64,000 nt of DNA. It comes from Nitrospirota bacterium (GTDB taxonomy: Bacteria > Nitrospirota > Thermodesulfovibrionia > Thermodesulfovibrionales > UBA6898). The notes below the pieces were generated by a model. That model had not been told where the DNA came from and made no database searches. It worked only from the letters and a program-made list of their open reading frames with translations. The position numbers were made by a program, and so were the translations under genes. Location of the stretch: NCBI GenBank assembly GCA_021811105.1, contig JAJZPM010000007.1:1-64000 (forward strand), in the 5' to 3' direction. Below are positions 1 to 64,000 of the stretch, in pieces (the first letter of the stretch is position 1; the number at the start of each line of letters is the position of its first letter).

Positions 1-86
1 CAGCCAAACGATATCTTTCGACATAGGGAAAAGACCCACGAGCCTCACTGAATCGCCATAGACGGCGCAACGGCATAGTTCTTCAT

Positions 87-120
87 GCGTCATTCTGCAA
101 CTATCGCAGCAGAATGACGC
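87..120. repeat. Perfect 12-bp inverted repeat with 10-nt loop
   Basis: The arms at 87-98 and 109-120 are perfect complements around a 10-nt loop. The repeat ends where the reading frame of the truncated Spy/CpxP-like gene becomes open. No T-run follows on the plus strand, so it is not a clear terminator. It may be a breakpoint or the end of a small element. Positions 1-86 show nothing recognisable. Confidence 0.5.
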
Positions 121-291
121 TTACTCGAAATCAGCGGCATGCAGGAAGAGATGCAGCGGATGATAGCGATGCATATGCTCAATATGAAAGCGGGGCTCGA
201 CAAGGAGCAACAGAAGAAGTTCCTTGATTTGATAGAAAATGCTATGACAGAGGGGAAAGAGGTGGGATGTCCGCCAATGCAACAAAATTAG
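118..291 (+). pseudogene. C-terminal fragment of a Spy/CpxP/ZraP-like periplasmic metal-stress protein
   Basis: The frame is open from 118 (after an in-frame TGA at 115-117) to a TAG at 289-291. The first ATG is at 139, giving 50 residues. The sequence is Met-rich and helical, with the segment LDKEQQKKFLDLIE followed by a short tail. This resembles the last helix of Spy/CpxP/CnrR-type periplasmic sensors or chaperones, which are usually 140-170 residues. The N-terminal two thirds and any signal peptide are missing, so I read it as a remnant. The membrane-fusion and ABC exporter sequences downstream fit a former metal-efflux locus. The family call rests on one conserved helix. Confidence 0.5.
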
Positions 292-310
292 TGACCGTGA
301 AACGCCATCT

Positions 311-978
311 TTGGGTGCTAAACAATCAACATGCAAAAGTCCATACCAGCGCTGCAGCGCTAGTAGCGCTAGTGGACGTGAGGCTCCGGTTCAGCATCAT
401 CAGGTAAGGGTGACCTCTGAAATGGCTAGGATCCGCAAGTCGGAAATCGGGGATACCGTGTCTCCCGGAGCTCCCATTTTTCAAATGGCGGATTACCAGA
501 TCTGGGCGGCTTCCTGGATAGATGAAACAAAGATAGCACAGCTCCGGGAAGGACAGAAGGCCTCGATCAGGCTGCGTTCAGGACGAGTCTTTCAGGGAGA
601 GGTCGCCCGCCTCAACAAAGAGGCGGACACCGTAACGCGCGAACTGGAAGTGGATGTGAAATTCGATTCGCTCCCGAATCCTCTTGTGATCGGCGAAGAG
701 ACCGAGGTCGATATCGATACCAGCGCCGCCAAACTGCTTCAGTGGTCCCCTTGTCCGCAATCCTGGAACGAAACGGTCCCAAAGGGGTAATGGTGGTTGC
801 TAATGGACGAGCCGGCTTCCGTCCAGCTGTCCTTGGCTTGCAGGACGGACGGCGAGTTGCGGTCCTGGACGGCCTGAGGGAGGGCGATGTGGTAATACTT
901 AACCCCGCGGGGATTGAACAGGGCAAAAAAGTGCGGCCTGAAATAAAATCTGATATGAAGAAGAACCCATCAGTTTGA
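311..978 (+). pseudogene. Membrane-fusion protein (HlyD/DevB-like) remnant, truncated and frameshifted
   Basis: From about 430 the sequence encodes the barrel and beta-domains of an efflux periplasmic adaptor: EIGDTVSPGAPIFQMADY, then DETKIAQLREGQKASIRL. Homology runs in one frame to about 742 and resumes in the next frame with VPLSAILERNG and a C-terminal domain ending at 978, so there is a frameshift near 740-745. No signal peptide or coiled-coil hairpin is found upstream; 292-420 looks scrambled. Adaptors of this type normally link the inner-membrane ABC permease/ATPase (next two genes) to an outer-membrane channel. This copy should be non-functional unless the frameshift is a sequencing error and the N-terminus lies elsewhere. 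Confidence 0.65.
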
Positions 979-1014
979 TTGCGGTCAAGCCGCAATGACA
1001 GATCCGGAGGATCG

Positions 1015-2211
1015 ATGCACTTAGCATTTTATGATCTGAAGCAACATAGAGGCCGCTTCATCGCCACGGTTTTCGGCGTTGGGCTGCTGTTTACCATAGT
1101 CCAGGCAATGAACGGCCTGTATCGCGGCAACATCTACGAGGGCCTCGCCCTTATCAACGCGACCAATCCCGATCTCTGGGTTGTGGAAAGATACCGGGGA
1201 GGCCCCTTCAACGAGCAGTCTACCGTGTCGGGATTTTACCATTACAGCGTCAAGGCGATTCCCGGAGTGGAAAAGGCCAGTCCTTTTATCTACTATACCG
1301 TGGAAAGACCGGTCGCGGATAAAAGCCGCCATTTCAGCATAATCGGCTACGATGTCTTTGGCGGGCTGGGAGGACCGCAAAAGATCTTTGCCGGCAGGAA
1401 TATCGAGCACGCCCATTATGAAATGGTCGCCCACCCGAAATTGGGGGTGCATGTAGGGGACAGGGTCCCATTGGGGCTCCATGCCTATACGGTGGTGGGT
1501 TTGACAAAAGAGGCGATCTCTTCCGATGGAGAAGCTCTGGTGTATCTCTCCCTGCCGGATGCCCAGGAAGTGCTATATCAAAGAGATAACGAAGAAATAC
1601 GCAATCAGCGCGAAAGATTGCTCCGGACCCTTTCCTCACAGAGCTATTTATCCCCGAACCAGGCTGACAAATTGCTCGCGCCGTTGCAGTCCGACACCCA
1701 CATCATCAATGCCATTCTTGTCCGGCTGAAGCCCGGAGCGGATCGGGCAGAGATAGCCCGCTTGATCGACAAATGGCTGTATCTCTCGGCTTACAGTACG
1801 GAAGATGAGCTGCAGTTAATGTTGAAAGGGAGGCTGGCCAGCATGGCCAAGCAGCTTCTGCTCTTCAGGACCTTGCTACTGATCATCTCCGTAGTCATAG
1901 TCTCCCTTGTGGTCTATACCTTTACTATGGAAAAAATCCGCAGCATTGCTGTCATGAAGCTCATCGGGGCCCCCGACCGGGTAATCATCAGAATGGTCAT
2001 GGAACAGTCATTGCTGCTGACCATCGGCGCCTTCCTGTTCGGGCTGATGCTGATCCAGAATACATATCAGTTGTTTCCCAGGACCATCCTGTTAGTTTCC
2101 GGAGATACCCTGTTTACTTTTATCATAGCTTTTGCAGGCGGAATCCTCGCCAGTATTTTAGGGCTCTGGCATGCGTTGAAAACCCAGCCTGCCATGGCCC
2201 TGGGTGGATAA
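1015..2211 (+). CDS. ABC exporter permease, FtsX/MacB/DevC-like
   Basis: A 398-residue integral membrane protein that would form the membrane channel of an ABC exporter with the next gene. It has one TM helix near the N-terminus (about residues 15-35), a large periplasmic domain, then three TM helices in the last 130 residues, which is the MacB/FtsX topology. The ATG at 1015 is preceded by GGAGG at 1006-1010. Upstream in-frame codons to 979 lack a ribosome site and overlap the adaptor remnant. Its stop codon overlaps the ATPase start by one base. Its adaptor appears broken, so the substrate and activity are unknown. DevC and LolC/E-type permeases are alternatives within the same superfamily. 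Confidence 0.85.
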   Translation: MHLAFYDLKQHRGRFIATVFGVGLLFTIVQAMNGLYRGNIYEGLALINATNPDLWVVERYRGGPFNEQSTVSGFYHYSVKAIPGVEKASPFIYYTVERPVADKSRHFSIIGYDVFGGLGGPQKIFAGRNIEHAHYEMVAHPKLGVHVGDRVPLGLHAYTVVGLTKEAISSDGEALVYLSLPDAQEVLYQRDNEEIRNQRERLLRTLSSQSYLSPNQADKLLAPLQSDTHIINAILVRLKPGADRAEIARLIDKWLYLSAYSTEDELQLMLKGRLASMAKQLLLFRTLLLIISVVIVSLVVYTFTMEKIRSIAVMKLIGAPDRVIIRMVMEQSLLLTIGAFLFGLMLIQNTYQLFPRTILLVSGDTLFTFIIAFAGGILASILGLWHALKTQPAMALGG

Positions 2212-2921
2212 TGGAAATCCTCCGAATTGAGGGCCTGACAAAGGTTTTCGGCTCCGGGCGTCTGGAAGTCCGTGCCCTGCAGGATATAAACCTTTCGGTC
2301 TCAAAGGGCGAGCTGGTGGCACTGCTTGGCCCGAGCGGTTCCGGCAAGACCACACTGCTTTTGTGCATCAGTCTGATCCTTGAGCCCACGGCAGGCAAGG
2401 TCGTCTTTGACGGTCAAACTATATTTCAAAAAGACGGGTGGGAGGGAGGAGCTGATATGCGCCGCCTGCGCCGTGAAAAAGTAGGTTTCATTTTCCAGTC
2501 TCACAATTTGATCCCTTTTCTCACGGCCAGGCAGAATGTGCTTCTTCCTTTGAGTCTCATAGGCATCAAGGGAAAAGAGGCTGAAACCCGGGTGAAGGAG
2601 CTTTTGGAATACATGGAAATCGCAGATCGGGCCGATTACCTGCCGGCCCTTCTCTCCGGGGGCGAGCAACAGCGTGTGTCCATCGCACGCGCCCTGGCCA
2701 ATAATGCCAGGCTGATTTTGGCCGACGAACCCACCGCCGCATTGGACACAGGAAGAGGAACGAAAGTAATGGACATGTTAAAGAGGATCGCCAGGGAAAA
2801 TCAATCGGCGGTAATAGTGGTGACCCACGACGAACGGATGATCGAGGGTTTCGACCACGTGTATCACCTGAAAGACGGCTGCCTTGAACGAAATGTTATG
2901 CCGGAGTCTGTCAATGAATAA
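2211..2921 (+). CDS. ABC exporter ATP-binding protein, DevA/LolD/MacB type
   Basis: A 236-residue ATPase with Walker [10 protein letters not shown] near residue 40, signature [15 protein letters not shown], Walker [13 protein letters not shown] and the switch histidine in VVTHD. It should drive the FtsX-like permease encoded just upstream; TAATG overlap shows translational coupling. The LSGGEQQR signature is typical of the MacB/LolD/DevA branch, which moves lipoproteins, peptides or glycolipids across the periplasm. No intact adaptor protein is encoded here. Nothing gene-like is seen between its end and the csp promoter. Confidence 0.9.
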
Positions 2922-3005
2922 GGCCAGGGCGGCTTACCGGGGATTCTATGGTCTCCTCGGAAGAAATTGGACATCCGGGATGCAGCGCTGACCGGTGCAT
3001 TTTCC

Positions 3006-3034
3006 TTGACTAACTCCGCCGGATATGATATTCT
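3006..3034 (+). promoter_or_regulatory. Promoter of the cold-shock gene
   Basis: TTGACT at 3006-3011 and TATTCT at 3029-3034 are 17 bp apart. Transcription would start near 3041, giving a leader of about 110 nt that contains a terminator hairpin. Confidence 0.55.
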
Positions 3035-3067
3035 AATTATAGAATTTTAGAAGTTTTTGCGATTGCG

Positions 3068-3104
3068 AAGGCCACAAAGACTTTTGACTTTGTGGCCTTT
3101 TTTT
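3068..3104 (+). terminator. Terminator hairpin inside the csp leader (candidate attenuator)
   Basis: A perfect 12-bp stem (3068-3079 with 3088-3099), an 8-nt loop and a run of eight T residues (3097-3104) make a strong intrinsic terminator. It lies between the promoter at 3006-3034 and the csp start at 3152. Transcription from that promoter must read through it, so it is a candidate attenuator or the 3' end of a short leader RNA of about 60 nt. Confidence 0.7.
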
Positions 3105-3151
3105 CTTGAGGCCTTCTGAGATTTCAGTTTACAGAGAAGGAGGTAAAAGAA

Positions 3152-3352
3152 ATGGCACAAGGAACTGTAAAGTGGTTTAACGACAGCAAAGGTTTCGGCT
3201 TCATCACCAGTGAAGACGGAAGCGATGTGTTTGTCCACCATACATCCATCCAGGGCAACGGCTTTAAAAGCCTGGCCGAAGGTGACAAGGTCAGCTTCGA
3301 TACGGAAAAAGGCCCCAAAGGTCCCAAAGCGATCAATGTGGTCAAACTGTAA
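3152..3352 (+). CDS. Cold-shock domain protein (CspA family)
   Basis: A 66-residue single-domain OB-fold nucleic-acid-binding protein. It contains RNP1-like KGFGFI (residues 13-18) and RNP2-like VFVHH (about 26-30), the standard CSD length, and the usual N-terminus [10 protein letters not shown]. The ATG is preceded by AAGGAGG with good spacing. The family melts RNA secondary structure and some members act as transcription antiterminators. That is relevant because a terminator sits in this gene's own leader. A GC-rich terminator follows at 3362. Confidence 0.95.
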
Positions 3353-3361
3353 TTAGTCGGG

Positions 3362-3391
3362 AAGGCCCTCTCCCCCCGGAGGGGGCCTTTT
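3362..3391 (+). terminator. Intrinsic terminator after csp
   Basis: A GC-rich inverted repeat (about 11 bp each arm, one mismatch) followed by TTTT. It lies 10 nt after the csp stop and just before the ribosome site of the next small gene. Confidence 0.65.
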
Positions 3392-3404
3392 CATTTGGAG
3401 GAAA

Positions 3405-3776
3405 ATGAACAACACCAGGAACAGCAGAAAGAACGCCACAAGGACGGAAAGGCAAAAACAGAGAGTTGACGCCGGCCTTGTCGCCGCGCAATATCCCGAG
3501 GTTGCGCAGATCGTCGTCAATATGATGTACAACCAGAAGGGGATAAAAAAATCGCTATCCCGTACGGTCAATTTCTTCCCGAGCAGCTATGCCTTTTTTC
3601 GGGTCGACTGTCTGAGCAAAGACTGTCTTGACGGTGGCTTCGATCTCAGTCCGGTGATCACGACGATGATCGGAAAACGCAAACAGGTGGCTAAAGGAGA
3701 ACTCAGCTGCGAAGGCGACAGCCCTTCTTCAAGCCACTCCGCTATAGTCTACGAAGTCTCCATCCAGTACGTATAA
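3405..3776 (+). CDS. Conserved small protein of unknown function downstream of csp
   Basis: A 123-residue soluble protein with a basic, Arg/Lys/Thr-rich N-terminus (about 20 residues). A central segment has two close cysteines (VDCLSKDCLDGGFDL), and a third occurs in GELSCEGD. The ATG at 3405 follows GGAGG. It lies after the csp terminator, so it may be expressed by readthrough of that terminator. I do not recognise a named family with certainty. The cysteine spacing could support a metal site, but only three cysteines are evident. The basic N-terminus would suit nucleic-acid binding; that is inference. Confidence 0.65.
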   Translation: MNNTRNSRKNATRTERQKQRVDAGLVAAQYPEVAQIVVNMMYNQKGIKKSLSRTVNFFPSSYAFFRVDCLSKDCLDGGFDLSPVITTMIGKRKQVAKGELSCEGDSPSSSHSAIVYEVSIQYV

Positions 3777-3884
3777 CCCGCTCGTTCCGGAATATTTATG
3801 CCGCCGGCCCTTTCATGGCGGCCTGCACCCCTTTGCTGAATTCGGTCGGCACAGTCGTCATTCTTCCGGCCAATTCCTTATCCT

Positions 3885-4520
3885 TTATTTCTTTCTCCAG
3901 TTTCCATCGGGCGTCTGTATCCACCACCCTTTTTTCGCCGCGTCCCTCCTGATCGCCGCGAACTGGTCCGCTGCCTGCGGCAACACCTGCTTGAGATTGT
4001 CGGGAGTTTCCGGCAGCCTGTTGATCCTTACAATAGCCTTCGCCATGCCTCTTATTACCGTACTCCTGTTTGCGTTTTCCATCTCGACGATCTTGCTGTC
4101 GGCCGGAGAGAGGGTTTTTTCGCGCGGGACCAGGAGCCCGTCACTGGCCTCCCCGACCGCGCCGGAATCTCTCAGCCTGTCGGTGTCTGCAATCCTTGCC
4201 CCCATCTCCTTGTAAGCGTTCACCACGTCCGGCATCTTCTTTACCAGGTCTGCGATCTTCTCTGCGAGGCCGGCTTCCTGCGCATAAGCTGTAGCGACCA
4301 GATCGAACCGTATCGAGCTTTCGGGTTTGGCCTTTTCCTCCGGACTTGTCGCGGGCTTCTTCTCTTCCGGCTTCTCGCCGGGGGTCATCAGTTCTTTTTC
4401 GAGCTCCTTGTATGCCTCTTTCACGTCTTTTTCCGGGAAATAGATATTCACCGTTATGACTGCGCATGCTGCGGCCATAAGCAACAATGCGGATGCGATC
4501 AGCCTGACCCTCTTCTTCAT
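3885..4520 (-). CDS. YdbL-like (DUF1318) lipoprotein with a YnbE-like N-terminal segment
   Basis: A 211-residue protein. The lipobox LMAAAC is at about residues 14-19 of the chosen start. ITVNIYFPEKDV follows the cysteine, then a charged Lys/Glu/Pro linker, then a helical domain ending in TPDGNWRKK, which matches the C-terminus of YdbL proteins. The ATG at 4520 has AAAGGAGG upstream; an open frame reaching 4628 overlaps the AsmA-like gene and lacks a ribosome site. In E. coli the order is ydbH-ynbE-ydbL, where YdbH/YnbE form an intermembrane phospholipid bridge and YdbL modulates it. Here the large AsmA-like gene is directly upstream on the same strand, and the post-cysteine segment resembles YnbE. 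Confidence 0.75.
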   Translation of the reverse strand: MKKRVRLIASALLLMAAACAVITVNIYFPEKDVKEAYKELEKELMTPGEKPEEKKPATSPEEKAKPESSIRFDLVATAYAQEAGLAEKIADLVKKMPDVVNAYKEMGARIADTDRLRDSGAVGEASDGLLVPREKTLSPADSKIVEMENANRSTVIRGMAKAIVRINRLPETPDNLKQVLPQAADQFAAIRRDAAKKGWWIQTPDGNWRKK

Positions 4521-4579
4521 CGTTTCATCCTCCTTTGCGTTATTTCCGTATAACGTACTGCGACTCTTCCATGCTTTTA

Positions 4580-7500
4580 TTATTGCCCTTTCTTCCCCGC
4601 CCTGCTCGCGGCCTCCACGATCGACCACATAAGGTCATCAAGAGAAATCTTGTTGCTGAGCGGGGCGACCTTCACCGAAAGGTCCTGCATACCTAATAAG
4701 TTCCTATGCGATATCTCGAGTTCCCGGAATATGACGAACCCGTTTTGGAGATAGAGAATCATCTCTCCTTTGTCAAAGTTCCTGTCTCCGATATACGCCT
4801 TGAGGGAAGGTCCTCCTATCTTTTGAAGAAACTCCCTGCTGACTTTTGTCTCTTCGTCTTTCGTGCTGTAGGTCCAGAAATCGGTCTTACCGATAAGTTG
4901 CCGAAGGTCTGTGCCCGAACCTCTCACCAAACCTACCCCGTCGACCTTGCCGCTTATGTACCCTTTGATAGGTTCAATGTCATCGCAAAGCCGCGTAAGA
5001 CTCAGGCCATCCAGCACAAAACCGACCCGGTAACGGAGCCTATCGGCAAGGTCCACAACTGCCGATCCGCTCAGCCTTCCGCCAAATATGTTAGCACTAA
5101 ACCTCCCTATCTTCAAACCGCCTTTCTCCGGCTTCACCCAGACGGTGATGTCCCTTAGGAGCCTGAACCCGTATCTGAAGGACCCGACACTGATTCTCCG
5201 GTAGCCGTCCGCCGTAAATTCTGCGGCATAAGACTTTTTCAGCTTGTCGAAGTCGGCGCGTTCAAATGAAGGCATCCCGGGAGGCATCCCCTCGCCGGTA
5301 TGACCATAGACAATGGGAACAGTCCCGGTGATGGGTCCGATTGAATACTCATCGTTTTCGCCTGTAAGCATGAATTCCCTCAAACGGAGATCTCCGTCTA
5401 CGACGATGCCCCCTTTTTGATAATCGACTCGCAAGTCAGATGACAGGGAACCATCCATTCCGGAATAGAGAAGCGCATCAGGAAAAATGTCCCAGAAGGT
5501 GTTCCTTATTTCCGTTGCAGGAGTCTCCGCAAGGTGCCCCTGAAGGAGGACCGAACGCCCTTCCCCGAGGAAGTCCCTTGCAGTGCCGGTGAATGCTGCC
5601 TCGACCTTACCTGCGGATGCGTCTGCGGTGAAGCTGCAGGTATCGCCCTGAAATTCGACTTCCGACCGCAATGTTGCGTCTTTCAGCAGCCGGCGTTTCG
5701 TCTTTTCATCGAGCACGGAAACCTTCCGCAGGTCAATCGTAAGCTTCCCGTGAGACGATTCAGCCGAGTCGATCGTCCCGGAGAATACCGCCTTTTCCGC
5801 ATCTCCCGATATCCCGTAACCGGGCTTCTCTTTCATAAAAGGTCTCACGAGTTCCCCGATATCCGCATGCTCCGCGCTCATTTCCGCCTTCACCGGAAAA
5901 GGCCCCCCGGAAATGAGCCCCTCGGCGACGATGCTTATCCTGCCCCCTGCGATACCGGCACGGGGGACATCGAGAGAGAACTTTTTGTCCGAAAAACTCG
6001 TCTTTCCCGAGATTCCTTTGGCGGCAGCGCCCCGGAAGATCGCCTCCGCAAGCGAAAATTCGAAGTCGCCCGACATGGTCCCGGCCGTATACAGTCTGCC
6101 GGAAACAGCCAACCCTTTCAGCGCCGCCTTTTCGGATGGATACGTTGCGTTCAGCCCTTTCGCCTCAAGCTGAAAGCCTTCCTTGGGACCAAGCGGCTTC
6201 ACGCGCACCGATTCTGCCCCGAGCGAAAAAATGTCCGTTTTGATCTCGGGCGATCCTATCGTGAGGACACGCCCGGCGTATCCAATCCCGACTGCGCCCT
6301 TGAGGCCCTTCAGCAGGTAATCCTTATATTTGATCTTTGCCGCCTGGAAAGAACTTTTTCCCGAAAAATTCTTTTCCTGGAGCGTCCCGTCCAGCGAAAC
6401 GCGGAGGTCCCCCAGGGAAGCGTTTCCGTTCCCGCGGATCTCAATGACAAAAGGCAGGGCAGTAAGACCGGCAGCCAAGGTGACATTTCGCCGCAGCCCA
6501 TGAGCGGACAGGGAAAGCCGCGCATCCGCCGGCTTCGTCAGTAGATAGCCTGCGATCTTTGCGAACGTAGCGGAGACATCCATATCAGCCGACATCTCCC
6601 TGCCGGAGGAGAACGTCATCCTCCCATCAACATTTCTGACATCGAGAGTTTTCGCATTCACCGAGCCGTTTTTGAGACTTACCGAGCCCGAGACCTCGGG
6701 AAGAGGACCGGTCATTCTCCCCTTTACGCGCAAAGGTCCGGAGGTCACAATCCCTTTCACCCTGGTCCCTTCGACAAAGTCGAAGACTGAGAGGTCGAGG
6801 TTTTCGACTTTCATCCCAAAATCGTACAGTGGGCTCCCATGCAGATTTCTTATTTCTCCTTTCGCGCTTATCACCTGCGTATTGCCCATTTTCACGGTGA
6901 GCGTCCGTATGTCCGCCGAATGCGAAGGGATGTCGTAGAAAACATCGGCATCCATCCTGATATCGAGCAGTTTCTTCCTGTAAAAAGAGGCGGGACTTTT
7001 CAGCCGCAGGGCAGATGAGACGGCAATCCCTTTCGCCGTATCGCCCTCGGCACTAACCAGTATTCCCCCTTGTATCCTGTCTGCGTCGATGTGGTAATTG
7101 GAGAGAAATTCTCTGAAAGGAGAAAAATTCAGATCATCTGCGGAAAGAGATATCCCGAATTTTTTTGGCTCGGCGCTCAGTGATGCCCGGCCTTCGATCT
7201 TCACCTTGTTGGTGGCCCAGAGCGTCGATCCCTCGATGGCGGTCGTTGTGTCGGGCAAAGAAGAAAGATTTTTCAGGGTCATATCGATCTCCTCGTTTTT
7301 CAGGAGCGGATCATTCCCGACGGTAATGCTGCCGGAGGTCAGGCTCAGTGCATCGATTCTGTACCGGATGGTGCTCTTCCTTGACAGGAGGCGCATCAAT
7401 GCATCGGAGATATTCGGCCTTCCTTCGCGGTCCTTTGCGATAGTCAGTTCGGGTAAGGAGAGGAGAATTTTTTTCAGGTGAATCTCGCCCTCCGGGAGTG

Positions 7501-7795
7501 CGCGGTAATCGATATCGAAAAAAACCTTTTTCACCGCGAGGAGCCGGCCGGGGGGAAACCCTTCAGGATTCCGTATTTGTATATCGGTTATGGTTATCCC
7601 GTTAAAAAGACTGAATGATATGTCGCCGACAGCGACAGGTTGCCCGACAAAGGCGGACGCCTTTCCGCTCATCTCCGCGAGAAGAGTTTTTTTGAGGTCG
7701 CGGTAGTAGAGATAAGAAAGAAAGACAGCCGAGACGAAGACCGTCAGGACTACCGGCGCGACAATGGAGCATATCCTTCTTTTCCGCCCTGTCAT
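4580..7795 (-). CDS. AsmA-like / YdbH-like intermembrane lipid transport protein
   Basis: A 1071-residue protein with one N-terminal TM anchor (about residues 10-30). A very long periplasmic region of repeated beta-strands follows, rich in short alternating hydrophobic segments, as in AsmA/TamB/YdbH bridge proteins. Near residues 930-1000 it has the conserved AsmA C-terminal segment (SGKVDGVGLVRGSGTDL), then a tail starting at about 1000. Family members span the periplasm and carry phospholipids between membranes. The downstream YdbL-like lipoprotein gene (gap 59 nt) supports a YdbH-type assignment. The start ATG at 7795 has no clear ribosome site. Divergent from the Clp1-like kinase. Confidence 0.8.
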   Translation of the reverse strand: MTGRKRRICSIVAPVVLTVFVSAVFLSYLYYRDLKKTLLAEMSGKASAFVGQPVAVGDISFSLFNGITITDIQIRNPEGFPPGRLLAVKKVFFDIDYRALPEGEIHLKKILLSLPELTIAKDREGRPNISDALMRLLSRKSTIRYRIDALSLTSGSITVGNDPLLKNEEIDMTLKNLSSLPDTTTAIEGSTLWATNKVKIEGRASLSAEPKKFGISLSADDLNFSPFREFLSNYHIDADRIQGGILVSAEGDTAKGIAVSSALRLKSPASFYRKKLLDIRMDADVFYDIPSHSADIRTLTVKMGNTQVISAKGEIRNLHGSPLYDFGMKVENLDLSVFDFVEGTRVKGIVTSGPLRVKGRMTGPLPEVSGSVSLKNGSVNAKTLDVRNVDGRMTFSSGREMSADMDVSATFAKIAGYLLTKPADARLSLSAHGLRRNVTLAAGLTALPFVIEIRGNGNASLGDLRVSLDGTLQEKNFSGKSSFQAAKIKYKDYLLKGLKGAVGIGYAGRVLTIGSPEIKTDIFSLGAESVRVKPLGPKEGFQLEAKGLNATYPSEKAALKGLAVSGRLYTAGTMSGDFEFSLAEAIFRGAAAKGISGKTSFSDKKFSLDVPRAGIAGGRISIVAEGLISGGPFPVKAEMSAEHADIGELVRPFMKEKPGYGISGDAEKAVFSGTIDSAESSHGKLTIDLRKVSVLDEKTKRRLLKDATLRSEVEFQGDTCSFTADASAGKVEAAFTGTARDFLGEGRSVLLQGHLAETPATEIRNTFWDIFPDALLYSGMDGSLSSDLRVDYQKGGIVVDGDLRLREFMLTGENDEYSIGPITGTVPIVYGHTGEGMPPGMPSFERADFDKLKKSYAAEFTADGYRRISVGSFRYGFRLLRDITVWVKPEKGGLKIGRFSANIFGGRLSGSAVVDLADRLRYRVGFVLDGLSLTRLCDDIEPIKGYISGKVDGVGLVRGSGTDLRQLIGKTDFWTYSTKDEETKVSREFLQKIGGPSLKAYIGDRNFDKGEMILYLQNGFVIFRELEISHRNLLGMQDLSVKVAPLSNKISLDDLMWSIVEAASRAGKKGQ

Positions 7796-7854
7796 AGTCT
7801 ATTTTTGCACGCAGGCCGTTAAAATTACAGCAGAAAAATGTTGCGGGTAGAATC

Positions 7855-7863
7855 TGGTATAAT
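7855..7863 (+). promoter_or_regulatory. Extended -10 promoter (TGG-TATAAT) abutting the kinase start
   Basis: TGG at 7855-7857 precedes a consensus TATAAT at 7858-7863. Only 5 nt separate the hexamer from the ATG at 7869, so the transcript should start at or within 1-2 nt of the ATG. No consensus -35 is seen at 17 bp. Confidence 0.55.
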
Positions 7864-7868
7864 GCGGC

Positions 7869-8750
7869 ATGGAACCAGTCCCGGGACCAGGATGGGAAGC
7901 TCTCGTGGGGGAATTGATCGTCCTCCCCGGGACTGTTATTGTCATAGGCGGCGTGGATTCGGGGAAGTCCACTCTCGTGAAATACCTCGTCCGAAAGCTG
8001 GTTTACGGAAACAGGAAGGTCTCACTTGTCGACTCCGACATCGGCCAGTCCTCCCTCGGGCTGCCCGGCACGATCAGCATGAAGGTATTTCGCGGCCCGA
8101 AAGGCCTCGGGAGATTTCGGTTCCAAAAAATGTTCTTTGTCGGCGTGACGAACCCTGCCAGGAAGATAGCATCGGTCGTTACCGGGACGAAACGGATGGT
8201 GGAACTCTGCAGGAAGGCATCCCGTACCGTCCTTGTCGATACCACCGGTCTCGTCGCGGGAGGAGTGGGCAGTGTGCTGAAGGTCCGGAAAATACAGGCG
8301 GTAGCACCGGACCACGTAATTGCTCTCCAGAGAAACGATGAGCTCGAGCATATCCTGGGAGTGATGTCGGGTGTCAGGATCCATCGTCTGGAGGTATCCG
8401 AAAAGGCAAGGATCCGGAGCAGGGCAGAGAGGGTCAGATACCGGCGGGCGAAGTTCGATGCCTACTTCCGGCAGCCCCTTTCCCCATTCCTGCTGCGGAG
8501 CGACAAGGTAATTTTCCTTCGCGGCGACAGGCCCTTTTATCCCGAAGAACAGATCGTCCCTGAAGGCTTGTTGGTCGGGCTCAATCGCGGCAGGAACACT
8601 GTGGCGGTAGGGGCAGTCACAAGGGCTTATCCTCGTGCGGTTACACTCCTGGCTCCCGTCATGTCGCTTCAGAAAGTCGACAGGATACTCTTCGGGGAGA
8701 TCGTATACGATCTTAAAAACAGCCTCCGTTGCCCCTACAAAAGGCAATAA
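7869..8750 (+). CDS. Clp1/Grc3-type P-loop polynucleotide kinase-like protein
   Basis: A 293-residue protein. The P-loop GGVDSGKSTL is at residues 27-36. VDSDIGQSSLGLPG at about 54-67 matches the D-x-D-x-GQ motif of Clp1/Grc3 proteins. LVDTTGLVAG (about 121-130) is the Walker B/lid segment. The family transfers phosphate to 5'-hydroxyl RNA ends; eukaryotic members act in tRNA and rRNA processing, while bacterial ones are little studied. A C-terminal domain of about 100 residues follows. It is divergent from the AsmA-like gene and convergent with the next small gene, so there is no operon clue to its substrate. No Shine-Dalgarno sequence precedes the ATG, consistent with a leaderless mRNA. Confidence 0.75.
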   Translation: MEPVPGPGWEALVGELIVLPGTVIVIGGVDSGKSTLVKYLVRKLVYGNRKVSLVDSDIGQSSLGLPGTISMKVFRGPKGLGRFRFQKMFFVGVTNPARKIASVVTGTKRMVELCRKASRTVLVDTTGLVAGGVGSVLKVRKIQAVAPDHVIALQRNDELEHILGVMSGVRIHRLEVSEKARIRSRAERVRYRRAKFDAYFRQPLSPFLLRSDKVIFLRGDRPFYPEEQIVPEGLLVGLNRGRNTVAVGAVTRAYPRAVTLLAPVMSLQKVDRILFGEIVYDLKNSLRCPYKRQ

Positions 8751-8763
8751 CCGGAACCCGCCG

Positions 8764-9021
8764 TCAGTTTCTTCCCGAAAGACTCCCGGGGATCATAAAC
8801 CTCTCGTGTATGATCCTGTTGAACCTCGGGGCGTAGACAAGGTCGTATACGGATTCCTTGTCCGGGAATAGTCCGAGCGCGGCCTTTTTTGTGTTTTCCA
8901 TGAGATCCAGAGATTCCTGCAGTGAGAGATCGGACTGCGTCAGCACCGCCTCGGCGAGGTCGACAATAAACCGCAACCGCCGGATCTTTTTTTCTTCATT
9001 CTTGAGAAGATCTTCATTCAT
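8764..9021 (-). CDS. Small conserved protein of unknown function
   Basis: An 85-residue, mostly helical, charged soluble protein with the segment LFPDKESVYDLVYAPRFNRII near the middle-to-end. I recall similar short proteins in related genomes but no assigned function. It is convergent with the Clp1-like gene, 13 nt apart. The ATG at 9021 lacks a Shine-Dalgarno sequence; a consensus TATAAT on the same strand ends 6 nt upstream. Confidence 0.65.
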   Translation of the reverse strand: MNEDLLKNEEKKIRRLRFIVDLAEAVLTQSDLSLQESLDLMENTKKAALGLFPDKESVYDLVYAPRFNRIIHERFMIPGSLSGRN

Positions 9022-9027
9022 TCCATT

Positions 9028-9036
9028 ATTATAACA
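9028..9036 (-). promoter_or_regulatory. Extended -10 promoter (TGT-TATAAT) 6 nt before the start codon
   Basis: On the minus strand TGT then TATAAT (hexamer at 9028-9033) is followed by six bases and the ATG at 9021. The predicted start of transcription coincides with the ATG. Confidence 0.55.
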
Positions 9037-9118
9037 TTGCTCGCGGGCGGGGCCGGGGACGAAAAGGTGCAGGGAAGAACTATATCAGGAAAAGGCTTTA
9101 TTTTTCACGAATTCCCTT

Positions 9119-9218
9119 GGTAAATAGGGAAGGTAAATAGGGACACATCCCATTTATATCATCGACAGGTTCGTTATCGCCTGGTTGCCCATAGGGGAAA
9201 TGGGAGGCGTCCCTATTT
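9119..9218. mobile_element. Short inverted-repeat element (MITE/REP-like)
   Basis: Two 21-bp arms, 9135-9155 (AAATAGGGAC... type) and 9198-9218, are inverted copies differing at about three positions, with 42 bp between. The left end is doubled: a 12-bp unit starting GGTAAATAGGGA occurs at 9119 and again at 9132. No coding capacity. Such AAATRGGGAC-ended repeats are typical of non-autonomous elements mobilised by REP-associated transposases; none is encoded here. Confidence 0.55.
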
Positions 9219-9270
9219 GTTCACATGGCGAGTGTAGAAATCGTTGACATAGCGGGTGTAAAATGTGAAC

Positions 9271-9858
9271 ATGTCTGAAAAGGCCTTGTTGAAGATCATA
9301 TCGGCTATTATAAGCGTGCTTTGCGTAGTCGCCATTGTAGAAAGCAGCCAGCGGGATGCGAGATCCAACAGACTTTCCAGGCCGCATGCCGATGTAACAC
9401 ATCTCGAAAAGAAGATTCATAACATGATTAATAAGGAAAGAAAGGCAAGGGGCCTGCCCGTTTTATTATGGGATGAAAGCCTGCACATCATAGCCCGAAA
9501 ATATAGTCAGGACATGGCGCATCGGAACTTCTTCTCCCACGATGACCCCGAGGGAAGGAGTTTTTGTGACAGATATAGAGCTGCCCGGTTCAAATGTAGT
9601 ATCAAGGTAGGTGACACTATCTGTCTCGGGGCAGAGAATATCTCACAGGACAATCTCATTAACTCAGCATATCATAAAGACGGCAAAACTTTTTTAAACA
9701 GCAACACAGAAGATGAAATTGCTGAGTCGGTTGTAAAAAGATGGATGAGCAGCAAGAGCCACAGGAGAAATATCCTGACGCCTTATTTCAAACGGCAGGG
9801 AATCGGAGTGGCTCTATCTGAGGACGGTAAAGTCTACGTAACCGAAGACTTTTGCTGA
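9271..9858 (+). CDS. CAP/SCP-domain (YkwD-like) secreted or anchored protein
   Basis: 195 residues from the ATG (a GTG at 9265 is an alternative). A hydrophobic segment at about residues 8-24 acts as signal anchor or signal peptide. The rest is a CAP domain: LEKKIHNMINKERKARGLPVL, then the Y-S-x-D-M helix, HRNFFSHDDPEG with the conserved His, and SKSHRRNIL with the second conserved His. Bacterial CAP proteins are extracellular and mostly uncharacterised. The gene is more AT-rich than its neighbours and lies 50 bp after an inverted-repeat element, which suggests recent acquisition. A TAAAAT hexamer ends 6 nt before the ATG and no ribosome site is visible. Confidence 0.8.
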   Translation: MSEKALLKIISAIISVLCVVAIVESSQRDARSNRLSRPHADVTHLEKKIHNMINKERKARGLPVLLWDESLHIIARKYSQDMAHRNFFSHDDPEGRSFCDRYRAARFKCSIKVGDTICLGAENISQDNLINSAYHKDGKTFLNSNTEDEIAESVVKRWMSSKSHRRNILTPYFKRQGIGVALSEDGKVYVTEDFC

Positions 9859-10020
9859 AGAAACTGCAAAAGCCTTAAAAGAAGAATATTCCTGCTTCCT
9901 CTTTTAAAAAACTCCAGAGTTCTTTACATCTTTTCTTTCTCAAAAAAACCGAATTTAGACACATGATTCCGCGTCTTTTCTTTAGCCCCCTACCAGCTTC
10001 CATCCATATTATGCATACCT

Positions 10021-11064
10021 TCAGAAAGAACTATCCCTGAGAGATTTAAGGACAGGCAGAAAGACACGGTCGACCTTTGCGAGTGAGCTCAGCACAAACT
10101 TCTCGATGCCGCGATTGTCCGTCAGTAGAAGCCCTTTCGGCAGGGCATCCTGCTTCACCTGCGCGCGCCCCCTTGACTCGTGGCCGCCCGCGCTGCCTAT
10201 GCCTCCGAAGGCAGTGCGGGCCAGGTAGCCGGCGTCCTTCTTGAGACCATCGTTTCGAAAGACCACCACCAACGTGTCGCCCACCACTCCGGTAACCAGC
10301 GCCCAGGATACGTTTTCCACCCTGATGAAGAAGTCAGCCACCTGTACGCAAACGTCGAAGAAAGGGACCGGCCCCAAGTGTGAGAACATGACTCCGTTTA
10401 AGAAACGCCTCCTGACGAGCCCGATACTAAAGTAGTCGAGTCCCTCCCGTGAGAACTGTGAAAACTCTATCTGATTGACAATGTCTCTGTCCGCCTTTCC
10501 CCTCAACCATCTTATAGCCTCTATGTCGCCCTGGCTCATGTCGCCCATGAAACGGCGTGAATCGGTCTTAATACCATAGAAAAGGGCGCTTGCGAGGTTT
10601 TTGGTCAGGCGCACGCCGGCGCCCCTCAGATACTCCGTCATGATGGACGAAGTGGCCTGGTAGTTGGGCCGTACGTCGACAAACTCTGCAGGGAGCGGCG
10701 CATCCGTGAGCGGGTGGTGGTCTATCACTATATCGCACCGCGGCAGGTTGAAGTCTTTGAAGAAGTGGGGCTGGGAGTCAACGATCGCTATAACATCAGA
10801 CTGGGCGGTCTCTTCCTCGCTGACCGGGAATGCAGGTATCTTCAGGCGTCTTATCATGGAGGCGTTTTCAGGCCTCCCGATTGCCCCTGTAAAGCCTATG
10901 CTGACGGAACACTTATTTGTCTCGAGTATTTTTTTCAGAGCGAGCGCGCTTGCAAGCGCGTCCGGGTCTGGGTTTGCATAAATTACAATGCGGACGTCCT
11001 TCGCGCCGTCGCATACCTTCCTCAAGCGCTCAAGCCTCTGTCGTACTTTATCCTTTTCCTTCAC
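10021..11064 (-). CDS. DHH-family phosphoesterase (RecJ/NrnA-like)
   Basis: A 347-residue protein from the GTG at 11064, which has AGGAG 8 nt upstream; a TTG at 11088 extends it by eight residues without a ribosome site. Motifs are NPDPDALASALAL (about residues 33-45), IVDSQ, DHHPLTD, FYGIKTDSRRF and a C-terminal DHHA1-type GGIGSAGGHESRGRAQ. These are the metal-binding and substrate-binding motifs of DHH phosphatases or nanoRNases that act on pAp, oligoribonucleotides or cyclic dinucleotides. A second family member (nrnA) occurs at 42 kb. Monocistronic; substrate not predictable. Confidence 0.85.
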   Translation of the reverse strand: MKEKDKVRQRLERLRKVCDGAKDVRIVIYANPDPDALASALALKKILETNKCSVSIGFTGAIGRPENASMIRRLKIPAFPVSEEETAQSDVIAIVDSQPHFFKDFNLPRCDIVIDHHPLTDAPLPAEFVDVRPNYQATSSIMTEYLRGAGVRLTKNLASALFYGIKTDSRRFMGDMSQGDIEAIRWLRGKADRDIVNQIEFSQFSREGLDYFSIGLVRRRFLNGVMFSHLGPVPFFDVCVQVADFFIRVENVSWALVTGVVGDTLVVVFRNDGLKKDAGYLARTAFGGIGSAGGHESRGRAQVKQDALPKGLLLTDNRGIEKFVLSSLAKVDRVFLPVLKSLRDSSF

Positions 11065-11082
11065 GCCTTTGACTCCTGTAGT

Positions 11083-11098
11083 TATCAATTAATTGATA
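11083..11098. promoter_or_regulatory. 16-bp perfect palindrome at the 5' end of the DHH gene
   Basis: A perfect AT-rich palindrome, TATCAATTAATTGATA, lies 19 nt upstream of the GTG start. It covers the alternative TTG codon, which argues against that start and suggests an operator. Confidence 0.4.
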
Positions 11099-11167
11099 GC
11101 ACATTAACAGGCGGTTGCAAGAAAAATATTCCAATGGGTTTCGGCCTATGATTCGGGACCTCTCTTT

Positions 11168-11197
11168 TTGACCTTGCAGCAGCCGATCTGATAATAT
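11168..11197 (+). promoter_or_regulatory. Promoter of the thioredoxin-like/CcdA-like pair
   Basis: TTGACC at 11168-11173 and TAATAT at 11192-11197 with an 18-bp spacer. The leader would be about 33 nt and contains AAGGAG before the ATG at 11237. Confidence 0.5.
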
Positions 11198-11236
11198 ATG
11201 CGGAGTAGCGCAACAATTTAACAAGGAGATCAAACG

Positions 11237-11641
11237 ATGGGAAAGATAGCGGTTGTAGTCTCTCTATGTGCGGTCTTGTTCTTTTCGGCGGGATGCCAGA
11301 GAGGTCCGGGAAATGCCCCTGCGCCCCGGAGTAATGCTGAAATCAGCCAGGCCATAAGCTCCGGGGAAAAAACCGTCGTATTTTTTTTGAACCCTGCCGG
11401 CATTCCGTGCGGACAGCAGAACGAAATCCTGAAGAAGCTCTATCAGGACAGGGGCGGCAACTTTAACGTCGCCTATGTAAGCGCGCTAAGGCCCGAAGAC
11501 GAGAAGGCATTTTATGACTACGGCATAAGGAGCCTGCCTTCGCTCGTGCTCGTGGACAGCAGCGGCAACATCAGCCGTCACTTCCCGCCCGGGATACAGT
11601 CCTACGATACGCTCGCGCAAGCCCTGGACAGCATGCGATAG
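11237..11641 (+). CDS. Thioredoxin-fold lipoprotein with a single active-site cysteine
   Basis: A 134-residue lipoprotein: hydrophobic signal, lipobox FSAGC (Cys20), then a thioredoxin fold (TVVFFLNPAGIPCGQQ, later SLPSLVLVDSSG with the cis-Pro loop). In normal thioredoxins the strand is followed by WCxxC; here the first cysteine is replaced and only Cys58 remains. The next gene, a CcdA-like electron carrier, overlaps by one base, so the two probably act together in periplasmic thiol redox chemistry. With one cysteine it may act as a monothiol reductase or a mixed-disulfide carrier. Start supported by AAGGAG. Confidence 0.75.
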   Translation: MGKIAVVVSLCAVLFFSAGCQRGPGNAPAPRSNAEISQAISSGEKTVVFFLNPAGIPCGQQNEILKKLYQDRGGNFNVAYVSALRPEDEKAFYDYGIRSLPSLVLVDSSGNISRHFPPGIQSYDTLAQALDSMR

Positions 11642-12282
11642 TGGACCTCGGCGCCGCGAATATCTTTCTGGCGATGGGCGGAGGACTCGCAAGCGTGCTT
11701 TCTCCCTGCGTGCTTCCGGTCATCCCCGTCATTGTTGCCGGCGCGGAATCCCGCGACCGTCTCCGGCCGTTGCTAGTCGTCCTCGGGCTTTCGATCACGT
11801 TCATGGCCATGGGCGCCGTCTCCTCCCTCTTCGGCGCGCTCCTCGCGGGCCGCACACGGCACATCGAACAGGCCGGTGGCCTGATTATCCTTGTCATGGG
11901 GCTCATGCTCGTTCTGGACATAAACATCTTCAAGCGTCTCTACCGGCTCTCGAACATACAGGTAAACTCTGAGGGACGTTTGGGAGGACTTGTTATCGGC
12001 ATGGCACTGGGACTGATATGGGTCCCCTGCGTGGGGCCGGTACTGTCCGGCATCCTTGCCATGGTAGGCACGAGCGGCCGCCTCGCACAAGGCGTCGTCC
12101 TCCTGGGTTTTTATTCCCTCGGTTTTGCCGTCCCAATGCTTGCCGTGGCATATTCTTCCCATACGCTCCAGCGCAGACTCAGGACCGTTACGGGCCACGA
12201 GAAACTCATCCGTTATCTCACCGGCGGCGTCCTTTTCGCCTTCGGCCTTTATGCGGTGTTTATAGGCAATTTTGCCTTTTAG
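11641..12282 (+). CDS. CcdA/DsbD-like thiol-disulfide transmembrane protein
   Basis: A 213-residue protein with six predicted TM helices. The two redox cysteines sit in LSPCVLPVIP (TM1) and WVPCVGPVL (TM4), the pattern of the CcdA/DsbD beta-domain family that moves electrons from cytoplasmic thioredoxin to periplasmic partners. It starts with GTG overlapping the stop of the thioredoxin-like lipoprotein (TAGTG). Family members supply reductant for cytochrome c maturation or disulfide isomerisation; no cytochrome c genes are nearby. Confidence 0.88.
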   Translation: MDLGAANIFLAMGGGLASVLSPCVLPVIPVIVAGAESRDRLRPLLVVLGLSITFMAMGAVSSLFGALLAGRTRHIEQAGGLIILVMGLMLVLDINIFKRLYRLSNIQVNSEGRLGGLVIGMALGLIWVPCVGPVLSGILAMVGTSGRLAQGVVLLGFYSLGFAVPMLAVAYSSHTLQRRLRTVTGHEKLIRYLTGGVLFAFGLYAVFIGNFAF

Positions 12283-12312
12283 TATTCCCGGAGATTCTCT
12301 TTCCGCCGCTGC

Positions 12313-12321
12313 TGGTATAAT
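12313..12321 (+). promoter_or_regulatory. Extended -10 promoter (TGG-TATAAT) before the flavin oxidoreductase gene
   Basis: TGG then TATAAT at 12316-12321, the same form as at 7855. It gives a leader of about 32 nt that contains GGAGG before the ATG at 12360. Confidence 0.5.
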
Positions 12322-12359
12322 GTAAGAAAAAAGAGCTGTCTGCCCGAACAGGAGGTGCA

Positions 12360-13487
12360 ATGAGCCGATTGTTTACGCCTTTTTCATTGGGACCGGTAGA
12401 GTTGTCGAACCGGATAGTTGTCTCTCCGATGTGTTAGTACAGTGCAAATGACGGCGTCCCCGGCGACTGGCATCTCCACCATCTTATGCAATTCGGCTAT
12501 TCGGGCGCGGGGCTCGTAATGGTCGAAGCCACCGGGGTCGAGCGCCGCGGCAGGATTACGCACGGATGTCTTGGACTCTATTCCGATGACTGCGAAGCGG
12601 CCCTCTCCCGGATTATCAATTCGGTGCGGCGCGTATCCGGAGCTGCGCGCTTGGGCATCCAGCTTGCCCATGCCGGGCGAAAGGCATCCTGCCATCGTCC
12701 ATGGGAGAAAGGGGGAACTCCGCTGGGCATGGGGGACGATCCGTGGCAGACCGTGGCACCGTCGGCTGTTCCCTTCGGGGAGGGATGGCACATTCCCGAG
12801 GCTTTGGACGAAAAGGGCATCGAAAGGACCACTTCAGCGTTTGTCGCCGCTGCGCGAAGGGCCGCAAAAATCGGATTCGACGTGGTGGAGGTGCATGCCG
12901 CCCACGGATACCTCCTCCATGAATTCCTTTCTCCTCTGTCCAACTTTCGTCAGGACTCTTACGGCGGCAGCCTCGAAAACAGGATGAGGTTCCCCATGAA
13001 TGTTGTGAGAGCGGTACGTGCTGCGCTGCCGCGCGAGGTGGTGGTGGGAGCCCGCATTACGGGAAGCGACTGGGACGAAAAAGGACTCACCCCGAAAGAC
13101 GGGGTCGTGTTCGCGCGCGAGCTGAAGTCGCTGGGGGCCGGGTATGTCTGCGTCTCTTCGGGCGGGATACTGCCCTCGATCCGGGTCCCTTCAACTCCGG
13201 GATATAATGTGCCGATTGCTGCAAAGGTAAAAGAGGAGGCCGGTATCGCGGTCCGTGCTGTCGGAATGATCGTCACGCCGGAACAGGCCGAAGAGGTCGT
13301 CGCCACCGGCAAGGCGGACTTGGTCTGCATGGCCCGGGCCTTCCTGGACAATCCGCGGTGGGTCTGGCATGCCGCGGAAATGCTCGGGGCTTCCGCGCAC
13401 TATCCCCTCCAATATGCGAGGGCGAAGCGTTCTCTGTGGCCGGGAGCCGAGATCGTAAGACCCTTCAAACCGGGGAATCATGACTGA
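12360..13487 (+). pseudogene. Old-yellow-enzyme (YqjM-like) flavin oxidoreductase with an in-frame amber codon
   Basis: Read through, the frame encodes 375 positions of an NAD(P)H:flavin oxidoreductase. It has an N-terminal LFTPFSLGPVELSNRIVVSPMC, HAGRKA, the His-rich VVEVHAAHGYLLHEFLSP, NFRQDSYGG, and a C-terminal phosphate-binding VCMARAFLDNP. A single TAG at 12435-12437 falls in SPMC-stop-YSA, where the family normally has Gln (CAG), one transition away. GGAGG precedes the ATG at 12360. A shortened product could begin at ATG 12486 but would lack the first barrel strand. Neighbouring genes end in TAG, so recoding is unlikely; a recent nonsense mutation, suppression or a read error are the options. 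Confidence 0.75.
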
Positions 13488-13899
13488 CACCGGAAATTTC
13501 ATGGCGCTGTATGAGCCGGAGAACAGGAGAATCTGCCGGAGAGTCCGTTCAGAACACATGCCAGCCGTTTCCTCTCTCTGTTGGGGAAAAATTAAGGGCA
13601 GGCCCGGGGATCGGGGATAGGCCTGCCCATGGGGATCGAAGGTAAGTTCAATAATGGGGATCATTGGAGGGTCTTACCTTCAGAAATATAGTACCATACC
13701 CCTTTGCGATTTGCCAAGAGGCTGCTCTCGACTATCCATTCAGGAGGTACGAAAACTCAACTCTCCCGATCTTCCCCTCTCATATAAAGTGTCGGCCTGA
13801 TGCCGGAGAGGGATAATAACCTCAACTTGTAAGTTGAGAGTTTCTTTATTTTAGAATTTCATCTTTATTTTTTCAGAATTTTTTGTTAAGTTTGAGTCT
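13488..13899. other. 412-bp gene-free region with three hairpins
   Basis: No convincing gene. It contains a 9-bp perfect stem with 15-nt loop (13596-13604 with 13620-13628). It also has a two-tier structure whose outer arms (13775-13781 with 13806-13812) enclose an inner CGGC/GCCG stem. An 8-bp perfect hairpin (13821-13828 with 13831-13838) is followed by a T-rich stretch. The region could hold a small RNA or a structured leader for the HTH gene that follows. AGGAGG at about 13742 is not followed by a usable start codon. Confidence 0.45.
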
Positions 13900-14253
13900 G
13901 TGGAAAAGGGGCTCAGAGAACTCAGGATATCTGCCGGCATGGAAATCGACGATATCTCAGGAAAAACCGGGATAACCCGAAGATACCTGACGGCGATTGA
14001 AAATGGAGACTTTGAGGCTCTTCCGGGCGACATCTACGCGAGGGGCTACATCAGGGAATATGCAAAATGTCTCAGCATCCCCTCTGCAGAGGCGCTACAA
14101 GAATATGAAGCGTACCTGCAAAGAAAGGGTCGCGACGAGAAGAAGGCAGCCGCGGAAGAAGTCAGGAAAAGCAGCTTTTTGCTTAAATTGGAACGTTTCT
14201 TTTACCACAAACAGGGACCGCAGGCAGGTCATCAGGGACAACCCTGCCAATAG
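13900..14253 (+). CDS. RodZ-type helix-turn-helix protein, cytoplasmic domain only
   Basis: A 117-residue protein. Residues 4-70 form the HTH domain typical of RodZ N-termini: LRELRISAGMEIDDIS, TGITRRYLTAIENGDF, LPGDIYARGYIREYAK. RodZ proteins normally continue into a TM helix and a periplasmic domain. This one ends after a charged helix and a Gln/Gly tail without any TM segment, so it is a soluble, short version that could act as a DNA-binding regulator. The start is GTG with a poor ribosome site and an AT-rich upstream. Followed by a strong bidirectional terminator. Confidence 0.75.
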   Translation: MEKGLRELRISAGMEIDDISGKTGITRRYLTAIENGDFEALPGDIYARGYIREYAKCLSIPSAEALQEYEAYLQRKGRDEKKAAAEEVRKSSFLLKLERFFYHKQGPQAGHQGQPCQ

Positions 14254-14273
14254 TACGCTCTGCCGTCGTGAAA

Positions 14274-14317
14274 AAGAAAGGGGAGAGGCCATTCTTGGGC
14301 AGCCTCTCCCCTTTCTT
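14274..14317. terminator. Bidirectional intrinsic terminator between the HTH gene and amt
   Basis: A 16-bp perfect stem (14274-14289 with 14302-14317) and 12-nt loop. On the minus strand it is followed by a T-run, so it terminates amt; on the plus strand it ends the HTH gene. Confidence 0.8.
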
Positions 14318-14347
14318 ATGGATTATCCGGTGTAAACTCCCCTAAGC

Positions 14348-15796
14348 TCAGACGGCCTGATTCTGAGAGATGGTGGCGATTCCATCCACCCCTCCTTCTT
14401 CATGAGCGTGGACGGCTGATCCGCTGGGGAATATCTGCAGGTTGTACGCACGTTCGCCATGTATGCTCTCATCGAGGCCGGTCATCTCGGCCTCTTCATC
14501 CACCCGGAGACCAACAACTGCCTTGACGATCCTAAAAACAATGAAGGTCACAGTTCCGGTATAGACAACGGTGACGCCCACGGCGATACACTGTGTAAGA
14601 AGCTGGCCGGGATTGCCGTAGAGGAGACCGCTTCCGGCCGCGTTTATCGAGGGGTCGGCAAAAACACCCGTCAGGATGGCGCCGAGAGTACCTGCCACAC
14701 CGTGTATGCCGAAGGCATCGAGTGTATCGTCATATCCGAACCTCGGCTTCATTGCCGCCACAGAGAAGAAGGCCACAATGCCTGCCGCAGCGCCGATGAA
14801 GAGCGCCCCCGAAACATTCACGAATCCTGCGGCGGGTGTTATCGCTACCAGGCCGGCGACCGCTCCGGAGGCAAGACCAAGCACGGTCGGCTTCTTCGAG
14901 TGGATCCATTCGACCGCCATCCATGCAACGGCCGCGATTGCGGTCGCTGTATTGGTATTAAGAAACGCCGCGCCTGCCAGCCCGTTTGCAGCGAGCGCGG
15001 AGCCTGCGTTAAAGCCGAACCATCCGAACCAGAGAAGCCCGGCGCCGGTGACCACCGATGTCAGGTTGTTCGGCAGAAGAGTTGCCTGACGTCTCTTGCC
15101 GAGGACAAGGGCGCCCACGAGGGCAGCGATACCGGCGTTGACATGCACGACCGTTCCTCCCGCAAAGTCCAGCGCGCCGAGTTTCGCAAGAAACCCTCCG
15201 CCCCAGACCCAGTGGGCGACCGGAAGATAGGCAAACGTCAGCCACAAGAAGGAAAAGAGGACCCATGCCGAAAATTTCATACGCTCTATGTACGCACCAC
15301 TTGCAAGGGCCACGGTAATCGCTGCAAAGGTCAGTTGGTACATGATAAAGATGAATTCAGGTATCGTCTTCGCGAGGTCGCTGATGCTGCCCACGCCGAC
15401 ACCCGAAAGGAGCAGCTTCGCCCCGTTGCCGATTACCCCTCCTATGTCCCCGCTGAAGGACAGGGTATACCCGTACAGGACCCAAAGCACACTCACGATA
15501 CAGAAGGTCACAAACGACATTGCCATGGTGTTCAGCATATCCTTGCGCTTTGCGAGGCCGCCGTAAAACAGTGCAAGCCCCGGCAGCGTCATCAGCATGA
15601 CCAGCGCCGTAGCCACAATCATCCACGCCGTGTCACCGGTGTCGATCTTTGGCGCCTCCGCCGCCACGGCAGGGGCGGCCGCAATTTGCCCGACTACCGC
15701 CGCAGCCGGAACGGGCTGCGTCTTTTCCCCGGCAAACACCATGCCGGCCGGGACGAAAAACCAGAGTATCATGAAGATACTTATAAACGTTCTCAT
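14348..15796 (-). CDS. amt: Ammonium transporter (Amt/MEP/Rh family)
   Basis: A 482-residue channel with a cleavable signal peptide (FISIFMILWFFVPAGMVFA), an Ala/Pro-rich linker, then eleven TM helices. Visible marks are the pore-His region VVHVNAGIAALVGA, the second pore His in DAFGIHGVAGTLG, and TLPGLALFYGGLAKRKDML. It moves ammonium across the inner membrane. AGGAGGAG precedes the ATG. A small NtrC/NifA-type HTH gene lies 95 nt upstream on the same strand behind a sigma-54-like promoter, which fits nitrogen control. No glnK/PII gene is adjacent, unlike many amt loci. Confidence 0.95.
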   Translation of the reverse strand: MRTFISIFMILWFFVPAGMVFAGEKTQPVPAAAVVGQIAAAPAVAAEAPKIDTGDTAWMIVATALVMLMTLPGLALFYGGLAKRKDMLNTMAMSFVTFCIVSVLWVLYGYTLSFSGDIGGVIGNGAKLLLSGVGVGSISDLAKTIPEFIFIMYQLTFAAITVALASGAYIERMKFSAWVLFSFLWLTFAYLPVAHWVWGGGFLAKLGALDFAGGTVVHVNAGIAALVGALVLGKRRQATLLPNNLTSVVTGAGLLWFGWFGFNAGSALAANGLAGAAFLNTNTATAIAAVAWMAVEWIHSKKPTVLGLASGAVAGLVAITPAAGFVNVSGALFIGAAAGIVAFFSVAAMKPRFGYDDTLDAFGIHGVAGTLGAILTGVFADPSINAAGSGLLYGNPGQLLTQCIAVGVTVVYTGTVTFIVFRIVKAVVGLRVDEEAEMTGLDESIHGERAYNLQIFPSGSAVHAHEEGGVDGIATISQNQAV

Positions 15797-15891
15797 TTCA
15801 CTACTCCTCCTTCGGCTTGATTATCTTTAGCATGTATCTAATTCCGCCAATTGCGCATACTGGAAAACCCAACTTCTCTCGTCCGGCCCGT

Positions 15892-16101
15892 TCACCGCTT
15901 ATAGATTTGCCGGCCGGCGTCGTGACCGGCCCATCGCACCTCCTTCGTCCGGATTCCGTATTTGTCGATCTTGTAGGTAATCATCCTCTCGGTAATTCCG
16001 AGTCTTCTCGCGGCCCTGGCCATAACCCAGCCGCATTCCCTGAGGGCCTTGATGATCTCTTCTTTTTCGAGTTCCTGTATCTTGTCCTTCAGTGTTTCCA
16101 T
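15892..16101 (-). CDS. Orphan Fis/NtrC/NifA-type HTH DNA-binding protein
   Basis: A 69-residue protein. Residues 9-50 match the C-terminal DNA-binding domain of sigma-54 activators: LEKEEIIKALRECGWVMARAARRLGITERMITYKIDKYGI. There is no AAA+ or receiver domain in frame. GAGGTGG precedes the ATG. It lies directly upstream of amt on the same strand. It may be a Fis-like regulator of nitrogen genes, or a fragment of a NifA-like activator retained for its DNA-binding part. The 30-residue tail is not part of the domain. Confidence 0.8.
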   Translation of the reverse strand: METLKDKIQELEKEEIIKALRECGWVMARAARRLGITERMITYKIDKYGIRTKEVRWAGHDAGRQIYKR

Positions 16102-16130
16102 CGTTCCACCTCACTCAAGATCCATAGTTT

Positions 16131-16145
16131 GCGAAAAATGTGCCA
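16131..16145 (-). promoter_or_regulatory. Sigma-54-type (-24/-12) promoter for the HTH gene and amt
   Basis: The minus strand reads TGGCAC-ATTTT-TCGC. The GG and GC dinucleotides are exactly 10 nt apart and only one base differs from the consensus TGGCAC-N5-TTGC. Transcription would begin near 16119, 18 nt before the HTH gene start. AT-rich dyads upstream (16190-16225) could bind an activator. The remaining sequence to 16396 holds no convincing gene. Confidence 0.65.
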
Positions 16146-16396
16146 GGACGTATGTCCCTGATTTATTGGAACATTGCAAAATTGGATCTAAGACAAAAAT
16201 GTAATAAAGTACAATTTTGTATGTGTTGCCCCTCATTGGAGGGGGAATTCTATGCGGAAGCCACAACCCGTCGCGTCTGTGTGAAGAAGGCGCGCGGCAG
16301 ACAGAGGAGGTGCCTTGCTTTTGTAGTGGGGATTACGGGGATTCGGGCAGCACCAATGGCTATATTCTTATCAGCCGGTGAAACTTGATGACGTAT

Positions 16397-17086
16397 CTAC
16401 AATTCAACGGAGCCCCCGGGCTCCAGTACTATAACATTCCCCCGTTTCACGAGTTTTTTGAATTCCTCCGCTTTACCCGTCAAGGCCGGGAAGGTGTCGA
16501 AATGCATGGGGATGATCGTCTGCGCGTCAAGAAATTCGTTGCAGGCGATGGATGCGGAGCGGGGGCCCATCGTAAACCGGTCTCCTATGGGAAGCAGGCA
16601 GATATCGGGGCCATAGAGCCTGTGGATCAGCTGCATATCGAGGAACAAGCCTGTGTCGCCTGCGTGGTAGATCCGGTGTCCCCCGAATTCGACCACATAT
16701 CCGCAGGGGTTTCCACCGTATACGATCGATCCGTTTTCGATGAATCCGCTGCTGTGGTACGCGGGGACCATATGTACGATCATGTCATCAAGTTCGATCG
16801 TGCCGCCTATATTCATAGGGTCATAATTGCTGATACCCTTCGATTCGAGCCATTTGCATATTTCGAAGATGGCGACGACCTTCGATGCCCTCTTCGAAAG
16901 CGTCACCGCATCACCTACATGGTCGGAATGAAGGTGCGTAAGAAGCAGGTAGTCTAATCCTTCGGACAATAACCCCGTCAACCCTTTTGGAAAAGCGGGG
17001 TTCCCTGTCATGAAGGGATCGACAACAACCTTCCTTCCCCCACCCTCAAAAAGAAACGCCGAATGTCCGAGCCACGTAATTTTCAT
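16397..17086 (-). CDS. UPF0173 metal-dependent hydrolase (metallo-beta-lactamase fold)
   Basis: A 229-residue protein of the usual family length. It has the N-terminal MKITWLGHSAF strand, metal motif LLLTHLHSDHVGD at about residues 47-59, IYHAGDTGLF carrying a bridging Asp, and PIGDRFTMGP typical of UPF0173. The family is cytoplasmic with unknown physiological substrate. The ATG has no Shine-Dalgarno sequence; TGG-TAAAAA lies just upstream. Single gene between the amt block and lptD. Confidence 0.9.
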   Translation of the reverse strand: MKITWLGHSAFLFEGGGRKVVVDPFMTGNPAFPKGLTGLLSEGLDYLLLTHLHSDHVGDAVTLSKRASKVVAIFEICKWLESKGISNYDPMNIGGTIELDDMIVHMVPAYHSSGFIENGSIVYGGNPCGYVVEFGGHRIYHAGDTGLFLDMQLIHRLYGPDICLLPIGDRFTMGPRSASIACNEFLDAQTIIPMHFDTFPALTGKAEEFKKLVKRGNVIVLEPGGSVEL

Positions 17087-17198
17087 AAATATTTTTTACC
17101 ACAAAAAAGCCCGGCGAGCAAGCGGAACTTGCCTCCGCGTAATTTTTTTATCCGCCATCGACATGAGAACGACTCTGCCCCGCTGCCTTGCGCCTTTT

Positions 17199-19223
17199 TC
17201 AAAGCGTCGGGGAATAGCCCGGCAGCCCCCGGGGAGATCTCGAAGATAGCCCGGTAAGGTCGAAAAGCACTTTCATCGTGAAATCCCCGGGCGTCTTCAC
17301 CGCCTCCACACGGAAGCCCCAGCATTGTTTCTTGTATCTCATGTTAATCGTCAGGTTCCTCAATCCCCCGCCCTTTGCGTCATACCAGAGCTGTCCGGTC
17401 ATTTGCACCAGCCTATGCGGACTGAAAGCGACGTAGGTGGTGTACATAAGGACGTCCTCCTGCCTGTCATACCTTTCACCGACTACAAAGTTCGCATCAA
17501 ACGCCTTGAAGCCCACGTCCGAGGTAAGCGTTTCGATCTTTCCGGTGTTGACGTCGTATCTCGCCTCCAGCGTAAGTGGGAGAGGGGTATTAAAGTTCAT
17601 ATCAAGTATCAAAGGCAGAAAAGGCCGGTTCCCGTTGTAGGTGTCAAGAGGCTGCGTAAGCCGTATCGCGAAAAGCTGCCTCCCTCCGATCAGACCCCGG
17701 TTCAAGACGCTCAGTTCGACATTCGACGTCTTCCCGTAGAGTTCGGCCGAGTCGAGGACCGGAAGTGCGTTGTCGGAACTGTAGATGAAGTGATATCCGA
17801 CGGACGGTTCGATGATGTGGGTGAAGGAAGAGTATTTCTTATACAACCGGGTATGTCCCGTGACGTCATATTCGAACGCCGCCCTCTGCGTCATCTTCCC
17901 CGGGTCCTGCTCCCCATAATAGGAATACGCCGTATCCCTCAGTGCCACCGACTGGGTAACGACAAAATCCTTTCCCATGGAATGAAGGATCCTCGGATAT
18001 ATGTCCATTCTCCCCGCAGATACACCCTTCTCGCTCCAGAAGTTTCCCGCGGTCAGGGAGGCCGACAGCATGAAATCACCGAGCGGGGAATAATTCCGGA
18101 CATAGCCGACCTCGGGGAGTCTTTGGGGTACGACAGAAGTGTCGTTCTTCAGGTCCTGGCTGTACTGAGAAAGAAGATAGAGCCTCGAGTCAGGCAGGGG
18201 GAGATTAAGCTCTCCGACTGATTCGAGATAGCGCATGATCTTCACATCCCAGCGCGAACTGTACACCTGATAAAAATCCTTGTAGTCGATGTAATTGACA
18301 TTGAGGTACCCACCCAGTCCGTCGGGATGGCGGTTTTCGTAAGAGCCCCTCACCTCCCAAAAGTCCTTGTCCAGCTCGGTATCCCTTATGTGATATGCCC
18401 ACCAGTTCCCGCTGCTTCCTCCCTGCTCGATAAACCGGTACTCAAGTCCCGTCCCTATTCCACGTTTGCTGAAGCCGTCGAGCACGAGCGTTGCGTCGCG
18501 GTTTTCGGAGATCGCCCAGTAAAAAGGCAGACTGAGCGAGAAACCGCGGGTGCTGCTGTTGGAAACAAGCGGCATCAGAAGACCCGTCTGCCTCTCTTTT
18601 ATCAGCGAGGCCCACAAATAAGGGGTATAAAACACAGGGAGGTCCTTAATGCGAAAGGTGGTGTCACGCGAAGTAAGACGCTTGTCTATGACCGCGTTGA
18701 CATCTCTTCCTTTAAAACACCACGCAGGCACCGGCGCGTCGCAGGTGGTAAAGGTCGCATCGGGGCTGAAATAGTAGTCTTCACCGCGCTTCTCTATCTC
18801 TCTCCCCGAGATGTGGTAATTGTACTTTTTGTAAAAGACCTCTGCGCCGACAAGCCTGCCTGTCTTGGCGTCGAGGTTCATCTCTGCCTTTTCAGCAGTG
18901 ATCGAAGTCTCAGGGTCATTGTAAGTCAGGTGACCGGGGATCACCGTTTCGGAACTGTCTTCATAATAAGTGATCTCTGCGGACCGCAGAACGGCCCCGT
19001 CCCTTTCGATCGTGACCGATCCGGTGGCGACATATTTTTTCACCTCCCCGAAATATTCCAGCTTGTCCGCAGTGATGACGGTCTTGGGCTCGTCGGCAAA
19101 ACAGCGCAGCGTGAAAAGTGAAAGGTTAATAGTGAAAAGTGAAATAATAAAGAGAAAAATGAATGGCTTATTTCGATTATTCTCCGTGTTTTCACACTCT
19201 TCCTTTACCTTTTCACTTTTCAC
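17199..19223 (-). CDS. lptD: LPS-assembly outer-membrane protein LptD
   Basis: A 674-residue outer-membrane protein. An OstA/LptA-like beta-jellyroll (about residues 48-150, VITADKLEYFGEVKKYVATG) is followed by the LptD beta-barrel with LKERQTG-type loops and a C-terminal strand. It inserts LPS into the outer leaflet together with LptE. The start is a GTG at 19223, 6 nt after the folC stop, with a weak AGGGAA upstream. The first 38-39 codons, including the start and the hydrophobic signal core (FIFLFIISLFTINLSLF), lie inside a 113-bp inverted-repeat element; native sequence begins about RCFADEP. No other start codon is available. Confidence 0.9.
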   Translation of the reverse strand: MKSEKVKEECENTENNRNKPFIFLFIISLFTINLSLFTLRCFADEPKTVITADKLEYFGEVKKYVATGSVTIERDGAVLRSAEITYYEDSSETVIPGHLTYNDPETSITAEKAEMNLDAKTGRLVGAEVFYKKYNYHISGREIEKRGEDYYFSPDATFTTCDAPVPAWCFKGRDVNAVIDKRLTSRDTTFRIKDLPVFYTPYLWASLIKERQTGLLMPLVSNSSTRGFSLSLPFYWAISENRDATLVLDGFSKRGIGTGLEYRFIEQGGSSGNWWAYHIRDTELDKDFWEVRGSYENRHPDGLGGYLNVNYIDYKDFYQVYSSRWDVKIMRYLESVGELNLPLPDSRLYLLSQYSQDLKNDTSVVPQRLPEVGYVRNYSPLGDFMLSASLTAGNFWSEKGVSAGRMDIYPRILHSMGKDFVVTQSVALRDTAYSYYGEQDPGKMTQRAAFEYDVTGHTRLYKKYSSFTHIIEPSVGYHFIYSSDNALPVLDSAELYGKTSNVELSVLNRGLIGGRQLFAIRLTQPLDTYNGNRPFLPLILDMNFNTPLPLTLEARYDVNTGKIETLTSDVGFKAFDANFVVGERYDRQEDVLMYTTYVAFSPHRLVQMTGQLWYDAKGGGLRNLTINMRYKKQCWGFRVEAVKTPGDFTMKVLFDLTGLSSRSPRGLPGYSPTL
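19111..19223. mobile_element. 113-bp MITE-like element forming the 5' end of lptD
   Basis: Terminal inverted repeats: 19111-19127 and 19207-19223 share GTGAAAAGTGAAA(A)GGT. A second internal copy of GTGAAAAGTGAAA lies at 19132-19144. The interior is AT-rich and unlike the flanking GC-rich genes. The right end supplies the GTG start codon of lptD and the interior supplies its signal peptide. Confidence 0.7.
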
Positions 19224-19229
19224 TGTATT

Positions 19230-20537
19230 TCATTCCCTGAGTCGCGTGAGCACACCTTTGCTTCCCAGGAACTCCTTCGCCTCCCCGATGGTATAGAACG
19301 AACCGGTAATCAGGACCAGGTCCCCGGGCTGCCGCAACTCTTCTGCCTTGACAATCGCCTCTGCAACACTCTGAGCGACGATCGACGGATATCCCATCTT
19401 TGCGGCCGCCGCGGCAAGTCTGTCGGGAGAGGCCGCCCTGCCGTACGCCGGCGCAGCAAAAAGTATTTCGGCCGCCAGCGGCAGGAGGGGTCCCAGTATG
19501 CCTTCGATGTCCTTGTCCCCCATGGCCCCGATGACCAGGATAATTCTCCTGTACCGGGCAAGCACAATCTTTTTAAGGTGGTCCGAAAGGGCCAGGGAAG
19601 CTTGGGGATTGTGCGCGCCGTCGATGAGAACCGGCGGGTCGTCCCTCACCAACTCGAGTCTTCCCGGCCAGCGGACGCACGTGAGTCCTTTCACGATATC
19701 GAACCGAAGGCCGGGAAATTTCGAGGATATCACCTCGACCGTCTTCAAGGCCAGAGAGGCGTTGACCATCTGGTAGCTGCCCGGGAGCGCCACGCAAAGG
19801 TCGCGATAATCCCTGTCGCCGGAATAATTCAAGGTGATCCCGCCGAACGACTCAGCGACCAGCCCGGCAGTAAACTCCTTTCCGAACGTATAGAGCGCGG
19901 AGTGCTTCTCCGCAGACTTTGCTGACACCACCTTTATTGCCTCCGCCTCATGGTCAGCGCTCACGACGGGAATGCCCTCTTTTATGATTCCCGCTTTTTC
20001 CTTTGCGACCTCGCACAAAGTACGTCCCAGAAAATCACAATGGTCAAGGCCGATCCTCGTTATGACCGAGACCTCGGGCACGATAACGTTCGTTGCATCG
20101 AGCCGCCCTCCCAGCCCGGTCTCGACCACCGCCCATTCGACCCCCTTGTTTCTGAAATGGAGAAAGGCCATCGCGGTCACGACCTCGAAGAAGGTCGGGG
20201 AAAAATCTTCGATCTTCCCGGCTGCGGTCTTTACCTCTTCTGCAAGGGCTATCACTTCGTCTTCGCCGGTCTCTTCTCCGTTGATCCTGATCCGTTCCGT
20301 AAAGCTGAGAAGATGGGGGGAGGTGAAGAGCCCTGTCCTGACGCCCGAGGTCCGCAGGATCGATTCGATCATCGCGGAGGTCGAGCCCTTTCCGTTCGTT
20401 CCCGCTACGTGGACAGAGCGAAACGCATGATGGGGATTGCCGAATATAGACATAAGCGTCCGGATATTGTCCAGCCCGAACTTCATTCCGTGCTGCTGAA
20501 GGCCGTAGAGGTATCCGATCGCCTGCTGATAACTCAT
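19230..20537 (-). CDS. folC: Dihydrofolate synthase / folylpolyglutamate synthase
   Basis: 435 residues. It has the P-loop HVAGTNGKGSTSAMIES at about residues 44-60, TSPHLLSFTERIRING, a Mur-ligase-like central domain (TRIGLDHCDFLG with metal His), and DGAHNPQA in the C-terminal domain. It adds glutamate to dihydropteroate and to folates using ATP. Its ATG overlaps the accD stop by four bases, and lptD begins 6 nt after its stop, so all are probably co-transcribed. Confidence 0.95.
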   Translation of the reverse strand: MSYQQAIGYLYGLQQHGMKFGLDNIRTLMSIFGNPHHAFRSVHVAGTNGKGSTSAMIESILRTSGVRTGLFTSPHLLSFTERIRINGEETGEDEVIALAEEVKTAAGKIEDFSPTFFEVVTAMAFLHFRNKGVEWAVVETGLGGRLDATNVIVPEVSVITRIGLDHCDFLGRTLCEVAKEKAGIIKEGIPVVSADHEAEAIKVVSAKSAEKHSALYTFGKEFTAGLVAESFGGITLNYSGDRDYRDLCVALPGSYQMVNASLALKTVEVISSKFPGLRFDIVKGLTCVRWPGRLELVRDDPPVLIDGAHNPQASLALSDHLKKIVLARYRRIILVIGAMGDKDIEGILGPLLPLAAEILFAAPAYGRAASPDRLAAAAAKMGYPSIVAQSVAEAIVKAEELRQPGDLVLITGSFYTIGEAKEFLGSKGVLTRLRE

Positions 20538-21367
20538 GTGAGCAGTTCTATGATCTTTGCGACGGTTTTCTTGATATCTTTTCTGTCGACTATCTTGTCG
20601 ATAAACCCGTGTTCGAGAAGAAACTCGGCCCGCTGGAAATCCTCGGGGAGTTGCTGTTTGATCGTCTGCTCGATCACCCCCCGCCCTGCAAAACCTACGA
20701 GGCTCCTGGGTTCGGCAAGGATGATATCGCCCAGCATGGCAAAACTCGCCGTGACCCCTCCGAACGTCGGATCGGCGAGAATCGAGATGTACAGCGCCCC
20801 GTTGTCCTTTAACATTCCCACCGCAGCAGAGACCCTAGCCATCTGCATCAGTGAAAAGATACCTTCCTGCATCCTCGCGCCCCCCGAGGAGGCGACCGTG
20901 ACAAGGGGCCTCCCTCTTTCGAGCGCTGCCTCAGCCGCCCGCACGATCTTCTCCCCTACCACCGAGCCCATGCTGCCGCCGACAAAGGAAAAGTCCATGA
21001 CCACCAGGATCACGGGATTTCCTTCGACCGTCGCCTCCCCTGAAATCGCTGCGTCCTCGAGGCCGGTCTTCCTCTTGTTATCCTCGAGTTTCTCGCGGTA
21101 GAGGACCTTGTCCCGGAAGGCGAGCGGGTCGTTGGACGTGAGCCCGGCGTCCATCTCGATGAAACTGCCTTCGTCCACGAGAAGACCGAGCCTCTCCCTT
21201 GCGCTGATCCGGAAGTGGTAATTGCATTTCGGGCATATCTGAAGATTTTTCTCTATCTCCCTCTTATAAATGATCTCCCGGCAACTCTCGCACTTCACCC
21301 ATAGCCCCTCGGGGATCTTCACTTTCTTGTCTGTTTTTATCTCTTTGCTTTTCTTAAACCATGCCAT
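20534..21367 (-). CDS. accD: Acetyl-CoA carboxylase carboxyltransferase subunit beta
   Basis: 277 residues. An N-terminal zinc ribbon, CESCREII then ICPKCNYHF, is followed by the carboxyltransferase fold (GGARMQEG, GGVTASFAMLGDI, ETIKQQLPEDFQ-type C-terminus). It transfers the carboxyl group from biotin to acetyl-CoA with AccA. The ATG at 21367 (MAWFKK) is preferred over a GTG at 21385 because GAGGG lies at suitable spacing. Located between an MBL hydrolase and folC, the common accD-folC pairing. Confidence 0.95.
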   Translation of the reverse strand: MAWFKKSKEIKTDKKVKIPEGLWVKCESCREIIYKREIEKNLQICPKCNYHFRISARERLGLLVDEGSFIEMDAGLTSNDPLAFRDKVLYREKLEDNKRKTGLEDAAISGEATVEGNPVILVVMDFSFVGGSMGSVVGEKIVRAAEAALERGRPLVTVASSGGARMQEGIFSLMQMARVSAAVGMLKDNGALYISILADPTFGGVTASFAMLGDIILAEPRSLVGFAGRGVIEQTIKQQLPEDFQRAEFLLEHGFIDKIVDRKDIKKTVAKIIELLT

Positions 21368-21418
21368 AATAGCACCCTCACCCACCTCACTAATCCAATC
21401 CGCCTTCCATCCGGACCG

Positions 21419-22180
21419 TCATATTTCATACGTCTTTCCGTCCCTCAGCATCTCTATCCTTTTTACCCTGATCTTTTTTATCTCTTTCCTGATCAGCCCG
21501 ATATACTGCGGCTTCGCATGCGTGATGAAGACGCGGCCGGGCGGAGTCTTCATCTTAGCAAGTTCTGCGGCGAGAAGTCGCGCAGTAAGGTGCCCCGTCT
21601 TCAGCGCAAGCGCCTCCATGCTGTTGGGGAATGAGACCTCGACGATGACCGCATCAACCTTCTTCGACGCACCCCAGATCGCATCAGTCGGTCCGGTATC
21701 CCCGCTGTAGAGCAGTCTTCCGCCCGCCTGGTCCTTTACGGTGTAACCGGCTGCAGGCACGGTATGGTTCACCCTGGAGACCTGGACGATATACCCGCCG
21801 ATCCTGAAAGATTTGCCAGGGATCACGCTCCTCAGTTTCAACACCGGCTCCCGCGCGGCCGATATTCTGGTGAAGTCCGGCCAGAGCTTGTCGTTCAAAA
21901 CATTCTCTTTCAGTACGGTCAGCGTCTCCTGCATGCCGAAAAGCGTAATACTGTGCCGTTTGTTCTTAATCACGATATTGTCCGCGAGAAACGGGATCGC
22001 CCTGATATGATCTAGGTGTGAATGGGTAAGAAGTATATTCTTTATTGCAAACTGTTCCGCTTCGGAAAGACGGGCGCCGATCGTCCCGCCGTCAAGAAGA
22101 AGTTTGCCGTCGATGAGAAAGGCCGGCGGGTAGAATCCCGGGAACTCCGCCCCGGAACTGCCGAGGACCTTAAGCCGCAT
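21419..22180 (-). CDS. MBL-fold metallohydrolase, cAMP-phosphodiesterase/RNase Z-like
   Basis: 253 residues from the ATG at 22180. The metal motif ILLTHSHLDHIRAIPFL, a late LLYSGDTGPTDAIW and a C-terminal VFITHAKPQYIG histidine identify a metallo-beta-lactamase fold of the RNase Z / class II phosphodiesterase branch. Substrate unknown. It overlaps by 11 nt with a 38-codon small ORF that itself overlaps the trpA stop, so it is read as part of the trpB-trpA-accD-folC operon. A TTG at 22210 is a less likely start. Confidence 0.85.
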   Translation of the reverse strand: MRLKVLGSSGAEFPGFYPPAFLIDGKLLLDGGTIGARLSEAEQFAIKNILLTHSHLDHIRAIPFLADNIVIKNKRHSITLFGMQETLTVLKENVLNDKLWPDFTRISAAREPVLKLRSVIPGKSFRIGGYIVQVSRVNHTVPAAGYTVKDQAGGRLLYSGDTGPTDAIWGASKKVDAVIVEVSFPNSMEALALKTGHLTARLLAAELAKMKTPPGRVFITHAKPQYIGLIRKEIKKIRVKRIEMLRDGKTYEI

Positions 22181-22286
22181 TCCCGTCCGTCCCGCTGATG
22201 TATCCGACAAGGGTCGAGTCCACGAGGACCGAAAGCTCCGACAAGGTCTTCAACTGCCGGTTTTTCCTCAGCAGCCCGTCGCTCAT
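22170..22286 (-). CDS. Small coupled ORF (38 codons) between trpA and the MBL gene
   Basis: The ATG at 22286 overlaps the trpA stop (ATGA) and its TAA overlaps the start of the MBL gene by 11 nt. The product, with helix KNRQLKTLSELSVLVDSTL, resembles the amphipathic lead helix found before GAF domains, but no domain follows. The double overlap suggests genuine translation, perhaps to couple trpA with the hydrolase, or a remnant of a longer gene. No function recognised. Confidence 0.45.
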   Translation of the reverse strand: MSDGLLRKNRQLKTLSELSVLVDSTLVGYISGTDGNAA

Positions 22287-23059
22287 GCGATCGCCTTTCT
22301 CAGAGACAAGAGATAGTCCCTCAATGACGCGTCCGGATCCGATGCCCTTTTCACGATGGCGCTGCCGACGATAACTCCATCCGCGAACCGTGCGACCTCG
22401 GACGCTTCTTCGGGAGTCGAGATCCCGAAGCCCACCGCTACAGGCTTTCCGCTCATGGAGCGGATTTTTGAAACATGCGATGAGATCGACGAATCCATGG
22501 AAAGCTTAGAACCGGTGATCCCGGTGATCGAGACATAATATATGAACCCGCGGGAGGATTTCGAGACCCTCCCGATCCTGTCTTCCGTCGACGTGGGCGC
22601 GACGAGAAAAATTATATCGAAATCCGATTTTCTCGAAAAAGAGAGAATGTTGCCTGCCTCTTCAGGGGGCAGATCAGGGACGATGATTCCGTCCACTCCG
22701 GCCTCAGACGCATCGTGCACGAAACGCTCTTCGCCGTATTTGAATATCGGATTATAGTAGGTCATCAGTAGAAGAGGTATCTCCGAACGTTTCCGTAGGT
22801 CCGCGACAAGGTCAATGACTTTATGCAGGGTGACGCCTCCGCTCAGGGCGCGCTGGGCCGCTTTCTGTATCGTCGGTCCGTCCGCGAGGGGATCTGAAAA
22901 GGGCACGCCGAGTTCGATGATATCGGCCCCGCAGTCCTCTAAAATCCGGACAAGTTCCGCGGTCCTCCCGAGGTCCGGGTCTCCGGCCATGATATAGGGG
23001 ATAAAGGCCTTTCCGCCTCTCTTGACGATATCCCTGAATTTCTTCCCGATCCTCGACAT
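22283..23059 (-). CDS. trpA: Tryptophan synthase alpha chain
   Basis: 258 residues, TIM barrel. Motifs are FIPYIMAGDPDL, the catalytic Glu in DIIELGVPFSDPLADGP (about residues 45-61), the catalytic Asp in GVDGIIVPDLPPEE, and GFGIS near the phosphate site. It cleaves indole-glycerol phosphate to give indole to TrpB. The ATG overlaps the trpB stop by one base (TAATG). Confidence 0.97.
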   Translation of the reverse strand: MSRIGKKFRDIVKRGGKAFIPYIMAGDPDLGRTAELVRILEDCGADIIELGVPFSDPLADGPTIQKAAQRALSGGVTLHKVIDLVADLRKRSEIPLLLMTYYNPIFKYGEERFVHDASEAGVDGIIVPDLPPEEAGNILSFSRKSDFDIIFLVAPTSTEDRIGRVSKSSRGFIYYVSITGITGSKLSMDSSISSHVSKIRSMSGKPVAVGFGISTPEEASEVARFADGVIVGSAIVKRASDPDASLRDYLLSLRKAIA

Positions 23060-24252
23060 TACAGTTCTATCCCTTTTATCCGCGCGACCTGCTGCACATC
23101 CTTGTCGCCGCGGCCGGAAAGATTGACGATCACTACATTGTCCTTAGGCAGCACCGGGACGAGTTTCACCGCCTCGGCAAGCGCGTGCGACGACTCGAGC
23201 GCGGGGATGATCCCTTCAGTCTTCGACAGCAGTTCGAAGGCGCGGAGCGCCTCGTCGTCCGTTGCAAAGGTATACCGCGCCCTGCCGGAGTCCCTGAGAA
23301 ATGCATGCTCCGGCCCGACCGCCGCGTAGTCGAGGCCCGCTGACACGGAATGGGTGCCGAGTATGTTGCCGTCGTCGTCCTGAAGCAGGAAACTCTTGGT
23401 GCCCTGGAGCACGCCGAGGGAACCGCCCGCGAACCGCGCGGCATGCTCGCCCGGGACAATTCCCTTCCCTCCCGCCTCCACCCCGATCATCTTCACTTCC
23501 TCGTCGTCGATGAAATGATGGAAGAGACCCATTGCGTTGCTGCCTCCGCCGATGCAGGCGATAAGATAATCGGGCAGCCTCCCTTCCGCATCGAGGACCT
23601 GTTTTTTGGCCTCCCTGCCGATGACGGACTGAAAGTCCCGTACGATCAGAGGAAAAGGGTGGGGACCAAAGACAGTCCCGAGGACATAATGGGTGGACCT
23701 GACATTTGTCGTCCAGTCGCGCATCGCCTCGTTGATCGCGTCTTTGAGCGTCCTCGAACCTATCGCCACCTCGACCACGTTCGCCCCGAGGAGTCTCATC
23801 CTGAAGACATTGAGCGACTGGCGTACGATATCGTCGGAACCCATATAGATCTCACACTCAAGACCGCAGAGGGCCGCACCGGTTGCGGTCGCAACTCCGT
23901 GCTGTCCCGCCCCTGTCTCGGCGATGAGCCTCTTCTTCCCCATTTTTTTCGCAAGAAGCGCCTGCCCAAGCGCGTTGTTGATCTTGTGAGCGCCCGTATG
24001 GGCAAGGTCCTCGCGCTTCAGATAAATCCTGGCGCCCCCGAGATAATCGCTCAGTCTCTTCGCAAAATAAAGAGGAGTCGGCCTGCCGACATAGGTCTTC
24101 AGAAGAAGGTCGATCTCCCTTTTGAAATCCCGGTCCTTCCCGAGTGCGGAATAAGCCTTTTCGAGCTCATTGAGCGCAGGCATCAGCGTCTCGGGCGCAA
24201 AACGTCCGCCGTATTCTCCGAAGTATCCTCTCTTGTCCGGAAATTTCTTTAT
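23059..24252 (-). CDS. trpB: Tryptophan synthase beta chain, apparent AUA start
   Basis: The PLP lysine is in [17 protein letters not shown], with GGGSNAMG phosphate loop and GRGDKD near the end. The conserved N-terminus [17 protein letters not shown] is encoded upstream of the first ATG (24183). That frame contains no ATG, GTG or TTG back to its stop. The position matching the usual initiator Met is ATA at 24250-24252, preceded by AGAGGCGG at SD-like distance. From there the protein has 397 residues, the normal TrpB length; from ATG 24183 it would be 374 and lack a conserved segment. Either AUA initiates, or an ATG has mutated or been misread. Confidence 0.9.
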
Positions 24253-24380
24253 TTCAGCCGCCTCTTTCTGCCAAGTCCTTGTTTTTATATGGCTTTAATA
24301 TACATATCTTGAAGGATATATTATATCCCAAACCAAGAAATATAGACAGCCTCGAAGAGGCTAAAGAGTGTGTGTGTAAC

Positions 24381-25373
24381 TTAAATCGCGAGGACCGCCA
24401 GTTTGCAGATGACCCATGCGAGCACCGCGCATGCCGGCAGTGTAAGGACCCAGGCCATGACAATCCGGCCCGCCACCCCCCACCTTACCGCCGACAGTCG
24501 CTTCGTCGCGCCGACACCCATGATAGTCGAGGAGATGATATGCGTCGTAGAAAGGGGAAGTCCTATTCTCGAAGCGATTTCTATAACCGTTGCCGCCGAC
24601 GCCTCCGCGGCAAAGCCGTGGATCGGCCTCAGGTGGACAAGACGCACTCCGAGCGTCTTGATGACCCTCCATCCGCCGATGGCGGTGCCGAGCGCCATCG
24701 CCGATGCACAGAGCAACATTACCCATACCGGCACGTGAAAAGCAGGAAGTTTATAGTAACTCACAAGGGCCATAGCGATGATGCCCATCGTCTTCTGGGC
24801 ATCATTGTTGCCGTGGCTGAAAGCCATGTACGCCGCCGACACTATCTGCATCCTGTTGAAAAGCGGGTTGACAAGGGAAAGGGGAGATCTCTTGAAAATC
24901 CACATGAGTAACAGCATCAGCAGAAAACCGAGCAGAAATCCGACAACAGGGGAGACGACCAGGCCGATAAAGACCTTGAAAACCCCTTTTTGAATAATGA
25001 TGCCGGTCCCCGCGGTCGCGACCGCTGCACCGAGTATGCTGGAGAGAATTGCATGGCTCGAAGAGGTGGGGAGTCCGAAATACCATGTGAGAAGGTCCCA
25101 GAGAATGGCCGCCAGGAACGCCGAAATCACCGTCACCTGTGTCACCGCGGCGGTCTCGACAAGACCCGCACCGACGGTTTTTGCGACTGCGGTACCGGTC
25201 AGCGCACCGACGAGATTCAGAACGGCAGCCATGACAACTGCGACTTTAGGGGAGAGAACACGCGTGGACACGGACGTGGCTATAGCGTTTGCAGTATCGT
25301 GGAAACCGTTGATGAAATCGAAAATTGTGGCGAGAACTAAGACGAGTACAAGAAGAGAAAAGGTATCATGCAT
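24381..25373 (-). CDS. pit: PiT-family inorganic phosphate transporter
   Basis: 330 residues with about ten TM helices and the duplicated PiT signatures: FDFINGFHDTANAIAT at residues 18-33 and AFSHGNNDAQKTMG in the second half, plus GLPTSSSHA and PLSTTHIISS. It is a cation-coupled low-affinity phosphate carrier. It overlaps the upstream DUF47 gene by 8 nt, the usual arrangement of a Pit transporter with its regulator. Confidence 0.95.
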   Translation of the reverse strand: MHDTFSLLVLVLVLATIFDFINGFHDTANAIATSVSTRVLSPKVAVVMAAVLNLVGALTGTAVAKTVGAGLVETAAVTQVTVISAFLAAILWDLLTWYFGLPTSSSHAILSSILGAAVATAGTGIIIQKGVFKVFIGLVVSPVVGFLLGFLLMLLLMWIFKRSPLSLVNPLFNRMQIVSAAYMAFSHGNNDAQKTMGIIAMALVSYYKLPAFHVPVWVMLLCASAMALGTAIGGWRVIKTLGVRLVHLRPIHGFAAEASAATVIEIASRIGLPLSTTHIISSTIMGVGATKRLSAVRWGVAGRIVMAWVLTLPACAVLAWVICKLAVLAI

Positions 25374-25983
25374 ATTTGAGGACTATGGCTTCCAGGACGT
25401 TCGCGACATCTTCGCATCTGTCCGAGGCGTCTTCGAGGTGCTCGTATACCTCTTTCCACTTGATGATGAGGACGGGGTCTTTCACATCGTCGAACAGCCT
25501 GCCGAGGGCGTCCCTGAACCCCCTGTCGATCCTGTTTTCGAGCCTGTTGATCTCGATGCAGAATTCCTGGACATGCGCATAGTTTTTCTCCTTGAGCTTC
25601 TTGATCGCCTTATGCATCACTTCGGTGGTGGTCAGCAGGTCCTTCGACATGGCGATAGCCTCGGGGGTCGACTTCCTGATCTTGAATACGGCGATCCTGT
25701 CCACAACCGCCCATATCAGGTCGATCACATCGTCCATCCTCGATGCGAGGGTGTAGAGGTCTTCCCTGTCGATAGGAGTGATGAACGTCTTGTTCAGCTT
25801 TTTCATGATGTCGTGGGTCAGCATATCGCTGTCCTGTTCGATCTCATGGATCTCCTTTGCCCTGGCATCAAGATTGTCGAAGCTCTCCATGAGATCGACC
25901 ATGAGGGAAGCGGCCTTTGTAATGTTGAGCGAGGTCTTGTCGAATATCTCGAAAAAATCTATTTCTTTAGGGAAAAGCCTCAT
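25366..25983 (-). CDS. DUF47/PhoU-like phosphate transport regulator
   Basis: 205 residues, all-helical, with PhoU-like metal-binding segments (EIHEIEQDSDMLTHDIM, LASRMDDVIDLIW and DASDRCEDVANVLE). Proteins of this family (TIGR00153 type) are paired with Pit carriers and are thought to control them. The ATG is preceded by a good promoter and a weak ribosome site. Overlap with pit indicates coupled translation. Confidence 0.92.
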   Translation of the reverse strand: MRLFPKEIDFFEIFDKTSLNITKAASLMVDLMESFDNLDARAKEIHEIEQDSDMLTHDIMKKLNKTFITPIDREDLYTLASRMDDVIDLIWAVVDRIAVFKIRKSTPEAIAMSKDLLTTTEVMHKAIKKLKEKNYAHVQEFCIEINRLENRIDRGFRDALGRLFDDVKDPVLIIKWKEVYEHLEDASDRCEDVANVLEAIVLKYA

Positions 25984-26001
25984 AGCATTCTTACCGCAGA
26001 T

Positions 26002-26030
26002 AGATTAAAGGAATCCTCGCGCTATGTCAA
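26002..26030 (-). promoter_or_regulatory. Promoter of the DUF47-pit operon
   Basis: On the minus strand TTGACA (26025-26030) and TAATCT (26002-26007) are 17 bp apart. Transcription would start about 12 nt before the DUF47 start codon. Confidence 0.65.
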
Positions 26031-26110
26031 ATAAAACGCCGGTAAAGCCAAACCGGTGTTATGAGTCAGTTCGTATCCCATCTCATCCCCCTTCCGGTTC
26101 TCTCGTGTCC

Positions 26111-27196
26111 CTAACAACTCTTCGCGAACACCTTCTCAATCTCCTCGTGGCCCAATCCCCCTTTTATCTTCACGGACCCGATCCGTTCAGGCAGTACGAA
26201 CCTCAGGTCGCCCGATAGCGCCTTCTTGTCCAGCTGCATGGATGACAGGACCGATTCGAATGCGATGTCCTCCGGCACCGCAGAGGGCAGGCCGTACGAG
26301 CCGATCACCGCTTTTATTCTTTCAGCCTGCTCCCCGTCGAGAAGGCCGAGCTGCTGCGCCAGCTTCGCTTCGGCGTACATGCCTATCGCCACAGCCTCTC
26401 CATGAAGAAACCGGGTATACCCGGTTGCCGTCTCTATCGCATGCCCGATGGTATGTCCATAGTTGAGGATCGCGCGCAAACCTGATTCCCTCTCGTCCCT
26501 CGAAACAACCTCGGCCTTTATTTCGCAGGACACGCGGATAATATGCCCCAGCGTTTCCTTATCATGCGCGAGAACTTTACCCACGTTCTCCTCGAGAAAA
26601 CGGAAAAACTCCGCGTCCCAGATCACGCCGTACTTGATCACCTCGGCAAGCCCGGAAAGAAACTCCCTCTTCGGGAGGGTCTTCAGGGTGTCCGTGTCCA
26701 CCCAGACGAGCCTCGGCTGCCAGAAGGTGCCGATCATATTCTTCCCCAGCGCGTGGTTCACCCCCGTCTTGCCGCCGACCGAACTGTCGACCTGCGCAAG
26801 AAGGGTTGTCGGCACCTGAACGAAATCAATCCCCCGCATATAGGTCGACGCGGCAAAACCCGCCATATCTCCGATCACCCCGCCTCCCAGGGCGACCAGC
26901 ACGGATTTCCGGTCGAGCCTCGCCTTCAGCATCTCGCCGTAGATCTGCTCCACCGAGCCGAGGTTCTTATATTCTTCACCGTCGGGTATCAGTATTTCGG
27001 CCAGTTCGAACCCCTCGTCCCGTATCGAGCGGGACACGGGCGCCCCGTACAGGCCGAATACCGTAGGATTGCTCAGAAGACAGATTTTCTTGCTGAATTC
27101 GAACTTCAGCAGGCTCTTGCCGATGTCCGGCAAGTTTCCCGTGTCGATTAAGATGTTATAACTCCGGTCGCCGAGATCGACCCTTATTTTTTGCAT
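26111..27196 (-). CDS. aroB: 3-dehydroquinate synthase
   Basis: 361 residues with the NAD+-binding GGGVIGDMAGFAAST, DSSVGGKTGVN, zinc ligands in ILNYGHTIGHAIE and HGEAVAIGM. It catalyses the second step of the shikimate pathway. It overlaps aroK by 13 nt, giving aroC-aroK-aroB in transcription order. Confidence 0.97.
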   Translation of the reverse strand: MQKIRVDLGDRSYNILIDTGNLPDIGKSLLKFEFSKKICLLSNPTVFGLYGAPVSRSIRDEGFELAEILIPDGEEYKNLGSVEQIYGEMLKARLDRKSVLVALGGGVIGDMAGFAASTYMRGIDFVQVPTTLLAQVDSSVGGKTGVNHALGKNMIGTFWQPRLVWVDTDTLKTLPKREFLSGLAEVIKYGVIWDAEFFRFLEENVGKVLAHDKETLGHIIRVSCEIKAEVVSRDERESGLRAILNYGHTIGHAIETATGYTRFLHGEAVAIGMYAEAKLAQQLGLLDGEQAERIKAVIGSYGLPSAVPEDIAFESVLSSMQLDKKALSGDLRFVLPERIGSVKIKGGLGHEEIEKVFAKSC

Positions 27197-27693
27197 CTCA
27201 CTATTGCCGCTATCTCTTCGGCGACCTGAAGCGGTGTCTTTTCTTCAGTATCTATCATTACGCCCGCCTTCTCGTAAAAAGGCATCCTGCGACCAAGGAG
27301 TTCCCTGATCTTAGCCAGCGGGTCCTCCACATTCAGCAGCGGTCTGTCGTCGCTCCTTCCCGTCCTCAGCAGGATCGTCTCAGGGGCGGCGTACAGGCAA
27401 AAGACTATCCCGTTTGTCCTCAGCGCGGCCATATTTTCATCCCTCAGGACCGCACCGCCGCCGGTCGAGATGATGACGTTCTTTTCCTGCGCGAATCTTA
27501 CGATCATCCGGGTCTCCAGGTCCCTGAAATAGGGTTCACCGTAATTCTCGAAGATATCGGTAATTTTCATGTCGCGTTCGGCCTCGATCTCCGAATCGAT
27601 ATCGACAAGACGCATGCTGAGAAGTCTCGCCAGCTCCCTGCCGACCGCGGTCTTGCCCGTTCCCATAAAACCCGTCAATACGATGTTCATCAT
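27184..27693 (-). CDS. aroK: Shikimate kinase
   Basis: 169 residues: P-loop GFMGTGKTAVGRELA at residues 8-22, D-I-D-S-E-I-E substrate Asp, ISTGGGAVL and the lid GRSDDRPLL. It phosphorylates shikimate. The start is taken at the ATG at 27693, which has GAGGG 8 nt upstream; ATG 27690 is equally usable. The longer open frame to 27765 lacks a ribosome site. Confidence 0.95.
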   Translation of the reverse strand: MMNIVLTGFMGTGKTAVGRELARLLSMRLVDIDSEIEAERDMKITDIFENYGEPYFRDLETRMIVRFAQEKNVIISTGGGAVLRDENMAALRTNGIVFCLYAAPETILLRTGRSDDRPLLNVEDPLAKIRELLGRRMPFYEKAGVMIDTEEKTPLQVAEEIAAIVRCKK

Positions 27694-27766
27694 CAGTAAA
27701 ACCCTCACACCCTGATTGGTCCGGCCGCATAAAAAAAAGCGGACTCCGGATCCCTTTGAGGGCAAA

Positions 27767-28978
27767 TCAAAAACTCTTCACATACGCAAGGTATGAGCGG
27801 TAATTCCTCCTCACTTCCTTTTCGCTGTCGCCGCCGAATTTCTCGAGAAAGGCATCCGCCAGTATCAGCGCGGTCATCGCCTCGCCGACAACGGCTGCGG
27901 CGGGTACCGCACAGACATCCGAGCGTTCATAGGCCGCCTTGAAGGCCTTCTTAGTCTTCATATCGACGGACATAAGGGGCCTTCTTAACGTGGGGATCGG
28001 CTTCATCGCGGCCCTGATGATGACCGGCATGCCGTTCGACATGCCGCCTTCGACTCCCCCTGCATTATTCGTCTTTCTGAAGAACTTTCCCGTGCGCGGA
28101 CCGGACGACTCGTAATAGATCTCGTCCATCACCTGAGACCCCGGACCTTCCGCCATCGCAAAGCCATGCCCTATCTCTACCCCCTTGATCGCCTGTATGC
28201 TCATCATTGCCTGCGCAAGCCTTCCGTCGAGTTTCAGGTCCCACTGCGTGTGGCTCCCGAGTCCGACCGGCACCCCCACCGCAAAGACCTCGAATATGCC
28301 GCCGAGTGAATCGCCGTCTTTTATCGCCTTATCGATCCGCCGCATCATTCTCTTCGACGCTACGGAGTCGGCACATCTCACCGGGGACCCCTCCGCCTGT
28401 GCGAACATCTTCATCAGTTCATCTTCGTCAGCACCGGGAGGGACAGTCCTGACTTTCTGATTGCCGATGCCGAGCACGCGGCTCCCGATGCGTATGCCAA
28501 AGACAGCCAGAAATTTCCTGGCGACCGCGCCGAGCGCCACCCTCATCGCCGTCTCCCTCGCACTCGACCGCTCGAGGATATTGCGGACATCCCTATGGTC
28601 GTATTTCAGCGCACCGGCAAGGTCCGCATGGCCCGGCCTCGGACGGGTAACAGGGGCGCCCCTTGGGTCTTTCACCGTGAAATTCCGGATGTACGGATCC
28701 GGACTCATCACTTCCTTCCAGTTCTCCCAGTCCTTGTTTTCCACCAGAACGCCTATAGGCGATCCGAGCGTCCTGCCCCGGCGAACGCCGGAGAGTATCA
28801 ACGCCCGGTCCGATTCTATCTTCATCCTGCTGCCCCGGCCGTATCCTCCCTGCCGTCTCTTCAGTTCTCTGTCAATGTCTTCGGACGAAAGGGACAGCCC
28901 CGACGGGATGCCTTCGATGATCCCGGCAAGCGCCCTGCCGTGCGACTCGCCTGCGGTCAATACTCTAAGTTTTGTCAT
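27767..28978 (-). CDS. aroC: Chorismate synthase
   Basis: 403 residues with [18 protein letters not shown] at the N-terminus, [26 protein letters not shown] and [14 protein letters not shown]. It is an FMN-dependent lyase making chorismate from EPSP. About 75 nt separate its start from the upstream subtilase gene on the same strand. In related genomes aroC usually follows pilQ directly; here a 7-kb accessory block lies between. Confidence 0.97.
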
Positions 28979-29055
28979 GACTTGTCACTTCCCTGTGCAA
29001 ATTCATCTCTCTCCAGCGTTAGATTATAGCATCAAAAGGGGCAATGGCTGAAGTG

Positions 29056-30867
29056 CTATTTCCCCCTGCCGTTTAGACGCTTCATGATGTAAACCGCCAG
29101 GAGAGGAATCATAAAGACGAGGGCGTCCGCCTCGGAGCCGGTGCCCCTGGCCGCGACCGAACATCCCCCGCCGCCTCCGGAAGGAGGGGGCTGAGGACTT
29201 CCGGTTGTGGTCGCCGTGGCCTCGTTAGAATATGCCGATGAAGCAGGTATCGTATTGAATGCGCTGACCCGGTAAGCGTACGCGGTGGAAGGCAGAAGCC
29301 CTTTGTTGTCGAGATACGTCGTGACGCCGGGGCCGACCCTGTCGATCTCCGAGAAAGTGCCGCCGGGCGCTTCTCTCTCTATTACATAGCCATCCTCGCC
29401 GGTGGCGTGGTCCGTCCAGCTCAAAGTGATCGCTGAGGAAGACGCTGTAGCCGCAGTAAGTCCGTCGGGCGCCAGCAATGAAGAAAGCGCCTTGTAGGCG
29501 TTCACCCTGCCGCCGCTTGCCGTCCGGCCCTGGAGAGTCGGGAGCAGATCAACGTACCGCATGATCGTGGCGCGGACCTGCTGGTAGCTGAAATTGGGAT
29601 AATAGCTTTCGAGAAGGCCGGCAAGTCCCGCTGCGTGTGGAGTCGACATCGAAGTCCCGTCGCAGTATTCATAGCCCGGAGCAGGCGACGCGCCGCAAAA
29701 CGGTTTTGTCAGTGCCGGTGGGACAGTGCTCACGATGTCCACCCCGGGGGCAGCTACCTGAACGGTATTTTTCCCATAGTTGCTGAAGGAGGCGAGCATG
29801 TCCTGCTCGTCGGTCGCCGCTACGGAAATCATATTGGGGAGGTCATAATTCCCCGGATATACCGGCGTTACATCGTTATCACTGCCGCCTGTGTCGCCGT
29901 TTCCGGCCGCCGTGACGAAAAGGACCCCGGAGGCATTCGCGGCAGCAATCGCGCTCTTTTCGGTGTTCGAAAAAGTATCCCCGGCGAAACTGGCGTTTAT
30001 GATCTGTGCGCCCTTGGCGATCGCGTACTCGATCGCAGCGGCCTCATCCGCCACAGTGCCTTCTCCCGTTGCATCAAGAATTTTCAGCGGCATAAGTTTC
30101 ACATTCCAGATCACCCCCGCAATGCCGATGCCGTTATTGCCGACAGCCCCTATAATGCCGCCTACATGAGTTCCGTGGCCGTCGTCGTCCATAGGGTTAT
30201 TGTTGTTGCCGACAAAATTCCACCCCCTGCAGTCTGCAGCATATCCGTTATGGTCGCTGTCGCTGCCTGATGCACAGTCGGGATCACCCGGGTTGGACCA
30301 TATGTTGCCCGCCAGGTCGGGGTGGGTATAATCGATTCCGGTATCGATCACCGCAATGACAAGACCGCTGTTGCCGCTGACAATGTCCCAGGCCTGAGGC
30401 ATATGCATGTCCGCGCCGGGGACAAGACGGTTGCTGAGCGCCCATTGCGCGCTAAACAGGGGGTCGTTCGGAAAAGTCGAACGGACGGACCTTAAATAAT
30501 TGGGCTCTGCATACTCGACGTCGGGGTCCTGCATGTAAAGGGTGATAGCGTCCCCGACCGAAAGGCCTGCCGGAAGCTTGACCTGCTCCGCATTGAGCAA
30601 AGCCATTCCCCTCATTTTCCTCGTCCCTAAAGTCCCCTGCAGTCGTAACGAGGAGGTCGAGCGAGTTCCCGGCTTATACTTGACTATCAGCTCGCCGTCT
30701 CTATAGCTATTCTTTGCGGCAACCGCCAGGATGGACTGTACGGTAATCTTAGGTGCGGCAGGCTCTCCTGCAACGGCAGTCATCCCGGTCGGCGAAACCA
30801 CCGCGTCCCGGGAATTCCCGCAAGAGACAAGAAGCAGGATAAGCAATAGACCAGATACCTTTTTCAT
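29056..30867 (-). CDS. Subtilisin-like (S8) serine protease lipoprotein with C-terminal sorting tail (copy 1)
   Basis: 603 residues. The lipobox LLVSC is at residues 12-16. An I9-like propeptide (SYRDGELIVKYKPG) is followed by a subtilase domain with catalytic Asp175 (VIDTGID), His231 (GHGTHVGG) and Ser406 (GTSMSTPHAAG), then a fibronectin type III domain (about 465-556). The tail is Gly-rich ending in Cys569 (PSGGGGGCSV), with a TM segment about 582-595 and KRLNGRGK. Such tripartite Gly/Cys tails are known sorting signals cut by CPBP-type proteases (MYXO-, JDVT- or Synergist-CTERM systems). The next gene upstream is such a protease. AGGAG precedes the ATG. Confidence 0.88.
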   Translation of the reverse strand: MKKVSGLLLILLLVSCGNSRDAVVSPTGMTAVAGEPAAPKITVQSILAVAAKNSYRDGELIVKYKPGTRSTSSLRLQGTLGTRKMRGMALLNAEQVKLPAGLSVGDAITLYMQDPDVEYAEPNYLRSVRSTFPNDPLFSAQWALSNRLVPGADMHMPQAWDIVSGNSGLVIAVIDTGIDYTHPDLAGNIWSNPGDPDCASGSDSDHNGYAADCRGWNFVGNNNNPMDDDGHGTHVGGIIGAVGNNGIGIAGVIWNVKLMPLKILDATGEGTVADEAAAIEYAIAKGAQIINASFAGDTFSNTEKSAIAAANASGVLFVTAAGNGDTGGSDNDVTPVYPGNYDLPNMISVAATDEQDMLASFSNYGKNTVQVAAPGVDIVSTVPPALTKPFCGASPAPGYEYCDGTSMSTPHAAGLAGLLESYYPNFSYQQVRATIMRYVDLLPTLQGRTASGGRVNAYKALSSLLAPDGLTAATASSSAITLSWTDHATGEDGYVIEREAPGGTFSEIDRVGPGVTTYLDNKGLLPSTAYAYRVSAFNTIPASSAYSNEATATTTGSPQPPPSGGGGGCSVAARGTGSEADALVFMIPLLAVYIMKRLNGRGK

Positions 30868-31002
30868 GAGTTCTCCTCGATCAGTATTCTACTCCTGCTA
30901 TTGCGAGACAGGGATGATGCATGCTGTCATGCCTCAGGTCCGGTGTTGATGCGGCAGTCAGCCATATGAACCCATAATCAGGAGGCACGTTCATAAAGTA
31001 TA

Positions 31003-31539
31003 TCACAAAGACCCAAGGTACACGACGTTTGCGAGGAAATGAAAGATCGTCGCAGGTATAACATTCGAGGTGCGAAGATAGAGAAATCCCATTACCAGGG
31101 AGGGGAAGAATGTCAGAGGAGCAGAGGAGTCTCCCGAGAAGAAGAACGCAGGAAGATGGGCGGCCGCGAACAAAAGGCTCGTGATGATAACAGCCTTATA
31201 ATTGTTCCCGAGCGTGTCCTGGAGAAATCCCCTGAAAAAAATCTCTTCCGGAAAAGAGACGCCGAAAAGCTGGACCGCCATGGCCCCGGTCTCCAGAGGT
31301 ACGAATTTTCTTGTGACTGAGAAAAAAAACAGAAACGGCAGCAAGATCACCGCCGATACGATGACGGCCAGCGCAATCTGCCTTCCGGAAAAGTTTATAT
31401 TCACCCGTTTCCCGAGCGCCAGGGGCGTAGCGACAAGATAAACCGGCGTGAGATAATCGAGAAAGCGCAGGGAGAATGCATGGGCCGGAATCACAATCAG
31501 GAGGAGTACCGCATATGCGTAAATGGCATTCCTTTTCAC
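31003..31539 (-). CDS. CPBP-family glutamic intramembrane protease (putative sorting protease)
   Basis: A compact 178-residue protein with about five to six TM helices. It carries the full CPBP active-site set: EEIFFR (Glu98, Glu99, Arg103), FAAAH (His128) and HFLAN (His167, Asn171). Related short CPBP proteins (myxosortases, JDVT-CTERM proteases) process C-terminal Gly/Cys tails. It sits exactly between two genes whose products have such tails, 135 nt before one and about 290 nt after the other. The start is GTG with AAGG 6 nt upstream. Assignment to the sorting role is by context; the fold and motifs are direct. Confidence 0.85.
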   Translation of the reverse strand: MKRNAIYAYAVLLLIVIPAHAFSLRFLDYLTPVYLVATPLALGKRVNINFSGRQIALAVIVSAVILLPFLFFFSVTRKFVPLETGAMAVQLFGVSFPEEIFFRGFLQDTLGNNYKAVIITSLLFAAAHLPAFFFSGDSSAPLTFFPSLVMGFLYLRTSNVIPATIFHFLANVVYLGSL

Positions 31540-31777
31540 AGTGAGCCTTAAGTCATCCTTACAGTTCGAACAGTTCCTTATGAAGCCGGACAGGAGCGCT
31601 GAAAAATGGCTTGTAGCGACACCTTACAGACCTATCAAGAGGCCAGCCAGCCTTCTCCTGAAAGCCATCCTGACGTTAAAACCGCGGCAACGTGAAAGAC
31701 AAACAAAATCATGTCGTCATTACAAGACTTTTTCGGCGTTCTTGTCCGGCTTTATGCAACATCAGGTCATAAAAACA

Positions 31778-31799
31778 GAGAGGGGCATAAGCCCCTCTC
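31778..31799 (-). terminator. Intrinsic terminator after subtilase copy 2
   Basis: A 9-bp perfect GC-rich stem with a 4-nt loop, followed on the minus strand by TGTTTTT. It lies 28 nt beyond the stop of the upstream subtilase gene. The rest of 31540-31777 shows no gene; it should hold the promoter for the CPBP gene, but I see no clear one. Confidence 0.8.
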
Positions 31800-31826
31800 G
31801 AAGGTATCCCGCAGAAGAGCAAGAAG

Positions 31827-33731
31827 CTATTTTTTCCTGCGACGCAATCTGCTCATGACAAACACCGCGAATAACGGGGCAAGCATAACCATGGTATCGG
31901 CAAATGCCGAGGTCCTGTTCACTCTTCCCCCGACCGAGCATCCGCCACCGCCGCCACCGCCGTTCGTTCCGCCGGAACCATCGGCTGGGGTCGTCGCAGC
32001 TGCCTCGTTTGAATAAAGGGAGTCGGCCGGAATGGTATTGAAAGCGCGCACCCGGTACGTGTATGAGGTGGATGCGCTCAGGCCGATGTCGGAATATGAC
32101 GCGGTGTTCGCTGCGACTTCGGCGATCTGGGCAAATTCACCCGACCCGGTCTTTCTTTCTATTTTATATCCGTCCTCTCCGGTCGCCATGTCGGTCCAGG
32201 AGAGCGTGATCGCGCCCGACGATTGCGCTGACGCCGAAAGCCCGGACGGCGGCAGAAGCGAAGTCACCGCCCTGTAGGCGTTGATACGTCCGCCGGTCTG
32301 TATCCATCCCTGAAGGGTCGGCAGTACGTCCACATACCTGAGGACCGTTGCGCGGACCTGGGCCGGAGTGAACTGGCCGTAGTAGCTCTCCAGCAGGGCG
32401 GCTAGACCCGCCACGTGCGGCGCTGCCATCGAAGTCCCCGCGCAGAAGTCATAGCCGGCATTAAAGGAGTTCGTGCAAAATGAGCTGAATGACATGCTGA
32501 CGCCAGTGGATGGAATAGTACTCAGGATATAGACCCCCGGTGCAGCAACATGCACTGTGTTCGGACCAAAATTGCTGAACGTTGCCCTTCTGTCGTTCTG
32601 GTCAGTGGCGGCCACCGAGATGATATTCGGCAAGTTGTAGTTGGCGGGATAAGAAGGCGTCAGGTCGTTGTTGTCTCCCAGGGAGTCGAGAGTCCCGTTC
32701 CCTGCCGCAGCGATAAAGAGGACCCCCGCGCTGTTCGCCGCATTGATCGCGTCGAATTCGGTTTGAGAGAAGCCGTTCGCTCCGAAACTGGCGTTTATTA
32801 CCTTTGCCCCGTTATTCACCGCGTACTGGATTGCGGCAACCTCATCGGCCACCGAGCCGCAGAAATCAGCGCCCGTGCCGCATACGTCGGGGCCGAAGTC
32901 GGTGATAAATTTCAGCGGCATGATACTGGTATTCCACATCACCCCGGAGATACCTATGCCGTTATTGCCCATGGCGCCTATGATACCTGCCACATGCGTG
33001 CCGTGGCCGAGATTGTCCATGGGGTCATTGTTGCCGTCGGCGAAGTTCCAGCCGACGCAGTCGTCGACAAAGCCGTTTTGGTCATTGTCGATACCGTCCG
33101 CACAATTTGCCTCTCCGGTGTTCCTCCAGATATTATTCACGAGGTCGGGATGGTTCAGGTCGACTCCGCTGTCGATGACCGCTACGATGATGTCTCTGCT
33201 GCCGCGGGCAAAGTCCCATGCCTGCGGCATCTTGATGTCCGCGCCGGCAGTGCCGCCGGCAAACGTGCCGGTATTACTGAGCGCCCACTGCTGGGGATTA
33301 AAATAAAGATCGTTCGGGACCGTATTCTTCGGATATCTGAGATAGTTCGGCTCTGCGTATTCGACGCTGGGGTCCTGCATGTACCGTACGATCGCGTCCT
33401 TCACAGGCATCCCTGCCGCGAGTTTCACGCGCTCGAGGTTGGGGATGGCCGCGAACCTTCTTTCGACCGCCGCACCCATCGTCTGGTGCAGACTCGCAGC
33501 GGCCTTCCCGGCAACGCCTGACTTGAACTTTACAAGAAGTTCTCCCTTCCTGTATCTTCCCTTCTCCGCTGCCGCGAGAACGGCCTGGACAGTGACCTTC
33601 GGCGCAACGACCTGGCTTACGGTGACCTTCGCATTCGGCGAGGAGAAGCTCCCGGTCGTCGAATTGCTCCCGCAGGAGACGAGCGCGAGCGGGGCAATAA
33701 TTGCAAAGATAATATAAATGAATTTTTTCAT
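31827..33731 (-). CDS. Subtilisin-like (S8) serine protease lipoprotein with C-terminal sorting tail (copy 2)
   Basis: 634 residues from the ATG at 33731 (GGAGAGGG upstream; a longer frame to 33773 runs into a terminator). Architecture equals copy 1: lipobox LALVSC, I9-like propeptide (KGRYRKGELLVKFK), catalytic Asp187 (VIDSGVD), His243 (GHGTHVAG) and Ser434 (GTSMAAPHVAG), then an Fn3 domain. The tail is GGGGGG-Cys598 followed by a TM segment and SRLRRRKK. The two proteins are tandem paralogues flanking the CPBP protease. They may cut extracellular polymers or mature pilus or surface proteins; that is inference from location next to pilQ. Confidence 0.88.
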   Translation of the reverse strand: MKKFIYIIFAIIAPLALVSCGSNSTTGSFSSPNAKVTVSQVVAPKVTVQAVLAAAEKGRYRKGELLVKFKSGVAGKAAASLHQTMGAAVERRFAAIPNLERVKLAAGMPVKDAIVRYMQDPSVEYAEPNYLRYPKNTVPNDLYFNPQQWALSNTGTFAGGTAGADIKMPQAWDFARGSRDIIVAVIDSGVDLNHPDLVNNIWRNTGEANCADGIDNDQNGFVDDCVGWNFADGNNDPMDNLGHGTHVAGIIGAMGNNGIGISGVMWNTSIMPLKFITDFGPDVCGTGADFCGSVADEVAAIQYAVNNGAKVINASFGANGFSQTEFDAINAANSAGVLFIAAAGNGTLDSLGDNNDLTPSYPANYNLPNIISVAATDQNDRRATFSNFGPNTVHVAAPGVYILSTIPSTGVSMSFSSFCTNSFNAGYDFCAGTSMAAPHVAGLAALLESYYGQFTPAQVRATVLRYVDVLPTLQGWIQTGGRINAYRAVTSLLPPSGLSASAQSSGAITLSWTDMATGEDGYKIERKTGSGEFAQIAEVAANTASYSDIGLSASTSYTYRVRAFNTIPADSLYSNEAAATTPADGSGGTNGGGGGGGCSVGGRVNRTSAFADTMVMLAPLFAVFVMSRLRRRKK

Positions 33732-33751
33732 TCCAATCCCTCTCCTTCCTT

Positions 33752-33812
33752 TAAAAAGGGCGGGTTTTATCACCCGCCCTTGGCAAAAAAACTTTCAGCA
33801 GGAGAAGCCTGC
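33752..33812 (-). terminator. Two terminator hairpins immediately before the subtilase copy 2 start
   Basis: On the minus strand a weak hairpin (5-bp stem, 33798-33802 with 33808-33812) precedes seven T residues. A perfect 10-bp hairpin (33756-33765 with 33772-33781) follows, then TTTTT. They end the Ig-like lipoprotein gene. The second lies only about 20 nt before the next start codon and leaves no room for a promoter after it. Confidence 0.7.
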
Positions 33813-33820
33813 CGATTCTA

Positions 33821-35485
33821 CTATGGGCCTATATTCAGAGTCGCTGTAGTTGTATTGCTGGCGGCATCCGTCACATTGAGTGTGCACACTCCCGCTCCAC
33901 TTGTCTGGGTCCCTTCGCTGCCGACAGTCACTACGAATGTAGAGGCTACGTTACTCCAGATAAGCGGATCGCTGGCGCCGCACCCCGCCGGCACAGTTGT
34001 ATCGTGGCACGCAAAAACCCCTGCAGCACAAGTCATTGCAACCGCATAGGGCGTCGAGCCGCCTGATACTGTATATGTAACAGGATCAAGAGGAGCAGCT
34101 CCCGAAACTGTTGCCGTAGGCGGAGTTACAGCCAGCGGCGCTGAAGCCACAATAGCGACTGTTGCGGTCTTCGTGGCGCCGGCACTATCGCTAACCGTAA
34201 GGGTCACACTGCCTGGCGCGGCATTTGCGGCAATAGTCGCGGTGACCGTCGAGCCGGTCCACGATCCGTTGTTCACCGTACCGTTGTATACCCTGGTCGG
34301 ATCGGAGGATATGGTGGTATAGGGCGCGGTGCCGCCGGTAATAGTGAATGACGCGGTCTGCGTCGTGGGCTGACTGACCACAGTCCGCGAAGGGGGTAAT
34401 ATGGTCAGGGCCTGAGCCGGAGCAGTGACCGTAACCGACGTCGACGCCGACTTGCCGCCAGACGATGCATTGATTGAAACGGACAGATTTGACGAACCCG
34501 CAGTCAGTGTCGGGGCGGTATATTTGGCAGTAGCCACACCCTTTGTCGTCTGGGCAAATGGGGCGATGGCGCCGCTAGAGGCCGTAAAATTCACGGCCGT
34601 TCCGTCCGGGACAAAGGTCCCGATCGCCGTCATCACCGTTGCGGAGATCGTCGAGGTGCCGCCGGAGGCGACGGTCGCGGGATCCGCAGCCAACGAAATC
34701 TGGCCCACCTCGATCGGAGTAACGAATAACGTGATGACATTGAATGCGCCGGTGTTTGTCGAAACAGCGTTCACATTCACAGGGGTATCAGTATTTCTGG
34801 TTTCAGAGGGCACGACTTTAATACGGGCAAATGCCTCACCCGCAGAGTTGGTCGTTTTTGCCTGCCCGTCAGGGAAGGTAACCTCGGTGCTGTCGGCGCC
34901 GAAGGTGACCGTATCGTTCAGTGAAGGACTGCCTGTGTCATCCAGAACAGTTGCCCTGACGATCGCTTCTCCGGACGTCAGGAAAAAATCGCTCGGGTCG
35001 TTGTAGGTCCCGTCGTTATTGCTGTCGACCGCAAGGGTAAGTGTGGGCGTAACGCTCACGGTAGGCAGGAACAGATCGAAGATGGAAAAGAAGACCATCT
35101 TTTTATCCCGCACCTTGCCCGAACCGGTATTGACTTCCGCCTGGACTGTTGCAAATCCCGAATCCGTAGAAAAGAGCGAAACCGTCGCATAACCCATGGA
35201 ATCCGTCGTGGCGGTGGTCGAACTGAGAACACCGAGAAGGGAGAGGTTGGTAAACACCACAGGTACGCCGGCCATTGTCGCGCCGTTGCCGTCAAGCACC
35301 TTTGCCTTAAGCGTTATAGAGGAATTGGTCTGGACGATCTGCTGCACCGGCAGCAACTGGACGATGGACGGGACTGACGGGTTCACTCCCGCCGGTGTGC
35401 TCGAACTGCCGGCCCCCCCGCCGCAGCCGGCAAGCAGAGACATCATTAAAATTAGTGCTATCGGTAACAGAGATTTTTTTATCAT
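33821..35485 (-). CDS. Large Ig-like-domain lipoprotein
   Basis: 554 residues from the ATG at 35485, which has AGGAGG upstream. The lipobox LLAGC is followed by a Gly/Ser linker. An array of beta-sandwich repeats comes next: invasin/Big_1-like segments (LKAKVLDGNGATMAGVPVVF, repeated as ATVLDDTGSPSLNDTVTF) and later putative cadherin-like or bacterial Ig repeats (ITGGTAPYTT, VSGGSTPYAV). The composition is Thr/Ala/Val-rich with several cysteines near the C-terminus. Probably surface-exposed and adhesive or structural. It lacks the Gly/Cys tail of the neighbouring proteases. It lies 11 nt after another lipoprotein gene, so the two are one unit. Confidence 0.75.
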   Translation of the reverse strand: MIKKSLLPIALILMMSLLAGCGGGAGSSSTPAGVNPSVPSIVQLLPVQQIVQTNSSITLKAKVLDGNGATMAGVPVVFTNLSLLGVLSSTTATTDSMGYATVSLFSTDSGFATVQAEVNTGSGKVRDKKMVFFSIFDLFLPTVSVTPTLTLAVDSNNDGTYNDPSDFFLTSGEAIVRATVLDDTGSPSLNDTVTFGADSTEVTFPDGQAKTTNSAGEAFARIKVVPSETRNTDTPVNVNAVSTNTGAFNVITLFVTPIEVGQISLAADPATVASGGTSTISATVMTAIGTFVPDGTAVNFTASSGAIAPFAQTTKGVATAKYTAPTLTAGSSNLSVSINASSGGKSASTSVTVTAPAQALTILPPSRTVVSQPTTQTASFTITGGTAPYTTISSDPTRVYNGTVNNGSWTGSTVTATIAANAAPGSVTLTVSDSAGATKTATVAIVASAPLAVTPPTATVSGAAPLDPVTYTVSGGSTPYAVAMTCAAGVFACHDTTVPAGCGASDPLIWSNVASTFVVTVGSEGTQTSGAGVCTLNVTDAASNTTTATLNIGP

Positions 35486-35496
35486 TTCGCCTCCTG

Positions 35497-36084
35497 CTAA
35501 CACAAGTTCCAATCCGCCAGCCAAACATCCACTTCCACCTGGAAAAATCCCGACTTTCCAAAAACATTTACGTACTTGCAGTTATACGATGCTACGTAAT
35601 GGGTGGGATATTCAGCGGGAGCAAAGGTGCTCTGGGTATAATCATTCCACCACTTGATCTTTCTCTGCACGTCCAATAAAGGCATCGTACAAGAATTTGT
35701 TCCATCGATAAGGGTGCAGTTGGGATAGACCGTCATGGTCTCGATTATCGGCGATGCCGGGTCCTCATTGGCCTTTCTATAGGTGATTGTGCATTCTTCG
35801 ACGCTGGCGGAAAAGGGATCGTCCGTAATGTTGGGAATGAGCTTTGTCGCGTCTATCGTCAACGTGGCATCCTCTCTGAAGAGTCCCTTTTCGGGCTGCC
35901 CACTGGGACAGATATGCACATTGGTATCGATGTCTATATTCGTAGGCGCAATAGACACGGACTTGATCACGATGCCTGTCCCGTCACTGCCGGACGAGCC
36001 GGGAGCGCCTTGCCCTCCACCGCAGCCGGCAAGCGCAATGAGCGATACAAGACCAATAATGAAACCATAGTATTTATTCTTCAT
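35497..36084 (-). CDS. Small Cys-containing lipoprotein of unknown function
   Basis: 195 residues from the second of two adjacent ATG codons; AAGGAGG suits the second better. The lipobox is LIALAGC, followed by a Gly/Ser/Asp-rich linker (GGGQGAPGSSGSDG). A globular beta-rich domain with six further cysteines follows, including ones at the extreme C-terminus (ADWNLC), which may form disulfides. No family recognised. Located between pilQ and the Ig-like lipoprotein. Confidence 0.65.
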   Translation of the reverse strand: MKNKYYGFIIGLVSLIALAGCGGGQGAPGSSGSDGTGIVIKSVSIAPTNIDIDTNVHICPSGQPEKGLFREDATLTIDATKLIPNITDDPFSASVEECTITYRKANEDPASPIIETMTVYPNCTLIDGTNSCTMPLLDVQRKIKWWNDYTQSTFAPAEYPTHYVASYNCKYVNVFGKSGFFQVEVDVWLADWNLC

Positions 36085-36143
36085 CATGCCTCCTTAACTT
36101 TCATCTATATTACTTACTCTTTTTCAGCAGTTCGGCAACATTG

Positions 36144-38378
36144 CTACATAGGCTCTACTGGTCGACTCACAATCGTCGGTGTTATGAAAATGAGAAGCTC
36201 CTTGATTGTCGGTCCTATCTGCTGCTTCGTTTTAAACAGCCAACCGAGGCCGGGGATCTTGCTCAGAAGGGGTACGCCGGTGCTTGTCTCGGATTCGTCG
36301 AGCCTGTAGATGCCGCCGAGCACCAGAGTCTCTCCGGCTTTTACGAGCGCCTGGGTGGTAAGACTTTTTGTATTGACCACAGCGTTGGCCCCTGCTGTGC
36401 CGGGCTGGAGACTGTTGTCAGTCGCGTTGACCTTCAACTGAACATAGCCGTCGGGCGTGATCTTCGGGGTCACCTGAAGGCTCAAGGTGGCGGTCTGGGA
36501 CTGGGTCTGGGTGCCGGCCTGACTCACCGTCGGTATGAAAAAAGTAGTACCCTGCTGTATTGTGGCCGCCTCGTTGTCCATGGTCAGGATCTTGGGATTC
36601 GAGAGAGTCTTTGATTTGTTGATAGACTCGAGGGCAGACAGGGAGACGCTCACGTTAAACGAGTTGGCGTGCCCCAGATTTAAGTTCACCGCGCCGCCAC
36701 CGTTGCCGGGGAGAGTCGCGGAAGGCCCTGCCGCTATCGTAGGAGTATTGACGGAAAATGCTCCGCCAACGTTATTAGGGAAAGTTTGCGAGGTAAACGA
36801 ACCACCCCAATTAATTCCAAGCTGTGAACTGTAATCACTGTCTACCTCGACAAGCTTTGCCTCTATCATAACCTGGGGTTTCGCAACATCCATAATCCTC
36901 ACTAGGTCCTTAACTTTGTCGATGCTTTGCTGTGTGTCCTTAACGATCAGGGTATTCATTCTGTTGTCGATTGTAATGCTGCCCCTAGGGCTGAGCAGTT
37001 TCCCGCTGCTGATAGCGGTCTGGATTTCCCCTGCGGTCGCGTAATTCACCCTCACTACCTCCTGCATCAGGGGCTCGGCCGCCTCTTCAGTCTCCTTCAG
37101 TTTCGCCCGTTCCTTTACGATCTCGTCAAATACCTTCACCGGGGCGATCCACAGAATATTGCCTTCGATCCGATGACTCAGGTGCGTCTGATTAAGGATA
37201 ATGTCAAGCGCCTGGTCCCAGGGTACGTTCATCAGCTTGATCGTAATTTTCCCTTTGACTCCGGGATCGAGCACCAGGTTGTAATTATTGACATCGGCAA
37301 GGAGCCTGAATATCGGCCCGACATCTGCATCCTGAAAATCAAGGGAGATCCTCTTCCCCTTGTAGCTGCCGTCGGTCTGATTTTCCTGCTCCGATGAGAT
37401 AGCGGCCTCCTTCCGCGGCTCCGCCGCCCCGGCTATCGCCTCGTGCGGGGCAGTCTCCTTTGGCGGAGCCTCCATCTGCGGCTGGGAAGCGGCGATTTCC
37501 TTGTTCTTCAGTGATATCTCGATCGTATTTCCGACAGCAGCAACGTCGAACGCGGTCTTCGCCCTAAGGTCGAGTACGAGTCTTACTTTGTCCTTGTGCC
37601 GTCCTGCCCTTATACTCGCAAGAGGCGACACCGCCTTCGACGGGAGCGAAGCCTGCAGAGAGACATTCGGCACGTCAATGACGATTTTCCGGTCCAGGGG
37701 AAAGACATTCGGCATCATCGTTCCGTTGCCGATGATGACCACCTTCAGTCCTGCCGGAGATTTCTCCAGCTCAATGCGGTCGATCGTGGTCGCCCTGGCA
37801 AGGACCTCCTTATGGCCTTCTGCAGGCTGGACGCCCCCTTCCGCGCCGGAAGATTTTGTTTCCTCAACCGTCCCTGCCGAATCTGAAGGAGCCGTAGTAT
37901 CAGGCACGTCCTTCTCCTCCACTTTCTCTTCGGTCTCCTTGCCCTGGGTCAGCGTGACCGGTTCTTCAGGCTTGACCAGGAGCGTAAGCGTATTATCCTT
38001 ATACATAGGAACGACCGATGAAGGGGCTTGAAGGGTTATGTCCAGTTTGACCGACGGGTTCGGCGAGTCTGTCTGCTGCGGCACAATCTCGCTAATTCCC
38101 GCTTTGGAAGACACTATCTTGCCGGTAAAACCGCCGATCCGCATATCGGGGATATCAACAGTCACCTTGTACGGGTCGTTACCCGTATATATAGTATAAA
38201 CAAAACTCTTGTTGCTGGTTATAGCGAGGCTGTTGTCTTCCGGCTTTATGTCTGTAATGACAGGCAGGTCGTCGATTACAGGGGTGCTCTTGACCGTCGC
38301 CCTTGATGCGCAGCCGAGGATCAGCGTTAATATCATAACCGGCAGAAGAATTTTTAATATCATATATTTTTTCATCAT
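36144..38378 (-). CDS. pilQ: Type IV pilus secretin PilQ
   Basis: 744 residues. It has a lipoprotein-type signal (LILGC), two AMIN-like domains in the first 300 residues, the STN/secretin N0 segment (RISLDFQDADVGPIFRLLADV), an N1-type domain (RVNYATAGEIQTAI), and the secretin barrel with VMIEAKLVEVDSDYSSQLGI and VPLLSKIPGLGWLF near the end. It forms the outer-membrane pore through which the pilus passes. It overlaps pilP by 4 nt and ends the pilMNOPQ operon. Confidence 0.96.
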   Translation of the reverse strand: MMKKYMILKILLPVMILTLILGCASRATVKSTPVIDDLPVITDIKPEDNSLAITSNKSFVYTIYTGNDPYKVTVDIPDMRIGGFTGKIVSSKAGISEIVPQQTDSPNPSVKLDITLQAPSSVVPMYKDNTLTLLVKPEEPVTLTQGKETEEKVEEKDVPDTTAPSDSAGTVEETKSSGAEGGVQPAEGHKEVLARATTIDRIELEKSPAGLKVVIIGNGTMMPNVFPLDRKIVIDVPNVSLQASLPSKAVSPLASIRAGRHKDKVRLVLDLRAKTAFDVAAVGNTIEISLKNKEIAASQPQMEAPPKETAPHEAIAGAAEPRKEAAISSEQENQTDGSYKGKRISLDFQDADVGPIFRLLADVNNYNLVLDPGVKGKITIKLMNVPWDQALDIILNQTHLSHRIEGNILWIAPVKVFDEIVKERAKLKETEEAAEPLMQEVVRVNYATAGEIQTAISSGKLLSPRGSITIDNRMNTLIVKDTQQSIDKVKDLVRIMDVAKPQVMIEAKLVEVDSDYSSQLGINWGGSFTSQTFPNNVGGAFSVNTPTIAAGPSATLPGNGGGAVNLNLGHANSFNVSVSLSALESINKSKTLSNPKILTMDNEAATIQQGTTFFIPTVSQAGTQTQSQTATLSLQVTPKITPDGYVQLKVNATDNSLQPGTAGANAVVNTKSLTTQALVKAGETLVLGGIYRLDESETSTGVPLLSKIPGLGWLFKTKQQIGPTIKELLIFITPTIVSRPVEPM

Positions 38379-38932
38379 TCCCCCTCCTTGCGGAGTTTCA
38401 ATATTGTATCCTTTGTTTTGAGTTGTCCCCTATAGTCTTTTACATGCTCCCGGATCAACACGCTGTCTCTCGTGATCTCTTCGACCTTCCCGCCGTAGAG
38501 TCCAAGCGTCGTCCCTTTCCTGATCGTGTAGGACTTGCCGTCAGGGAGAGTGATAAGAGCGAAATATTGTTTGTTATTCCAGAGTATCGCAATCAGTTTA
38601 ATCTCATCGACGTCGAAATTCTCTATTGGCTTTGCCCCGCGAAGCCGCTTGGGCTTTTCCTTTGCCACTTGTACGAGAGATACAAAAGGATCCCTCCGTC
38701 CTTTCTGCTCATACATATAGGTCGCTCTCTCCGCCTTCGGTTGCTCCGCAGGCTGAACCACCGCTTGGGCCGCCGGCGCTGCCTGCTTCTGGGCCGCGGG
38801 TATTTGCGCGACCGGTTTCCGGACCAAGGGTTTCTGCGGCTGCCCCTCTTTTTTGCATCCCATGAGAAAGAGCGAAAATCCTATTATGAAAACCGCAACT
38901 GATTTTCCAATATGAGATAATAGTCTCTGCAT
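38375..38932 (-). CDS. pilP: Type IV pilus assembly lipoprotein PilP
   Basis: 185 residues: lipobox FLMGC, a long Ala/Pro/Gln/Lys linker (about residues 30-65), the conserved RRDPFVSL and a C-terminal beta-domain (IKLIAILWNNKQYFALITLPDG) that contacts PilQ. It connects the inner-membrane PilMNO platform to the secretin. Directly follows pilO with no gap. Confidence 0.95.
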   Translation of the reverse strand: MQRLLSHIGKSVAVFIIGFSLFLMGCKKEGQPQKPLVRKPVAQIPAAQKQAAPAAQAVVQPAEQPKAERATYMYEQKGRRDPFVSLVQVAKEKPKRLRGAKPIENFDVDEIKLIAILWNNKQYFALITLPDGKSYTIRKGTTLGLYGGKVEEITRDSVLIREHVKDYRGQLKTKDTILKLRKEGE

Positions 38933-39544
38933 TTATTTCTTCTTCCCTGGCTCCGCTTTCGTGCCGGCCTCTGTTTCTGACACCGCCGAAAACGTGGACG
39001 CCGTGAAATTGATCTGCAGCACAGCCTTGCCCTGCTTCATTTGGGCACTCCCCATCTGGATATTGTTGATATTGACAATCCTGTTCAGTCGCGTGAGGCT
39101 GCTCAGAAAATTCGCAAAATCGTGATAGGTTCCGATGACCGCTACGGTAACGGGTATTTCAGCGACAATCCCGCTCGGGTGGTTCTTCTTCTGTCCGGGT
39201 TTCCATGATTTTATCTCCAGCCCTGCGACCGTCGAAAGGTCCGAGACCTGCTTGAGGAGGCTTGATATCTCCTTTTCCTCAGGAAGCTGTTCCTTCAGCT
39301 CATCGAGCCTTTTCGCCAGGGCCTCGTTCTCCTTCATCAGGATTTCGAGTTTGGCGCCTTTTGCCTGCCCGGTTGCGATCTTGTTGTTCTGCTCGTCGAT
39401 CTTCGCATCGAGGGCCTTGATCTCCTTCTGTTTCGGCGATATTAAAAACATAAAGCCGACAATGAGAATAATCACCGCGGGCAGCGCAGCGACTATTACT
39501 TTTGCATAGAAGGGCAGACCTTTCACATTTATTTTTATCGCCAT
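38933..39544 (-). CDS. pilO: Type IV pilus inner-membrane protein PilO
   Basis: 203 residues: one TM helix (about 15-35), a coiled coil (about 40-95) and a ferredoxin-like C-terminal domain with ITVAVIGTYHDFANFLSSL-type strand-helix. It pairs with PilN in the alignment complex. One base separates it from pilN. Confidence 0.93.
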   Translation of the reverse strand: MAIKINVKGLPFYAKVIVAALPAVIILIVGFMFLISPKQKEIKALDAKIDEQNNKIATGQAKGAKLEILMKENEALAKRLDELKEQLPEEKEISSLLKQVSDLSTVAGLEIKSWKPGQKKNHPSGIVAEIPVTVAVIGTYHDFANFLSSLTRLNRIVNINNIQMGSAQMKQGKAVLQINFTASTFSAVSETEAGTKAEPGKKK

Positions 39545-39545
39545 A

Positions 39546-40085
39546 TCAGATTTTTACCTTGCAGGTGATGCCAAAGTTATATATGGTAAATCCTCCCTGC
39601 TGTGCCTGGACCGACTCCTGCAGGTACACGTCGGCAAGGATCTTCGAGCCTTTCAAGTTATTTACAAAATTCACTACATCCGTATTCGAAAAAGCGCTGC
39701 ATTTCAAGTTTATGCTGTCCGCGGTGATATTCATGGAAGTAAGCCACACGCCCACCGGCAAAAGGGTGCTGATCTCATCGAGGATCCTCACCGGCACCGC
39801 GGTATTCTTGCCGAGCTGTTCGATAATATCTTTTCGTTTTCTGTATTCAGCGTTCCTTTTCTCATAGTCGTCAACGGCCTTTATCTTATTTGCCAGTTCC
39901 TCAAGTTTTCGTTCGTTCTCAGTCACCTGGGCCTGTCTTGAGGCAAGCCGGGACTGGAAAAAATAATTGAGGTAGAACATGACGGCTATCGAGACAATCA
40001 CTACCCCGACGGCGACGATGAGAAACGTGGGCAGCGGCTTCGCCTTCTTTTTCTTCTTGACCGGGAGAAGATTGATTTTTATCAT
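39546..40085 (-). CDS. pilN: Type IV pilus inner-membrane protein PilN
   Basis: 179 residues. It begins with the short PilM-binding peptide MIKINLLPVKKKKK, followed by one TM helix, a coiled coil and the PilN C-terminal domain (LPVGVWLTSMNI). It overlaps pilM by 4 nt. Confidence 0.95.
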   Translation of the reverse strand: MIKINLLPVKKKKKAKPLPTFLIVAVGVVIVSIAVMFYLNYFFQSRLASRQAQVTENERKLEELANKIKAVDDYEKRNAEYRKRKDIIEQLGKNTAVPVRILDEISTLLPVGVWLTSMNITADSINLKCSAFSNTDVVNFVNNLKGSKILADVYLQESVQAQQGGFTIYNFGITCKVKI

Positions 40086-41134
40086 CGGTCACCCTGCCTG
40101 CGGAGTGCCAGCCCGACCGCCACTGCCATAATCGGTGCGATCTCCTTGATATAGGCAACATCAAACTTATTCGGTATCTTGATGTTCCTGAAAGGGTCGA
40201 CAACCTTTGTCTCGATTCCGGTCCTGCCGGCGATCATTGAAGAAAAATCCTTCAGGAGCGAGCAACCCCCGCCGAATATTACTTCGGAGATGTCCTCATG
40301 CACCGTCGTGCTCCGGTAGTAGTCAAAAGACCGCACGATCTCGCTCAATATCTCTTCGGATGCCGACTCTACGACGGCTGCTGCGTCCTCATGGGAAACG
40401 TTCTCGACAGACTCGCCCCTTTTCAGCCTTTCGGCATTTTCATATGAGATGTTAAACTCTCTCTGAAGCGCCTCGGTATGGAGATTGCTGCCGAGAGAAC
40501 TGTCCCTTGTGAATACCGAAATGCCACCCTTCAGGATGCTCAGGTTGATCGTACTCGCCCCGATATTGAGCAATGCAATATTCTTTTCGGGCTCGATTTC
40601 ATAATTAACGCCGTACATATTCTCAAGCGCGAAGGCGTCGATGTCGACGATAATGGGATTGAGGCCCGCTTCCTTTATCACCGAGATATATTCGTTGATG
40701 ATATCCTTCTTGACCGCGACAAGGATTACGTCCATCTCCCCGGGTTCCTCTTTGGGCCCGAGTATCTGAAAATCAAGGTTCACGTCTTCGATATCGAACG
40801 GCACGTACTGCTCGGCCTCGAACTTTATCGACTCCGAAAGGTCTTCCTCCGACATCTCGGGTAACGATATCCTTTTGATGATGACCGAGGAATGGCCGGA
40901 AATGGAAATCACAGTATCCTTTGTCTTGATGCCGGTCTTCTTGATCATCTCTTTGATCGAGTCGACAAGCCTGATGGAATCGATGATGGACCCGTCGACG
41001 ATCAGTTCAGGCGGGAGTGTGTGAATGTCGAAGAGCTCAAGTTCATAAGAGCCTTTCGACTCTCTGAGCTTTACCGTTTTGATATAACTTGACCCTAAAT
41101 CTAATCCGATGGAACCTTTACCTTTAAAAAGCAT
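40082..41134 (-). CDS. pilM: Type IV pilus actin-like ATPase PilM
   Basis: 350 residues with the actin/FtsA fold: phosphate loops GLDLGSSYIKTVKL and LLNIGASTINLSIL, VIFGGGCSLLKDF adenosine loop and a C-terminal IAPIMAVAVGLALRR. It is the cytoplasmic ring that binds PilN. First gene of pilMNOPQ. No ribosome site precedes the ATG; the -10 hexamer ends 6 nt upstream, so the operon mRNA is predicted to be leaderless. Confidence 0.95.
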   Translation of the reverse strand: MLFKGKGSIGLDLGSSYIKTVKLRESKGSYELELFDIHTLPPELIVDGSIIDSIRLVDSIKEMIKKTGIKTKDTVISISGHSSVIIKRISLPEMSEEDLSESIKFEAEQYVPFDIEDVNLDFQILGPKEEPGEMDVILVAVKKDIINEYISVIKEAGLNPIIVDIDAFALENMYGVNYEIEPEKNIALLNIGASTINLSILKGGISVFTRDSSLGSNLHTEALQREFNISYENAERLKRGESVENVSHEDAAAVVESASEEILSEIVRSFDYYRSTTVHEDISEVIFGGGCSLLKDFSSMIAGRTGIETKVVDPFRNIKIPNKFDVAYIKEIAPIMAVAVGLALRRQGDR

Positions 41135-41140
41135 AGCTTA

Positions 41141-41169
41141 TGAATACCAGAAAAAAAAAATTATGTCAA
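41141..41169 (-). promoter_or_regulatory. Promoter of the pilMNOPQ operon
   Basis: On the minus strand a consensus TTGACA (41164-41169), 17-bp T-rich spacer and TATTCA (41141-41146). Six bases separate the -10 from the pilM ATG. The region 41135-41253 is AT-rich and holds no gene. Confidence 0.7.
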
Positions 41170-41253
41170 GGTTTTTTTTCGGAATATTACTGTTATATCA
41201 AATAGTTCAATATAAACACTTAGAAATTAGTTTAACAAATAGGGAGTTTTGGG

Positions 41254-42138
41254 CTATAAATTTAAGATTCTTTCGACGCGAACATACCCTTTGTCTACCG
41301 TTCCAATTCCGAACAATTGACCTGAAGGACCTTTTATCCTGACAAAGGAACCTAGAGCTAAATCATTGGAATTAAGCGATTTTATTGCGACTCCATTTTT
41401 TGCTTTTTCATAATCGTTCTGCTCCAGGACTATTTCTTTCAATTCTGAAAGGGCCTCGTCCAACGAATAAAAGGCTTTCTTGCAAACGGCCTGGAAGACA
41501 TCGCTCCCAAGCTCGCTCAGGGAGACAGAATTTGCAATGCCAAAAAAACCTACCGCAGACCGTTCGAGAGCAACGAGGTGACCTCCCGGACCGAGGACAG
41601 CGCCGATGTCGTCGCAGAGCGTCCTGATATATGTCCCCTTGGAGCATGATACCTCCATGTCAAAATAGGGCAGCTGCGCAGCGGTCACCTTAAGATCGTA
41701 GACCCTGACGCGTCGTTCAGGTCTGTCTATCTCAATGCCCTTTCTCGCAAGCTTATAGAGTCTTTCCCCATGCACCTTGACCGCTGAATACATGGGAGGC
41801 CTCTGCGTAATCTCGCCTTCAAACATCTTTACGACCTTTACCAGTTTGTCTTCGGTTACCGAAGAAGCGTCTTTCCGCTCGACCACCCTCCCTTCCGCAT
41901 CGCAGGTATCGGTGCGTTCGCCGAGTTTCACCCTGGCGCGATATTTTTTGTCCATGTCCAGGAGAAATCTGCTCACCTTTGTCGCTTCGCCGAGACAGAC
42001 GAGAAGAACACCCGTTGCCATGGGGTCAAGAGTTCCCGTGTGGCCGGCCTTTCGCACGCCAAAGATGCGCTTTACCTTCGTAACAGCCTGGAGGGAGGTG
42101 ATACCAGAGGGTTTATTGATGTTTATTATCAGGTCCAT
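41254..42138 (-). CDS. truB: tRNA pseudouridine-55 synthase
   Basis: 294 residues from ATG 42138 (a GTG at 42150 is possible; neither has a good ribosome site). Motifs are INKPSGITSLQAV, GHTGTLDPMATGVL with the catalytic Asp, a central substrate-binding region, and a C-terminal PUA-like extension. It makes pseudouridine 55 in the T-loop of tRNA. Last gene of infB-rbfA-nrnA-truB. Confidence 0.95.
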   Translation of the reverse strand: MDLIININKPSGITSLQAVTKVKRIFGVRKAGHTGTLDPMATGVLLVCLGEATKVSRFLLDMDKKYRARVKLGERTDTCDAEGRVVERKDASSVTEDKLVKVVKMFEGEITQRPPMYSAVKVHGERLYKLARKGIEIDRPERRVRVYDLKVTAAQLPYFDMEVSCSKGTYIRTLCDDIGAVLGPGGHLVALERSAVGFFGIANSVSLSELGSDVFQAVCKKAFYSLDEALSELKEIVLEQNDYEKAKNGVAIKSLNSNDLALGSFVRIKGPSGQLFGIGTVDKGYVRVERILNL

Positions 42139-42182
42139 CGGTGACGTCACAGAAGAGCAGATACAGGGAAGACTGGCCCGCT

Positions 42183-43133
42183 TTATCTGCCGGACCGCCG
42201 TCCCGCCAGGAATAATGCTTCCTTTATACTTTTCAGATCGGAATTCGTTTTAAAACCTGCCGCGTTTCTGTGGCCGCCGCCGCCGAATCTTTCCGCAATC
42301 CGTGCGACATTTACAGCTCCCTTGGACCTCAGACTTGCCTTCCAGCCGCCCTGATCGAGTTCCCGCAGCAGGACCGCGACCCTGATCGACCCGATCATGC
42401 GAGGGAAGTTCGAAAAATTTTCAGTATCTTCCGCACTGGTGCCTGTCTCGCGGTACATCCTCTTCGTGATATGGATCGCGGCAACTCCGTCCCTCACCTC
42501 GAGCGTATTGAGCGCATCTACCAGGAGCCTGAACCTCTTATACTCCCATGTCTGGTAGAGGGAGACTGCAATGCGGTTCGGCTCCGCACCGGCATCCACA
42601 AGTTCGGCGCTCGCCCGGAGCACGTCTGAGGTGGTGTTACTATACCTGAAGGTGCCTGTATCCACCGAAATAGCGGTGTAGAGATTCGTCGCCATCTCCT
42701 TGGTAATTTTTACGCAGAGGGCCTTTACCAAATAATAGACCATTACTCCCGTCGCCGCCGCCTTGTGGTTTATCCATCGGACGTTTCCGAAATCGTTCCC
42801 GGTCTCGTGATGGTCGATCACAATCGACTTCCTGAACCGGTGACCTTCGAGCCCCGCCCTTTCAGGGCTGTTGCAGTCAAGCAGCACGAGCACCGGATCT
42901 TTCTTTAAGACCGGCCGTAGCCCGGAAATGAATTTTTTCCTTCCCGGCAAGAACTTGAAATACTTCGGAACAGGGTCCCTGCTGTACAGAAAGGTCTTCT
43001 TCCCTATGGCTTCGAGTGCGGCGGAGAGCGCAAGTACGGAGCCCACCGCGTCCCCGTCAGGGTCGATATGGGCGGCGATCAAAAAAGGTCCTTCCTCCAT
43101 AAAGGCGGACAACAGTTTCTTAGGTATCCGCAT
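42183..43133 (-). CDS. nrnA: NrnA-type DHH phosphoesterase (nanoRNase/pAp phosphatase)
   Basis: 316 residues: AHIDPDGDAVGSVLAL at residues 20-35, LLDCNSPER, VIDHHETG (DHH), ISVDTGTFRYSNT and C-terminal GGGGHRNAAGF. It degrades short oligoribonucleotides and dephosphorylates pAp. It overlaps rbfA by 14 nt, as in many infB-rbfA-nrnA-truB clusters. Confidence 0.93.
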   Translation of the reverse strand: MRIPKKLLSAFMEEGPFLIAAHIDPDGDAVGSVLALSAALEAIGKKTFLYSRDPVPKYFKFLPGRKKFISGLRPVLKKDPVLVLLDCNSPERAGLEGHRFRKSIVIDHHETGNDFGNVRWINHKAAATGVMVYYLVKALCVKITKEMATNLYTAISVDTGTFRYSNTTSDVLRASAELVDAGAEPNRIAVSLYQTWEYKRFRLLVDALNTLEVRDGVAAIHITKRMYRETGTSAEDTENFSNFPRMIGSIRVAVLLRELDQGGWKASLRSKGAVNVARIAERFGGGGHRNAAGFKTNSDLKSIKEALFLAGRRSGR

Positions 43134-43476
43134 CGCCTTCCTTGATTTCCTTCAACAGTTTATCTATCTTGAAGCCGTATTCTATCGACGTATCGATCCT
43201 GAATTCGATCGCGGGAATAAACTTCATCTTGAGCCGCTTCGTCAACAGAGACCGTATGAAGTTTTTCGAGGAATTCAGGATATCGAGAGTGAGGTCCCGC
43301 TCTTCCTCTTTCAGGATACTCACATAGACCTTCGCCAGCTTAAGGTCCGCGCTCAGGTCTACGCCGGTGACGGTAACAAACCCTATTCTCGGGTCCTTGA
43401 GGCGGTACATGATAATGTCAGCGACTTCTTCTCTTATGAGATCGCCGACCCGCTCGGAACGTTTGTATGGCAGCAT
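43120..43476 (-). CDS. rbfA: 30S ribosome-binding factor A
   Basis: 118 residues with the KH-like RbfA fold: YKRSERVGDLIREEVADII at the N-terminus, TVTGVDLSADLKLAKVYVS in the centre, and a C-terminal PAIEFRIDTSIEYGFKIDKLL. It assists 16S rRNA maturation. A DUF503 gene often found between infB and rbfA is absent; the gap is 99 nt. Confidence 0.95.
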   Translation of the reverse strand: MLPYKRSERVGDLIREEVADIIMYRLKDPRIGFVTVTGVDLSADLKLAKVYVSILKEEERDLTLDILNSSKNFIRSLLTKRLKMKFIPAIEFRIDTSIEYGFKIDKLLKEIKEGDADT

Positions 43477-43575
43477 AATTCACCTTTTCCTGCAACAGTC
43501 GGTTCTGGAAACGAATTGCCCGTATTCTTCTTTCCCCTCGGGCGAGGGAGACACTCCACAGTCCCGTAAACGGGA

Positions 43576-45990
43576 TCAGAGTTTTGCGGCTATCTTTTCT
43601 ATGATGAAGTTTTCGAGGACATCTCCGACCTTGAGGTCATTATAGTTCTCTATGAGGATCCCGCATTCATAGCCGGTTTGTACTTCCTTCACATCGTCTT
43701 TAAACCTCTTGAGTGTACTCATCTTTCCCTCATATACGACGATGTTGTCCCTCAATACACGGATTCCGTCACTCGCACGCGACATATATCCGTCGACGAC
43801 GTAACAGCCCGCGATCGTACCGAGCCGGGAGACCGGGAAGAGCTGCCTGACCTCCGCCCTTCCGAGGACCTTCTCCTTGAGCGTCGGCTCGAGCATGCCC
43901 TCGAGCGCCTTCTTGACGTCTTCTATCGCTTCATAAATCACGTTATAAAGCCGGATGTCCACCCCTTCTTTTTCCGCGGTCTGCGACGCCTTCGTCTCGG
44001 GGCGCACATTGAAACCGATAATAATCGCGTTGGACGCGGTGGCCAGCATCACGTCCGACTCGTTGATGCCGCCGACCGAAGTATGGATGACCTTCACCTT
44101 CACCTCGGGGTGGGTGATATTTTCGAAGGCGTCCTTCAGGGCCTCGACAGACCCCTGGACGTCGCCCTTGATGATAATGTTCAGCTCCTTTATCTGGCCT
44201 TCCTTGATCTTCGTATAGAGTTCGTCAAGCGTGAGTTTTTTCGCCTTCGCGATCTCAATGGATCTCTGCTTCTGGAACCGTGCAAGGGCGATCTGGCGCG
44301 CCCGCTTCTCGTCTTCGACAACGGTGAAAACATCGCCTGCCGCAGGCACCTCCGAAAAACCGATCACCTCGACAGGGGTCGAAGGCCCTGCGTTTTGTAT
44401 GCGCTTGCCCGAGTCGTCAATCAAAGCCCTCACCTTCCCCACATGGACGCCCGACAGGAGCGCATCCCCGACTTTGAGGTTGCCGGTCTGCACAAGAAGA
44501 GTGGCAACAGGCCCCCTGCCCTTGTCGAGCTTCGCCTCAACCACCGTGCCCTTGGCCTCCCTGTCCGGGTTTGCCTTGAGTTCCATCATCTCCGCCTGCA
44601 GAAGGATCATTTCAAGCAGGTGCTCGATGCCGATACGCTTTTTTGCGGAGACCTCGACGAATATATTCTGCCCGCCCCATTCTTCAGAGATGATGCCCTG
44701 TTCGGAAAGCTCGCTCTTCACCTTTGCCGGGTTCGCTTCGGGTTTGTCTATCTTGTTCACCGCAACCACGATCGGCACACTCGCCGCTTTCGCATGGTTG
44801 ATAGCCTCGACCGTCTGGGGCATGACCCCGTCGTCCGCGGCGACCACGAGGACGACTATGTCCGTGACCTTTGCACCTCTTGCCCTCATCGAGGTAAATG
44901 CTTCGTGGCCGGGCGTGTCGAGGAAGACGATATCCTTGCCCTTCAGGTTGACCTTGTATGCGCCGATATGCTGGGTGATGCCTCCGGCCTCGGTCTCGGT
45001 CACTTTCGTCTCACGGATTGCGTCGAGAAGCGACGTCTTGCCGTGGTCAACATGTCCCATGATCGTCACTACGGGTGCTCTCGGCAGGAGCTTCGTCACA
45101 TCCTCCTGCACCACCTCGACCTGCGTATCTTCCTCGACCGATGCGAGTTCCAGTTTGACCCCGAAACTCTCCGCGACAAGAAGGGCGGCATCCAGATCAA
45201 CAGGCTGGTTGATGGTCGGCATGTATCCAAGCTCCATAAATTTCTTGATCACGTCAGAAAATTTCAGACCGATCAACTCCGAAAACTCCTTGACGGTCGT
45301 GCCTTCGCGGAGCTTCAGGTTCTTCTTTCTCGGCATCGTTGAAAGTACCTGTCCCTTTGACTCCTGCCTATGGCCGAATCTCGACCTCTCACCCTTTTTG
45401 CCCCCCTTTACGTCATGCCACTTCTTCGGCTCTATCTTTCTGATCGCCTGAAAGGCACGCTGCAGACCGGGCTTGGCCTTGAATTTCTCTATCTTCTCGG
45501 CCTCCATATCTTTCTTGAAGCGGTCGGGTAACTTTATCTCTTCTTCGCCCTCCGCAACCGGCACGGCAGTGCCCTCCGCGACCTGCGCCCCCTCCTCCGC
45601 TTCAGGCATCTTCTCCTGCTCTTTTGTTATTGCTCCCGGAACCTCGGTCGCTTTCTTTGCCTGAGGCTGCTGAGGTTTTGTCACCGCGGGTGCAGCCTTC
45701 TTTTCCGCAGGCTTTGCCGCCTCCGTTTTGGGAGGTGCCGCAGCCGGCCTGGCCGTCTCTGCGACCGCCTGTTTCGAATCCTTTACCGCGGCCTTGGAAG
45801 GCTTTTCGGCGGGGACTTCTTTTGCCGGCGCAGGCGAGGTCAACATCTTCGTGATCCTTGCGGCGATAGCATCCTCAATGGTAGACGAGTGTGTCTTCCC
45901 CTCCACGCCGACCTTCACAAGCTCGTCAATGATCTCTTTATTGCTTTTGCTTAGCTGTTTCGCTAACTCGTATATCCTTATTTTCGACAT
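43576..45990 (-). CDS. infB: Translation initiation factor IF-2
   Basis: 804 residues. An N-terminal IF2_N motif ([20 protein letters not shown]) is followed by a long Ala/Lys/Pro/Glu linker (about 50-180) and the second IF2_N helical domain. The GTPase domain has G1 [11 protein letters not shown]3 DTPGHEAF and G4 NKID; domains II, III and IV follow. It delivers initiator tRNA to the 30S subunit. Predicted leaderless mRNAs elsewhere in this window would depend on it for start selection. AGGTAAGG lies upstream of the ATG. Confidence 0.97.
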
Positions 45991-46044
45991 TCCTGGGCCT
46001 TACCTGTCTCCGTTTTCTTGCGATATCTCTGTCGAAGCGCGTTC

Positions 46045-46073
46045 TTGTATCATTAATCTTAAAATGGTATCAT
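46045..46073 (+). promoter_or_regulatory. Promoter of rpmB-dciA
   Basis: TTGTAT at 46045-46050, 17-bp spacer, TGG-TATCAT with the hexamer at 46068-46073 (extended -10). The leader is about 35 nt with AAAGGAGG before the GTG start. Confidence 0.6.
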
Positions 46074-46114
46074 AAAAGACCTTGTTTATGCAATTCTGAA
46101 AGGAGGATTCAATC

Positions 46115-46303
46115 GTGGCAAGCTGTATTGCATGCGGAAAGAAAAAGATAGTCGGGAACAATGTCAGTCACGCCAACAACAGGACAAAGAGGCGGATACG
46201 TCCCAACCTTCAGAGAACGCGCGTCGCCACTTCGGACGGTCCGAAGAAAGCCTATGTCTGCACGAGATGTCTTCGTTCCGGCGTCGTGAAAAAGATCGTA
46301 TAG
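46115..46303 (+). CDS. rpmB: 50S ribosomal protein L28, zinc-ribbon form
   Basis: 62 residues: [20 protein letters not shown] is the L28 signature. Two CxxC pairs, CIAC near residue 4 and CTRC near residue 49, form the zinc ribbon of the C+ form of L28. The start is GTG, preceded by AAAGGAGG. The following DUF721 gene begins immediately after its stop codon. Confidence 0.96.
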
Positions 46304-46744
46304 ATGAAAAAGGCGGGCTCCCTGCTCGATCCGGTACTCAGGCAACTCGGCATCGAAGCGGGCGTCCGTCTTGCGCGAATGAAAAGCGAGTGGCCTACCC
46401 TCTTCGACAGGCCCCTTTCGCTCCATATGTCCCCGGGCGGGCTTTCCGAAGGTGAACTGCTCCTGTTCGTCGACTCTCCTATGTGGATCCAGCAGCTTAC
46501 TTATTACAAACAGGAAATAATCGCGAAACTGACCCGCTACGGAGTAAAGGATGTCAGGTTCCGCCTCGGCAGGGTCGGTCTCAGGCAGGTCGCGGAAGAG
46601 TCACGGCCGTTGCCTCCTCTTTCCGATGAGGAGACGGACTTCATCGACAGACTGGCAGACGTTGCCGGTGATCACGAACTCGGCCGGGCAGTCAGGGCCG
46701 CAGCAGAAAGGTCCCTTAGGGCAAAAAAAAGGAGCGGGCTTTAG
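46304..46744 (+). CDS. DUF721/DciA-like protein
   Basis: 146 residues with the DUF721 domain: W-P-x-L and SPGGLSEGELLLFVDSPMWIQQL then a KxxIxxKL-type helix and VKDVRFRLG. DciA proteins of this fold load the replicative helicase DnaB at the origin in bacteria that lack DnaC. The ATG abuts the rpmB stop. The stop codon lies inside the terminator loop shared with clpX. Confidence 0.85.
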   Translation: MKKAGSLLDPVLRQLGIEAGVRLARMKSEWPTLFDRPLSLHMSPGGLSEGELLLFVDSPMWIQQLTYYKQEIIAKLTRYGVKDVRFRLGRVGLRQVAEESRPLPPLSDEETDFIDRLADVAGDHELGRAVRAAAERSLRAKKRSGL

Positions 46745-46753
46745 CCGCTCCTT
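46729..46753. terminator. Bidirectional terminator between dciA-like gene and clpX
   Basis: A 9-bp stem (46729-46737 with 46745-46753) and 7-nt loop. On the minus strand it is followed by a run of eight T residues, so it ends the tig-clpP-clpX unit. Confidence 0.8.
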
Positions 46754-46777
46754 CAGATCATTTCCCGGCGGCCGGTT

Positions 46778-48019
46778 CTACGCCGATTCCGCCTGTTTTT
46801 CGTAAATCAGGATCGGCTTATCTTTCCTCGTGATCGTGTCTTCCGTAACGAGGCACTCCTTGATGCCTTTCTGAGAAGGTATCTCATACATAACGTCGAG
46901 CATGATCTCTTCGAGTATCGCCCTGAGTCCCCTGGCGCCGGACTTGCGGAGCACGGCCTTCCTTGCTATGGCGCCCAAGGCCCCGTCCGTAAACTTGAGC
47001 CTGACGTTATCGAACGACAGCAGTTTCTGATACTGCTTGACGAGGGCGTTTTTCGGTTCGGAGAGGATCCTCACCAGTGCCGCATCGTCAAGCTCCTCAA
47101 GCGTCGTGACAACAGGCAGTCTGCCGACAAATTCCGGGATCAGCCCGTATTTTATCAGATCGCCGGGCTCCACCGTGCTCAGAATGTCGCCTATCTTCTT
47201 TTCACTCATACTGATGAGGTTCGTACCGAACCCGACTGTCTTTTTGCCGGATCTCTGCTCGATTATCCCGTCGAGTCCGATAAACGCCCCCCCGCATACA
47301 AAGAGGATGTTCGTCGTGTCCACCTGAATGAAATCCTGCTGCGGGTGTTTCCGGCCCCCCTGGGGCGGGATGTTGGCGATCGTGCCCTCTATGATTTTCA
47401 GAAGCGCCTGCTGCACGCCCTCGCCAGACACGTCCCGCGTGATCGACGGATTATCGGACTTCCTGCTGATCTTGTCTATCTCATCGATATACACAATACC
47501 CCGCTGCGCCCTCTCGACGTCGTAGTCGGCAGCCTGGAGGAGTTTGAGTATGATATTCTCCACGTCCTCTCCTACGTAGCCGGCCTCGGTCAACGTCGTC
47601 GCGTCGGCGATCGTAAAAGGCACGTCCAAAATCCTGGCAAGGGTCTGCGCCAGCAGCGTCTTGCCGGTGCCTGTCGGTCCGATCAGGAGGATATTGCTCT
47701 TCTGGAGTTCGACATCGGATTCAGCGGGGTTATAGATCCTCTTATAATGATTGTGCACCGCCACGGAAAGGATCTTCTTCGCCCTCTCCTGGCCGACCAC
47801 GAAATCATTCAGGACGCTGTGGATCTCCTTGGGGGTCGGAAGCTTCGGCAGTGCTTCGCCGCCCGCTTCGACATAGAGTTCATCCGCGATGATCTCATTG
47901 CAGAGCTCGATGCATTCGTTGCAGATATACACGGTAGGGCCGGCAATGAGCTTCTTTACCTCCTCCTGTCCCTTGCCGCAGAACGAGCACTTGAGAGCTT
48001 CTTCGTCTTTCTTCGCCAT
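46778..48019 (-). CDS. clpX: ATP-dependent Clp protease ATPase subunit ClpX
   Basis: 413 residues. The N-terminal zinc domain CSFCGKGQ...YICNECI is followed by the AAA+ module with Walker [16 protein letters not shown], Walker [12 protein letters not shown], sensor and arginine-finger segments, and the [17 protein letters not shown] sensor-2 helix. It unfolds substrates for ClpP. AGGAGG-like TGGAGGAT precedes the ATG. Confidence 0.97.
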
Positions 48020-48071
48020 CTAATCCTCCAGTTCAAAACCTGATCGCTTCACAGACATACGTCTTACCCTC

Positions 48072-48671
48072 TTACTGACTTTTTTTCTTTTTCATGCTGA
48101 AGATGACCTCATCGACTATGCCGTATGCCTTCGCCTCGTCCCCCGACATGAAAAAGTCCCTGTCGGTATCCGCCTGTATCTTTTCGAGCGGCTGACCTGT
48201 GTGGGTCGCGAGAATATTGTTCAATGTCTCCTTCATCCTCAGAATTTCTCTCGCGTGGATCTCGATATCAGTCGCCTGCCCCTGGAAGCCGCCCATCGGC
48301 TGGTGGAGCATGATCCTCGAATTGGGGAGCGCATACCGCTTACCTTTCGTGCCCGCTGCCAGCAAAAGCGCACCCATGCTTGCGGCCTGTCCCACACAAT
48401 AGGTGGCGATGTCCGGCTTCACGTACTGCATCGTGTCGTAAATCGCCAGACCGGAAGACACGACTCCCCCGGGTGAATTGACGTAGACGTGTATGTCTTT
48501 GTCGGGGTCCTCGGTCTGCAGGAAGAGCATCTGGGCGATCACCGTGTTTGCGACCATGTCGTCGATCGCACTGCCCAGGAAGATGATCCGGTCCTTGAGC
48601 AGTCTCGAATAAATGTCATAGGCCCTTTCGGACCTTCCGGTCTGCTCTATTACAATAGGTATCACGCTCAT
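48072..48671 (-). CDS. clpP: ATP-dependent Clp protease proteolytic subunit
   Basis: 199 residues, catalytic Ser in [14 protein letters not shown] and His in [10 protein letters not shown], plus the Asp in the [11 protein letters not shown] segment. It forms the 14-subunit proteolytic chamber. It follows tig by 5 nt and precedes clpX by 52 nt. Confidence 0.97.
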
Positions 48672-48676
48672 TCGTA

Positions 48677-49969
48677 TTAGACTCCTTTTGAAATTTCCGC
48701 TTTTGAAAGTATCAGGTCCAGCACCTTCTCGTCCCTGACCGAATGTTTCAGGCTCTCCAGAGAACCGTCCTTCGTCATGAAGAGATTGATTACCGCCTCC
48801 GGGGTAGTCTGAAGACGACGCGCAAGCATCATGATCCTCGTCTTCATCTCTTCCTCAGTCACCGAGACCTGTTCCTTCTCTGCGATCGTATCGAGGAGGA
48901 TTGTGGCCTTTGCGCTGCGGACAGCCTTGGGCCTCAGTTCTTCCGCCAGCTTCTCATCATCCTCCGGAGACGCTCCTTCCGTACTCTGCGCCAGTTCCTT
49001 CGGCTGTTTTCTCGCGTGCTTCTCGTTTATCACGAGTGTCTCGAGTTCCCGGTCGAGCATCGACTGGGGTATGTCGAAATCGTAGGCATCGATCAACCGG
49101 TCGAGTAGTTTCGCCTTCTGTTCGTTCGCGGCTTTTTCCTTCTTCGCCTTGAGTATCCCTTCCCTCACCCTTTCCCTCAGCGACTCGAGCGACTCGTGGC
49201 CGAAGTCCTTGGCAAGCTCGTCGTCGATCAGAGGGACCTTTTTCTCCTTGACCTCCTTGACGGTTATCTTGAGGCGGTCGCCCTTGCCGCCTTCTTTTAC
49301 CTCGCCTCCCTCCACCGCCGGCAGGATAATCTCTACCGTGTCCCCTTTCTTCCTGCCGGTCAATTCCTCAAGGATGCCCTTGGGGGCCAGCTTGTTCCCG
49401 AGGTCCATCACCTGGTCTTTCGCAGAAGAAAGCTCCTTTTCGCCGGAAGGGTCGAATTTCACATAATCGATGACGATCAGGTCATCCTCACGGATCTCCC
49501 TGTCGACGACCTCGTACATCGCCCTGCCTTCCTGGAGACCCTTGATCGTTTCATCTATCTCTTTCTCTTCCACCTCGCAGGGAACGTCTTCCACCTTCAG
49601 TTCCGCATACGTGAGATTCTCGATTCGCGGCCGCACCTCGACCGTAAGCGCAAAAGCAAGCGGTTCGTTCCGCTTCAGGTCAAGCGATCCTTCGAACTCG
49701 GGAAGGGTCACCGGCACGAGTTCGGCATCCTTCAGCGCCTGTGAATAGTACTGAGGCACGAGCCTGTCTAAAATATCAGCCTTGATATCGTTGCCGAACC
49801 TTTTCTCTATCATCGGGACCGGGGCCTTGCCGGGCCTGAACCCGGGGATGCGCGAACGCTGCCGCACATTATCAAGCGACGCGGTGTATTCCTTCTCGAT
49901 AATATCGGTCGGAATCTCTATTTTAAGCCGTTTCTTGGTGCTGCTGATATTTTCAACAGTAGCGCTCAA
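48677..49969 (-). CDS. tig: Trigger factor (ribosome-associated chaperone / PPIase)
   Basis: 430 residues. The N-terminal ribosome-binding domain contains the [17 protein letters not shown] signature, followed by an FKBP-like domain ([13 protein letters not shown]) and a helical C-terminal arm domain. The start is taken at TTG 49969 because AAGGAGG lies 5 nt upstream of it; an in-frame ATG at 49987 would place that ribosome site inside the coding region. A possible promoter is AGTCAA/ACTCTA (plus-strand reading) at 49994-50023. Confidence 0.93.
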
Positions 49970-50076
49970 ATCGCCCTCCTTAAGCATTTATCTACTCTAA
50001 AATAATACTTCTCAATTAGTCAATTTGACGGCCGCTCCTGGAAACATCGGCCCTTTTCTGATAAAGTGATTGCGTA

Positions 50077-50883
50077 ATGGAATATATGCTTATCAGCAGC
50101 CCCTCCAACAGCCGCATCAAAGAGGCGATAAGGATCAGAGAGAGAAAACATGCCGAAGGGGATAATCTCTTTGTCGTTGAAGGACCCAAGATCATCGAAA
50201 TGGCGCTCGCGGCCGGGGCGAAGATCCGGGAGGTTTTCTTTACAGATCATTTCACCGCAAAAAATGAGGGGAAGGAACTCTTGGGACTCCTCTCGAAAAA
50301 AACGACAGATATATGCCGCGTTTCAGATCACGTATTTGCAAAGCTGTCCGATACCGAAACTCCCCAGGGGATAGCGGCAGTCGCCTCTTATCCGGTCCTG
50401 TCGCTCGATAGACTTCCCTTTAATGCCACTTCGCTCTACGTAGTGCTCGATGGGGTCCGGGACCCGGGGAACCTGGGAACGATCATAAGGACATCCGACG
50501 CCGCCGGCGCTGACGCGGTCATTCTTCTGGAAGGGACGTGTGATGCCTTCACCCCGAAAGTAATAAGGGCAACCGCCGGCAGCATCTTCAATGTCCCTCT
50601 GGCTCTCGCTACGGACGACCAACTCATGGCCTGGCGAAAGGAGCACGGGATCAAGATTGCGGTTACCGCAGCAGACGCGCCGAGGTCGATCTTCGAGGCC
50701 GAACTGACCGGGGCGCTGGCGTTCATCTTTGGGAACGAGGCCAGGGGAGTGAGAAAAGCGATTAAGGATTCGGCCGACTTGTTCGTAAAGATACCGCTGT
50801 ACGGAAAGGCCGAAAGTCTGAACGTAGCTACGTCCGCAGCGATATGCCTCTATGAGGCGGTGAGGCAGAGAAGGGGACCATAA
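50077..50883 (+). CDS. SPOUT (TrmH/RlmB-like) 2'-O-methyltransferase
   Basis: 268 residues. An N-terminal substrate-binding domain (FVVEGPKIIEMALAAG, then TPQGIAAVASYP) is followed by the SPOUT knot motifs: LDGVRDPGNLGTIIRTSDAAG, FIFGNEARGV and IPLYGKAESLNVATSAAI. It methylates a ribose 2'-OH in rRNA or tRNA; the exact site cannot be read from sequence. Start could be ATG 50077 or 50086, neither with a clear ribosome site. Its 3' end overlaps the convergent next gene by 34 nt. Confidence 0.9.
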   Translation: MEYMLISSPSNSRIKEAIRIRERKHAEGDNLFVVEGPKIIEMALAAGAKIREVFFTDHFTAKNEGKELLGLLSKKTTDICRVSDHVFAKLSDTETPQGIAAVASYPVLSLDRLPFNATSLYVVLDGVRDPGNLGTIIRTSDAAGADAVILLEGTCDAFTPKVIRATAGSIFNVPLALATDDQLMAWRKEHGIKIAVTAADAPRSIFEAELTGALAFIFGNEARGVRKAIKDSADLFVKIPLYGKAESLNVATSAAICLYEAVRQRRGP

Positions 50884-51290
50884 AACTCCTTGAAGACTTT
50901 TGCGAGCGAATCGCCCGCGACGTGCATCTTAAATTCGTTGAAATAGCCGAAGGGCGTCGTCATGACCGCATAGCCCGTCCGCTCCAGCCGCTGTCCCACC
51001 TCCTCAAGTAATTTCTGTGCAAATTCAGGGGATGACTTGCTCGACGAGAGGTGGTTGAAGGAATGAAGCACAATGTTTTTCGTTCCAAACTTTCCCGCGA
51101 TCCATTTGGCATTCTTCACAAACTTCTGGACGATGCTCTCGTACTTGCCTTCGTCTTCGGCCTCGCAGTGGAAGAATATCACGACGGCATTTTCGGCCTT
51201 CTCTTCGGTATCCACATCAGGCACGTCATTGAGAGTCTTGGACGCGGTCTTGTACCACCATTCTTTTGTATAGAACATGAGAAGCTTCAT
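50850..51290 (-). CDS. Stand-alone archaeal-type threonyl-tRNA synthetase editing domain
   Basis: 146 residues matching the N-terminal editing domain of archaeal ThrRS (D-aminoacyl-tRNA deacylase fold): VIFFHCEAED, IVLHSFNHLSSSKSSPEFA and TTPFGYFNEFKMHVAGDSLAK. In archaea this domain removes Ser from mis-charged tRNA-Thr. No synthetase domain is attached, so it would act in trans. It lies 18 nt after the restriction endonuclease gene and may be read with it. Its function outside archaeal ThrRS is not established. Confidence 0.75.
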   Translation of the reverse strand: MKLLMFYTKEWWYKTASKTLNDVPDVDTEEKAENAVVIFFHCEAEDEGKYESIVQKFVKNAKWIAGKFGTKNIVLHSFNHLSSSKSSPEFAQKLLEEVGQRLERTGYAVMTTPFGYFNEFKMHVAGDSLAKVFKEFYGPLLCLTAS

Positions 51291-51308
51291 GAGTGATCTT
51301 TCGCTTTG

Positions 51309-52355
51309 TTATCTGTCGCTACGCCCACTGCTGCGAAACCTTTTAAGCTCAGTGTGTTCAATCAGTTGGTCAAGAGTCTTGAGAGTAAAGACTTTCCCTC
51401 TCGTAGCGATAATCATCTTTTTCATATCTTCACGCCTGACGCCGAAGCCGCGACCGCCGATACAGGCGATGACTTCGTATCGTGGATTTCCCTTCGGGCG
51501 TCCCGCTGTGCTCAGTTCTCCGAGGTGCTGAATGCGTGTCACCTTGTCGCGGGCCGTGCCGTCATCTTCGGTTATCTTGGCTTCGATGATCACTTGAGGG
51601 TTAAACTCGCTCGGGATAATAAAATCAGGGGTCTGGTCGAAACCTTGAATCTTTTCTGCCCTTTTTGTCTTCCTGAAGCTGATACCCGCCTTGCTCAAGA
51701 CTTCCTCTATTGCAGATTCGAGGCTGTCACCTACCAGTTCGCTGACTGAATCACGGTGGCCGGCAAAGGGCCGCCCCAAAAAGCGCTCGTAAAGAAGCAT
51801 GGCATAGGGGACCCCCATTCCGGAGAGATGGCGGATGCTGTCCAGTCCGTTTTTCGTGTCAGCCTTGTCAAGGCGATGGAGCTGTCCGCCGTTCACTTCA
51901 GGGACACCCTGTGTCAGCAAGTGACAGGCGGTATCGACAAGAGCATGGAGCCGTTCCTTCATGACACCGGCAACGCGCAAAGGTTTTCCCGGCGCCATTC
52001 GAACATTCCGGTCAAGAGTGCGGACAAAGCCCTGGGCGACGTTGACGCCTGTTCTTTGGGTCGCTACGTAACCCCATTCCGGTGGGGTAAAGCCTAGCAT
52101 AGCGCGCAGGACCACAAGGGCAATAGGCTCATCAACTACTGCCGGAATGATTTTGTCAGGCGTAAACGTGCTGAACCCCGACGTAGCGGCTTTCAATGCC
52201 TCGTACCCGCGTTCGAACAATGGATAATCGACAAAACCTGCTCCCTTCGGCATAGTGAGAAACTCAGACTCAAGGCATGAGAAAACGGCATCTACATACT
52301 GTTCAGGTTCCTTCAGTATTTCTTCGAGGTCTACTTCAAAAGGATACTTCAGCAT
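51309..52355 (-). CDS. Putative restriction endonuclease (PD-(D/E)xK type)
   Basis: 348 residues from ATG 52355, which has GGAGGG upstream. The C-terminal half holds PDFIIPSEF then VIIEAKITEDDGTARDK, giving Asp244, Glu258 and Lys260 as a PD-(D/E)xK nuclease core. The N-terminal half is helical and may recognise DNA. It overlaps the methyltransferase stop by 20 nt, so the pair should be a type II-like restriction-modification system. No named family recognised for the N-terminal part. Confidence 0.75.
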   Translation of the reverse strand: MLKYPFEVDLEEILKEPEQYVDAVFSCLESEFLTMPKGAGFVDYPLFERGYEALKAATSGFSTFTPDKIIPAVVDEPIALVVLRAMLGFTPPEWGYVATQRTGVNVAQGFVRTLDRNVRMAPGKPLRVAGVMKERLHALVDTACHLLTQGVPEVNGGQLHRLDKADTKNGLDSIRHLSGMGVPYAMLLYERFLGRPFAGHRDSVSELVGDSLESAIEEVLSKAGISFRKTKRAEKIQGFDQTPDFIIPSEFNPQVIIEAKITEDDGTARDKVTRIQHLGELSTAGRPKGNPRYEVIACIGGRGFGVRREDMKKMIIATRGKVFTLKTLDQLIEHTELKRFRSSGRSDR

Positions 52356-54537
52356 ATTTCCCTCCATAGGCAGCAGCCTTCTCCCGGACCATCAGTGGTT
52401 CCCTCTTCCTGCTTGCCGGCTTCGACCCGTTGAGATTCTCTCTCACTTCTGTCCACCCGCCAAATCGCTCCAGCCACTTCTCAACCGCAGACATGCGATC
52501 ATCAGTCCCTTTCCCCTTGTCCCACGCCTTCCTCAAGGACCAGACAGCCAGCCTGATGAGATGTCCATAAGTAACGCACCTTATATCGCCTTGAGACGGC
52601 GTTACCCCGCCTCGCTTCAATTTTTCTATATCCGACCTGACCAATCGGGCAACACCGGCAGGCGTTTCAGTGAGCCATTGTCTCGGTACAACGCCGGTTG
52701 AACGACAGACGAAAACAGTATCGATAATCGAAGAGCCGGTTCCACTGATGTGGATCGACGCGCCCATTTCGGCCGGGCACGGCAGCGACGCCGAACAGGT
52801 CAGCCCGGCATCCAGCATCGCCACTGCGACAGGGATATATGCTTCTATATCGTTATGGTGATAGGTGAAAACCAGTGGACGCCCGGGCTTGAGGGCCTTT
52901 GCCATGCGCCCAAACACCTTTGAAAGACCCGTAGTAAAATGCCCGATGTCCCTGCCCATATTCTCGTTGCCGGTGAGTTCGTCCGGATGTCTTGTAGAAG
53001 GCTCGGCAAATGCCGGTGAAGACTTGCCCACCAATCGTCTCAACCAGACGTAACAAAAATCCATGAGTTCCGCATATTGGACGTTGCCGAAGTAAGGGGG
53101 ATCGGTAAAAACCGCGTCCAAAGACGCCGCTTCTATGTCAGTCGCAGCGGCGTCCGAACACTGAATATCTATCCCGCGCAAAGCTGAACCGTTGAGGCGG
53201 TCACCGATCCATTCATCTTTTATGGGGACAATCTCCTTCCCGCCTTTATCGTGGCGCACCTCGAAAGGCCCGTCACAATATGCCTTGGCCTTGCGGAACT
53301 TCTCGATGATGTTAGCCCACCCTCCGCTTCCGACGCAGATCTTCTTTTTTGCATCCATGATCCCGAGGAGGTTCGACTCACACTGCACCAGACCAACGGG
53401 AAAGCCGTGAACGGAAAAAATATCCAGGGATTTTAAGACGACAGCGTCGTAGCGGCAGAGCATATTCTGATACCGGAGGAGATCTGAGAGGTTCGTGGCA
53501 AGGGCATTCTTCACCCGTTCATTAGAAATCGAAAATATAAGACGCGCGCTCATTTCCAATCCCAAAAGCTGCCTTGAGTTGAACATCTCGGAATACCGCT
53601 TGTATCCCCACCGATGAAGCCTGTCCGTTTCGTCGCCTTTTGGTATCTCGTCGTGCGGCACGAATTTGGAACGCATTTTTTTCAGCTGGCTTTCAGACTC
53701 CTGAAAAAAAGACATGTCTTGTTTATCCGGCTTCTTGAAAAACCTTCCGCTGTGCTTGTCTTTGCATTTTGTACAATGATATTCGATAGCGAATAGCCTG
53801 TGTTCCGGGGGGCCGGACTTAGGCGAAGGGAAGGAATTGACCGTTCCGCAATGAGGACATGTGCAGTGGTTTCGCCGTGCCGGCCCTGCCTCGATCAGCT
53901 TTGAGGAGCAGAATCCGCATTTACCGGGTTTGCTTCTGTCGGCAACCTCGGAAAGTTCGCCGCAGGATGAGCAGACAAAGACATTTTTAGGATGTCTCAC
54001 GTTGGCGGCAAGAAGGTAGCCCGGGAAAAGATCGAGAGACTTCCCGCATCCACTACAGTTTTTGACTTTCACCCATAAGAAGTATTTGACGTGCGCGTCC
54101 GTGTTCCCGCAGATCGTGCAGCGTGTCCGGTATAACCGGCCGATATCTTTCTCCAAAGACCGCTTTAATTCTTGTGCCGCTTCGTCATAAGCCTCTAGAT
54201 CAAGGTGTTCGATCTCTTGCTTGACGATCCAGTAGGACATCGGGTTGATATCATAGCCGATAACATCGCAACCGACGCGATTCGCCTCAAGCAACGGCGT
54301 CCCTCCGCCCATGAACGGATCCGCGATGCGAAGACCGGGGAAATTATTACTTTCGTAAAAGATGTCACGCAACGGTTTCGGCCCAAGCTCAGATAATATC
54401 AGCCCGCGAAAAAGCGTCCCCGGCCGCCTCGCAAACCACTTATGGACGGCTATGACAGGACGGTAATTCTGCTGGATCTGCTTTTCCCTCAGGGCGAGAT
54501 TGGCGATAAATGGTATGTCAAAATCACGTTCGATCAT
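52336..54537 (-). CDS. DNA methyltransferase with internal zinc ribbons (DUF1156/COG1743-like)
   Basis: 733 residues. The SAM-binding motif DPFMGGGT is at 73-80 and catalytic motif DPPY at 479-482 (TDPPYFGNVQYAELMDF), as in adenine/cytosine-N4 methylases of the COG1743 group. Between them an insertion of about 130 residues carries at least six CxxC pairs (about residues 140-260), i.e. several zinc ribbons. The N-terminal KWFARRPGTLFRG is typical of the group. It would protect host DNA from the nuclease encoded downstream. No ribosome site; TATAAT lies 12 nt before the ATG. Confidence 0.85.
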   Translation of the reverse strand: MIERDFDIPFIANLALREKQIQQNYRPVIAVHKWFARRPGTLFRGLILSELGPKPLRDIFYESNNFPGLRIADPFMGGGTPLLEANRVGCDVIGYDINPMSYWIVKQEIEHLDLEAYDEAAQELKRSLEKDIGRLYRTRCTICGNTDAHVKYFLWVKVKNCSGCGKSLDLFPGYLLAANVRHPKNVFVCSSCGELSEVADRSKPGKCGFCSSKLIEAGPARRNHCTCPHCGTVNSFPSPKSGPPEHRLFAIEYHCTKCKDKHSGRFFKKPDKQDMSFFQESESQLKKMRSKFVPHDEIPKGDETDRLHRWGYKRYSEMFNSRQLLGLEMSARLIFSISNERVKNALATNLSDLLRYQNMLCRYDAVVLKSLDIFSVHGFPVGLVQCESNLLGIMDAKKKICVGSGGWANIIEKFRKAKAYCDGPFEVRHDKGGKEIVPIKDEWIGDRLNGSALRGIDIQCSDAAATDIEAASLDAVFTDPPYFGNVQYAELMDFCYVWLRRLVGKSSPAFAEPSTRHPDELTGNENMGRDIGHFTTGLSKVFGRMAKALKPGRPLVFTYHHNDIEAYIPVAVAMLDAGLTCSASLPCPAEMGASIHISGTGSSIIDTVFVCRSTGVVPRQWLTETPAGVARLVRSDIEKLKRGGVTPSQGDIRCVTYGHLIRLAVWSLRKAWDKGKGTDDRMSAVEKWLERFGGWTEVRENLNGSKPASRKREPLMVREKAAAYGGKYAEVSF

Positions 54538-54549
54538 TGGGGTTGCATC

Positions 54550-54555
54550 ATTATA
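54550..54555 (-). promoter_or_regulatory. -10 element of the restriction-modification operon
   Basis: Consensus TATAAT on the minus strand, 12 nt before the methyltransferase ATG. The predicted leader is only 5-6 nt and has no Shine-Dalgarno sequence. No clear -35 is seen. Confidence 0.45.
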
Positions 54556-54659
54556 TCAGATAACGTAGAAGTGGAACAGGCGGTCTGAAGAGCGTATTGA
54601 CCCCACTAAAGAAGGAATGTACTACTGCATCAAATACATATAGATAGGGTCTTCAGATG

Positions 54660-54668
54660 TGATATCAT
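54660..54668 (+). promoter_or_regulatory. Extended -10 (TGA-TATCAT) abutting the suhB-like start
   Basis: TGA then TATCAT (54663-54668), followed by six bases and the ATG at 54675. The transcription start is predicted at the ATG itself. Confidence 0.5.
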
Positions 54669-54674
54669 GTTTTC

Positions 54675-55490
54675 ATGAACGATAACCTTCTTAATGAATT
54701 CCTCAAGACCGCCGTTTCCGCTGCGCGGCTTGCGGGAGACATCATCATCAAGAACCTCGGACATCTCTCAAACGAAGACGTGCAGACCAAGCAGGCCTTC
54801 GACTTCGTGACGAAGGTAGACAGGTGGTCAGAGGCGGTGATCATTCAGACGATCCGGGAGAAATTCCCCTCGCACCGTTTCCTGACCGAGGAGACATTAA
54901 AGCAGGAAGACACCGGAGAGTATCGCTGGATCATAGACCCGCTCGATGGCACGACGAACTATATTCACAGCTACCCGATGTTTTCGGTTTCGATCGCGCT
55001 TGAATATAAGAGTGAGATCATCATGGGCGTCGTCTTCGACCCGTTAAAGGATGAGCTCTTTTATGCGGTGAAAGGTTGCGGCTCTTTTTTGAATAACAGG
55101 AAGATCACCGCATCAGGTGTAGCTTCTCTCGACAAGAGCCTTGTCGCCACGGGCTTTCCTTTCCGGGCGAAGGAGATGATCGATCATTACCTCCGTGCCT
55201 TCAAAGAAATCTTCCTCAGGGTGAGCGACATACGGCGCGCAGGGTCGGCGGCGATAGACCTAGCCTATGTTGCGGCAGGCAGATTCGAGGGCTTCTTCGA
55301 ACTGAAACTGAGCCCCTGGGACATTGCAGCAGGAGCGCTGCTGATAGAAGAAGCAGGAGGCGTTGTTACCGACTTCGGGGGAGGCGCAGAATATCTTGCG
55401 ACAGGGAACATCGTGGCGGGCAATGGGTATATTCAGCCGCAAATCCTGAAGACTATCAGGCAGGTATTTCAGGGGATCGTCGAAAAATAG
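54675..55490 (+). CDS. suhB: Inositol monophosphatase family protein
   Basis: 271 residues with the metal-binding IDPLDGTTNYIHSYPMF (about residues 88-104), FLTEETLK carrying the upstream Glu, and the C-terminal LSPWDIAAGALLIEEAGG. It dephosphorylates inositol phosphates or related sugar phosphates; SuhB homologues also act in rRNA antitermination. Single gene flanked by convergent and divergent genes. No ribosome site before the ATG. Confidence 0.9.
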   Translation: MNDNLLNEFLKTAVSAARLAGDIIIKNLGHLSNEDVQTKQAFDFVTKVDRWSEAVIIQTIREKFPSHRFLTEETLKQEDTGEYRWIIDPLDGTTNYIHSYPMFSVSIALEYKSEIIMGVVFDPLKDELFYAVKGCGSFLNNRKITASGVASLDKSLVATGFPFRAKEMIDHYLRAFKEIFLRVSDIRRAGSAAIDLAYVAAGRFEGFFELKLSPWDIAAGALLIEEAGGVVTDFGGGAEYLATGNIVAGNGYIQPQILKTIRQVFQGIVEK

Positions 55491-55558
55491 AGTAGACAAA
55501 AAAGCTTATGCAGCGAAAGTCTGCTCTTCCAACTCTTTCCAGTATAAAACGGATGCGC

Positions 55559-56326
55559 CTACAGCCCTGTCGGATGGTCGATGAATTCGACGGCGAGCCC
55601 TAATTTCTTTTTCAGCATCTCCCCGACCGCTTTCACCCCCAGTGTTTCAGTCGCGTAGTGACCTGCAAATATAAGGTTTACGCCCATCTCTTTGGCAAGA
55701 TGATACGCACTGTGGGACGGCTCTCCCGTGAGAAAGGTATCAATCCCCAGCTCCTCGGCGTCATGGATCGCGGACCATCCGCCCCCTGAGACAACGCCGA
55801 CATTTCGTACCTTTTTTTTGAAATCCACGTAAGATGACCTCGTCTTGAGGGTCTTATCCACAAATTTTACGAATACATCCATCTGCATTGCCGTGCCTGT
55901 CTTGCCCCAATAGCCGATCCTTTTTCCGTGGTATTCGCCGAACTCGCCCATTTTCTTGAGCGAAAGGACCCTGAGGAGTTCTGCATTGTTGCCATACCGA
56001 GGATGCCAGTCAAGCGGCAGATGGCATGCATAAAGCGAGATGCCGGAATCCAGAAGGGCTTTGATGCGTTTCCCCGCCACTCCCCTGATGGATTTGAGAC
56101 CTCCCCAGATGAGGCCGTGATGGACAAGTAGGAAATCAACTCCCCTCTCTTTTGCCCTTTCGAAGGTATATCCGCAGGCATCGACCGCAAGCCCGACCTT
56201 CCCCACGCGCTCCCGGCCCTCCACCTGAAGCCCGTTGGCGCTGTCGTCTTTCGGGAACTCGGAAAGGGAAAGCTCGGAGTCGAGAAACGACACGAGCTTC
56301 TTCAGCGATATCGAGGATCTCTTCAT
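55559..56326 (-). CDS. Nif3-like dinuclear metal-centre protein
   Basis: 255 residues with the NIF3/YbgI motifs: DDSANGLQVEG, VDFLLVHHGLIWGG (metal His pair), a loop region, GGGWSAIHDAEELGIDTFLTGE and C-terminal NLIFAGHYATETLGVKA with further metal ligands. Members form hexamers, are widespread and lack a firm function (GTP cyclohydrolase I type 2 is a misnomer). The ATG has no good ribosome site; a palindromic repeat lies just upstream. Confidence 0.92.
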   Translation of the reverse strand: MKRSSISLKKLVSFLDSELSLSEFPKDDSANGLQVEGRERVGKVGLAVDACGYTFERAKERGVDFLLVHHGLIWGGLKSIRGVAGKRIKALLDSGISLYACHLPLDWHPRYGNNAELLRVLSLKKMGEFGEYHGKRIGYWGKTGTAMQMDVFVKFVDKTLKTRSSYVDFKKKVRNVGVVSGGGWSAIHDAEELGIDTFLTGEPSHSAYHLAKEMGVNLIFAGHYATETLGVKAVGEMLKKKLGLAVEFIDHPTGL

Positions 56327-56333
56327 TGAATAG

Positions 56334-56430
56334 GCATTTATAAGAAAATCTCCCCTCGCCCCTCTTTACCAAAGAGGGGGATTATTCCTCCCTTTAGCAA
56401 AGGGAGGTCAGGAGGGATTTTATAAATCGC
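56334..56430. mobile_element. 97-bp palindromic MITE-like element with two internal hairpins
   Basis: Outer inverted repeats (GCATTTATAAG-AAAATC at the left, its imperfect complement ending at 56430) flank two perfect hairpins: 56359-56367 with 56371-56379, and 56387-56395 with 56399-56407. The loops are only three bases. TTATAA occurs at both ends and could be a target duplication. It lies between the Nif3-like and LapAB-like genes, where it may also act as a transcription terminator or mRNA processing site. Confidence 0.65.
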
Positions 56431-56464
56431 TGTCGACATTATTTTAGGACTTTCAGTCTGTCTT

Positions 56465-57805
56465 TCACTTGCTTAATGCGAGGCCCGCCTGTGCAGGCGT
56501 GCATATGCCGTCGAGGTTGAACTGATAAGTATCCCACTGTTTGCACCGGCTGCATCTTCCGGACCATTCATCCGAGCTGTACCCGCAATGCGCGCAGCAG
56601 TAAGGCAGTCTCAGTGACTTCTTCAGGTCGATCACCTTCCGGTATTCAGCCGCCGCCTTGTCAGGCTGGTATCTTCTCATGTAGATATTGCCGAGCAGTT
56701 GGTGGAGCTCCGGATAGGAAATCCCCATGGCCTCCATGCCGGAGAGGGTCTCGAATGCGTCGTCGATCATCTCGAGCCGGTAGTAAAGCTTGCCGAGAAA
56801 AAACCTCGTTACCGGGTCATTCGGGTTTCTCGAAATCCCGGCTTTATAGATCGAGATAAGCCTTCCCGGCTCACCCAGACTGATTAGCAGGTCTTCAAGC
56901 CTCGCCAAGACGATCTTCGAGGAGCTGCTCTCGTACGCCTTTTCGAGCAGGTTGACCGCCTCCTCACTTTCGCCTTCCCTCAGCATCACCTCGGCAAGCC
57001 CGAGCGTGGCGGGGACAAAATCCTTTTCGAGGCGCAGGACTGTCTTAAAGGCCTTCTTCGCCTTTTCCGGCTGGTTATTCTCAAGACTGTGCCTGCCATA
57101 CTCATATTTGTAGCCGATAAGGCCCTCCTGCTCGCGCTTCCTGTCTCTTTCGGCATGCTGGTGTTTCAGGATCGATTTCTGCAGATACACGAGGTCGTCC
57201 CACCTGCCCTGCTTCTCAAGAATATCGCGCTTCCGGTAAAGTGCGGTAAGATTGGCATCGTCGATATCAAGGATATCGTCGATATATTTCAGAGCATCCG
57301 ACCACCGGCCGGACTTTTCGAACAATCTTTCGAGGGCGAAGAGCGTTTCGAGGTTCTCCGGATTCGCCATCCTCGCCTTCTGGTAAGAGGTATTGGCCTT
57401 CTGGAAATCTTCTTCCCCGGCATAGATGTCCCCGAGCCTGAGGAGCGCGTCAACATGGTCGTGTTCTTCGGCGAGTATCGCCTCAAGAGCGTCTTTCGCC
57501 GAGTCCTCCTTGTGGGCCAGAATGGCGTTGACCGCCTTGGAATAGAGTCCCTGGACCTTTGCATCCTGCTTCTGTTTTTTCTGATACTGCCAGTTGTCGA
57601 CGTATTTCTTGGTGTCCCTGATCGCGAAGAAGATAAGGGAGATGAGTATCCCTATGGCGATCGAAAAGAGCATGAATGCAAACTTCGGCACCTCGTAACT
57701 TTCGCCGAGGGGCACGGTAAAGGTGATCGTTTCATGGTTGTAGACCGCAAAGAGTGAAAGCGCGGCAAAGAACAGAACCAATAAGAATATCGACAACTTG
57801 CCCAT
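56465..57805 (-). CDS. LapA-LapB-like fusion: TM domain, TPR array and rubredoxin-like zinc domain
   Basis: 446 residues. Residues 1-70 have two TM helices of the DUF1049/LapA type (FAVYNHETITFTVPLG between them). A cytoplasmic TPR array of roughly ten repeats (about 85-390) follows, then a C-terminal zinc ribbon with CCAHC and CSRC. E. coli LapB has a TM anchor, TPRs and the same rubredoxin-type domain; it controls LpxC degradation by FtsH and so LPS synthesis. LapA is a separate gene next to lapB there. Here both appear in one chain. It overlaps the rlmH stop by one base. Confidence 0.85.
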   Translation of the reverse strand: MGKLSIFLLVLFFAALSLFAVYNHETITFTVPLGESYEVPKFAFMLFSIAIGILISLIFFAIRDTKKYVDNWQYQKKQKQDAKVQGLYSKAVNAILAHKEDSAKDALEAILAEEHDHVDALLRLGDIYAGEEDFQKANTSYQKARMANPENLETLFALERLFEKSGRWSDALKYIDDILDIDDANLTALYRKRDILEKQGRWDDLVYLQKSILKHQHAERDRKREQEGLIGYKYEYGRHSLENNQPEKAKKAFKTVLRLEKDFVPATLGLAEVMLREGESEEAVNLLEKAYESSSSKIVLARLEDLLISLGEPGRLISIYKAGISRNPNDPVTRFFLGKLYYRLEMIDDAFETLSGMEAMGISYPELHQLLGNIYMRRYQPDKAAAEYRKVIDLKKSLRLPYCCAHCGYSSDEWSGRCSRCKQWDTYQFNLDGICTPAQAGLALSK

Positions 57806-58245
57806 CAGTGGTGGTATCCCCTTTTGTGCATTATCGTGAAGGCCCTGTAAAGCTGCTCGACAAGGAACAGCCTCGACATCTCGTGGGTAAGGGTCATTTC
57901 CGAGAGCGCAACCGTACCTTCGGCGGCTTCCTTCACGCGTTCAGAAACGCCGTAAGCTCCTCCGACGACGAAATGCACGGAAGGCTGGTGCCCGGAGAGA
58001 AAATCCGCAAACCCGGCCGATGTGTATTCCTTCCCTCTTTCATCGAGAAGGACATACGGACTCCGGAGCTTCAGTATCCGTTCTCCCTCTTTTTCGACCA
58101 TCCGCTGAATGTCTTTCCCCTTCTCTTCCCTGATCTCGGAAACGGCAACATCCGCAAAGGGCCTGAGGAGTCTGAGATACTTCTCAATTCCTTCCTGAAT
58201 GAACCGCTCTTTTGTCTTTCCCACCCATACCAGTCTTATCTTCAT
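57805..58245 (-). CDS. rlmH: 23S rRNA (pseudouridine-1915-N3) methyltransferase
   Basis: 146 residues, slightly shorter than the usual 155. The SPOUT fold shows FVVGGAYGVSERVKE and the signature C-terminus HEMSRLFLVEQLYRAFTIMHKRGYHH. It overlaps rsfS by 62 nt, an unusually long overlap, and lapAB by 1 nt. Confidence 0.95.
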   Translation of the reverse strand: MKIRLVWVGKTKERFIQEGIEKYLRLLRPFADVAVSEIREEKGKDIQRMVEKEGERILKLRSPYVLLDERGKEYTSAGFADFLSGHQPSVHFVVGGAYGVSERVKEAAEGTVALSEMTLTHEMSRLFLVEQLYRAFTIMHKRGYHH

Positions 58246-58621
58246 CTATCTCCAGGGTCTTCGCATCCATCCAGAGTTTTTCGAGCTCGTAATAGCCCCT
58301 CGTCTCCTTCTCGAATACATGCACGATCACGTCCCCGTAATCGAGCAGGACCCAGTGGCTGTAATCGAGCCCCTCGATGCCGAGGAGTTTTATCCCTTTC
58401 TCCGAAAACTCATGTTCGATGAATTCGGCAATGGCCTTTACCTGTGTGGTGCTTTCCCCGGAACAGATGACAAAATAATCGGCGATGATGGTAAGCCCGG
58501 CGAGATCAAGGACAACGAGATCAACGGCCTTCTTGCTGAGGGCCGCTTTTGCTGCCCTGACGGCTAATTCTCTACTTTTTAAGGGTCTTCCCTTCCTTTC
58601 GATTCGGTTTCCGCTCTTCAC
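58184..58621 (-). CDS. rsfS: Ribosomal silencing factor RsfS
   Basis: 145 residues: VVLDLAGLTIIADYFVICSGESTTQVKAIA and GLDYSHWVLLDYGDVIVHVFEKETRGYYELEKLW-type core (DUF143). It binds L14 and blocks subunit joining under starvation. It starts with GTG overlapping the nadD stop (GTGA). The last 20 residues, in the overlap with rlmH, are an extension beyond the family core. Confidence 0.95.
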   Translation of the reverse strand: MKSGNRIERKGRPLKSRELAVRAAKAALSKKAVDLVVLDLAGLTIIADYFVICSGESTTQVKAIAEFIEHEFSEKGIKLLGIEGLDYSHWVLLDYGDVIVHVFEKETRGYYELEKLWMDAKTLEIDEDKTGMGGKDKRAVHSGRN

Positions 58622-59265
58622 TGAACAGGTGAATACAACTTATTTGAAATTATAAAGGATTCCACATCCTCTGGCAACAGATATTTTATGCTACGCCCGG
58701 CCCGCATGCGCCTTCGGATGTCGGAAGAAGATATATCAAGCGGGGTAATCTTCACCAACTCCGCTTTTCTCCCGGACCGCAGTTCAAGCGTAAGAGACTC
58801 CCTGCCGCTTTCGGCCAGGTCTTTCGTCTTCGCGTAGGGTGAAGAAAGCATCTCGCCGAATTCACGGCCCGGCCGCGAAACCACCGCGAAATTTACCATG
58901 GAGACAAGCTGTTCGGGCCTCCACCAAGTCGGGATATCGAGGAAGGCGTCTATCCCGAGCATAAAGTAAAGTTCGGCGTCGCGGTACTGCCTGAGAAGGA
59001 CCTCAAGGGTCTCGACGGTATAGGATTTTTCCGATTTCAGGCATTCGATATCGAGTACGTCGAAAGACCTGTTTCTGACCACGGCGAGCCGCACCATCTT
59101 GTATCGCTTGAGTGCATCAGCAAGGTCCTCCGACTTCAGAGGCGGATTCCCCGAGGGGATAAAGAGCACTTTGTCGAGACCCAGTATCTCGCATGTCTCT
59201 TCCGCAGCCCGGAGGTGGCCGTAATGAATCGGGTTGAAAGTGCCGCCGAAGACGCCGATCTTCAA
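58618..59265 (-). CDS. nadD: Nicotinate-nucleotide adenylyltransferase
   Basis: 215 residues, Rossmann nucleotidyltransferase: GVFGGTFNPIHYGHLRAAEE with the HxGH motif, FIPSGNPPLK, GIDAFLDIPTWWRPE, and SSSDIRRRMRAGRSIKYLLPE near the C-terminus. It makes deamido-NAD. It lies 8 nt after proA, in a proA-nadD-rsfS-rlmH run. Confidence 0.96.
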   Translation of the reverse strand: MKIGVFGGTFNPIHYGHLRAAEETCEILGLDKVLFIPSGNPPLKSEDLADALKRYKMVRLAVVRNRSFDVLDIECLKSEKSYTVETLEVLLRQYRDAELYFMLGIDAFLDIPTWWRPEQLVSMVNFAVVSRPGREFGEMLSSPYAKTKDLAESGRESLTLELRSGRKAELVKITPLDISSSDIRRRMRAGRSIKYLLPEDVESFIISNKLYSPVQ

Positions 59266-59273
59266 CTAAGCCT

Positions 59274-60530
59274 TCACTCCCTCAGCTGCCCGTTTCCCAG
59301 GACGATGAACTTCGTGCAGGTGAGTTCCTCGAGGCCCATCGGTCCCCGCGCGTGTATCTTGTCCGTCGATATGCCGATTTCCGCGCCGAGACCGAACTGG
59401 AAGCCGTCGTTCAGCCGGGTGGAGGCATTCACGAGGACAGCGGACGAATCGACCTCCCGCAGAAACCTCATCCCCTTCGCGTAGTCCTTCGTAACGATCG
59501 TGTCCGAATGGGCCGAGCTGTATTTCGCGATATGCTCCATCGCCTCGTCGATATCTTTGACCACTCTCACGTTCAGCACAAGGTCGAGGTATTCGTTGTA
59601 GTAATCCTCTTCTTTCGCGGCAACGATTCCCTGAACGATCTTTCTCGTTTCGGGACATCCCTTCAACACCACCCCCGCCTTTTTGAACCTTGCGGCCATG
59701 TCCGGAAGGAAACTCTTCGCGATCTTCTTGTCGACGAGCATCGTCTCCATCGCGTTACAGGTCCCGGGCCTCTGGACCTTGGCGTTAAAGCAGATGTCCT
59801 CAGCCATTTTGAGGTCGGCGTCCCTGTCGACGAAGACATGGCAGATGCCTTTATAATGTTTAAGGACCGGAATGCGGGAGTTCTCGGTCACCGCCCTGAT
59901 GAGGCCCTCGCCGCCGCGGGGGATGATCAGGTCGACTATCCCTTCGAGTTTGAGGAGCTCCATGACCGCCTCTCTGTCGGGGATGTCGATGAATGTGACC
60001 GCTCCTTCATGGAGGCCTTCGGCCTTTGCCACATCCCTCAGTATCTTCACGATCGCCTTGTTCGAGTGGATAGCTTCCGACCCTCCGCGGAGTATTACCG
60101 AGTTACCCGCTTTCATACAAAGGCTCGTCGCATCTGCGGTCACGTTCGGCCTTGACTCGTAAATGATCCCGATGACCCCGATGGGAACACGCATCCTGCC
60201 GACGCTCATGCCGTTGGGCCTCTGCCACATCCTGAGGACCTCGCCGACCGGGTCGGGCAGCGCCGCAACCTCGACGAGTCCCTGGGACATCTCATGTATG
60301 CGCTTGTCATTCAAGGTGAGCCTGTCGATCATCGCCTTCGAAAGCCCTTTCTTCTCGGCATAGGCAATGTCCTTTGCATTTTCCCTGAGGAGTTCCTTCG
60401 CCCGTTTCTGAAGCGCCTCGGCCATCTTGATAAGCGCCGTGTTTTTCTGTTTCGAAGAGGCCTTCGCTAGCGAGCGCGCACCCTCCTTCGCATCTTTCGC
60501 CTTCGCCAGGACGAATTCCTTTATGTCCAT
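59274..60530 (-). CDS. proA: Gamma-glutamyl phosphate reductase
   Basis: 418 residues of the aldehyde dehydrogenase superfamily: [46 protein letters not shown] with the catalytic Cys, and [21 protein letters not shown]. It carries out the second step of proline synthesis. The ATG at 60530 is chosen because GGGAGG lies 8 nt upstream; an ATG at 60536 is too close to it. proB is not in this window. Confidence 0.96.
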
Positions 60531-60652
60531 ATTCATGCCTCCCGTCTCTGCAAGATTGTCACCACATTAGGATACAAAAACCGACCTGGACGTTGCAAAG
60601 AAAATATCCGCCCTGCCAAAGCTCGAAGGCAGCCAAGTGCGGATGGAAAAGA

Positions 60653-62650
60653 TCAGAGGGTGCCGAACACCGATGCAGTCGATGCCGACTCCGAAGGGGA
60701 GAATTTCTTGTACTGATAGTAAGAGGTAATTACCTTCTTTACATAGTGTCTCGTCTCAGGATAGGGGATGTCCTCGATGAACTCGTCGACGGCGCGATAA
60801 TTGCCTTTTCCCCACCATCTCTTCACTGCCGCTTCTCCGGCGTTATACGCGGCAAGGACATGCGGCAGCGAACCGAATTCATCGAACAGGGATTTCAGAT
60901 AATAAACGCCGAGGCGGATATTGGTTGCGACATCGTTTATCCCCGATTCATTGCTGATCCCGACATTCACCTTCCTGTCGAGCCGGTAGGCGGTGCGCGG
61001 CATCAGCTGCATAAGTCCTCTCGCACCGGCCACGGACCTGGCGTCAGGGTCGAAACGGCTTTCCTCACGCATGACCGAAAGCGCCACCATGGGATCGATG
61101 CCGTTTTTTCTCGATACCTCCTCGACTTCCTTCCGGAAGGCCAGGGGGTACCAAAAGCGGTGCATTTTCTCCGAATAGGGCATCCTCGCGGCAAGGCTTA
61201 TTGCGTGCCTGAAATCTCCGATCTTCTGGAACCGCGCCGCCACCGCGACCAGCGTCGCAGGAGAATCGATCCGCTTCGTGATCCACTGCAGTTCTCCGCC
61301 CGCCTCCTTTGTCATGCCCAGAGACAAAAGTGCGTCAACTCTCTCAAATTTTTTGTCTGACGCCGTCGCCGCTTCCGCCGTCTCTGCGGAAACAGGCCCG
61401 CCTGCCCGCACTTTCCCTCGTGCGGCCGAGAGCGCAACGTAGAAGTTATTGTTGTACTGCAGCAGCGCCTGATAGAGGTCCTTCGCGTCTTCGCCGAGGG
61501 CCTCTTTACTCCGCGCCTGCCAGTAAAGATACTTTGGATCTTCGTACTGCGCATAAAGTTTCGAAAATACCTCGCCGGACTCCTTGTATTGGCCGGCGAT
61601 GAATCGGGTCCACCCCATCCCCCACGTCGCATCTTCTTGCTCCAGCGGATACTTGCTGATGATTTCGTCGTAGACCTTCAAGGCCCCCCCGGTGTCTCCG
61701 TCACGCCTTTTATCGGAAGCCTGGGACAGTAAGAGGTTTGCAACCCGCGTGTCATGTTTATCAACGAGGGCCTTTAGCGCGGACTCGAAACCTTCCCGGT
61801 CTCCTGCACGGTACAGGGAACGGGCACTCGAATACGTGTCGTCAATCTTTGCGTAGATCGCGGCCGCCTCCCGGTATTCCTTCTGTCTGAACATCGCAAG
61901 CCCGAGATTCCTCAGCACCTCGTCCCTGTTTTTTTCAACGCCCATCGCGAGCGCCTTTCTCAGTTCGAGCTCGGCCTTTCCGAACTTATATTGCTTCATA
62001 AGGTTCAAGGCACGTTCGACAAAGTCCCCGGCACTCAGCTCCGCGGGGTCCAACTCGCTGTAAGCAGAACCGGACAGGGGGCCTGCTTTCACGTATATCC
62101 CCCGAAAAACCTCTTTCGCCCGCTTTTCATTCCCTGAACGCTTAAGGTAAAGGCCGTACATGAAATGCATTTGTTCATCGCCGGGATAATCCTTTACATA
62201 GGCATCGAATATCTTGGAAAGGTCCTCTCCGGTGTTCTCCCCGGCCTCCCTGATCTCCGTCGCACGAGCCCTCCTGATCAACGGCGATTCCGGATACTTT
62301 TTTAAAAGCGTGCGGACGGCGTCGAGCGATTTCGAGTGGTCGCCTATATTATGGTAGGCCTCGGCGAGATACAGAAGCGCATAGTCCCCGAGGATAGGAA
62401 ATTCCTGCACCGCCTGCGGCAGCTTCTTTACCGCCTCTTCGTAACGACCGGCATCGAGGGCGCTTTTGCCCTTTTTGAGATACTCTTTCCCGTCCTCCGC
62501 CCGGACGACGGCCGGCAGGAAACATACCGCCATCAAAACTACAATAAACGCGCAGAGGGTCCTGTTTCCCGCATTGCATGATCTGATGGTCGCATGTGAG
62601 GGGATTGCATCTTCCGGCAGACGAATGTTTCTTGCAGCTTCGATACCCAT
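60653..62650 (-). CDS. Soluble-type lytic murein transglycosylase with TPR region
   Basis: 665 residues. A hydrophobic signal (about residues 32-50, LCAFIVVLMAVCFLPAVVRA) follows an unusually long polar n-region, so the true start may be internal. About 450 residues of TPR-like helices precede the SLT domain: catalytic Glu in SVMREESRFDP, GARGLMQLMPRTA, DVATNIRLGVYYL and VLAAYNAGEAAVKRW. It cleaves peptidoglycan to anhydromuropeptides in the periplasm. A sigma-70-type promoter lies at 62674-62702. Confidence 0.92.
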   Translation of the reverse strand: MGIEAARNIRLPEDAIPSHATIRSCNAGNRTLCAFIVVLMAVCFLPAVVRAEDGKEYLKKGKSALDAGRYEEAVKKLPQAVQEFPILGDYALLYLAEAYHNIGDHSKSLDAVRTLLKKYPESPLIRRARATEIREAGENTGEDLSKIFDAYVKDYPGDEQMHFMYGLYLKRSGNEKRAKEVFRGIYVKAGPLSGSAYSELDPAELSAGDFVERALNLMKQYKFGKAELELRKALAMGVEKNRDEVLRNLGLAMFRQKEYREAAAIYAKIDDTYSSARSLYRAGDREGFESALKALVDKHDTRVANLLLSQASDKRRDGDTGGALKVYDEIISKYPLEQEDATWGMGWTRFIAGQYKESGEVFSKLYAQYEDPKYLYWQARSKEALGEDAKDLYQALLQYNNNFYVALSAARGKVRAGGPVSAETAEAATASDKKFERVDALLSLGMTKEAGGELQWITKRIDSPATLVAVAARFQKIGDFRHAISLAARMPYSEKMHRFWYPLAFRKEVEEVSRKNGIDPMVALSVMREESRFDPDARSVAGARGLMQLMPRTAYRLDRKVNVGISNESGINDVATNIRLGVYYLKSLFDEFGSLPHVLAAYNAGEAAVKRWWGKGNYRAVDEFIEDIPYPETRHYVKKVITSYYQYKKFSPSESASTASVFGTL

Positions 62651-62673
62651 ACTTCTTGTGTTACCTCTCTTCT

Positions 62674-62702
62674 ATGATAGACGAAACCGAATTTTTCGGC
62701 AA
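62674..62702 (-). promoter_or_regulatory. Promoter of the transglycosylase gene
   Basis: Minus strand TTGCCG (62697-62702), 17-bp spacer, TATCAT (62674-62679). About 55 bp around it are similar to the hicB promoter at 63327-63355, including identical -35 and -10 hexamers. Confidence 0.6.
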
Positions 62703-62817
62703 TCGCAATCATATGCCGGACAGGTGCTGGCGTTGCGCACATCGACAAGGCAGCGGGGTTAGTTGAATGCTTATTCTAAAGCTTCTTCATGCTCTATATC
62801 TTACGTTTCACAACGTT

Positions 62818-63039
62818 CTATTTCTTTTTCAGCCATGCGTCTCTGCCGATCCCCGCCTGCTTCAGCAGCCTATCGAGGAGGTCCGCGCCGATCTCTCCCC
62901 TGTGGGGGTTTGGCAATGTCAGGCGAACAGCGCCCTTGATCATAAACTGATGTCTGCCTCCTCTGTGCGGTCCGTCGAACCCGAACTTCTTAAGGTCGGC
63001 AATGAGCGCACGCCGGGAAACAGGATTGAGTCCGGACAT
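62818..63039 (-). CDS. hicA: HicA-family mRNA interferase toxin
   Basis: 73 residues: SRRALIADLKKFGFDGPHRGGRHQFMIKG holds the HicA double-stranded-RNA-binding-like fold with the catalytic His in GGRHQFM, followed by LTLPNPHRGEIGADLLDRLLKQAGI. It cleaves mRNA when free of HicB. The ATG overlaps the hicB stop by one base (TGATG). Antitoxin first, toxin second. Confidence 0.9.
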   Translation of the reverse strand: MSGLNPVSRRALIADLKKFGFDGPHRGGRHQFMIKGAVRLTLPNPHRGEIGADLLDRLLKQAGIGRDAWLKKK

Positions 63040-63287
63040 CAGGCCGCCGTTTGCCGCTCTTCCTGAATAGCGTATTTGCCCAGTCGGGGGATCTTTAGTC
63101 CCTCCCTCAGACTGATAATGAGCCATCCCTCGATGACATTCTTCAATCTCTCTCTGCATTCCTCAAGGGTCCTGCCGGTCGCCCATACCCCTTTGAGTGC
63201 TTCTACTTCCCCGTAGAACGGCTCCTTGTCATCAATTTTGTCATAATGCGCCCTTCTCAGGGCTTCTTCAATATACTCAACAATCAT
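63039..63287 (-). CDS. hicB: HicB-family antitoxin
   Basis: 82 residues from ATG 63287 (GGAGG upstream). The domain YDKIDDKEPFYGEVEALKGVWATG then TLEECRERLKNVIEGWLIISL is the HicB RNase H-like fold. The C-terminus has no DNA-binding HTH or RHH domain that I can see, so autoregulation may be absent or indirect. It neutralises HicA. Confidence 0.9.
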   Translation of the reverse strand: MIVEYIEEALRRAHYDKIDDKEPFYGEVEALKGVWATGRTLEECRERLKNVIEGWLIISLREGLKIPRLGKYAIQEERQTAA

Positions 63288-63326
63288 CCTCAATACCTCC
63301 GTATGCTTGTTCGTAACCTCTCTGAT

Positions 63327-63355
63327 ATGATAGATAAAAACAAGATTTTCGGCAA
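63327..63355 (-). promoter_or_regulatory. Promoter of hicBA
   Basis: Minus strand TTGCCG (63350-63355), 17-bp spacer, TATCAT (63327-63332). The leader to the hicB ATG is about 33 nt. See the near-identical module at 62674-62702. Confidence 0.6.
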
Positions 63356-63408
63356 TCGCCGCGACTCGCACAGATGCCGACGAAGTGCAACAGCTCCCAC
63401 ATCAGCAG

Positions 63409-63999
63409 CTAAACAAAAGCCCGTTCGATCGCTTCTCTCACGGTGCGCATATTGAGCCGGATATATCGCTGCGTTGTTTGTATATCTGAATGTCCCAGTG
63501 CGTTCGCAACAAGCAGGATGTCGCCTGTCTGTTGATGCAGTAATGTTGCAAAGCCGCTCCGGAAGGAATGGATCGTCAAATTATTCCTGATCCCCGACGC
63601 TGCCTTCCACTTGTCAAACCTTGTCTGCGCACACCGTACTGATAACGGCCAATGCTCATTTCTCCCGAGGAAGAGACAAGCGGGCGCGCTTGCAGCACCA
63701 TTTCCTTTCTGCAGAAGCCGGATGTAGCACCCAAGCGCATCGGCAAGTCGGCGGGGCACTGGCTGGGGCCTCGGATGCCCCCCTTTTGTCCCGGGCAGGT
63801 AGAGAGTGCGGGAAACCGCATCGTAGTCTTTTACTCGCAGCGCCAATGCCTCAGCCCGCCGGACGCCGGTAAACGCATATATGCAAAAAAGAGCATAATC
63901 GCGCTCTGCATGGCGGTCGCCGGACAGACGAATTGTTTTGATAAAAGTTTCGATCTCTCCGCTCGTTATCGGCTCAGTGCGCTGCGTATCGGTTTTCGC
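63409..63999 (-). CDS. Tyrosine recombinase/integrase, partial (5' end outside window)
   Basis: The frame is open from the stop at 63409 to the window edge, giving 196 residues of the C-terminal catalytic domain. All catalytic residues are present: Arg in FTGVRRAEALAL, Lys in GTKGGHPRP, His-x-x-Arg in HSFRSGFATLL, His in NALGHSDIQTTQRYIRL and the nucleophile Tyr in the same segment. It is a phage-integrase family member of XerC/D or integron-integrase-like size. Next to hicBA, it may mark the edge of a mobile region continuing beyond the window. Confidence 0.88.
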   Translation of the reverse strand, partial: AKTDTQRTEPITSGEIETFIKTIRLSGDRHAERDYALFCIYAFTGVRRAEALALRVKDYDAVSRTLYLPGTKGGHPRPQPVPRRLADALGCYIRLLQKGNGAASAPACLFLGRNEHWPLSVRCAQTRFDKWKAASGIRNNLTIHSFRSGFATLLHQQTGDILLVANALGHSDIQTTQRYIRLNMRTVREAIERAFV

Positions 64000-64000
64000 C

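Follow-up and report, generated by a model that had tools for sequence, protein, structure and literature searches.

A degenerate inverted heptanucleotide array at the folC-lptD junction as the probable signal peptide of LptD in a Nitrospirota bacterium

The leader of lptD in the analysed window (the whole stretch of DNA under study, 64,000 nt from a Nitrospirota bacterium) consists of degenerate 7-nt repeats arranged as an inverted array, in which an R arm of AGTGAAA-type units is followed by a core and a Y arm of TTTCACT-type units. This array, located at the folC-lptD junction, has probably been kept as a Sec signal peptide. On a more tentative level, we propose that inverted heptad arrays constitute a self-renewing source of signal peptides, which would read as positively charged and then hydrophobic regardless of frame and strand, and would offer starts in every frame. 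Whole leaders together with their starts could hence be replaced repeatedly with no intermediate loss of function, and would be proof against slippage in 7-nt steps.

The array occupies positions 19111-19223, flanked by the folC stop on one side and the mature part of LptD on the other, and both strands were re-read here. The features of this region are:

17199..19223, minus strand: lptD (LptD_2, PF19838; 674 aa) with leader MKSEKVKEECENTENNRNKPFIFLFIISLFTINLSLFTLRCFA, assigned from the ORF list, Pfam and orthologue matches of the mature part
19111..19144, minus strand: Y arm of TTTCACT/TTTTCAC heptads, encoding the hydrophobic stretch ISLFTINLSLFT (lag-7 self-match 21/28)
19145..19189, minus strand: core between the arms, encoding what remains of the n-region and the beginning of the hydrophobic region (..NKPFIFLF), from sequence
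19190..19223, minus strand: R arm of AGTGAAA-type heptads, containing the GTG start and encoding a lysine-rich n-region (MKSEKVKEE), from sequence
19221..19223, minus strand: GTG start codon of lptD, the sole in-frame start (ORF list)
19231..19233, minus strand: ATG that overlaps the folC stop and is out of frame in this sequence (MKYSEK followed by a stop), from sequence
19230..20537, minus strand: folC (Mur ligase domains; ORF list and Pfam), the gene upstream of lptD
19111..19223, minus strand: predicted RNA hairpin of the two arms, pairing the GTG start region with h-region codons (-38 kcal/mol, z -5.2)

The original prediction placed a 113-bp unit with GTGAAAAGTGAAA(A)GGT ends at this site, and its sequence, ends and coordinates proved correct. 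GTGAAAAGTGAAA forms both ends (19111-19123 and 19211-19223) in inverted orientation, and a third copy is found at 19132-19144. With up to one mismatch allowed, this 13-mer has three matches in the 64-kb window, all of them within the lptD element, compared to a mean of 0.10 in shuffled versions of the window, of which 0/100 contained three or more. The arms (19111-19144 and 19190-19223) are 74% complementary over 34 nt. Terminal inverted repeats are therefore present, but they are built of heptads and do not form a unique terminal sequence. Read along the minus strand, the folC stop TGA (19232-19230) is followed by six bases, GTGAAAAGTGAAAAGG..., the core, TTTCACTTTTCACTATTAACCTTTCACTTTTCAC, and the mature part of LptD. 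The leader has a 7-nt period (21/28 matches at lag 7, p 0.002), with other lags not significant as a class.

Codons 1-38 of lptD fall inside the 113-bp element, which thus supplies most of the predicted signal peptide. Read by eye, the layout MKSEKVKEE..NKPFIFLFIISLFTINLSLFTLRCFA has a charged n-region, a hydrophobic h-region, and small residues before the mature part, which begins at about residue 44, with the cleavage site likewise placed by eye. By this shape the leader appears to be a real, repeat-built signal peptide, and gene identity together with peptide shape points to export of LptD, whose leader would be translated from GTG 19223 and secreted. As a separate observation, residues 38-41 (window 19101-19112, minus strand) at the leader end read TLRC (TLSC in close relatives), which is near the shape of a lipobox, though LptD is not known to be a lipoprotein.

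As originally predicted, the right end of the element is the GTG start of lptD. Apart from GTG 19223, no ATG, GTG, or TTG occurs in the lptD frame before the mature part, and the folC stop (19230-19232), which is in the same frame, is separated from it by 6 nt. The claim that no alternative start exists thus holds for the lptD frame, but it overlooked the ATG at 19231-19233, the frame of which closes after MKYSEK. In at least 12 of 30 relatives (counted by eye), lptD apparently starts at an ATG overlapping the folC stop (ATGA), and this ATG is still present, though out of frame, in the clade of the window. When the number of AGTGAAA units after folC was varied in silico, one unit brought the overlapping ATG into frame (MKYSEKVKEE...), two units, the present state, placed the GTG of the first unit in frame (MKSEKVKEE...), and three to eight units placed the GTG of the last-but-one unit in frame with an identical protein, while zero units left lptD without a start. 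An in-frame start and a practically unchanged leader are thus kept with one to eight units, and this suggests that a one-heptad change shifted the lptD start from ATG to GTG. Because R-arm units carry a GTG, gain or loss of units between folC and lptD would relocate the start and the gene would survive. No clear one-heptad length variants of the start array were seen by eye in the four genomes of this genus that carry the element (G000, G001, G002, and G004), and slippage tolerance is therefore to be read as a property of the array and not as an observed event.

The 7-nt period recurs in orthologous leaders. For each leader, a stretch of at most 126 nt preceding the mature part was scanned for the 28-nt segment with the best lag-7 self-match, which was compared to 500 codon shuffles (p<0.01). 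Positive leaders were obtained for 16/30 LptD, 17/29 DacA (D-Ala-D-Ala carboxypeptidase), and 20/30 AtpF orthologues, the latter two families having been chosen after tracts had been seen in both. A rerun with 200 shuffles gave 16, 17, and 19, respectively, and a stricter cut of at least 21/28 matches retained at least 7, 13, and 11 among the leaders listed. Lags 4, 5, 8, 10, and 11 yielded 0-1 leaders each in the three sets, and internal segments of the same genes were positive at lag 7 in 1/119, 3/115, and 2/59 cases (6/293 in total). In 373 kb of the window's own genome (unselected stretches plus the window), three places reach 21/28, one of which is the lptD element. The units themselves vary by species, with ACTTTTC, ACTATTC, ACTGTTC, ACTCTCC, CCTATTG, ACTTGTC, and ACTTGCT in h-regions and AGTTCAA, AGTTAAG, AGTCAAA, CAGTTAT, and GATACAA in n-regions.

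The cytosolic N-termini of FolC (0/24; 6 of 30 loci were unusable) and RsmE (0/30) are negative at lag 7. BamA, the one exported family selected with no advance knowledge of its leaders, is at background (2/24 at both lag 7 and lag 8, after dropping 6 of 30 loci without an anchor), and distant LptD loci (25-36% identity) gave 0/10 at p<0.01, leaving out L081, where the match begins at the edge. Among unselected N-terminal hydrophobic segments from three genomes, 3/90, 2/110, and 1/36 pass at lag 7 and 0-2 at every other lag, so heptad leaders are a minority of a few per cent overall; these samples and BamA led us to reject the idea that signal peptides are heptad-built in general. An upstream ORF lies within 600 nt of the mature start in 30/30 LptD, 28/29 DacA, and 28/30 AtpF loci vs. 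11/27 for BamA, and the median distances from the upstream stop to the mature start are 127, 119, and 107 nt for LptD, DacA, and AtpF, respectively. The start of RsmE is also close after an upstream ORF in many genomes, yet none of its 30 N-termini is positive, so closeness to an upstream ORF is insufficient alone. Heptad leaders are thus found mainly in particular exported genes with tight junctions; that such junctions are the rule is a suggestion drawn from one contrast family.

Repeats of the same kind are dispersed in the window's own genome (3.94 Mb), where the two-unit pattern WTTYACTWTTYACT has 27 matches (reversed control: 0) that merge into 17 tracts, counting the lptD element once. 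Repeat copies are thus present elsewhere in the genome, but no second full element was found. Of the 17 tracts, four are located in genuine coding sequence and read in the sense direction; 4/4 of these are in leaders of exported proteins, namely LptD, TolB, DacA, and a BtuF-type periplasmic binding protein. The remaining tracts are intergenic or at gene ends, and many intergenic ones are inverted (R units, core, Y units). Judged by LptD identity, the nearest named genomes are the Nitrospirae MAGs WY3.bin57 (93%), DBS2-1.bin90 (92%), and Ngb-4 (68%). A three-unit pattern occurs in 13/41 genomes, including the window's own, and in 21/198 genomes of a phylum sample, in which other heptads are missed by the pattern. 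The 12 other genomes of the former set contain 41 merged tracts, 22 of which are in sense orientation inside an ORF, unlike the other 19, although these counts are not independent because orthologous places in related genomes are included (e.g. L048, L109, L129). Leaders account for 17/22 of the in-ORF tracts: DacA (n = 4), AtpF with a leader (n = 4), TolB (n = 2), BtuF (n = 2; that of L132 identified by its sequence), SurA-like (n = 2), LptD (n = 1), an outer membrane efflux protein (OEP, n = 1), and CbiM (n = 1). The other 5/22 are not signal peptides: one is an insert within RsmE, one lies in the interior of a TPR protein, two extend the N-termini of PanD and phosphatidylserine decarboxylase, respectively, and one is in an ORF with no Pfam match. 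Nor is lptD the only case, since TolB, DacA, and BtuF in the same genome and LptD, DacA, and AtpF in many relatives also have heptad-built leaders.

Heptads were also observed in other contexts. Seven intergenic arrays of the window's own genome (L040, L045, L052, L056, L062, L065, and L070) apparently adjoin tRNA genes, as judged by eye from their flanks. On contig C14 of this genome, a cobalamin riboswitch (L038:6095-6374; Rfam RF00174, 50.8 bits) contains an 88-nt extra unaligned stretch with R-type heptads, and arrays therefore occur in structured RNA too. At L039 (G000:C3:23028-23061), R-type heptads are found in coding sequence distant from the N-terminus; from its sequence, the gene is presumably murD. 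On contig C26 of the own genome, Y heptads (L183:15148-15190) encode KPFTFHLSPFTEQRG directly before a prepilin-like start MALVLTLMIVALITA. In genome G035, RsmE (L113:1330-2223, minus strand) has 298 aa and includes an in-frame inverted heptad element, preceded by the repeat-like stretch NPPAPPFLKGGDGG, which is similar to NPPLPPFTKGGRGG near 7036 in L282; RsmE measures 237-260 aa in 28/29 other loci and 311 aa in L286. The highest number among the 198 genomes is found in G084, a member of another family of the phylum, with 29 three-unit matches in 3.0 Mb (reversed control: 0).

The properties of a 7-nt inverted array may account for its use as a leader. As 7 is not divisible by 3, the frame shifts by one with each unit, so that an open array yields one and the same heptapeptide whichever of the three frames is read. 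Y units give hydrophobic peptides (FSLFTFH, e.g. from TTTTCAC, CSLFTVH, LLPIAYC, LLLATCY), and their complements are polar or basic and in perfect arrays mostly contain a stop. Stops are found in perfect R arms, which speaks against this reading. Because the array is inverted, either strand reads K-rich first and hydrophobic second, and the order R arm, core, Y arm would thereby provide a lysine/serine-rich n-region followed by a hydrophobic h-region from either strand. This polarity is seen in the tracts: 17/56 Y tracts (58 tracts minus L109 and L111) have an R arm upstream at a distance of up to 130 nt and 0/56 have one downstream, with 0 and 1 in far windows. Such arrays would land at, or expand in, tight gene junctions and persist where a signal peptide is required or tolerated by the product encoded downstream.

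Replacement of leaders outpaces change in the proteins that follow them. The mature parts of AtpF in G000 and G004 are 97% identical, while their leaders consist of different heptads. Mapping the heptad label onto a tree of 30 LptD proteins requires 10 changes, a number about equal to the mean of 10.3 for shuffled labels; at least 8 of the 10 fall on well supported branches. Inverted arms beyond codon shuffles (p<0.05) were found in 16/52 lag-7 leaders vs. 1/37 other leaders, and with only 16/52 reaching this level, arm complementarity was rejected as a general rule. One plausible though tentative route to such leaders is growth in place, in which an ordinary purine-rich/pyrimidine-rich leader was expanded by 7-nt slippage, with hairpin template switching copying one arm into the other, and no element arrived. 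As regards origin, this is a sub-case of the repeat-built signal peptide that we favour. The difference in inverted arms between lag-7 and other leaders is consistent with it, as are heptad types that differ by gene and species, the lack of a common core, and polymerase slippage, which is cited as a proposed cause of heptamer abundance (PMC4692102). Against it, the architecture and units are common between genes, the cytosolic N-termini of FolC and RsmE are negative, and heptads occur inside the cobalamin riboswitch, where leader coding could not favour them.

The pairing of the two arms also raises the question of a function in the RNA. The predicted hairpin (-38 kcal/mol, z -5.2 vs. dinucleotide shuffles; z -4.9 on a slightly different stretch) holds the GTG inside its stem, and it may couple translation of lptD to that of folC or may simply follow from the inverted layout. 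An RNA device that hides the lptD start until the ribosome finishes folC would fit this fold, the folC stop 6 nt upstream of lptD, and the median of 107-127 nt between the upstream stop and the mature starts of LptD, DacA, and AtpF. However, the fold is weaker in relatives (z -2.1, -2.1, and -1.3), a different stem forms in G002, and a hairpin arises from any inverted array, making translational coupling an unlikely main explanation.

It is slightly more doubtful still that the element is a true MITE, i.e. a self-contained mobile element, bounded by terminal inverted repeats, that was inserted once upstream of lptD and then domesticated, as the original prediction had it. Its inverted ends, its size of 113 bp, and the same ends on dispersed tracts would suit such an origin, as would the inverted element in G035 RsmE, which is partly matched at C18:3358-3444 of that genome. 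Yet the window's own genome contains no full 113-nt match elsewhere; matches at 14 further places extend over no more than about 52 of the 113 nt, and a MITE family with a common core was therefore rejected. The shared part is limited to 7-nt units, and different species use different units in one and the same gene. No target-site duplication was seen by eye at the lptD element, for which there is no empty allele for comparison. The original prediction was to be abandoned if relatives conserved the sequence as an ordinary signal peptide and dispersed copies were lacking; three relatives of the same genus do keep it as their lptD leader, but dispersed repeat copies exist.

A coincidence of codon usage, by which hydrophobic leaders written in AT-rich codons appear periodic without any repeat origin, is very improbable: Y heptads do consist of codons in frequent use for Phe, Leu, Ser, and Thr, residues in which signal peptides abound, but the signal is lost in codon shuffles although the codons are kept, lag 7 alone stands out among six lags, a 7-nt period is meaningless for amino acids, BamA leaders lack periodicity, and the same heptads are found outside genes.

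Palindromic elements in protein genes of Rickettsia were reportedly described by Ogata in 2000. They are palindromic DNA translated in frame within conserved proteins (PMC2229807, PMC10969869), comparable in this respect to the RsmE insert of G035, but they measure about 150 bp and form sequence families with conserved peptides, whereas only the 7-nt unit is shared here, mostly in signal peptides. In a small putative bacterial gene, a short dispersed repeat from a 168-bp sequence family contributes to the predicted signal peptide (PMC2759123; reviewed in PMC2229807) and is in this respect similar to the lptD array, although the accessible part of that account describes no heptad period, frame or strand independence, or recurrence in essential conserved genes. 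The TAACTGA heptamer direct repeats of Beggiatoaceae, Cyanobacteria, and Bacteroidetes (PMC4679880) resemble the present repeats in being dispersed heptamers by start codons with one open strand (LSVISYQ), stops on the other, and indels in 7-nt steps; unlike the lptD array, they consist of one fixed heptamer, are mostly intergenic, and are direct. The term "signal peptide" has 0 occurrences in the main text of that paper. Degenerate heptanucleotide tandem repeats, some of them inverted and near gene ends, are also represented by the G-rich heptamers of Xanthomonas and Nostoc (PMC4692102), which by contrast are of the G-quadruplex type and under-represented in coding regions, with no protein role described in the part of the source consulted. 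Judged by titles and the beginnings of abstracts, the open-access literature yielded no description of heptanucleotide repeats as signal peptides. Within this literature, MITE-derived signal peptides and heptamer repeats are each known; their combination was not found.

Signal peptides vary fast and their origin is rarely traceable, but in the present case the DNA still shows what they were made from. With a period neutral to the reading frame and a layout neutral to the strand, the arrays offer a concrete route from non-coding repeats to secretion signals of core genes such as LptD, DacA, and AtpF, which would explain the replacement of leaders between close species. The repeat should also be kept in mind when start sites are called in such genomes.

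Follow-up and report, generated by a model that had tools for sequence, protein, structure and literature searches.

Sorting of bacterial proteins by CPBP enzymes was demonstrated experimentally only recently, in 2025, with MrtX, which cleaves MYXO-CTERM proteins in a cysteine-dependent way (PMC11980579). The authors of that work favour a model in which MYXO-CTERM proteins are lipidated first and then exported by the type II secretion system (T2SS), and they also describe a two-gene MrtJ/JDVT-CTERM neighbourhood (PMC11980579). MrtX/MYXO-CTERM is the system of Myxococcus xanthus, MrtJ/JDVT-CTERM belongs to beta- and gammaproteobacteria, and a further enzyme-tail pair is MrtS/Synerg-CTERM (NF040589). 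In the rhombosortase/GlyGly-CTERM system, represented by VesB of Vibrio cholerae, an intramembrane protease likewise cuts a Gly-rich C-terminal tag, here on a serine protease that the T2SS brings to the cell surface.

The locus described here lies in a 64,000-nucleotide stretch of DNA (the window) from a Nitrospirota bacterium of the order Thermodesulfovibrionales (GCA_021811105.1 JAJZPM010000007.1:1-64000). A CPBP gene is located between two subtilase genes, as the sequence-only reading had it, all three on the minus strand in the order subtilase B, CPBP gene, subtilase A (Table 1). We consider it likely, from the sequences, that the CPBP gene codes for the sorting enzyme of the Gly-Cys tails of these two neighbours, and that this enzyme is a lineage-specific relative of the myxosortases. 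The group was initially described as inserted between pilQ and aroC. Both genes do flank it, but two lipoprotein genes separate subtilase B from pilQ, and the group is not a recent insertion, as subtilase and lipoprotein modules related to those of the window recur through the order; the idea of a recently inserted cassette was rejected for this reason. Homologues of the Big_1 lipoprotein adjoin tailed subtilases in many relatives. Enzyme and both putative substrates had also been taken for one gene cluster: they are adjacent, but a terminator-like hairpin follows subtilase B, so the cluster is not to be read as one proven operon.

Table 1. Features of the locus (positions counted from the first nucleotide of the window).
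Feature	Position	Strand	Remarks
aroC	27767-28978	minus	neighbour beyond subtilase A
Subtilase A	29056-30867	minus	603 aa; lipobox LVSC|G, prodomain, S8 domain, fn3, Cys tail
Sorting tail of subtilase A (predicted)	29059-29178	minus	Cys569 codon 29161-29163; tail profile E 1.7e-15; alignment A1
CPBP (Rce1-like) glutamic intramembrane protease, predicted sorting enzyme	31003-31539	minus	178 aa; GTG start; PF02517
HFLAN motif (H167, N171)	31027-31041	minus	H and N invariant in 28 homologues
FAAAH motif (F124, H128)	31156-31170	minus	F and H invariant in 28 homologues
EEIFFR motif (E98, E99, R103)	31231-31248	minus	E/E/R invariant in 28 homologues
Terminator-like hairpin between subtilase B and CPBP gene	31778-31799	minus	9 bp, 7 G-C, then T-run; consensus match only
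Subtilase B	31827-33731	minus	634 aa from ATG; lipobox LVSC|G, prodomain, S8, fn3, Cys tail
Sorting tail of subtilase B (predicted)	31830-31961	minus	Cys598 codon 31938-31940; tail profile E 1.2e-20
Big_1 lipoprotein upstream of subtilase B	33821-35485	minus	PF02369
Small lipoprotein	35497-36087	minus	first gene of recurrent lipoprotein/Big/subtilase module
pilQ	36144-38378	minus	neighbour beyond two lipoprotein genes

The full CPBP glutamic-protease site first noticed in the sequence was borne out, all three motifs being present with their key residues conserved throughout the homologues. The protein matches PF02517 with 71 bits (cut-off 22.4, E 1e-19), placing it among the CPBP or Rce1-like proteins. 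Judged by its AlphaFold model (mean pLDDT 96.6), it is Rce1-like in fold: VIA-align superposed the model on the archaeal Rce1 4cad with Z 14.2 and an rmsd of 3.0 over 177 aligned residues, and structural realignment with SpdC (6u0o) gave Z 14.8, the next row reaching only Z 5.2. Foldseek alone returned no significant PDB match for the model, the matches coming from realignment of its candidates, and a sequence search with the enzyme profile matched no PDB chain. Statements on the window's own genome are based on profile and pattern searches. In these 3.94 Mb, PF02517 is matched only once, by the gene in the window. A general CPBP housekeeping gene was considered and rejected.

Domain profiles revealed a Fervidolysin-type prodomain, a Peptidase_S8 domain and an fn3 domain in both subtilases. 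These paralogues have intact Asp/His/Ser catalytic motifs and do end, as had been predicted, in a GGGGGC motif, a TM helix and an Arg/Lys cluster; their C-terminal tails are GGGGGCSVAARGTGSEADALVFMIPLLAVYIMKRLNGRGK and GGGGGGGCSVGGRVNRTSAFADTMVMLAPLFAVFVMSRLRRRKK. In alignment A1 the Gly-Cys pair is invariant, the layout is a Cys motif followed by a TM helix and a basic cluster, and the conserved motif is GGGGCSIG-N-TA-AD. A profile built from 27 tails matched no protein of the own genome other than subtilases A and B (next hit E 4.5), which answers the earlier proposal of a genome-wide search for further tails. Searching the raw DNA for a GGGC pattern told us little, with 95 hits versus 70 in the reversed control. 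A chance pair of motifs was rejected, because in this genome the tail profile picks the two subtilases, PF02517 picks the CPBP gene, and neither picks anything else. Since A and B are paralogues, their two tails alone do not constitute independent evidence; the cross-genome data do.

Like MrtX/MYXO-CTERM, the locus brings together a CPBP protease, tails made of a Cys motif, a TM helix and an Arg cluster, and proteases among the putative substrates, in a genome that has a T2SS. In contrast, MrtX serves dozens of tails where the window enzyme would serve two, and MrtX has 7 TM segments plus an N-terminal extension where the window enzyme has 178 amino acids; the tail motif also differs from MYXO-CTERM, and the putative substrates of the window system carry an N-terminal lipobox. 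Rhombosortase is a rhomboid serine protease acting on GlyGly-CTERM tags without an invariant Cys, whereas the candidate enzyme here is a CPBP glutamic protease. With MrtJ/JDVT-CTERM the locus shares an enzyme gene that adjoins its target gene. The adjacency by which the sequence-only reading set this subtype apart is therefore not new in itself, MrtJ/JDVT-CTERM pairs having been described (PMC11980579). The present system differs from these pairs in its phylum, in having two or three substrates, some of them unlinked, and in a strongly conserved downstream tail motif, N-x-x-TA-x-AD.

Comparison with the curated NCBIfam models (for the enzyme, Mrt_core, MrtX, MrtC, MrtP, MrtJ and MrtS) raises the question of whether this is simply an ordinary MrtJ/JDVT-CTERM or MrtS/Synerg-CTERM member that these models miss. 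All 28 enzymes do match MrtS, Mrt_core and MrtJ, and 19 of the 27 tails match JDVT-CTERM, the nearest tail model (best E 3e-5). All these enzyme matches are under the cut-offs, however, the window enzyme scoring 68.8 bits with MrtS, its closest model (cut-off 130), 53 with Mrt_core (100) and 47.7 with MrtJ (75). The window tails reach 12.2 and 13.7 bits in the JDVT-CTERM/MYXO-CTERM comparison (curated cut-off 27), and Synerg-CTERM is matched by a single one of the 27 tails, at E 7. In addition, a tree of 55 enzymes, which contains no MrtJ or MrtS sequences, splits the Thermodesulfovibrionales and Dadabacteria groups from the Myxococcota-type enzymes at 98/98, with the Dadabacteria group as a single clade at 100/100. 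We thus regard ordinary membership as unlikely. As enzymes and window tails remain below every NCBIfam cut-off, no named family fits, myxosortase-like as the system is, in line with the distinct subtype first suggested; from these sequence comparisons we read it as an undescribed branch of myxosortase/Cys-CTERM sorting. It extends the known systems to one order within the Nitrospirota and to related enzymes of Dadabacteria and other former Deltaproteobacteria, whose genomes have Cys tails as well; current NCBIfam models miss them.

The joint distribution of enzyme and tail was surveyed in 176 genomes, mostly drafts, of the order Thermodesulfovibrionales (Nitrospirota). A strong enzyme homologue (E <= 1e-15) is present in 48 of them. 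Tails were found by search in 41 of these 48 and, once inspection had revealed tails in G007 and G051 too, in 43, versus 4 of the 128 genomes without a strong homologue; two weak tail hits at E near 0.005 (G020, G084) were left out of the counts. Tails are present in G006, G010, G152 and G159, drafts 66-92% complete in which no enzyme was found even by profile search. Counted by genus, the tail occurs in 30 of 33 with the enzyme and 0 of 52 without it (Fisher p 7e-20, not tree-corrected), and three genera (g6, g10 and g12) include some members with both enzyme and tail and others with neither. CPBP homologues occurring without tailed proteins, which the sequence-only reading had named as evidence against itself, were sought among the 48 enzyme genomes. 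After inspection, five were left that have the enzyme but were not counted as tailed: G052, where the tail is cut by a contig end, and four tail-less ones, namely G103, whose enzyme locus stops at a contig end, G076, which is only 56% complete, and G037 and G008 (96% and 88% complete), where no tail was found and which are both unexplained.

These data also bear on the possibility that the tail does no more than anchor the protein permanently in the inner membrane, and that the CPBP protease does other work such as clearing leader peptides and is present by chance or for regulation. Such a division of roles would agree with the hairpin that divides subtilase B from the CPBP gene, but it is hard to reconcile with the way tail and enzyme are present together or missing together across 85 genera, with homologous subtilases of enzyme-free genomes that end without the tail, with a motif conservation exceeding the needs of an anchor, and with the CPBP gene being the only one in its genome; we find it improbable. 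Three of the five tested subtilases from enzyme-free genomes carry CFI-box-CTERM instead (98-109 bits, cut-off 40). The best reading is still the one initially put forward, in which a CPBP enzyme is dedicated to sorting Cys-tailed proteins and the system forms a distinct subtype, with one enzyme, two tails, co-occurrence across the order and no curated model passed.

Dedication to neighbouring surface proteases, also part of the initial proposal, applies to this genome, where the two subtilases are the only tailed proteins, but not to its relatives, in which some tailed proteins are not proteases and some are encoded away from the enzyme gene. In genus g9, where enzyme and substrates are unlinked, it ends proteins of 400-489 amino acids that have an ordinary signal peptide, contain a CxxCH motif and give Temptin_C-like matches; one of these proteins has a choice-of-anchor-U domain above cut-off (95 bits). 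In G004 the tail is found on a HYDIN-like Ig protein (locus L140). Its presence on proteins unrelated to subtilases points to a portable signal. The named relatives of the enzyme are Nitrospirota MAGs, several of them labelled Thermodesulfovibrionales, and the same enzyme clade extends into Candidatus Dadabacteria and other former Deltaproteobacteria. The tail profile has hits in 15 of 16 genomes of this second group (Dadabacteria and other former Deltaproteobacteria), several being typical GGGCSIG or GGCAIAG tails. Since a single genome can have as many as 15 hits, the enzyme seems to act there as a general sorter.

The own genome codes for a T2SS, with a GspD match of 537 bits and GspC, E, F and G in one locus (L289). 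A strong GspD match (E <= 1e-105) occurs in 47 of the 48 enzyme-bearing genomes and in 56 of the 128 others. In family f10 the gene order runs from aroC to the divergent enzyme gene, a tailed subtilase, gsp genes up to gspE, gspD and gspC, and a second tailed subtilase; it is complete in two loci (L290, L293), a third (L292) has the first part and a fourth (L291) the enzyme and gsp genes only. Co-occurrence and clustering in f10 together make the T2SS link a genomic one, beyond analogy with MYXO-CTERM.

A possible course of sorting can be outlined. The subtilase would be exported across the inner membrane as a preprotein with a lipobox, its N-terminal lipid lying on the prodomain side; its sequence suggests that the C-terminal helix then holds it, the basic end facing the cytoplasm. 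The next step, if the MrtX model applies here, would be lipidation of the invariant Cys that precedes the helix, possibly by Lgt, and the CPBP protease would cut just after this Cys, removing the helix. The tripartite tail, as in sortase substrates, might instead suggest that the CPBP protein works as a transpeptidase, attaching the tail in one step to a lipid or to some component of the envelope. The CPBP family, however, consists of hydrolases with the site EExxxR/H/HxxxN, as established for Rce1. The authors of the MrtX study, moreover, favour lipidation first (PMC11980579), and we judge a transpeptidase very improbable. Following cleavage by the CPBP protease, the folded subtilase may cross the outer membrane through the T2SS, as co-occurrence and gene clustering suggest. 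One 178-amino acid enzyme and two putative substrates make a minimal set for reconstitution, which could also address what lipidates the Cys.

In alignment A3, 41 tailed proteins are complete at the N-terminus, and 37 of these start with a lipobox; G050 and G053 (family f6) account for the four exceptions, with two proteins apiece. In the subtilases the lipobox precedes the prodomain. Removal of the prodomain on maturation is established for the subtilase family. The N-terminal lipid would leave with the prodomain during autoprocessing, so that the C-terminal tag alone could hold the active protease on the surface; from this domain order, the tag is probably the lasting anchor of the mature subtilase. 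A lipobox placed before a removable prodomain would explain the need for a second, C-terminal anchor.

The GspD of this genome carries a fused subtilase-prodomain-like domain. It is an extra C-terminal Fervidolysin_NPro-like domain (residues 654-733, E 1.2e-18) located after the Secretin domain (473-642), and the model of this part of the protein (pLDDT about 85) has a beta-alpha-beta fold nearest to the prodomains of subtilisin and PC1/3 (Z 8.7-9.1 over 68-74 residues, about 25% identity), with pro-subtilisin E, the BPN' prosegment and fervidolysin in the top Foldseek rows. A limited literature search found no paper on such a fusion, which proves little. As a tentative possibility, the copy in the secretin may dock or inhibit the subtilase in trans during its passage, the export pore acting as a chaperone of its protease cargo and the whole forming one integrated machine for exporting surface proteases. 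If the domain does bind the cargo protease, the secretin would have a built-in element for recognising substrates, with a bearing on the unsolved matter of T2SS cargo recognition. The fusion is found in about 85 of the 176 genomes, 44 of the 48 with the enzyme and 41 of the 128 without it. Its distribution therefore extends beyond the sorting system, although nearly every sorting system has it.

A small lipoprotein, a Big_1 lipoprotein and a tailed subtilase form a recurring module, whose neighbour is pilQ in the window and gspC in family f10. In that family, two Cys-tailed subtilases flank the T2SS gene cluster, and the gene for the CPBP enzyme occupies one end of the arrangement. The T2SS secretin GspD of the source genome carries a C-terminal domain resembling a subtilase prodomain (PF22148), an arrangement shared by about 85 of the 176 genomes of the order; this domain is predicted to adopt a prosubtilisin-like fold and is a homologue of the prodomain of the tailed subtilases.

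Locations of the features
Feature	Location
Module	window 33821-36087; L062, L074, L076, L194, L199, L121, L293
T2SS cluster, two flanking tailed subtilases and enzyme gene, complete	L290, L293
The same, partial	L292, L291
GspD	L289:9084-11303 (G000:C26)
Cys-tailed Temptin_C-like proteins, genus g9	L195:4315-5517, L197:3893-5206, L198:4384-5853, L200:4984-6186

Temptin_C-like proteins of genus g9 combine CxxCH, a Cys tail and an ordinary signal peptide, and one contains a choice-of-anchor-U domain. Subtilase homologues at L263, L266 and L267, in genomes devoid of the enzyme, bear CFI-box-CTERM in place of the Gly-Cys tail, as if one anchor had been exchanged for another.

Relatives of the CPBP enzyme at loci L235-L257, from Dadabacteria and other former Deltaproteobacteria, likely constitute a general sorting system; tail-profile matches in this group number at most 15 per genome and include GGGCSIG/GGCAIAG-type tails.
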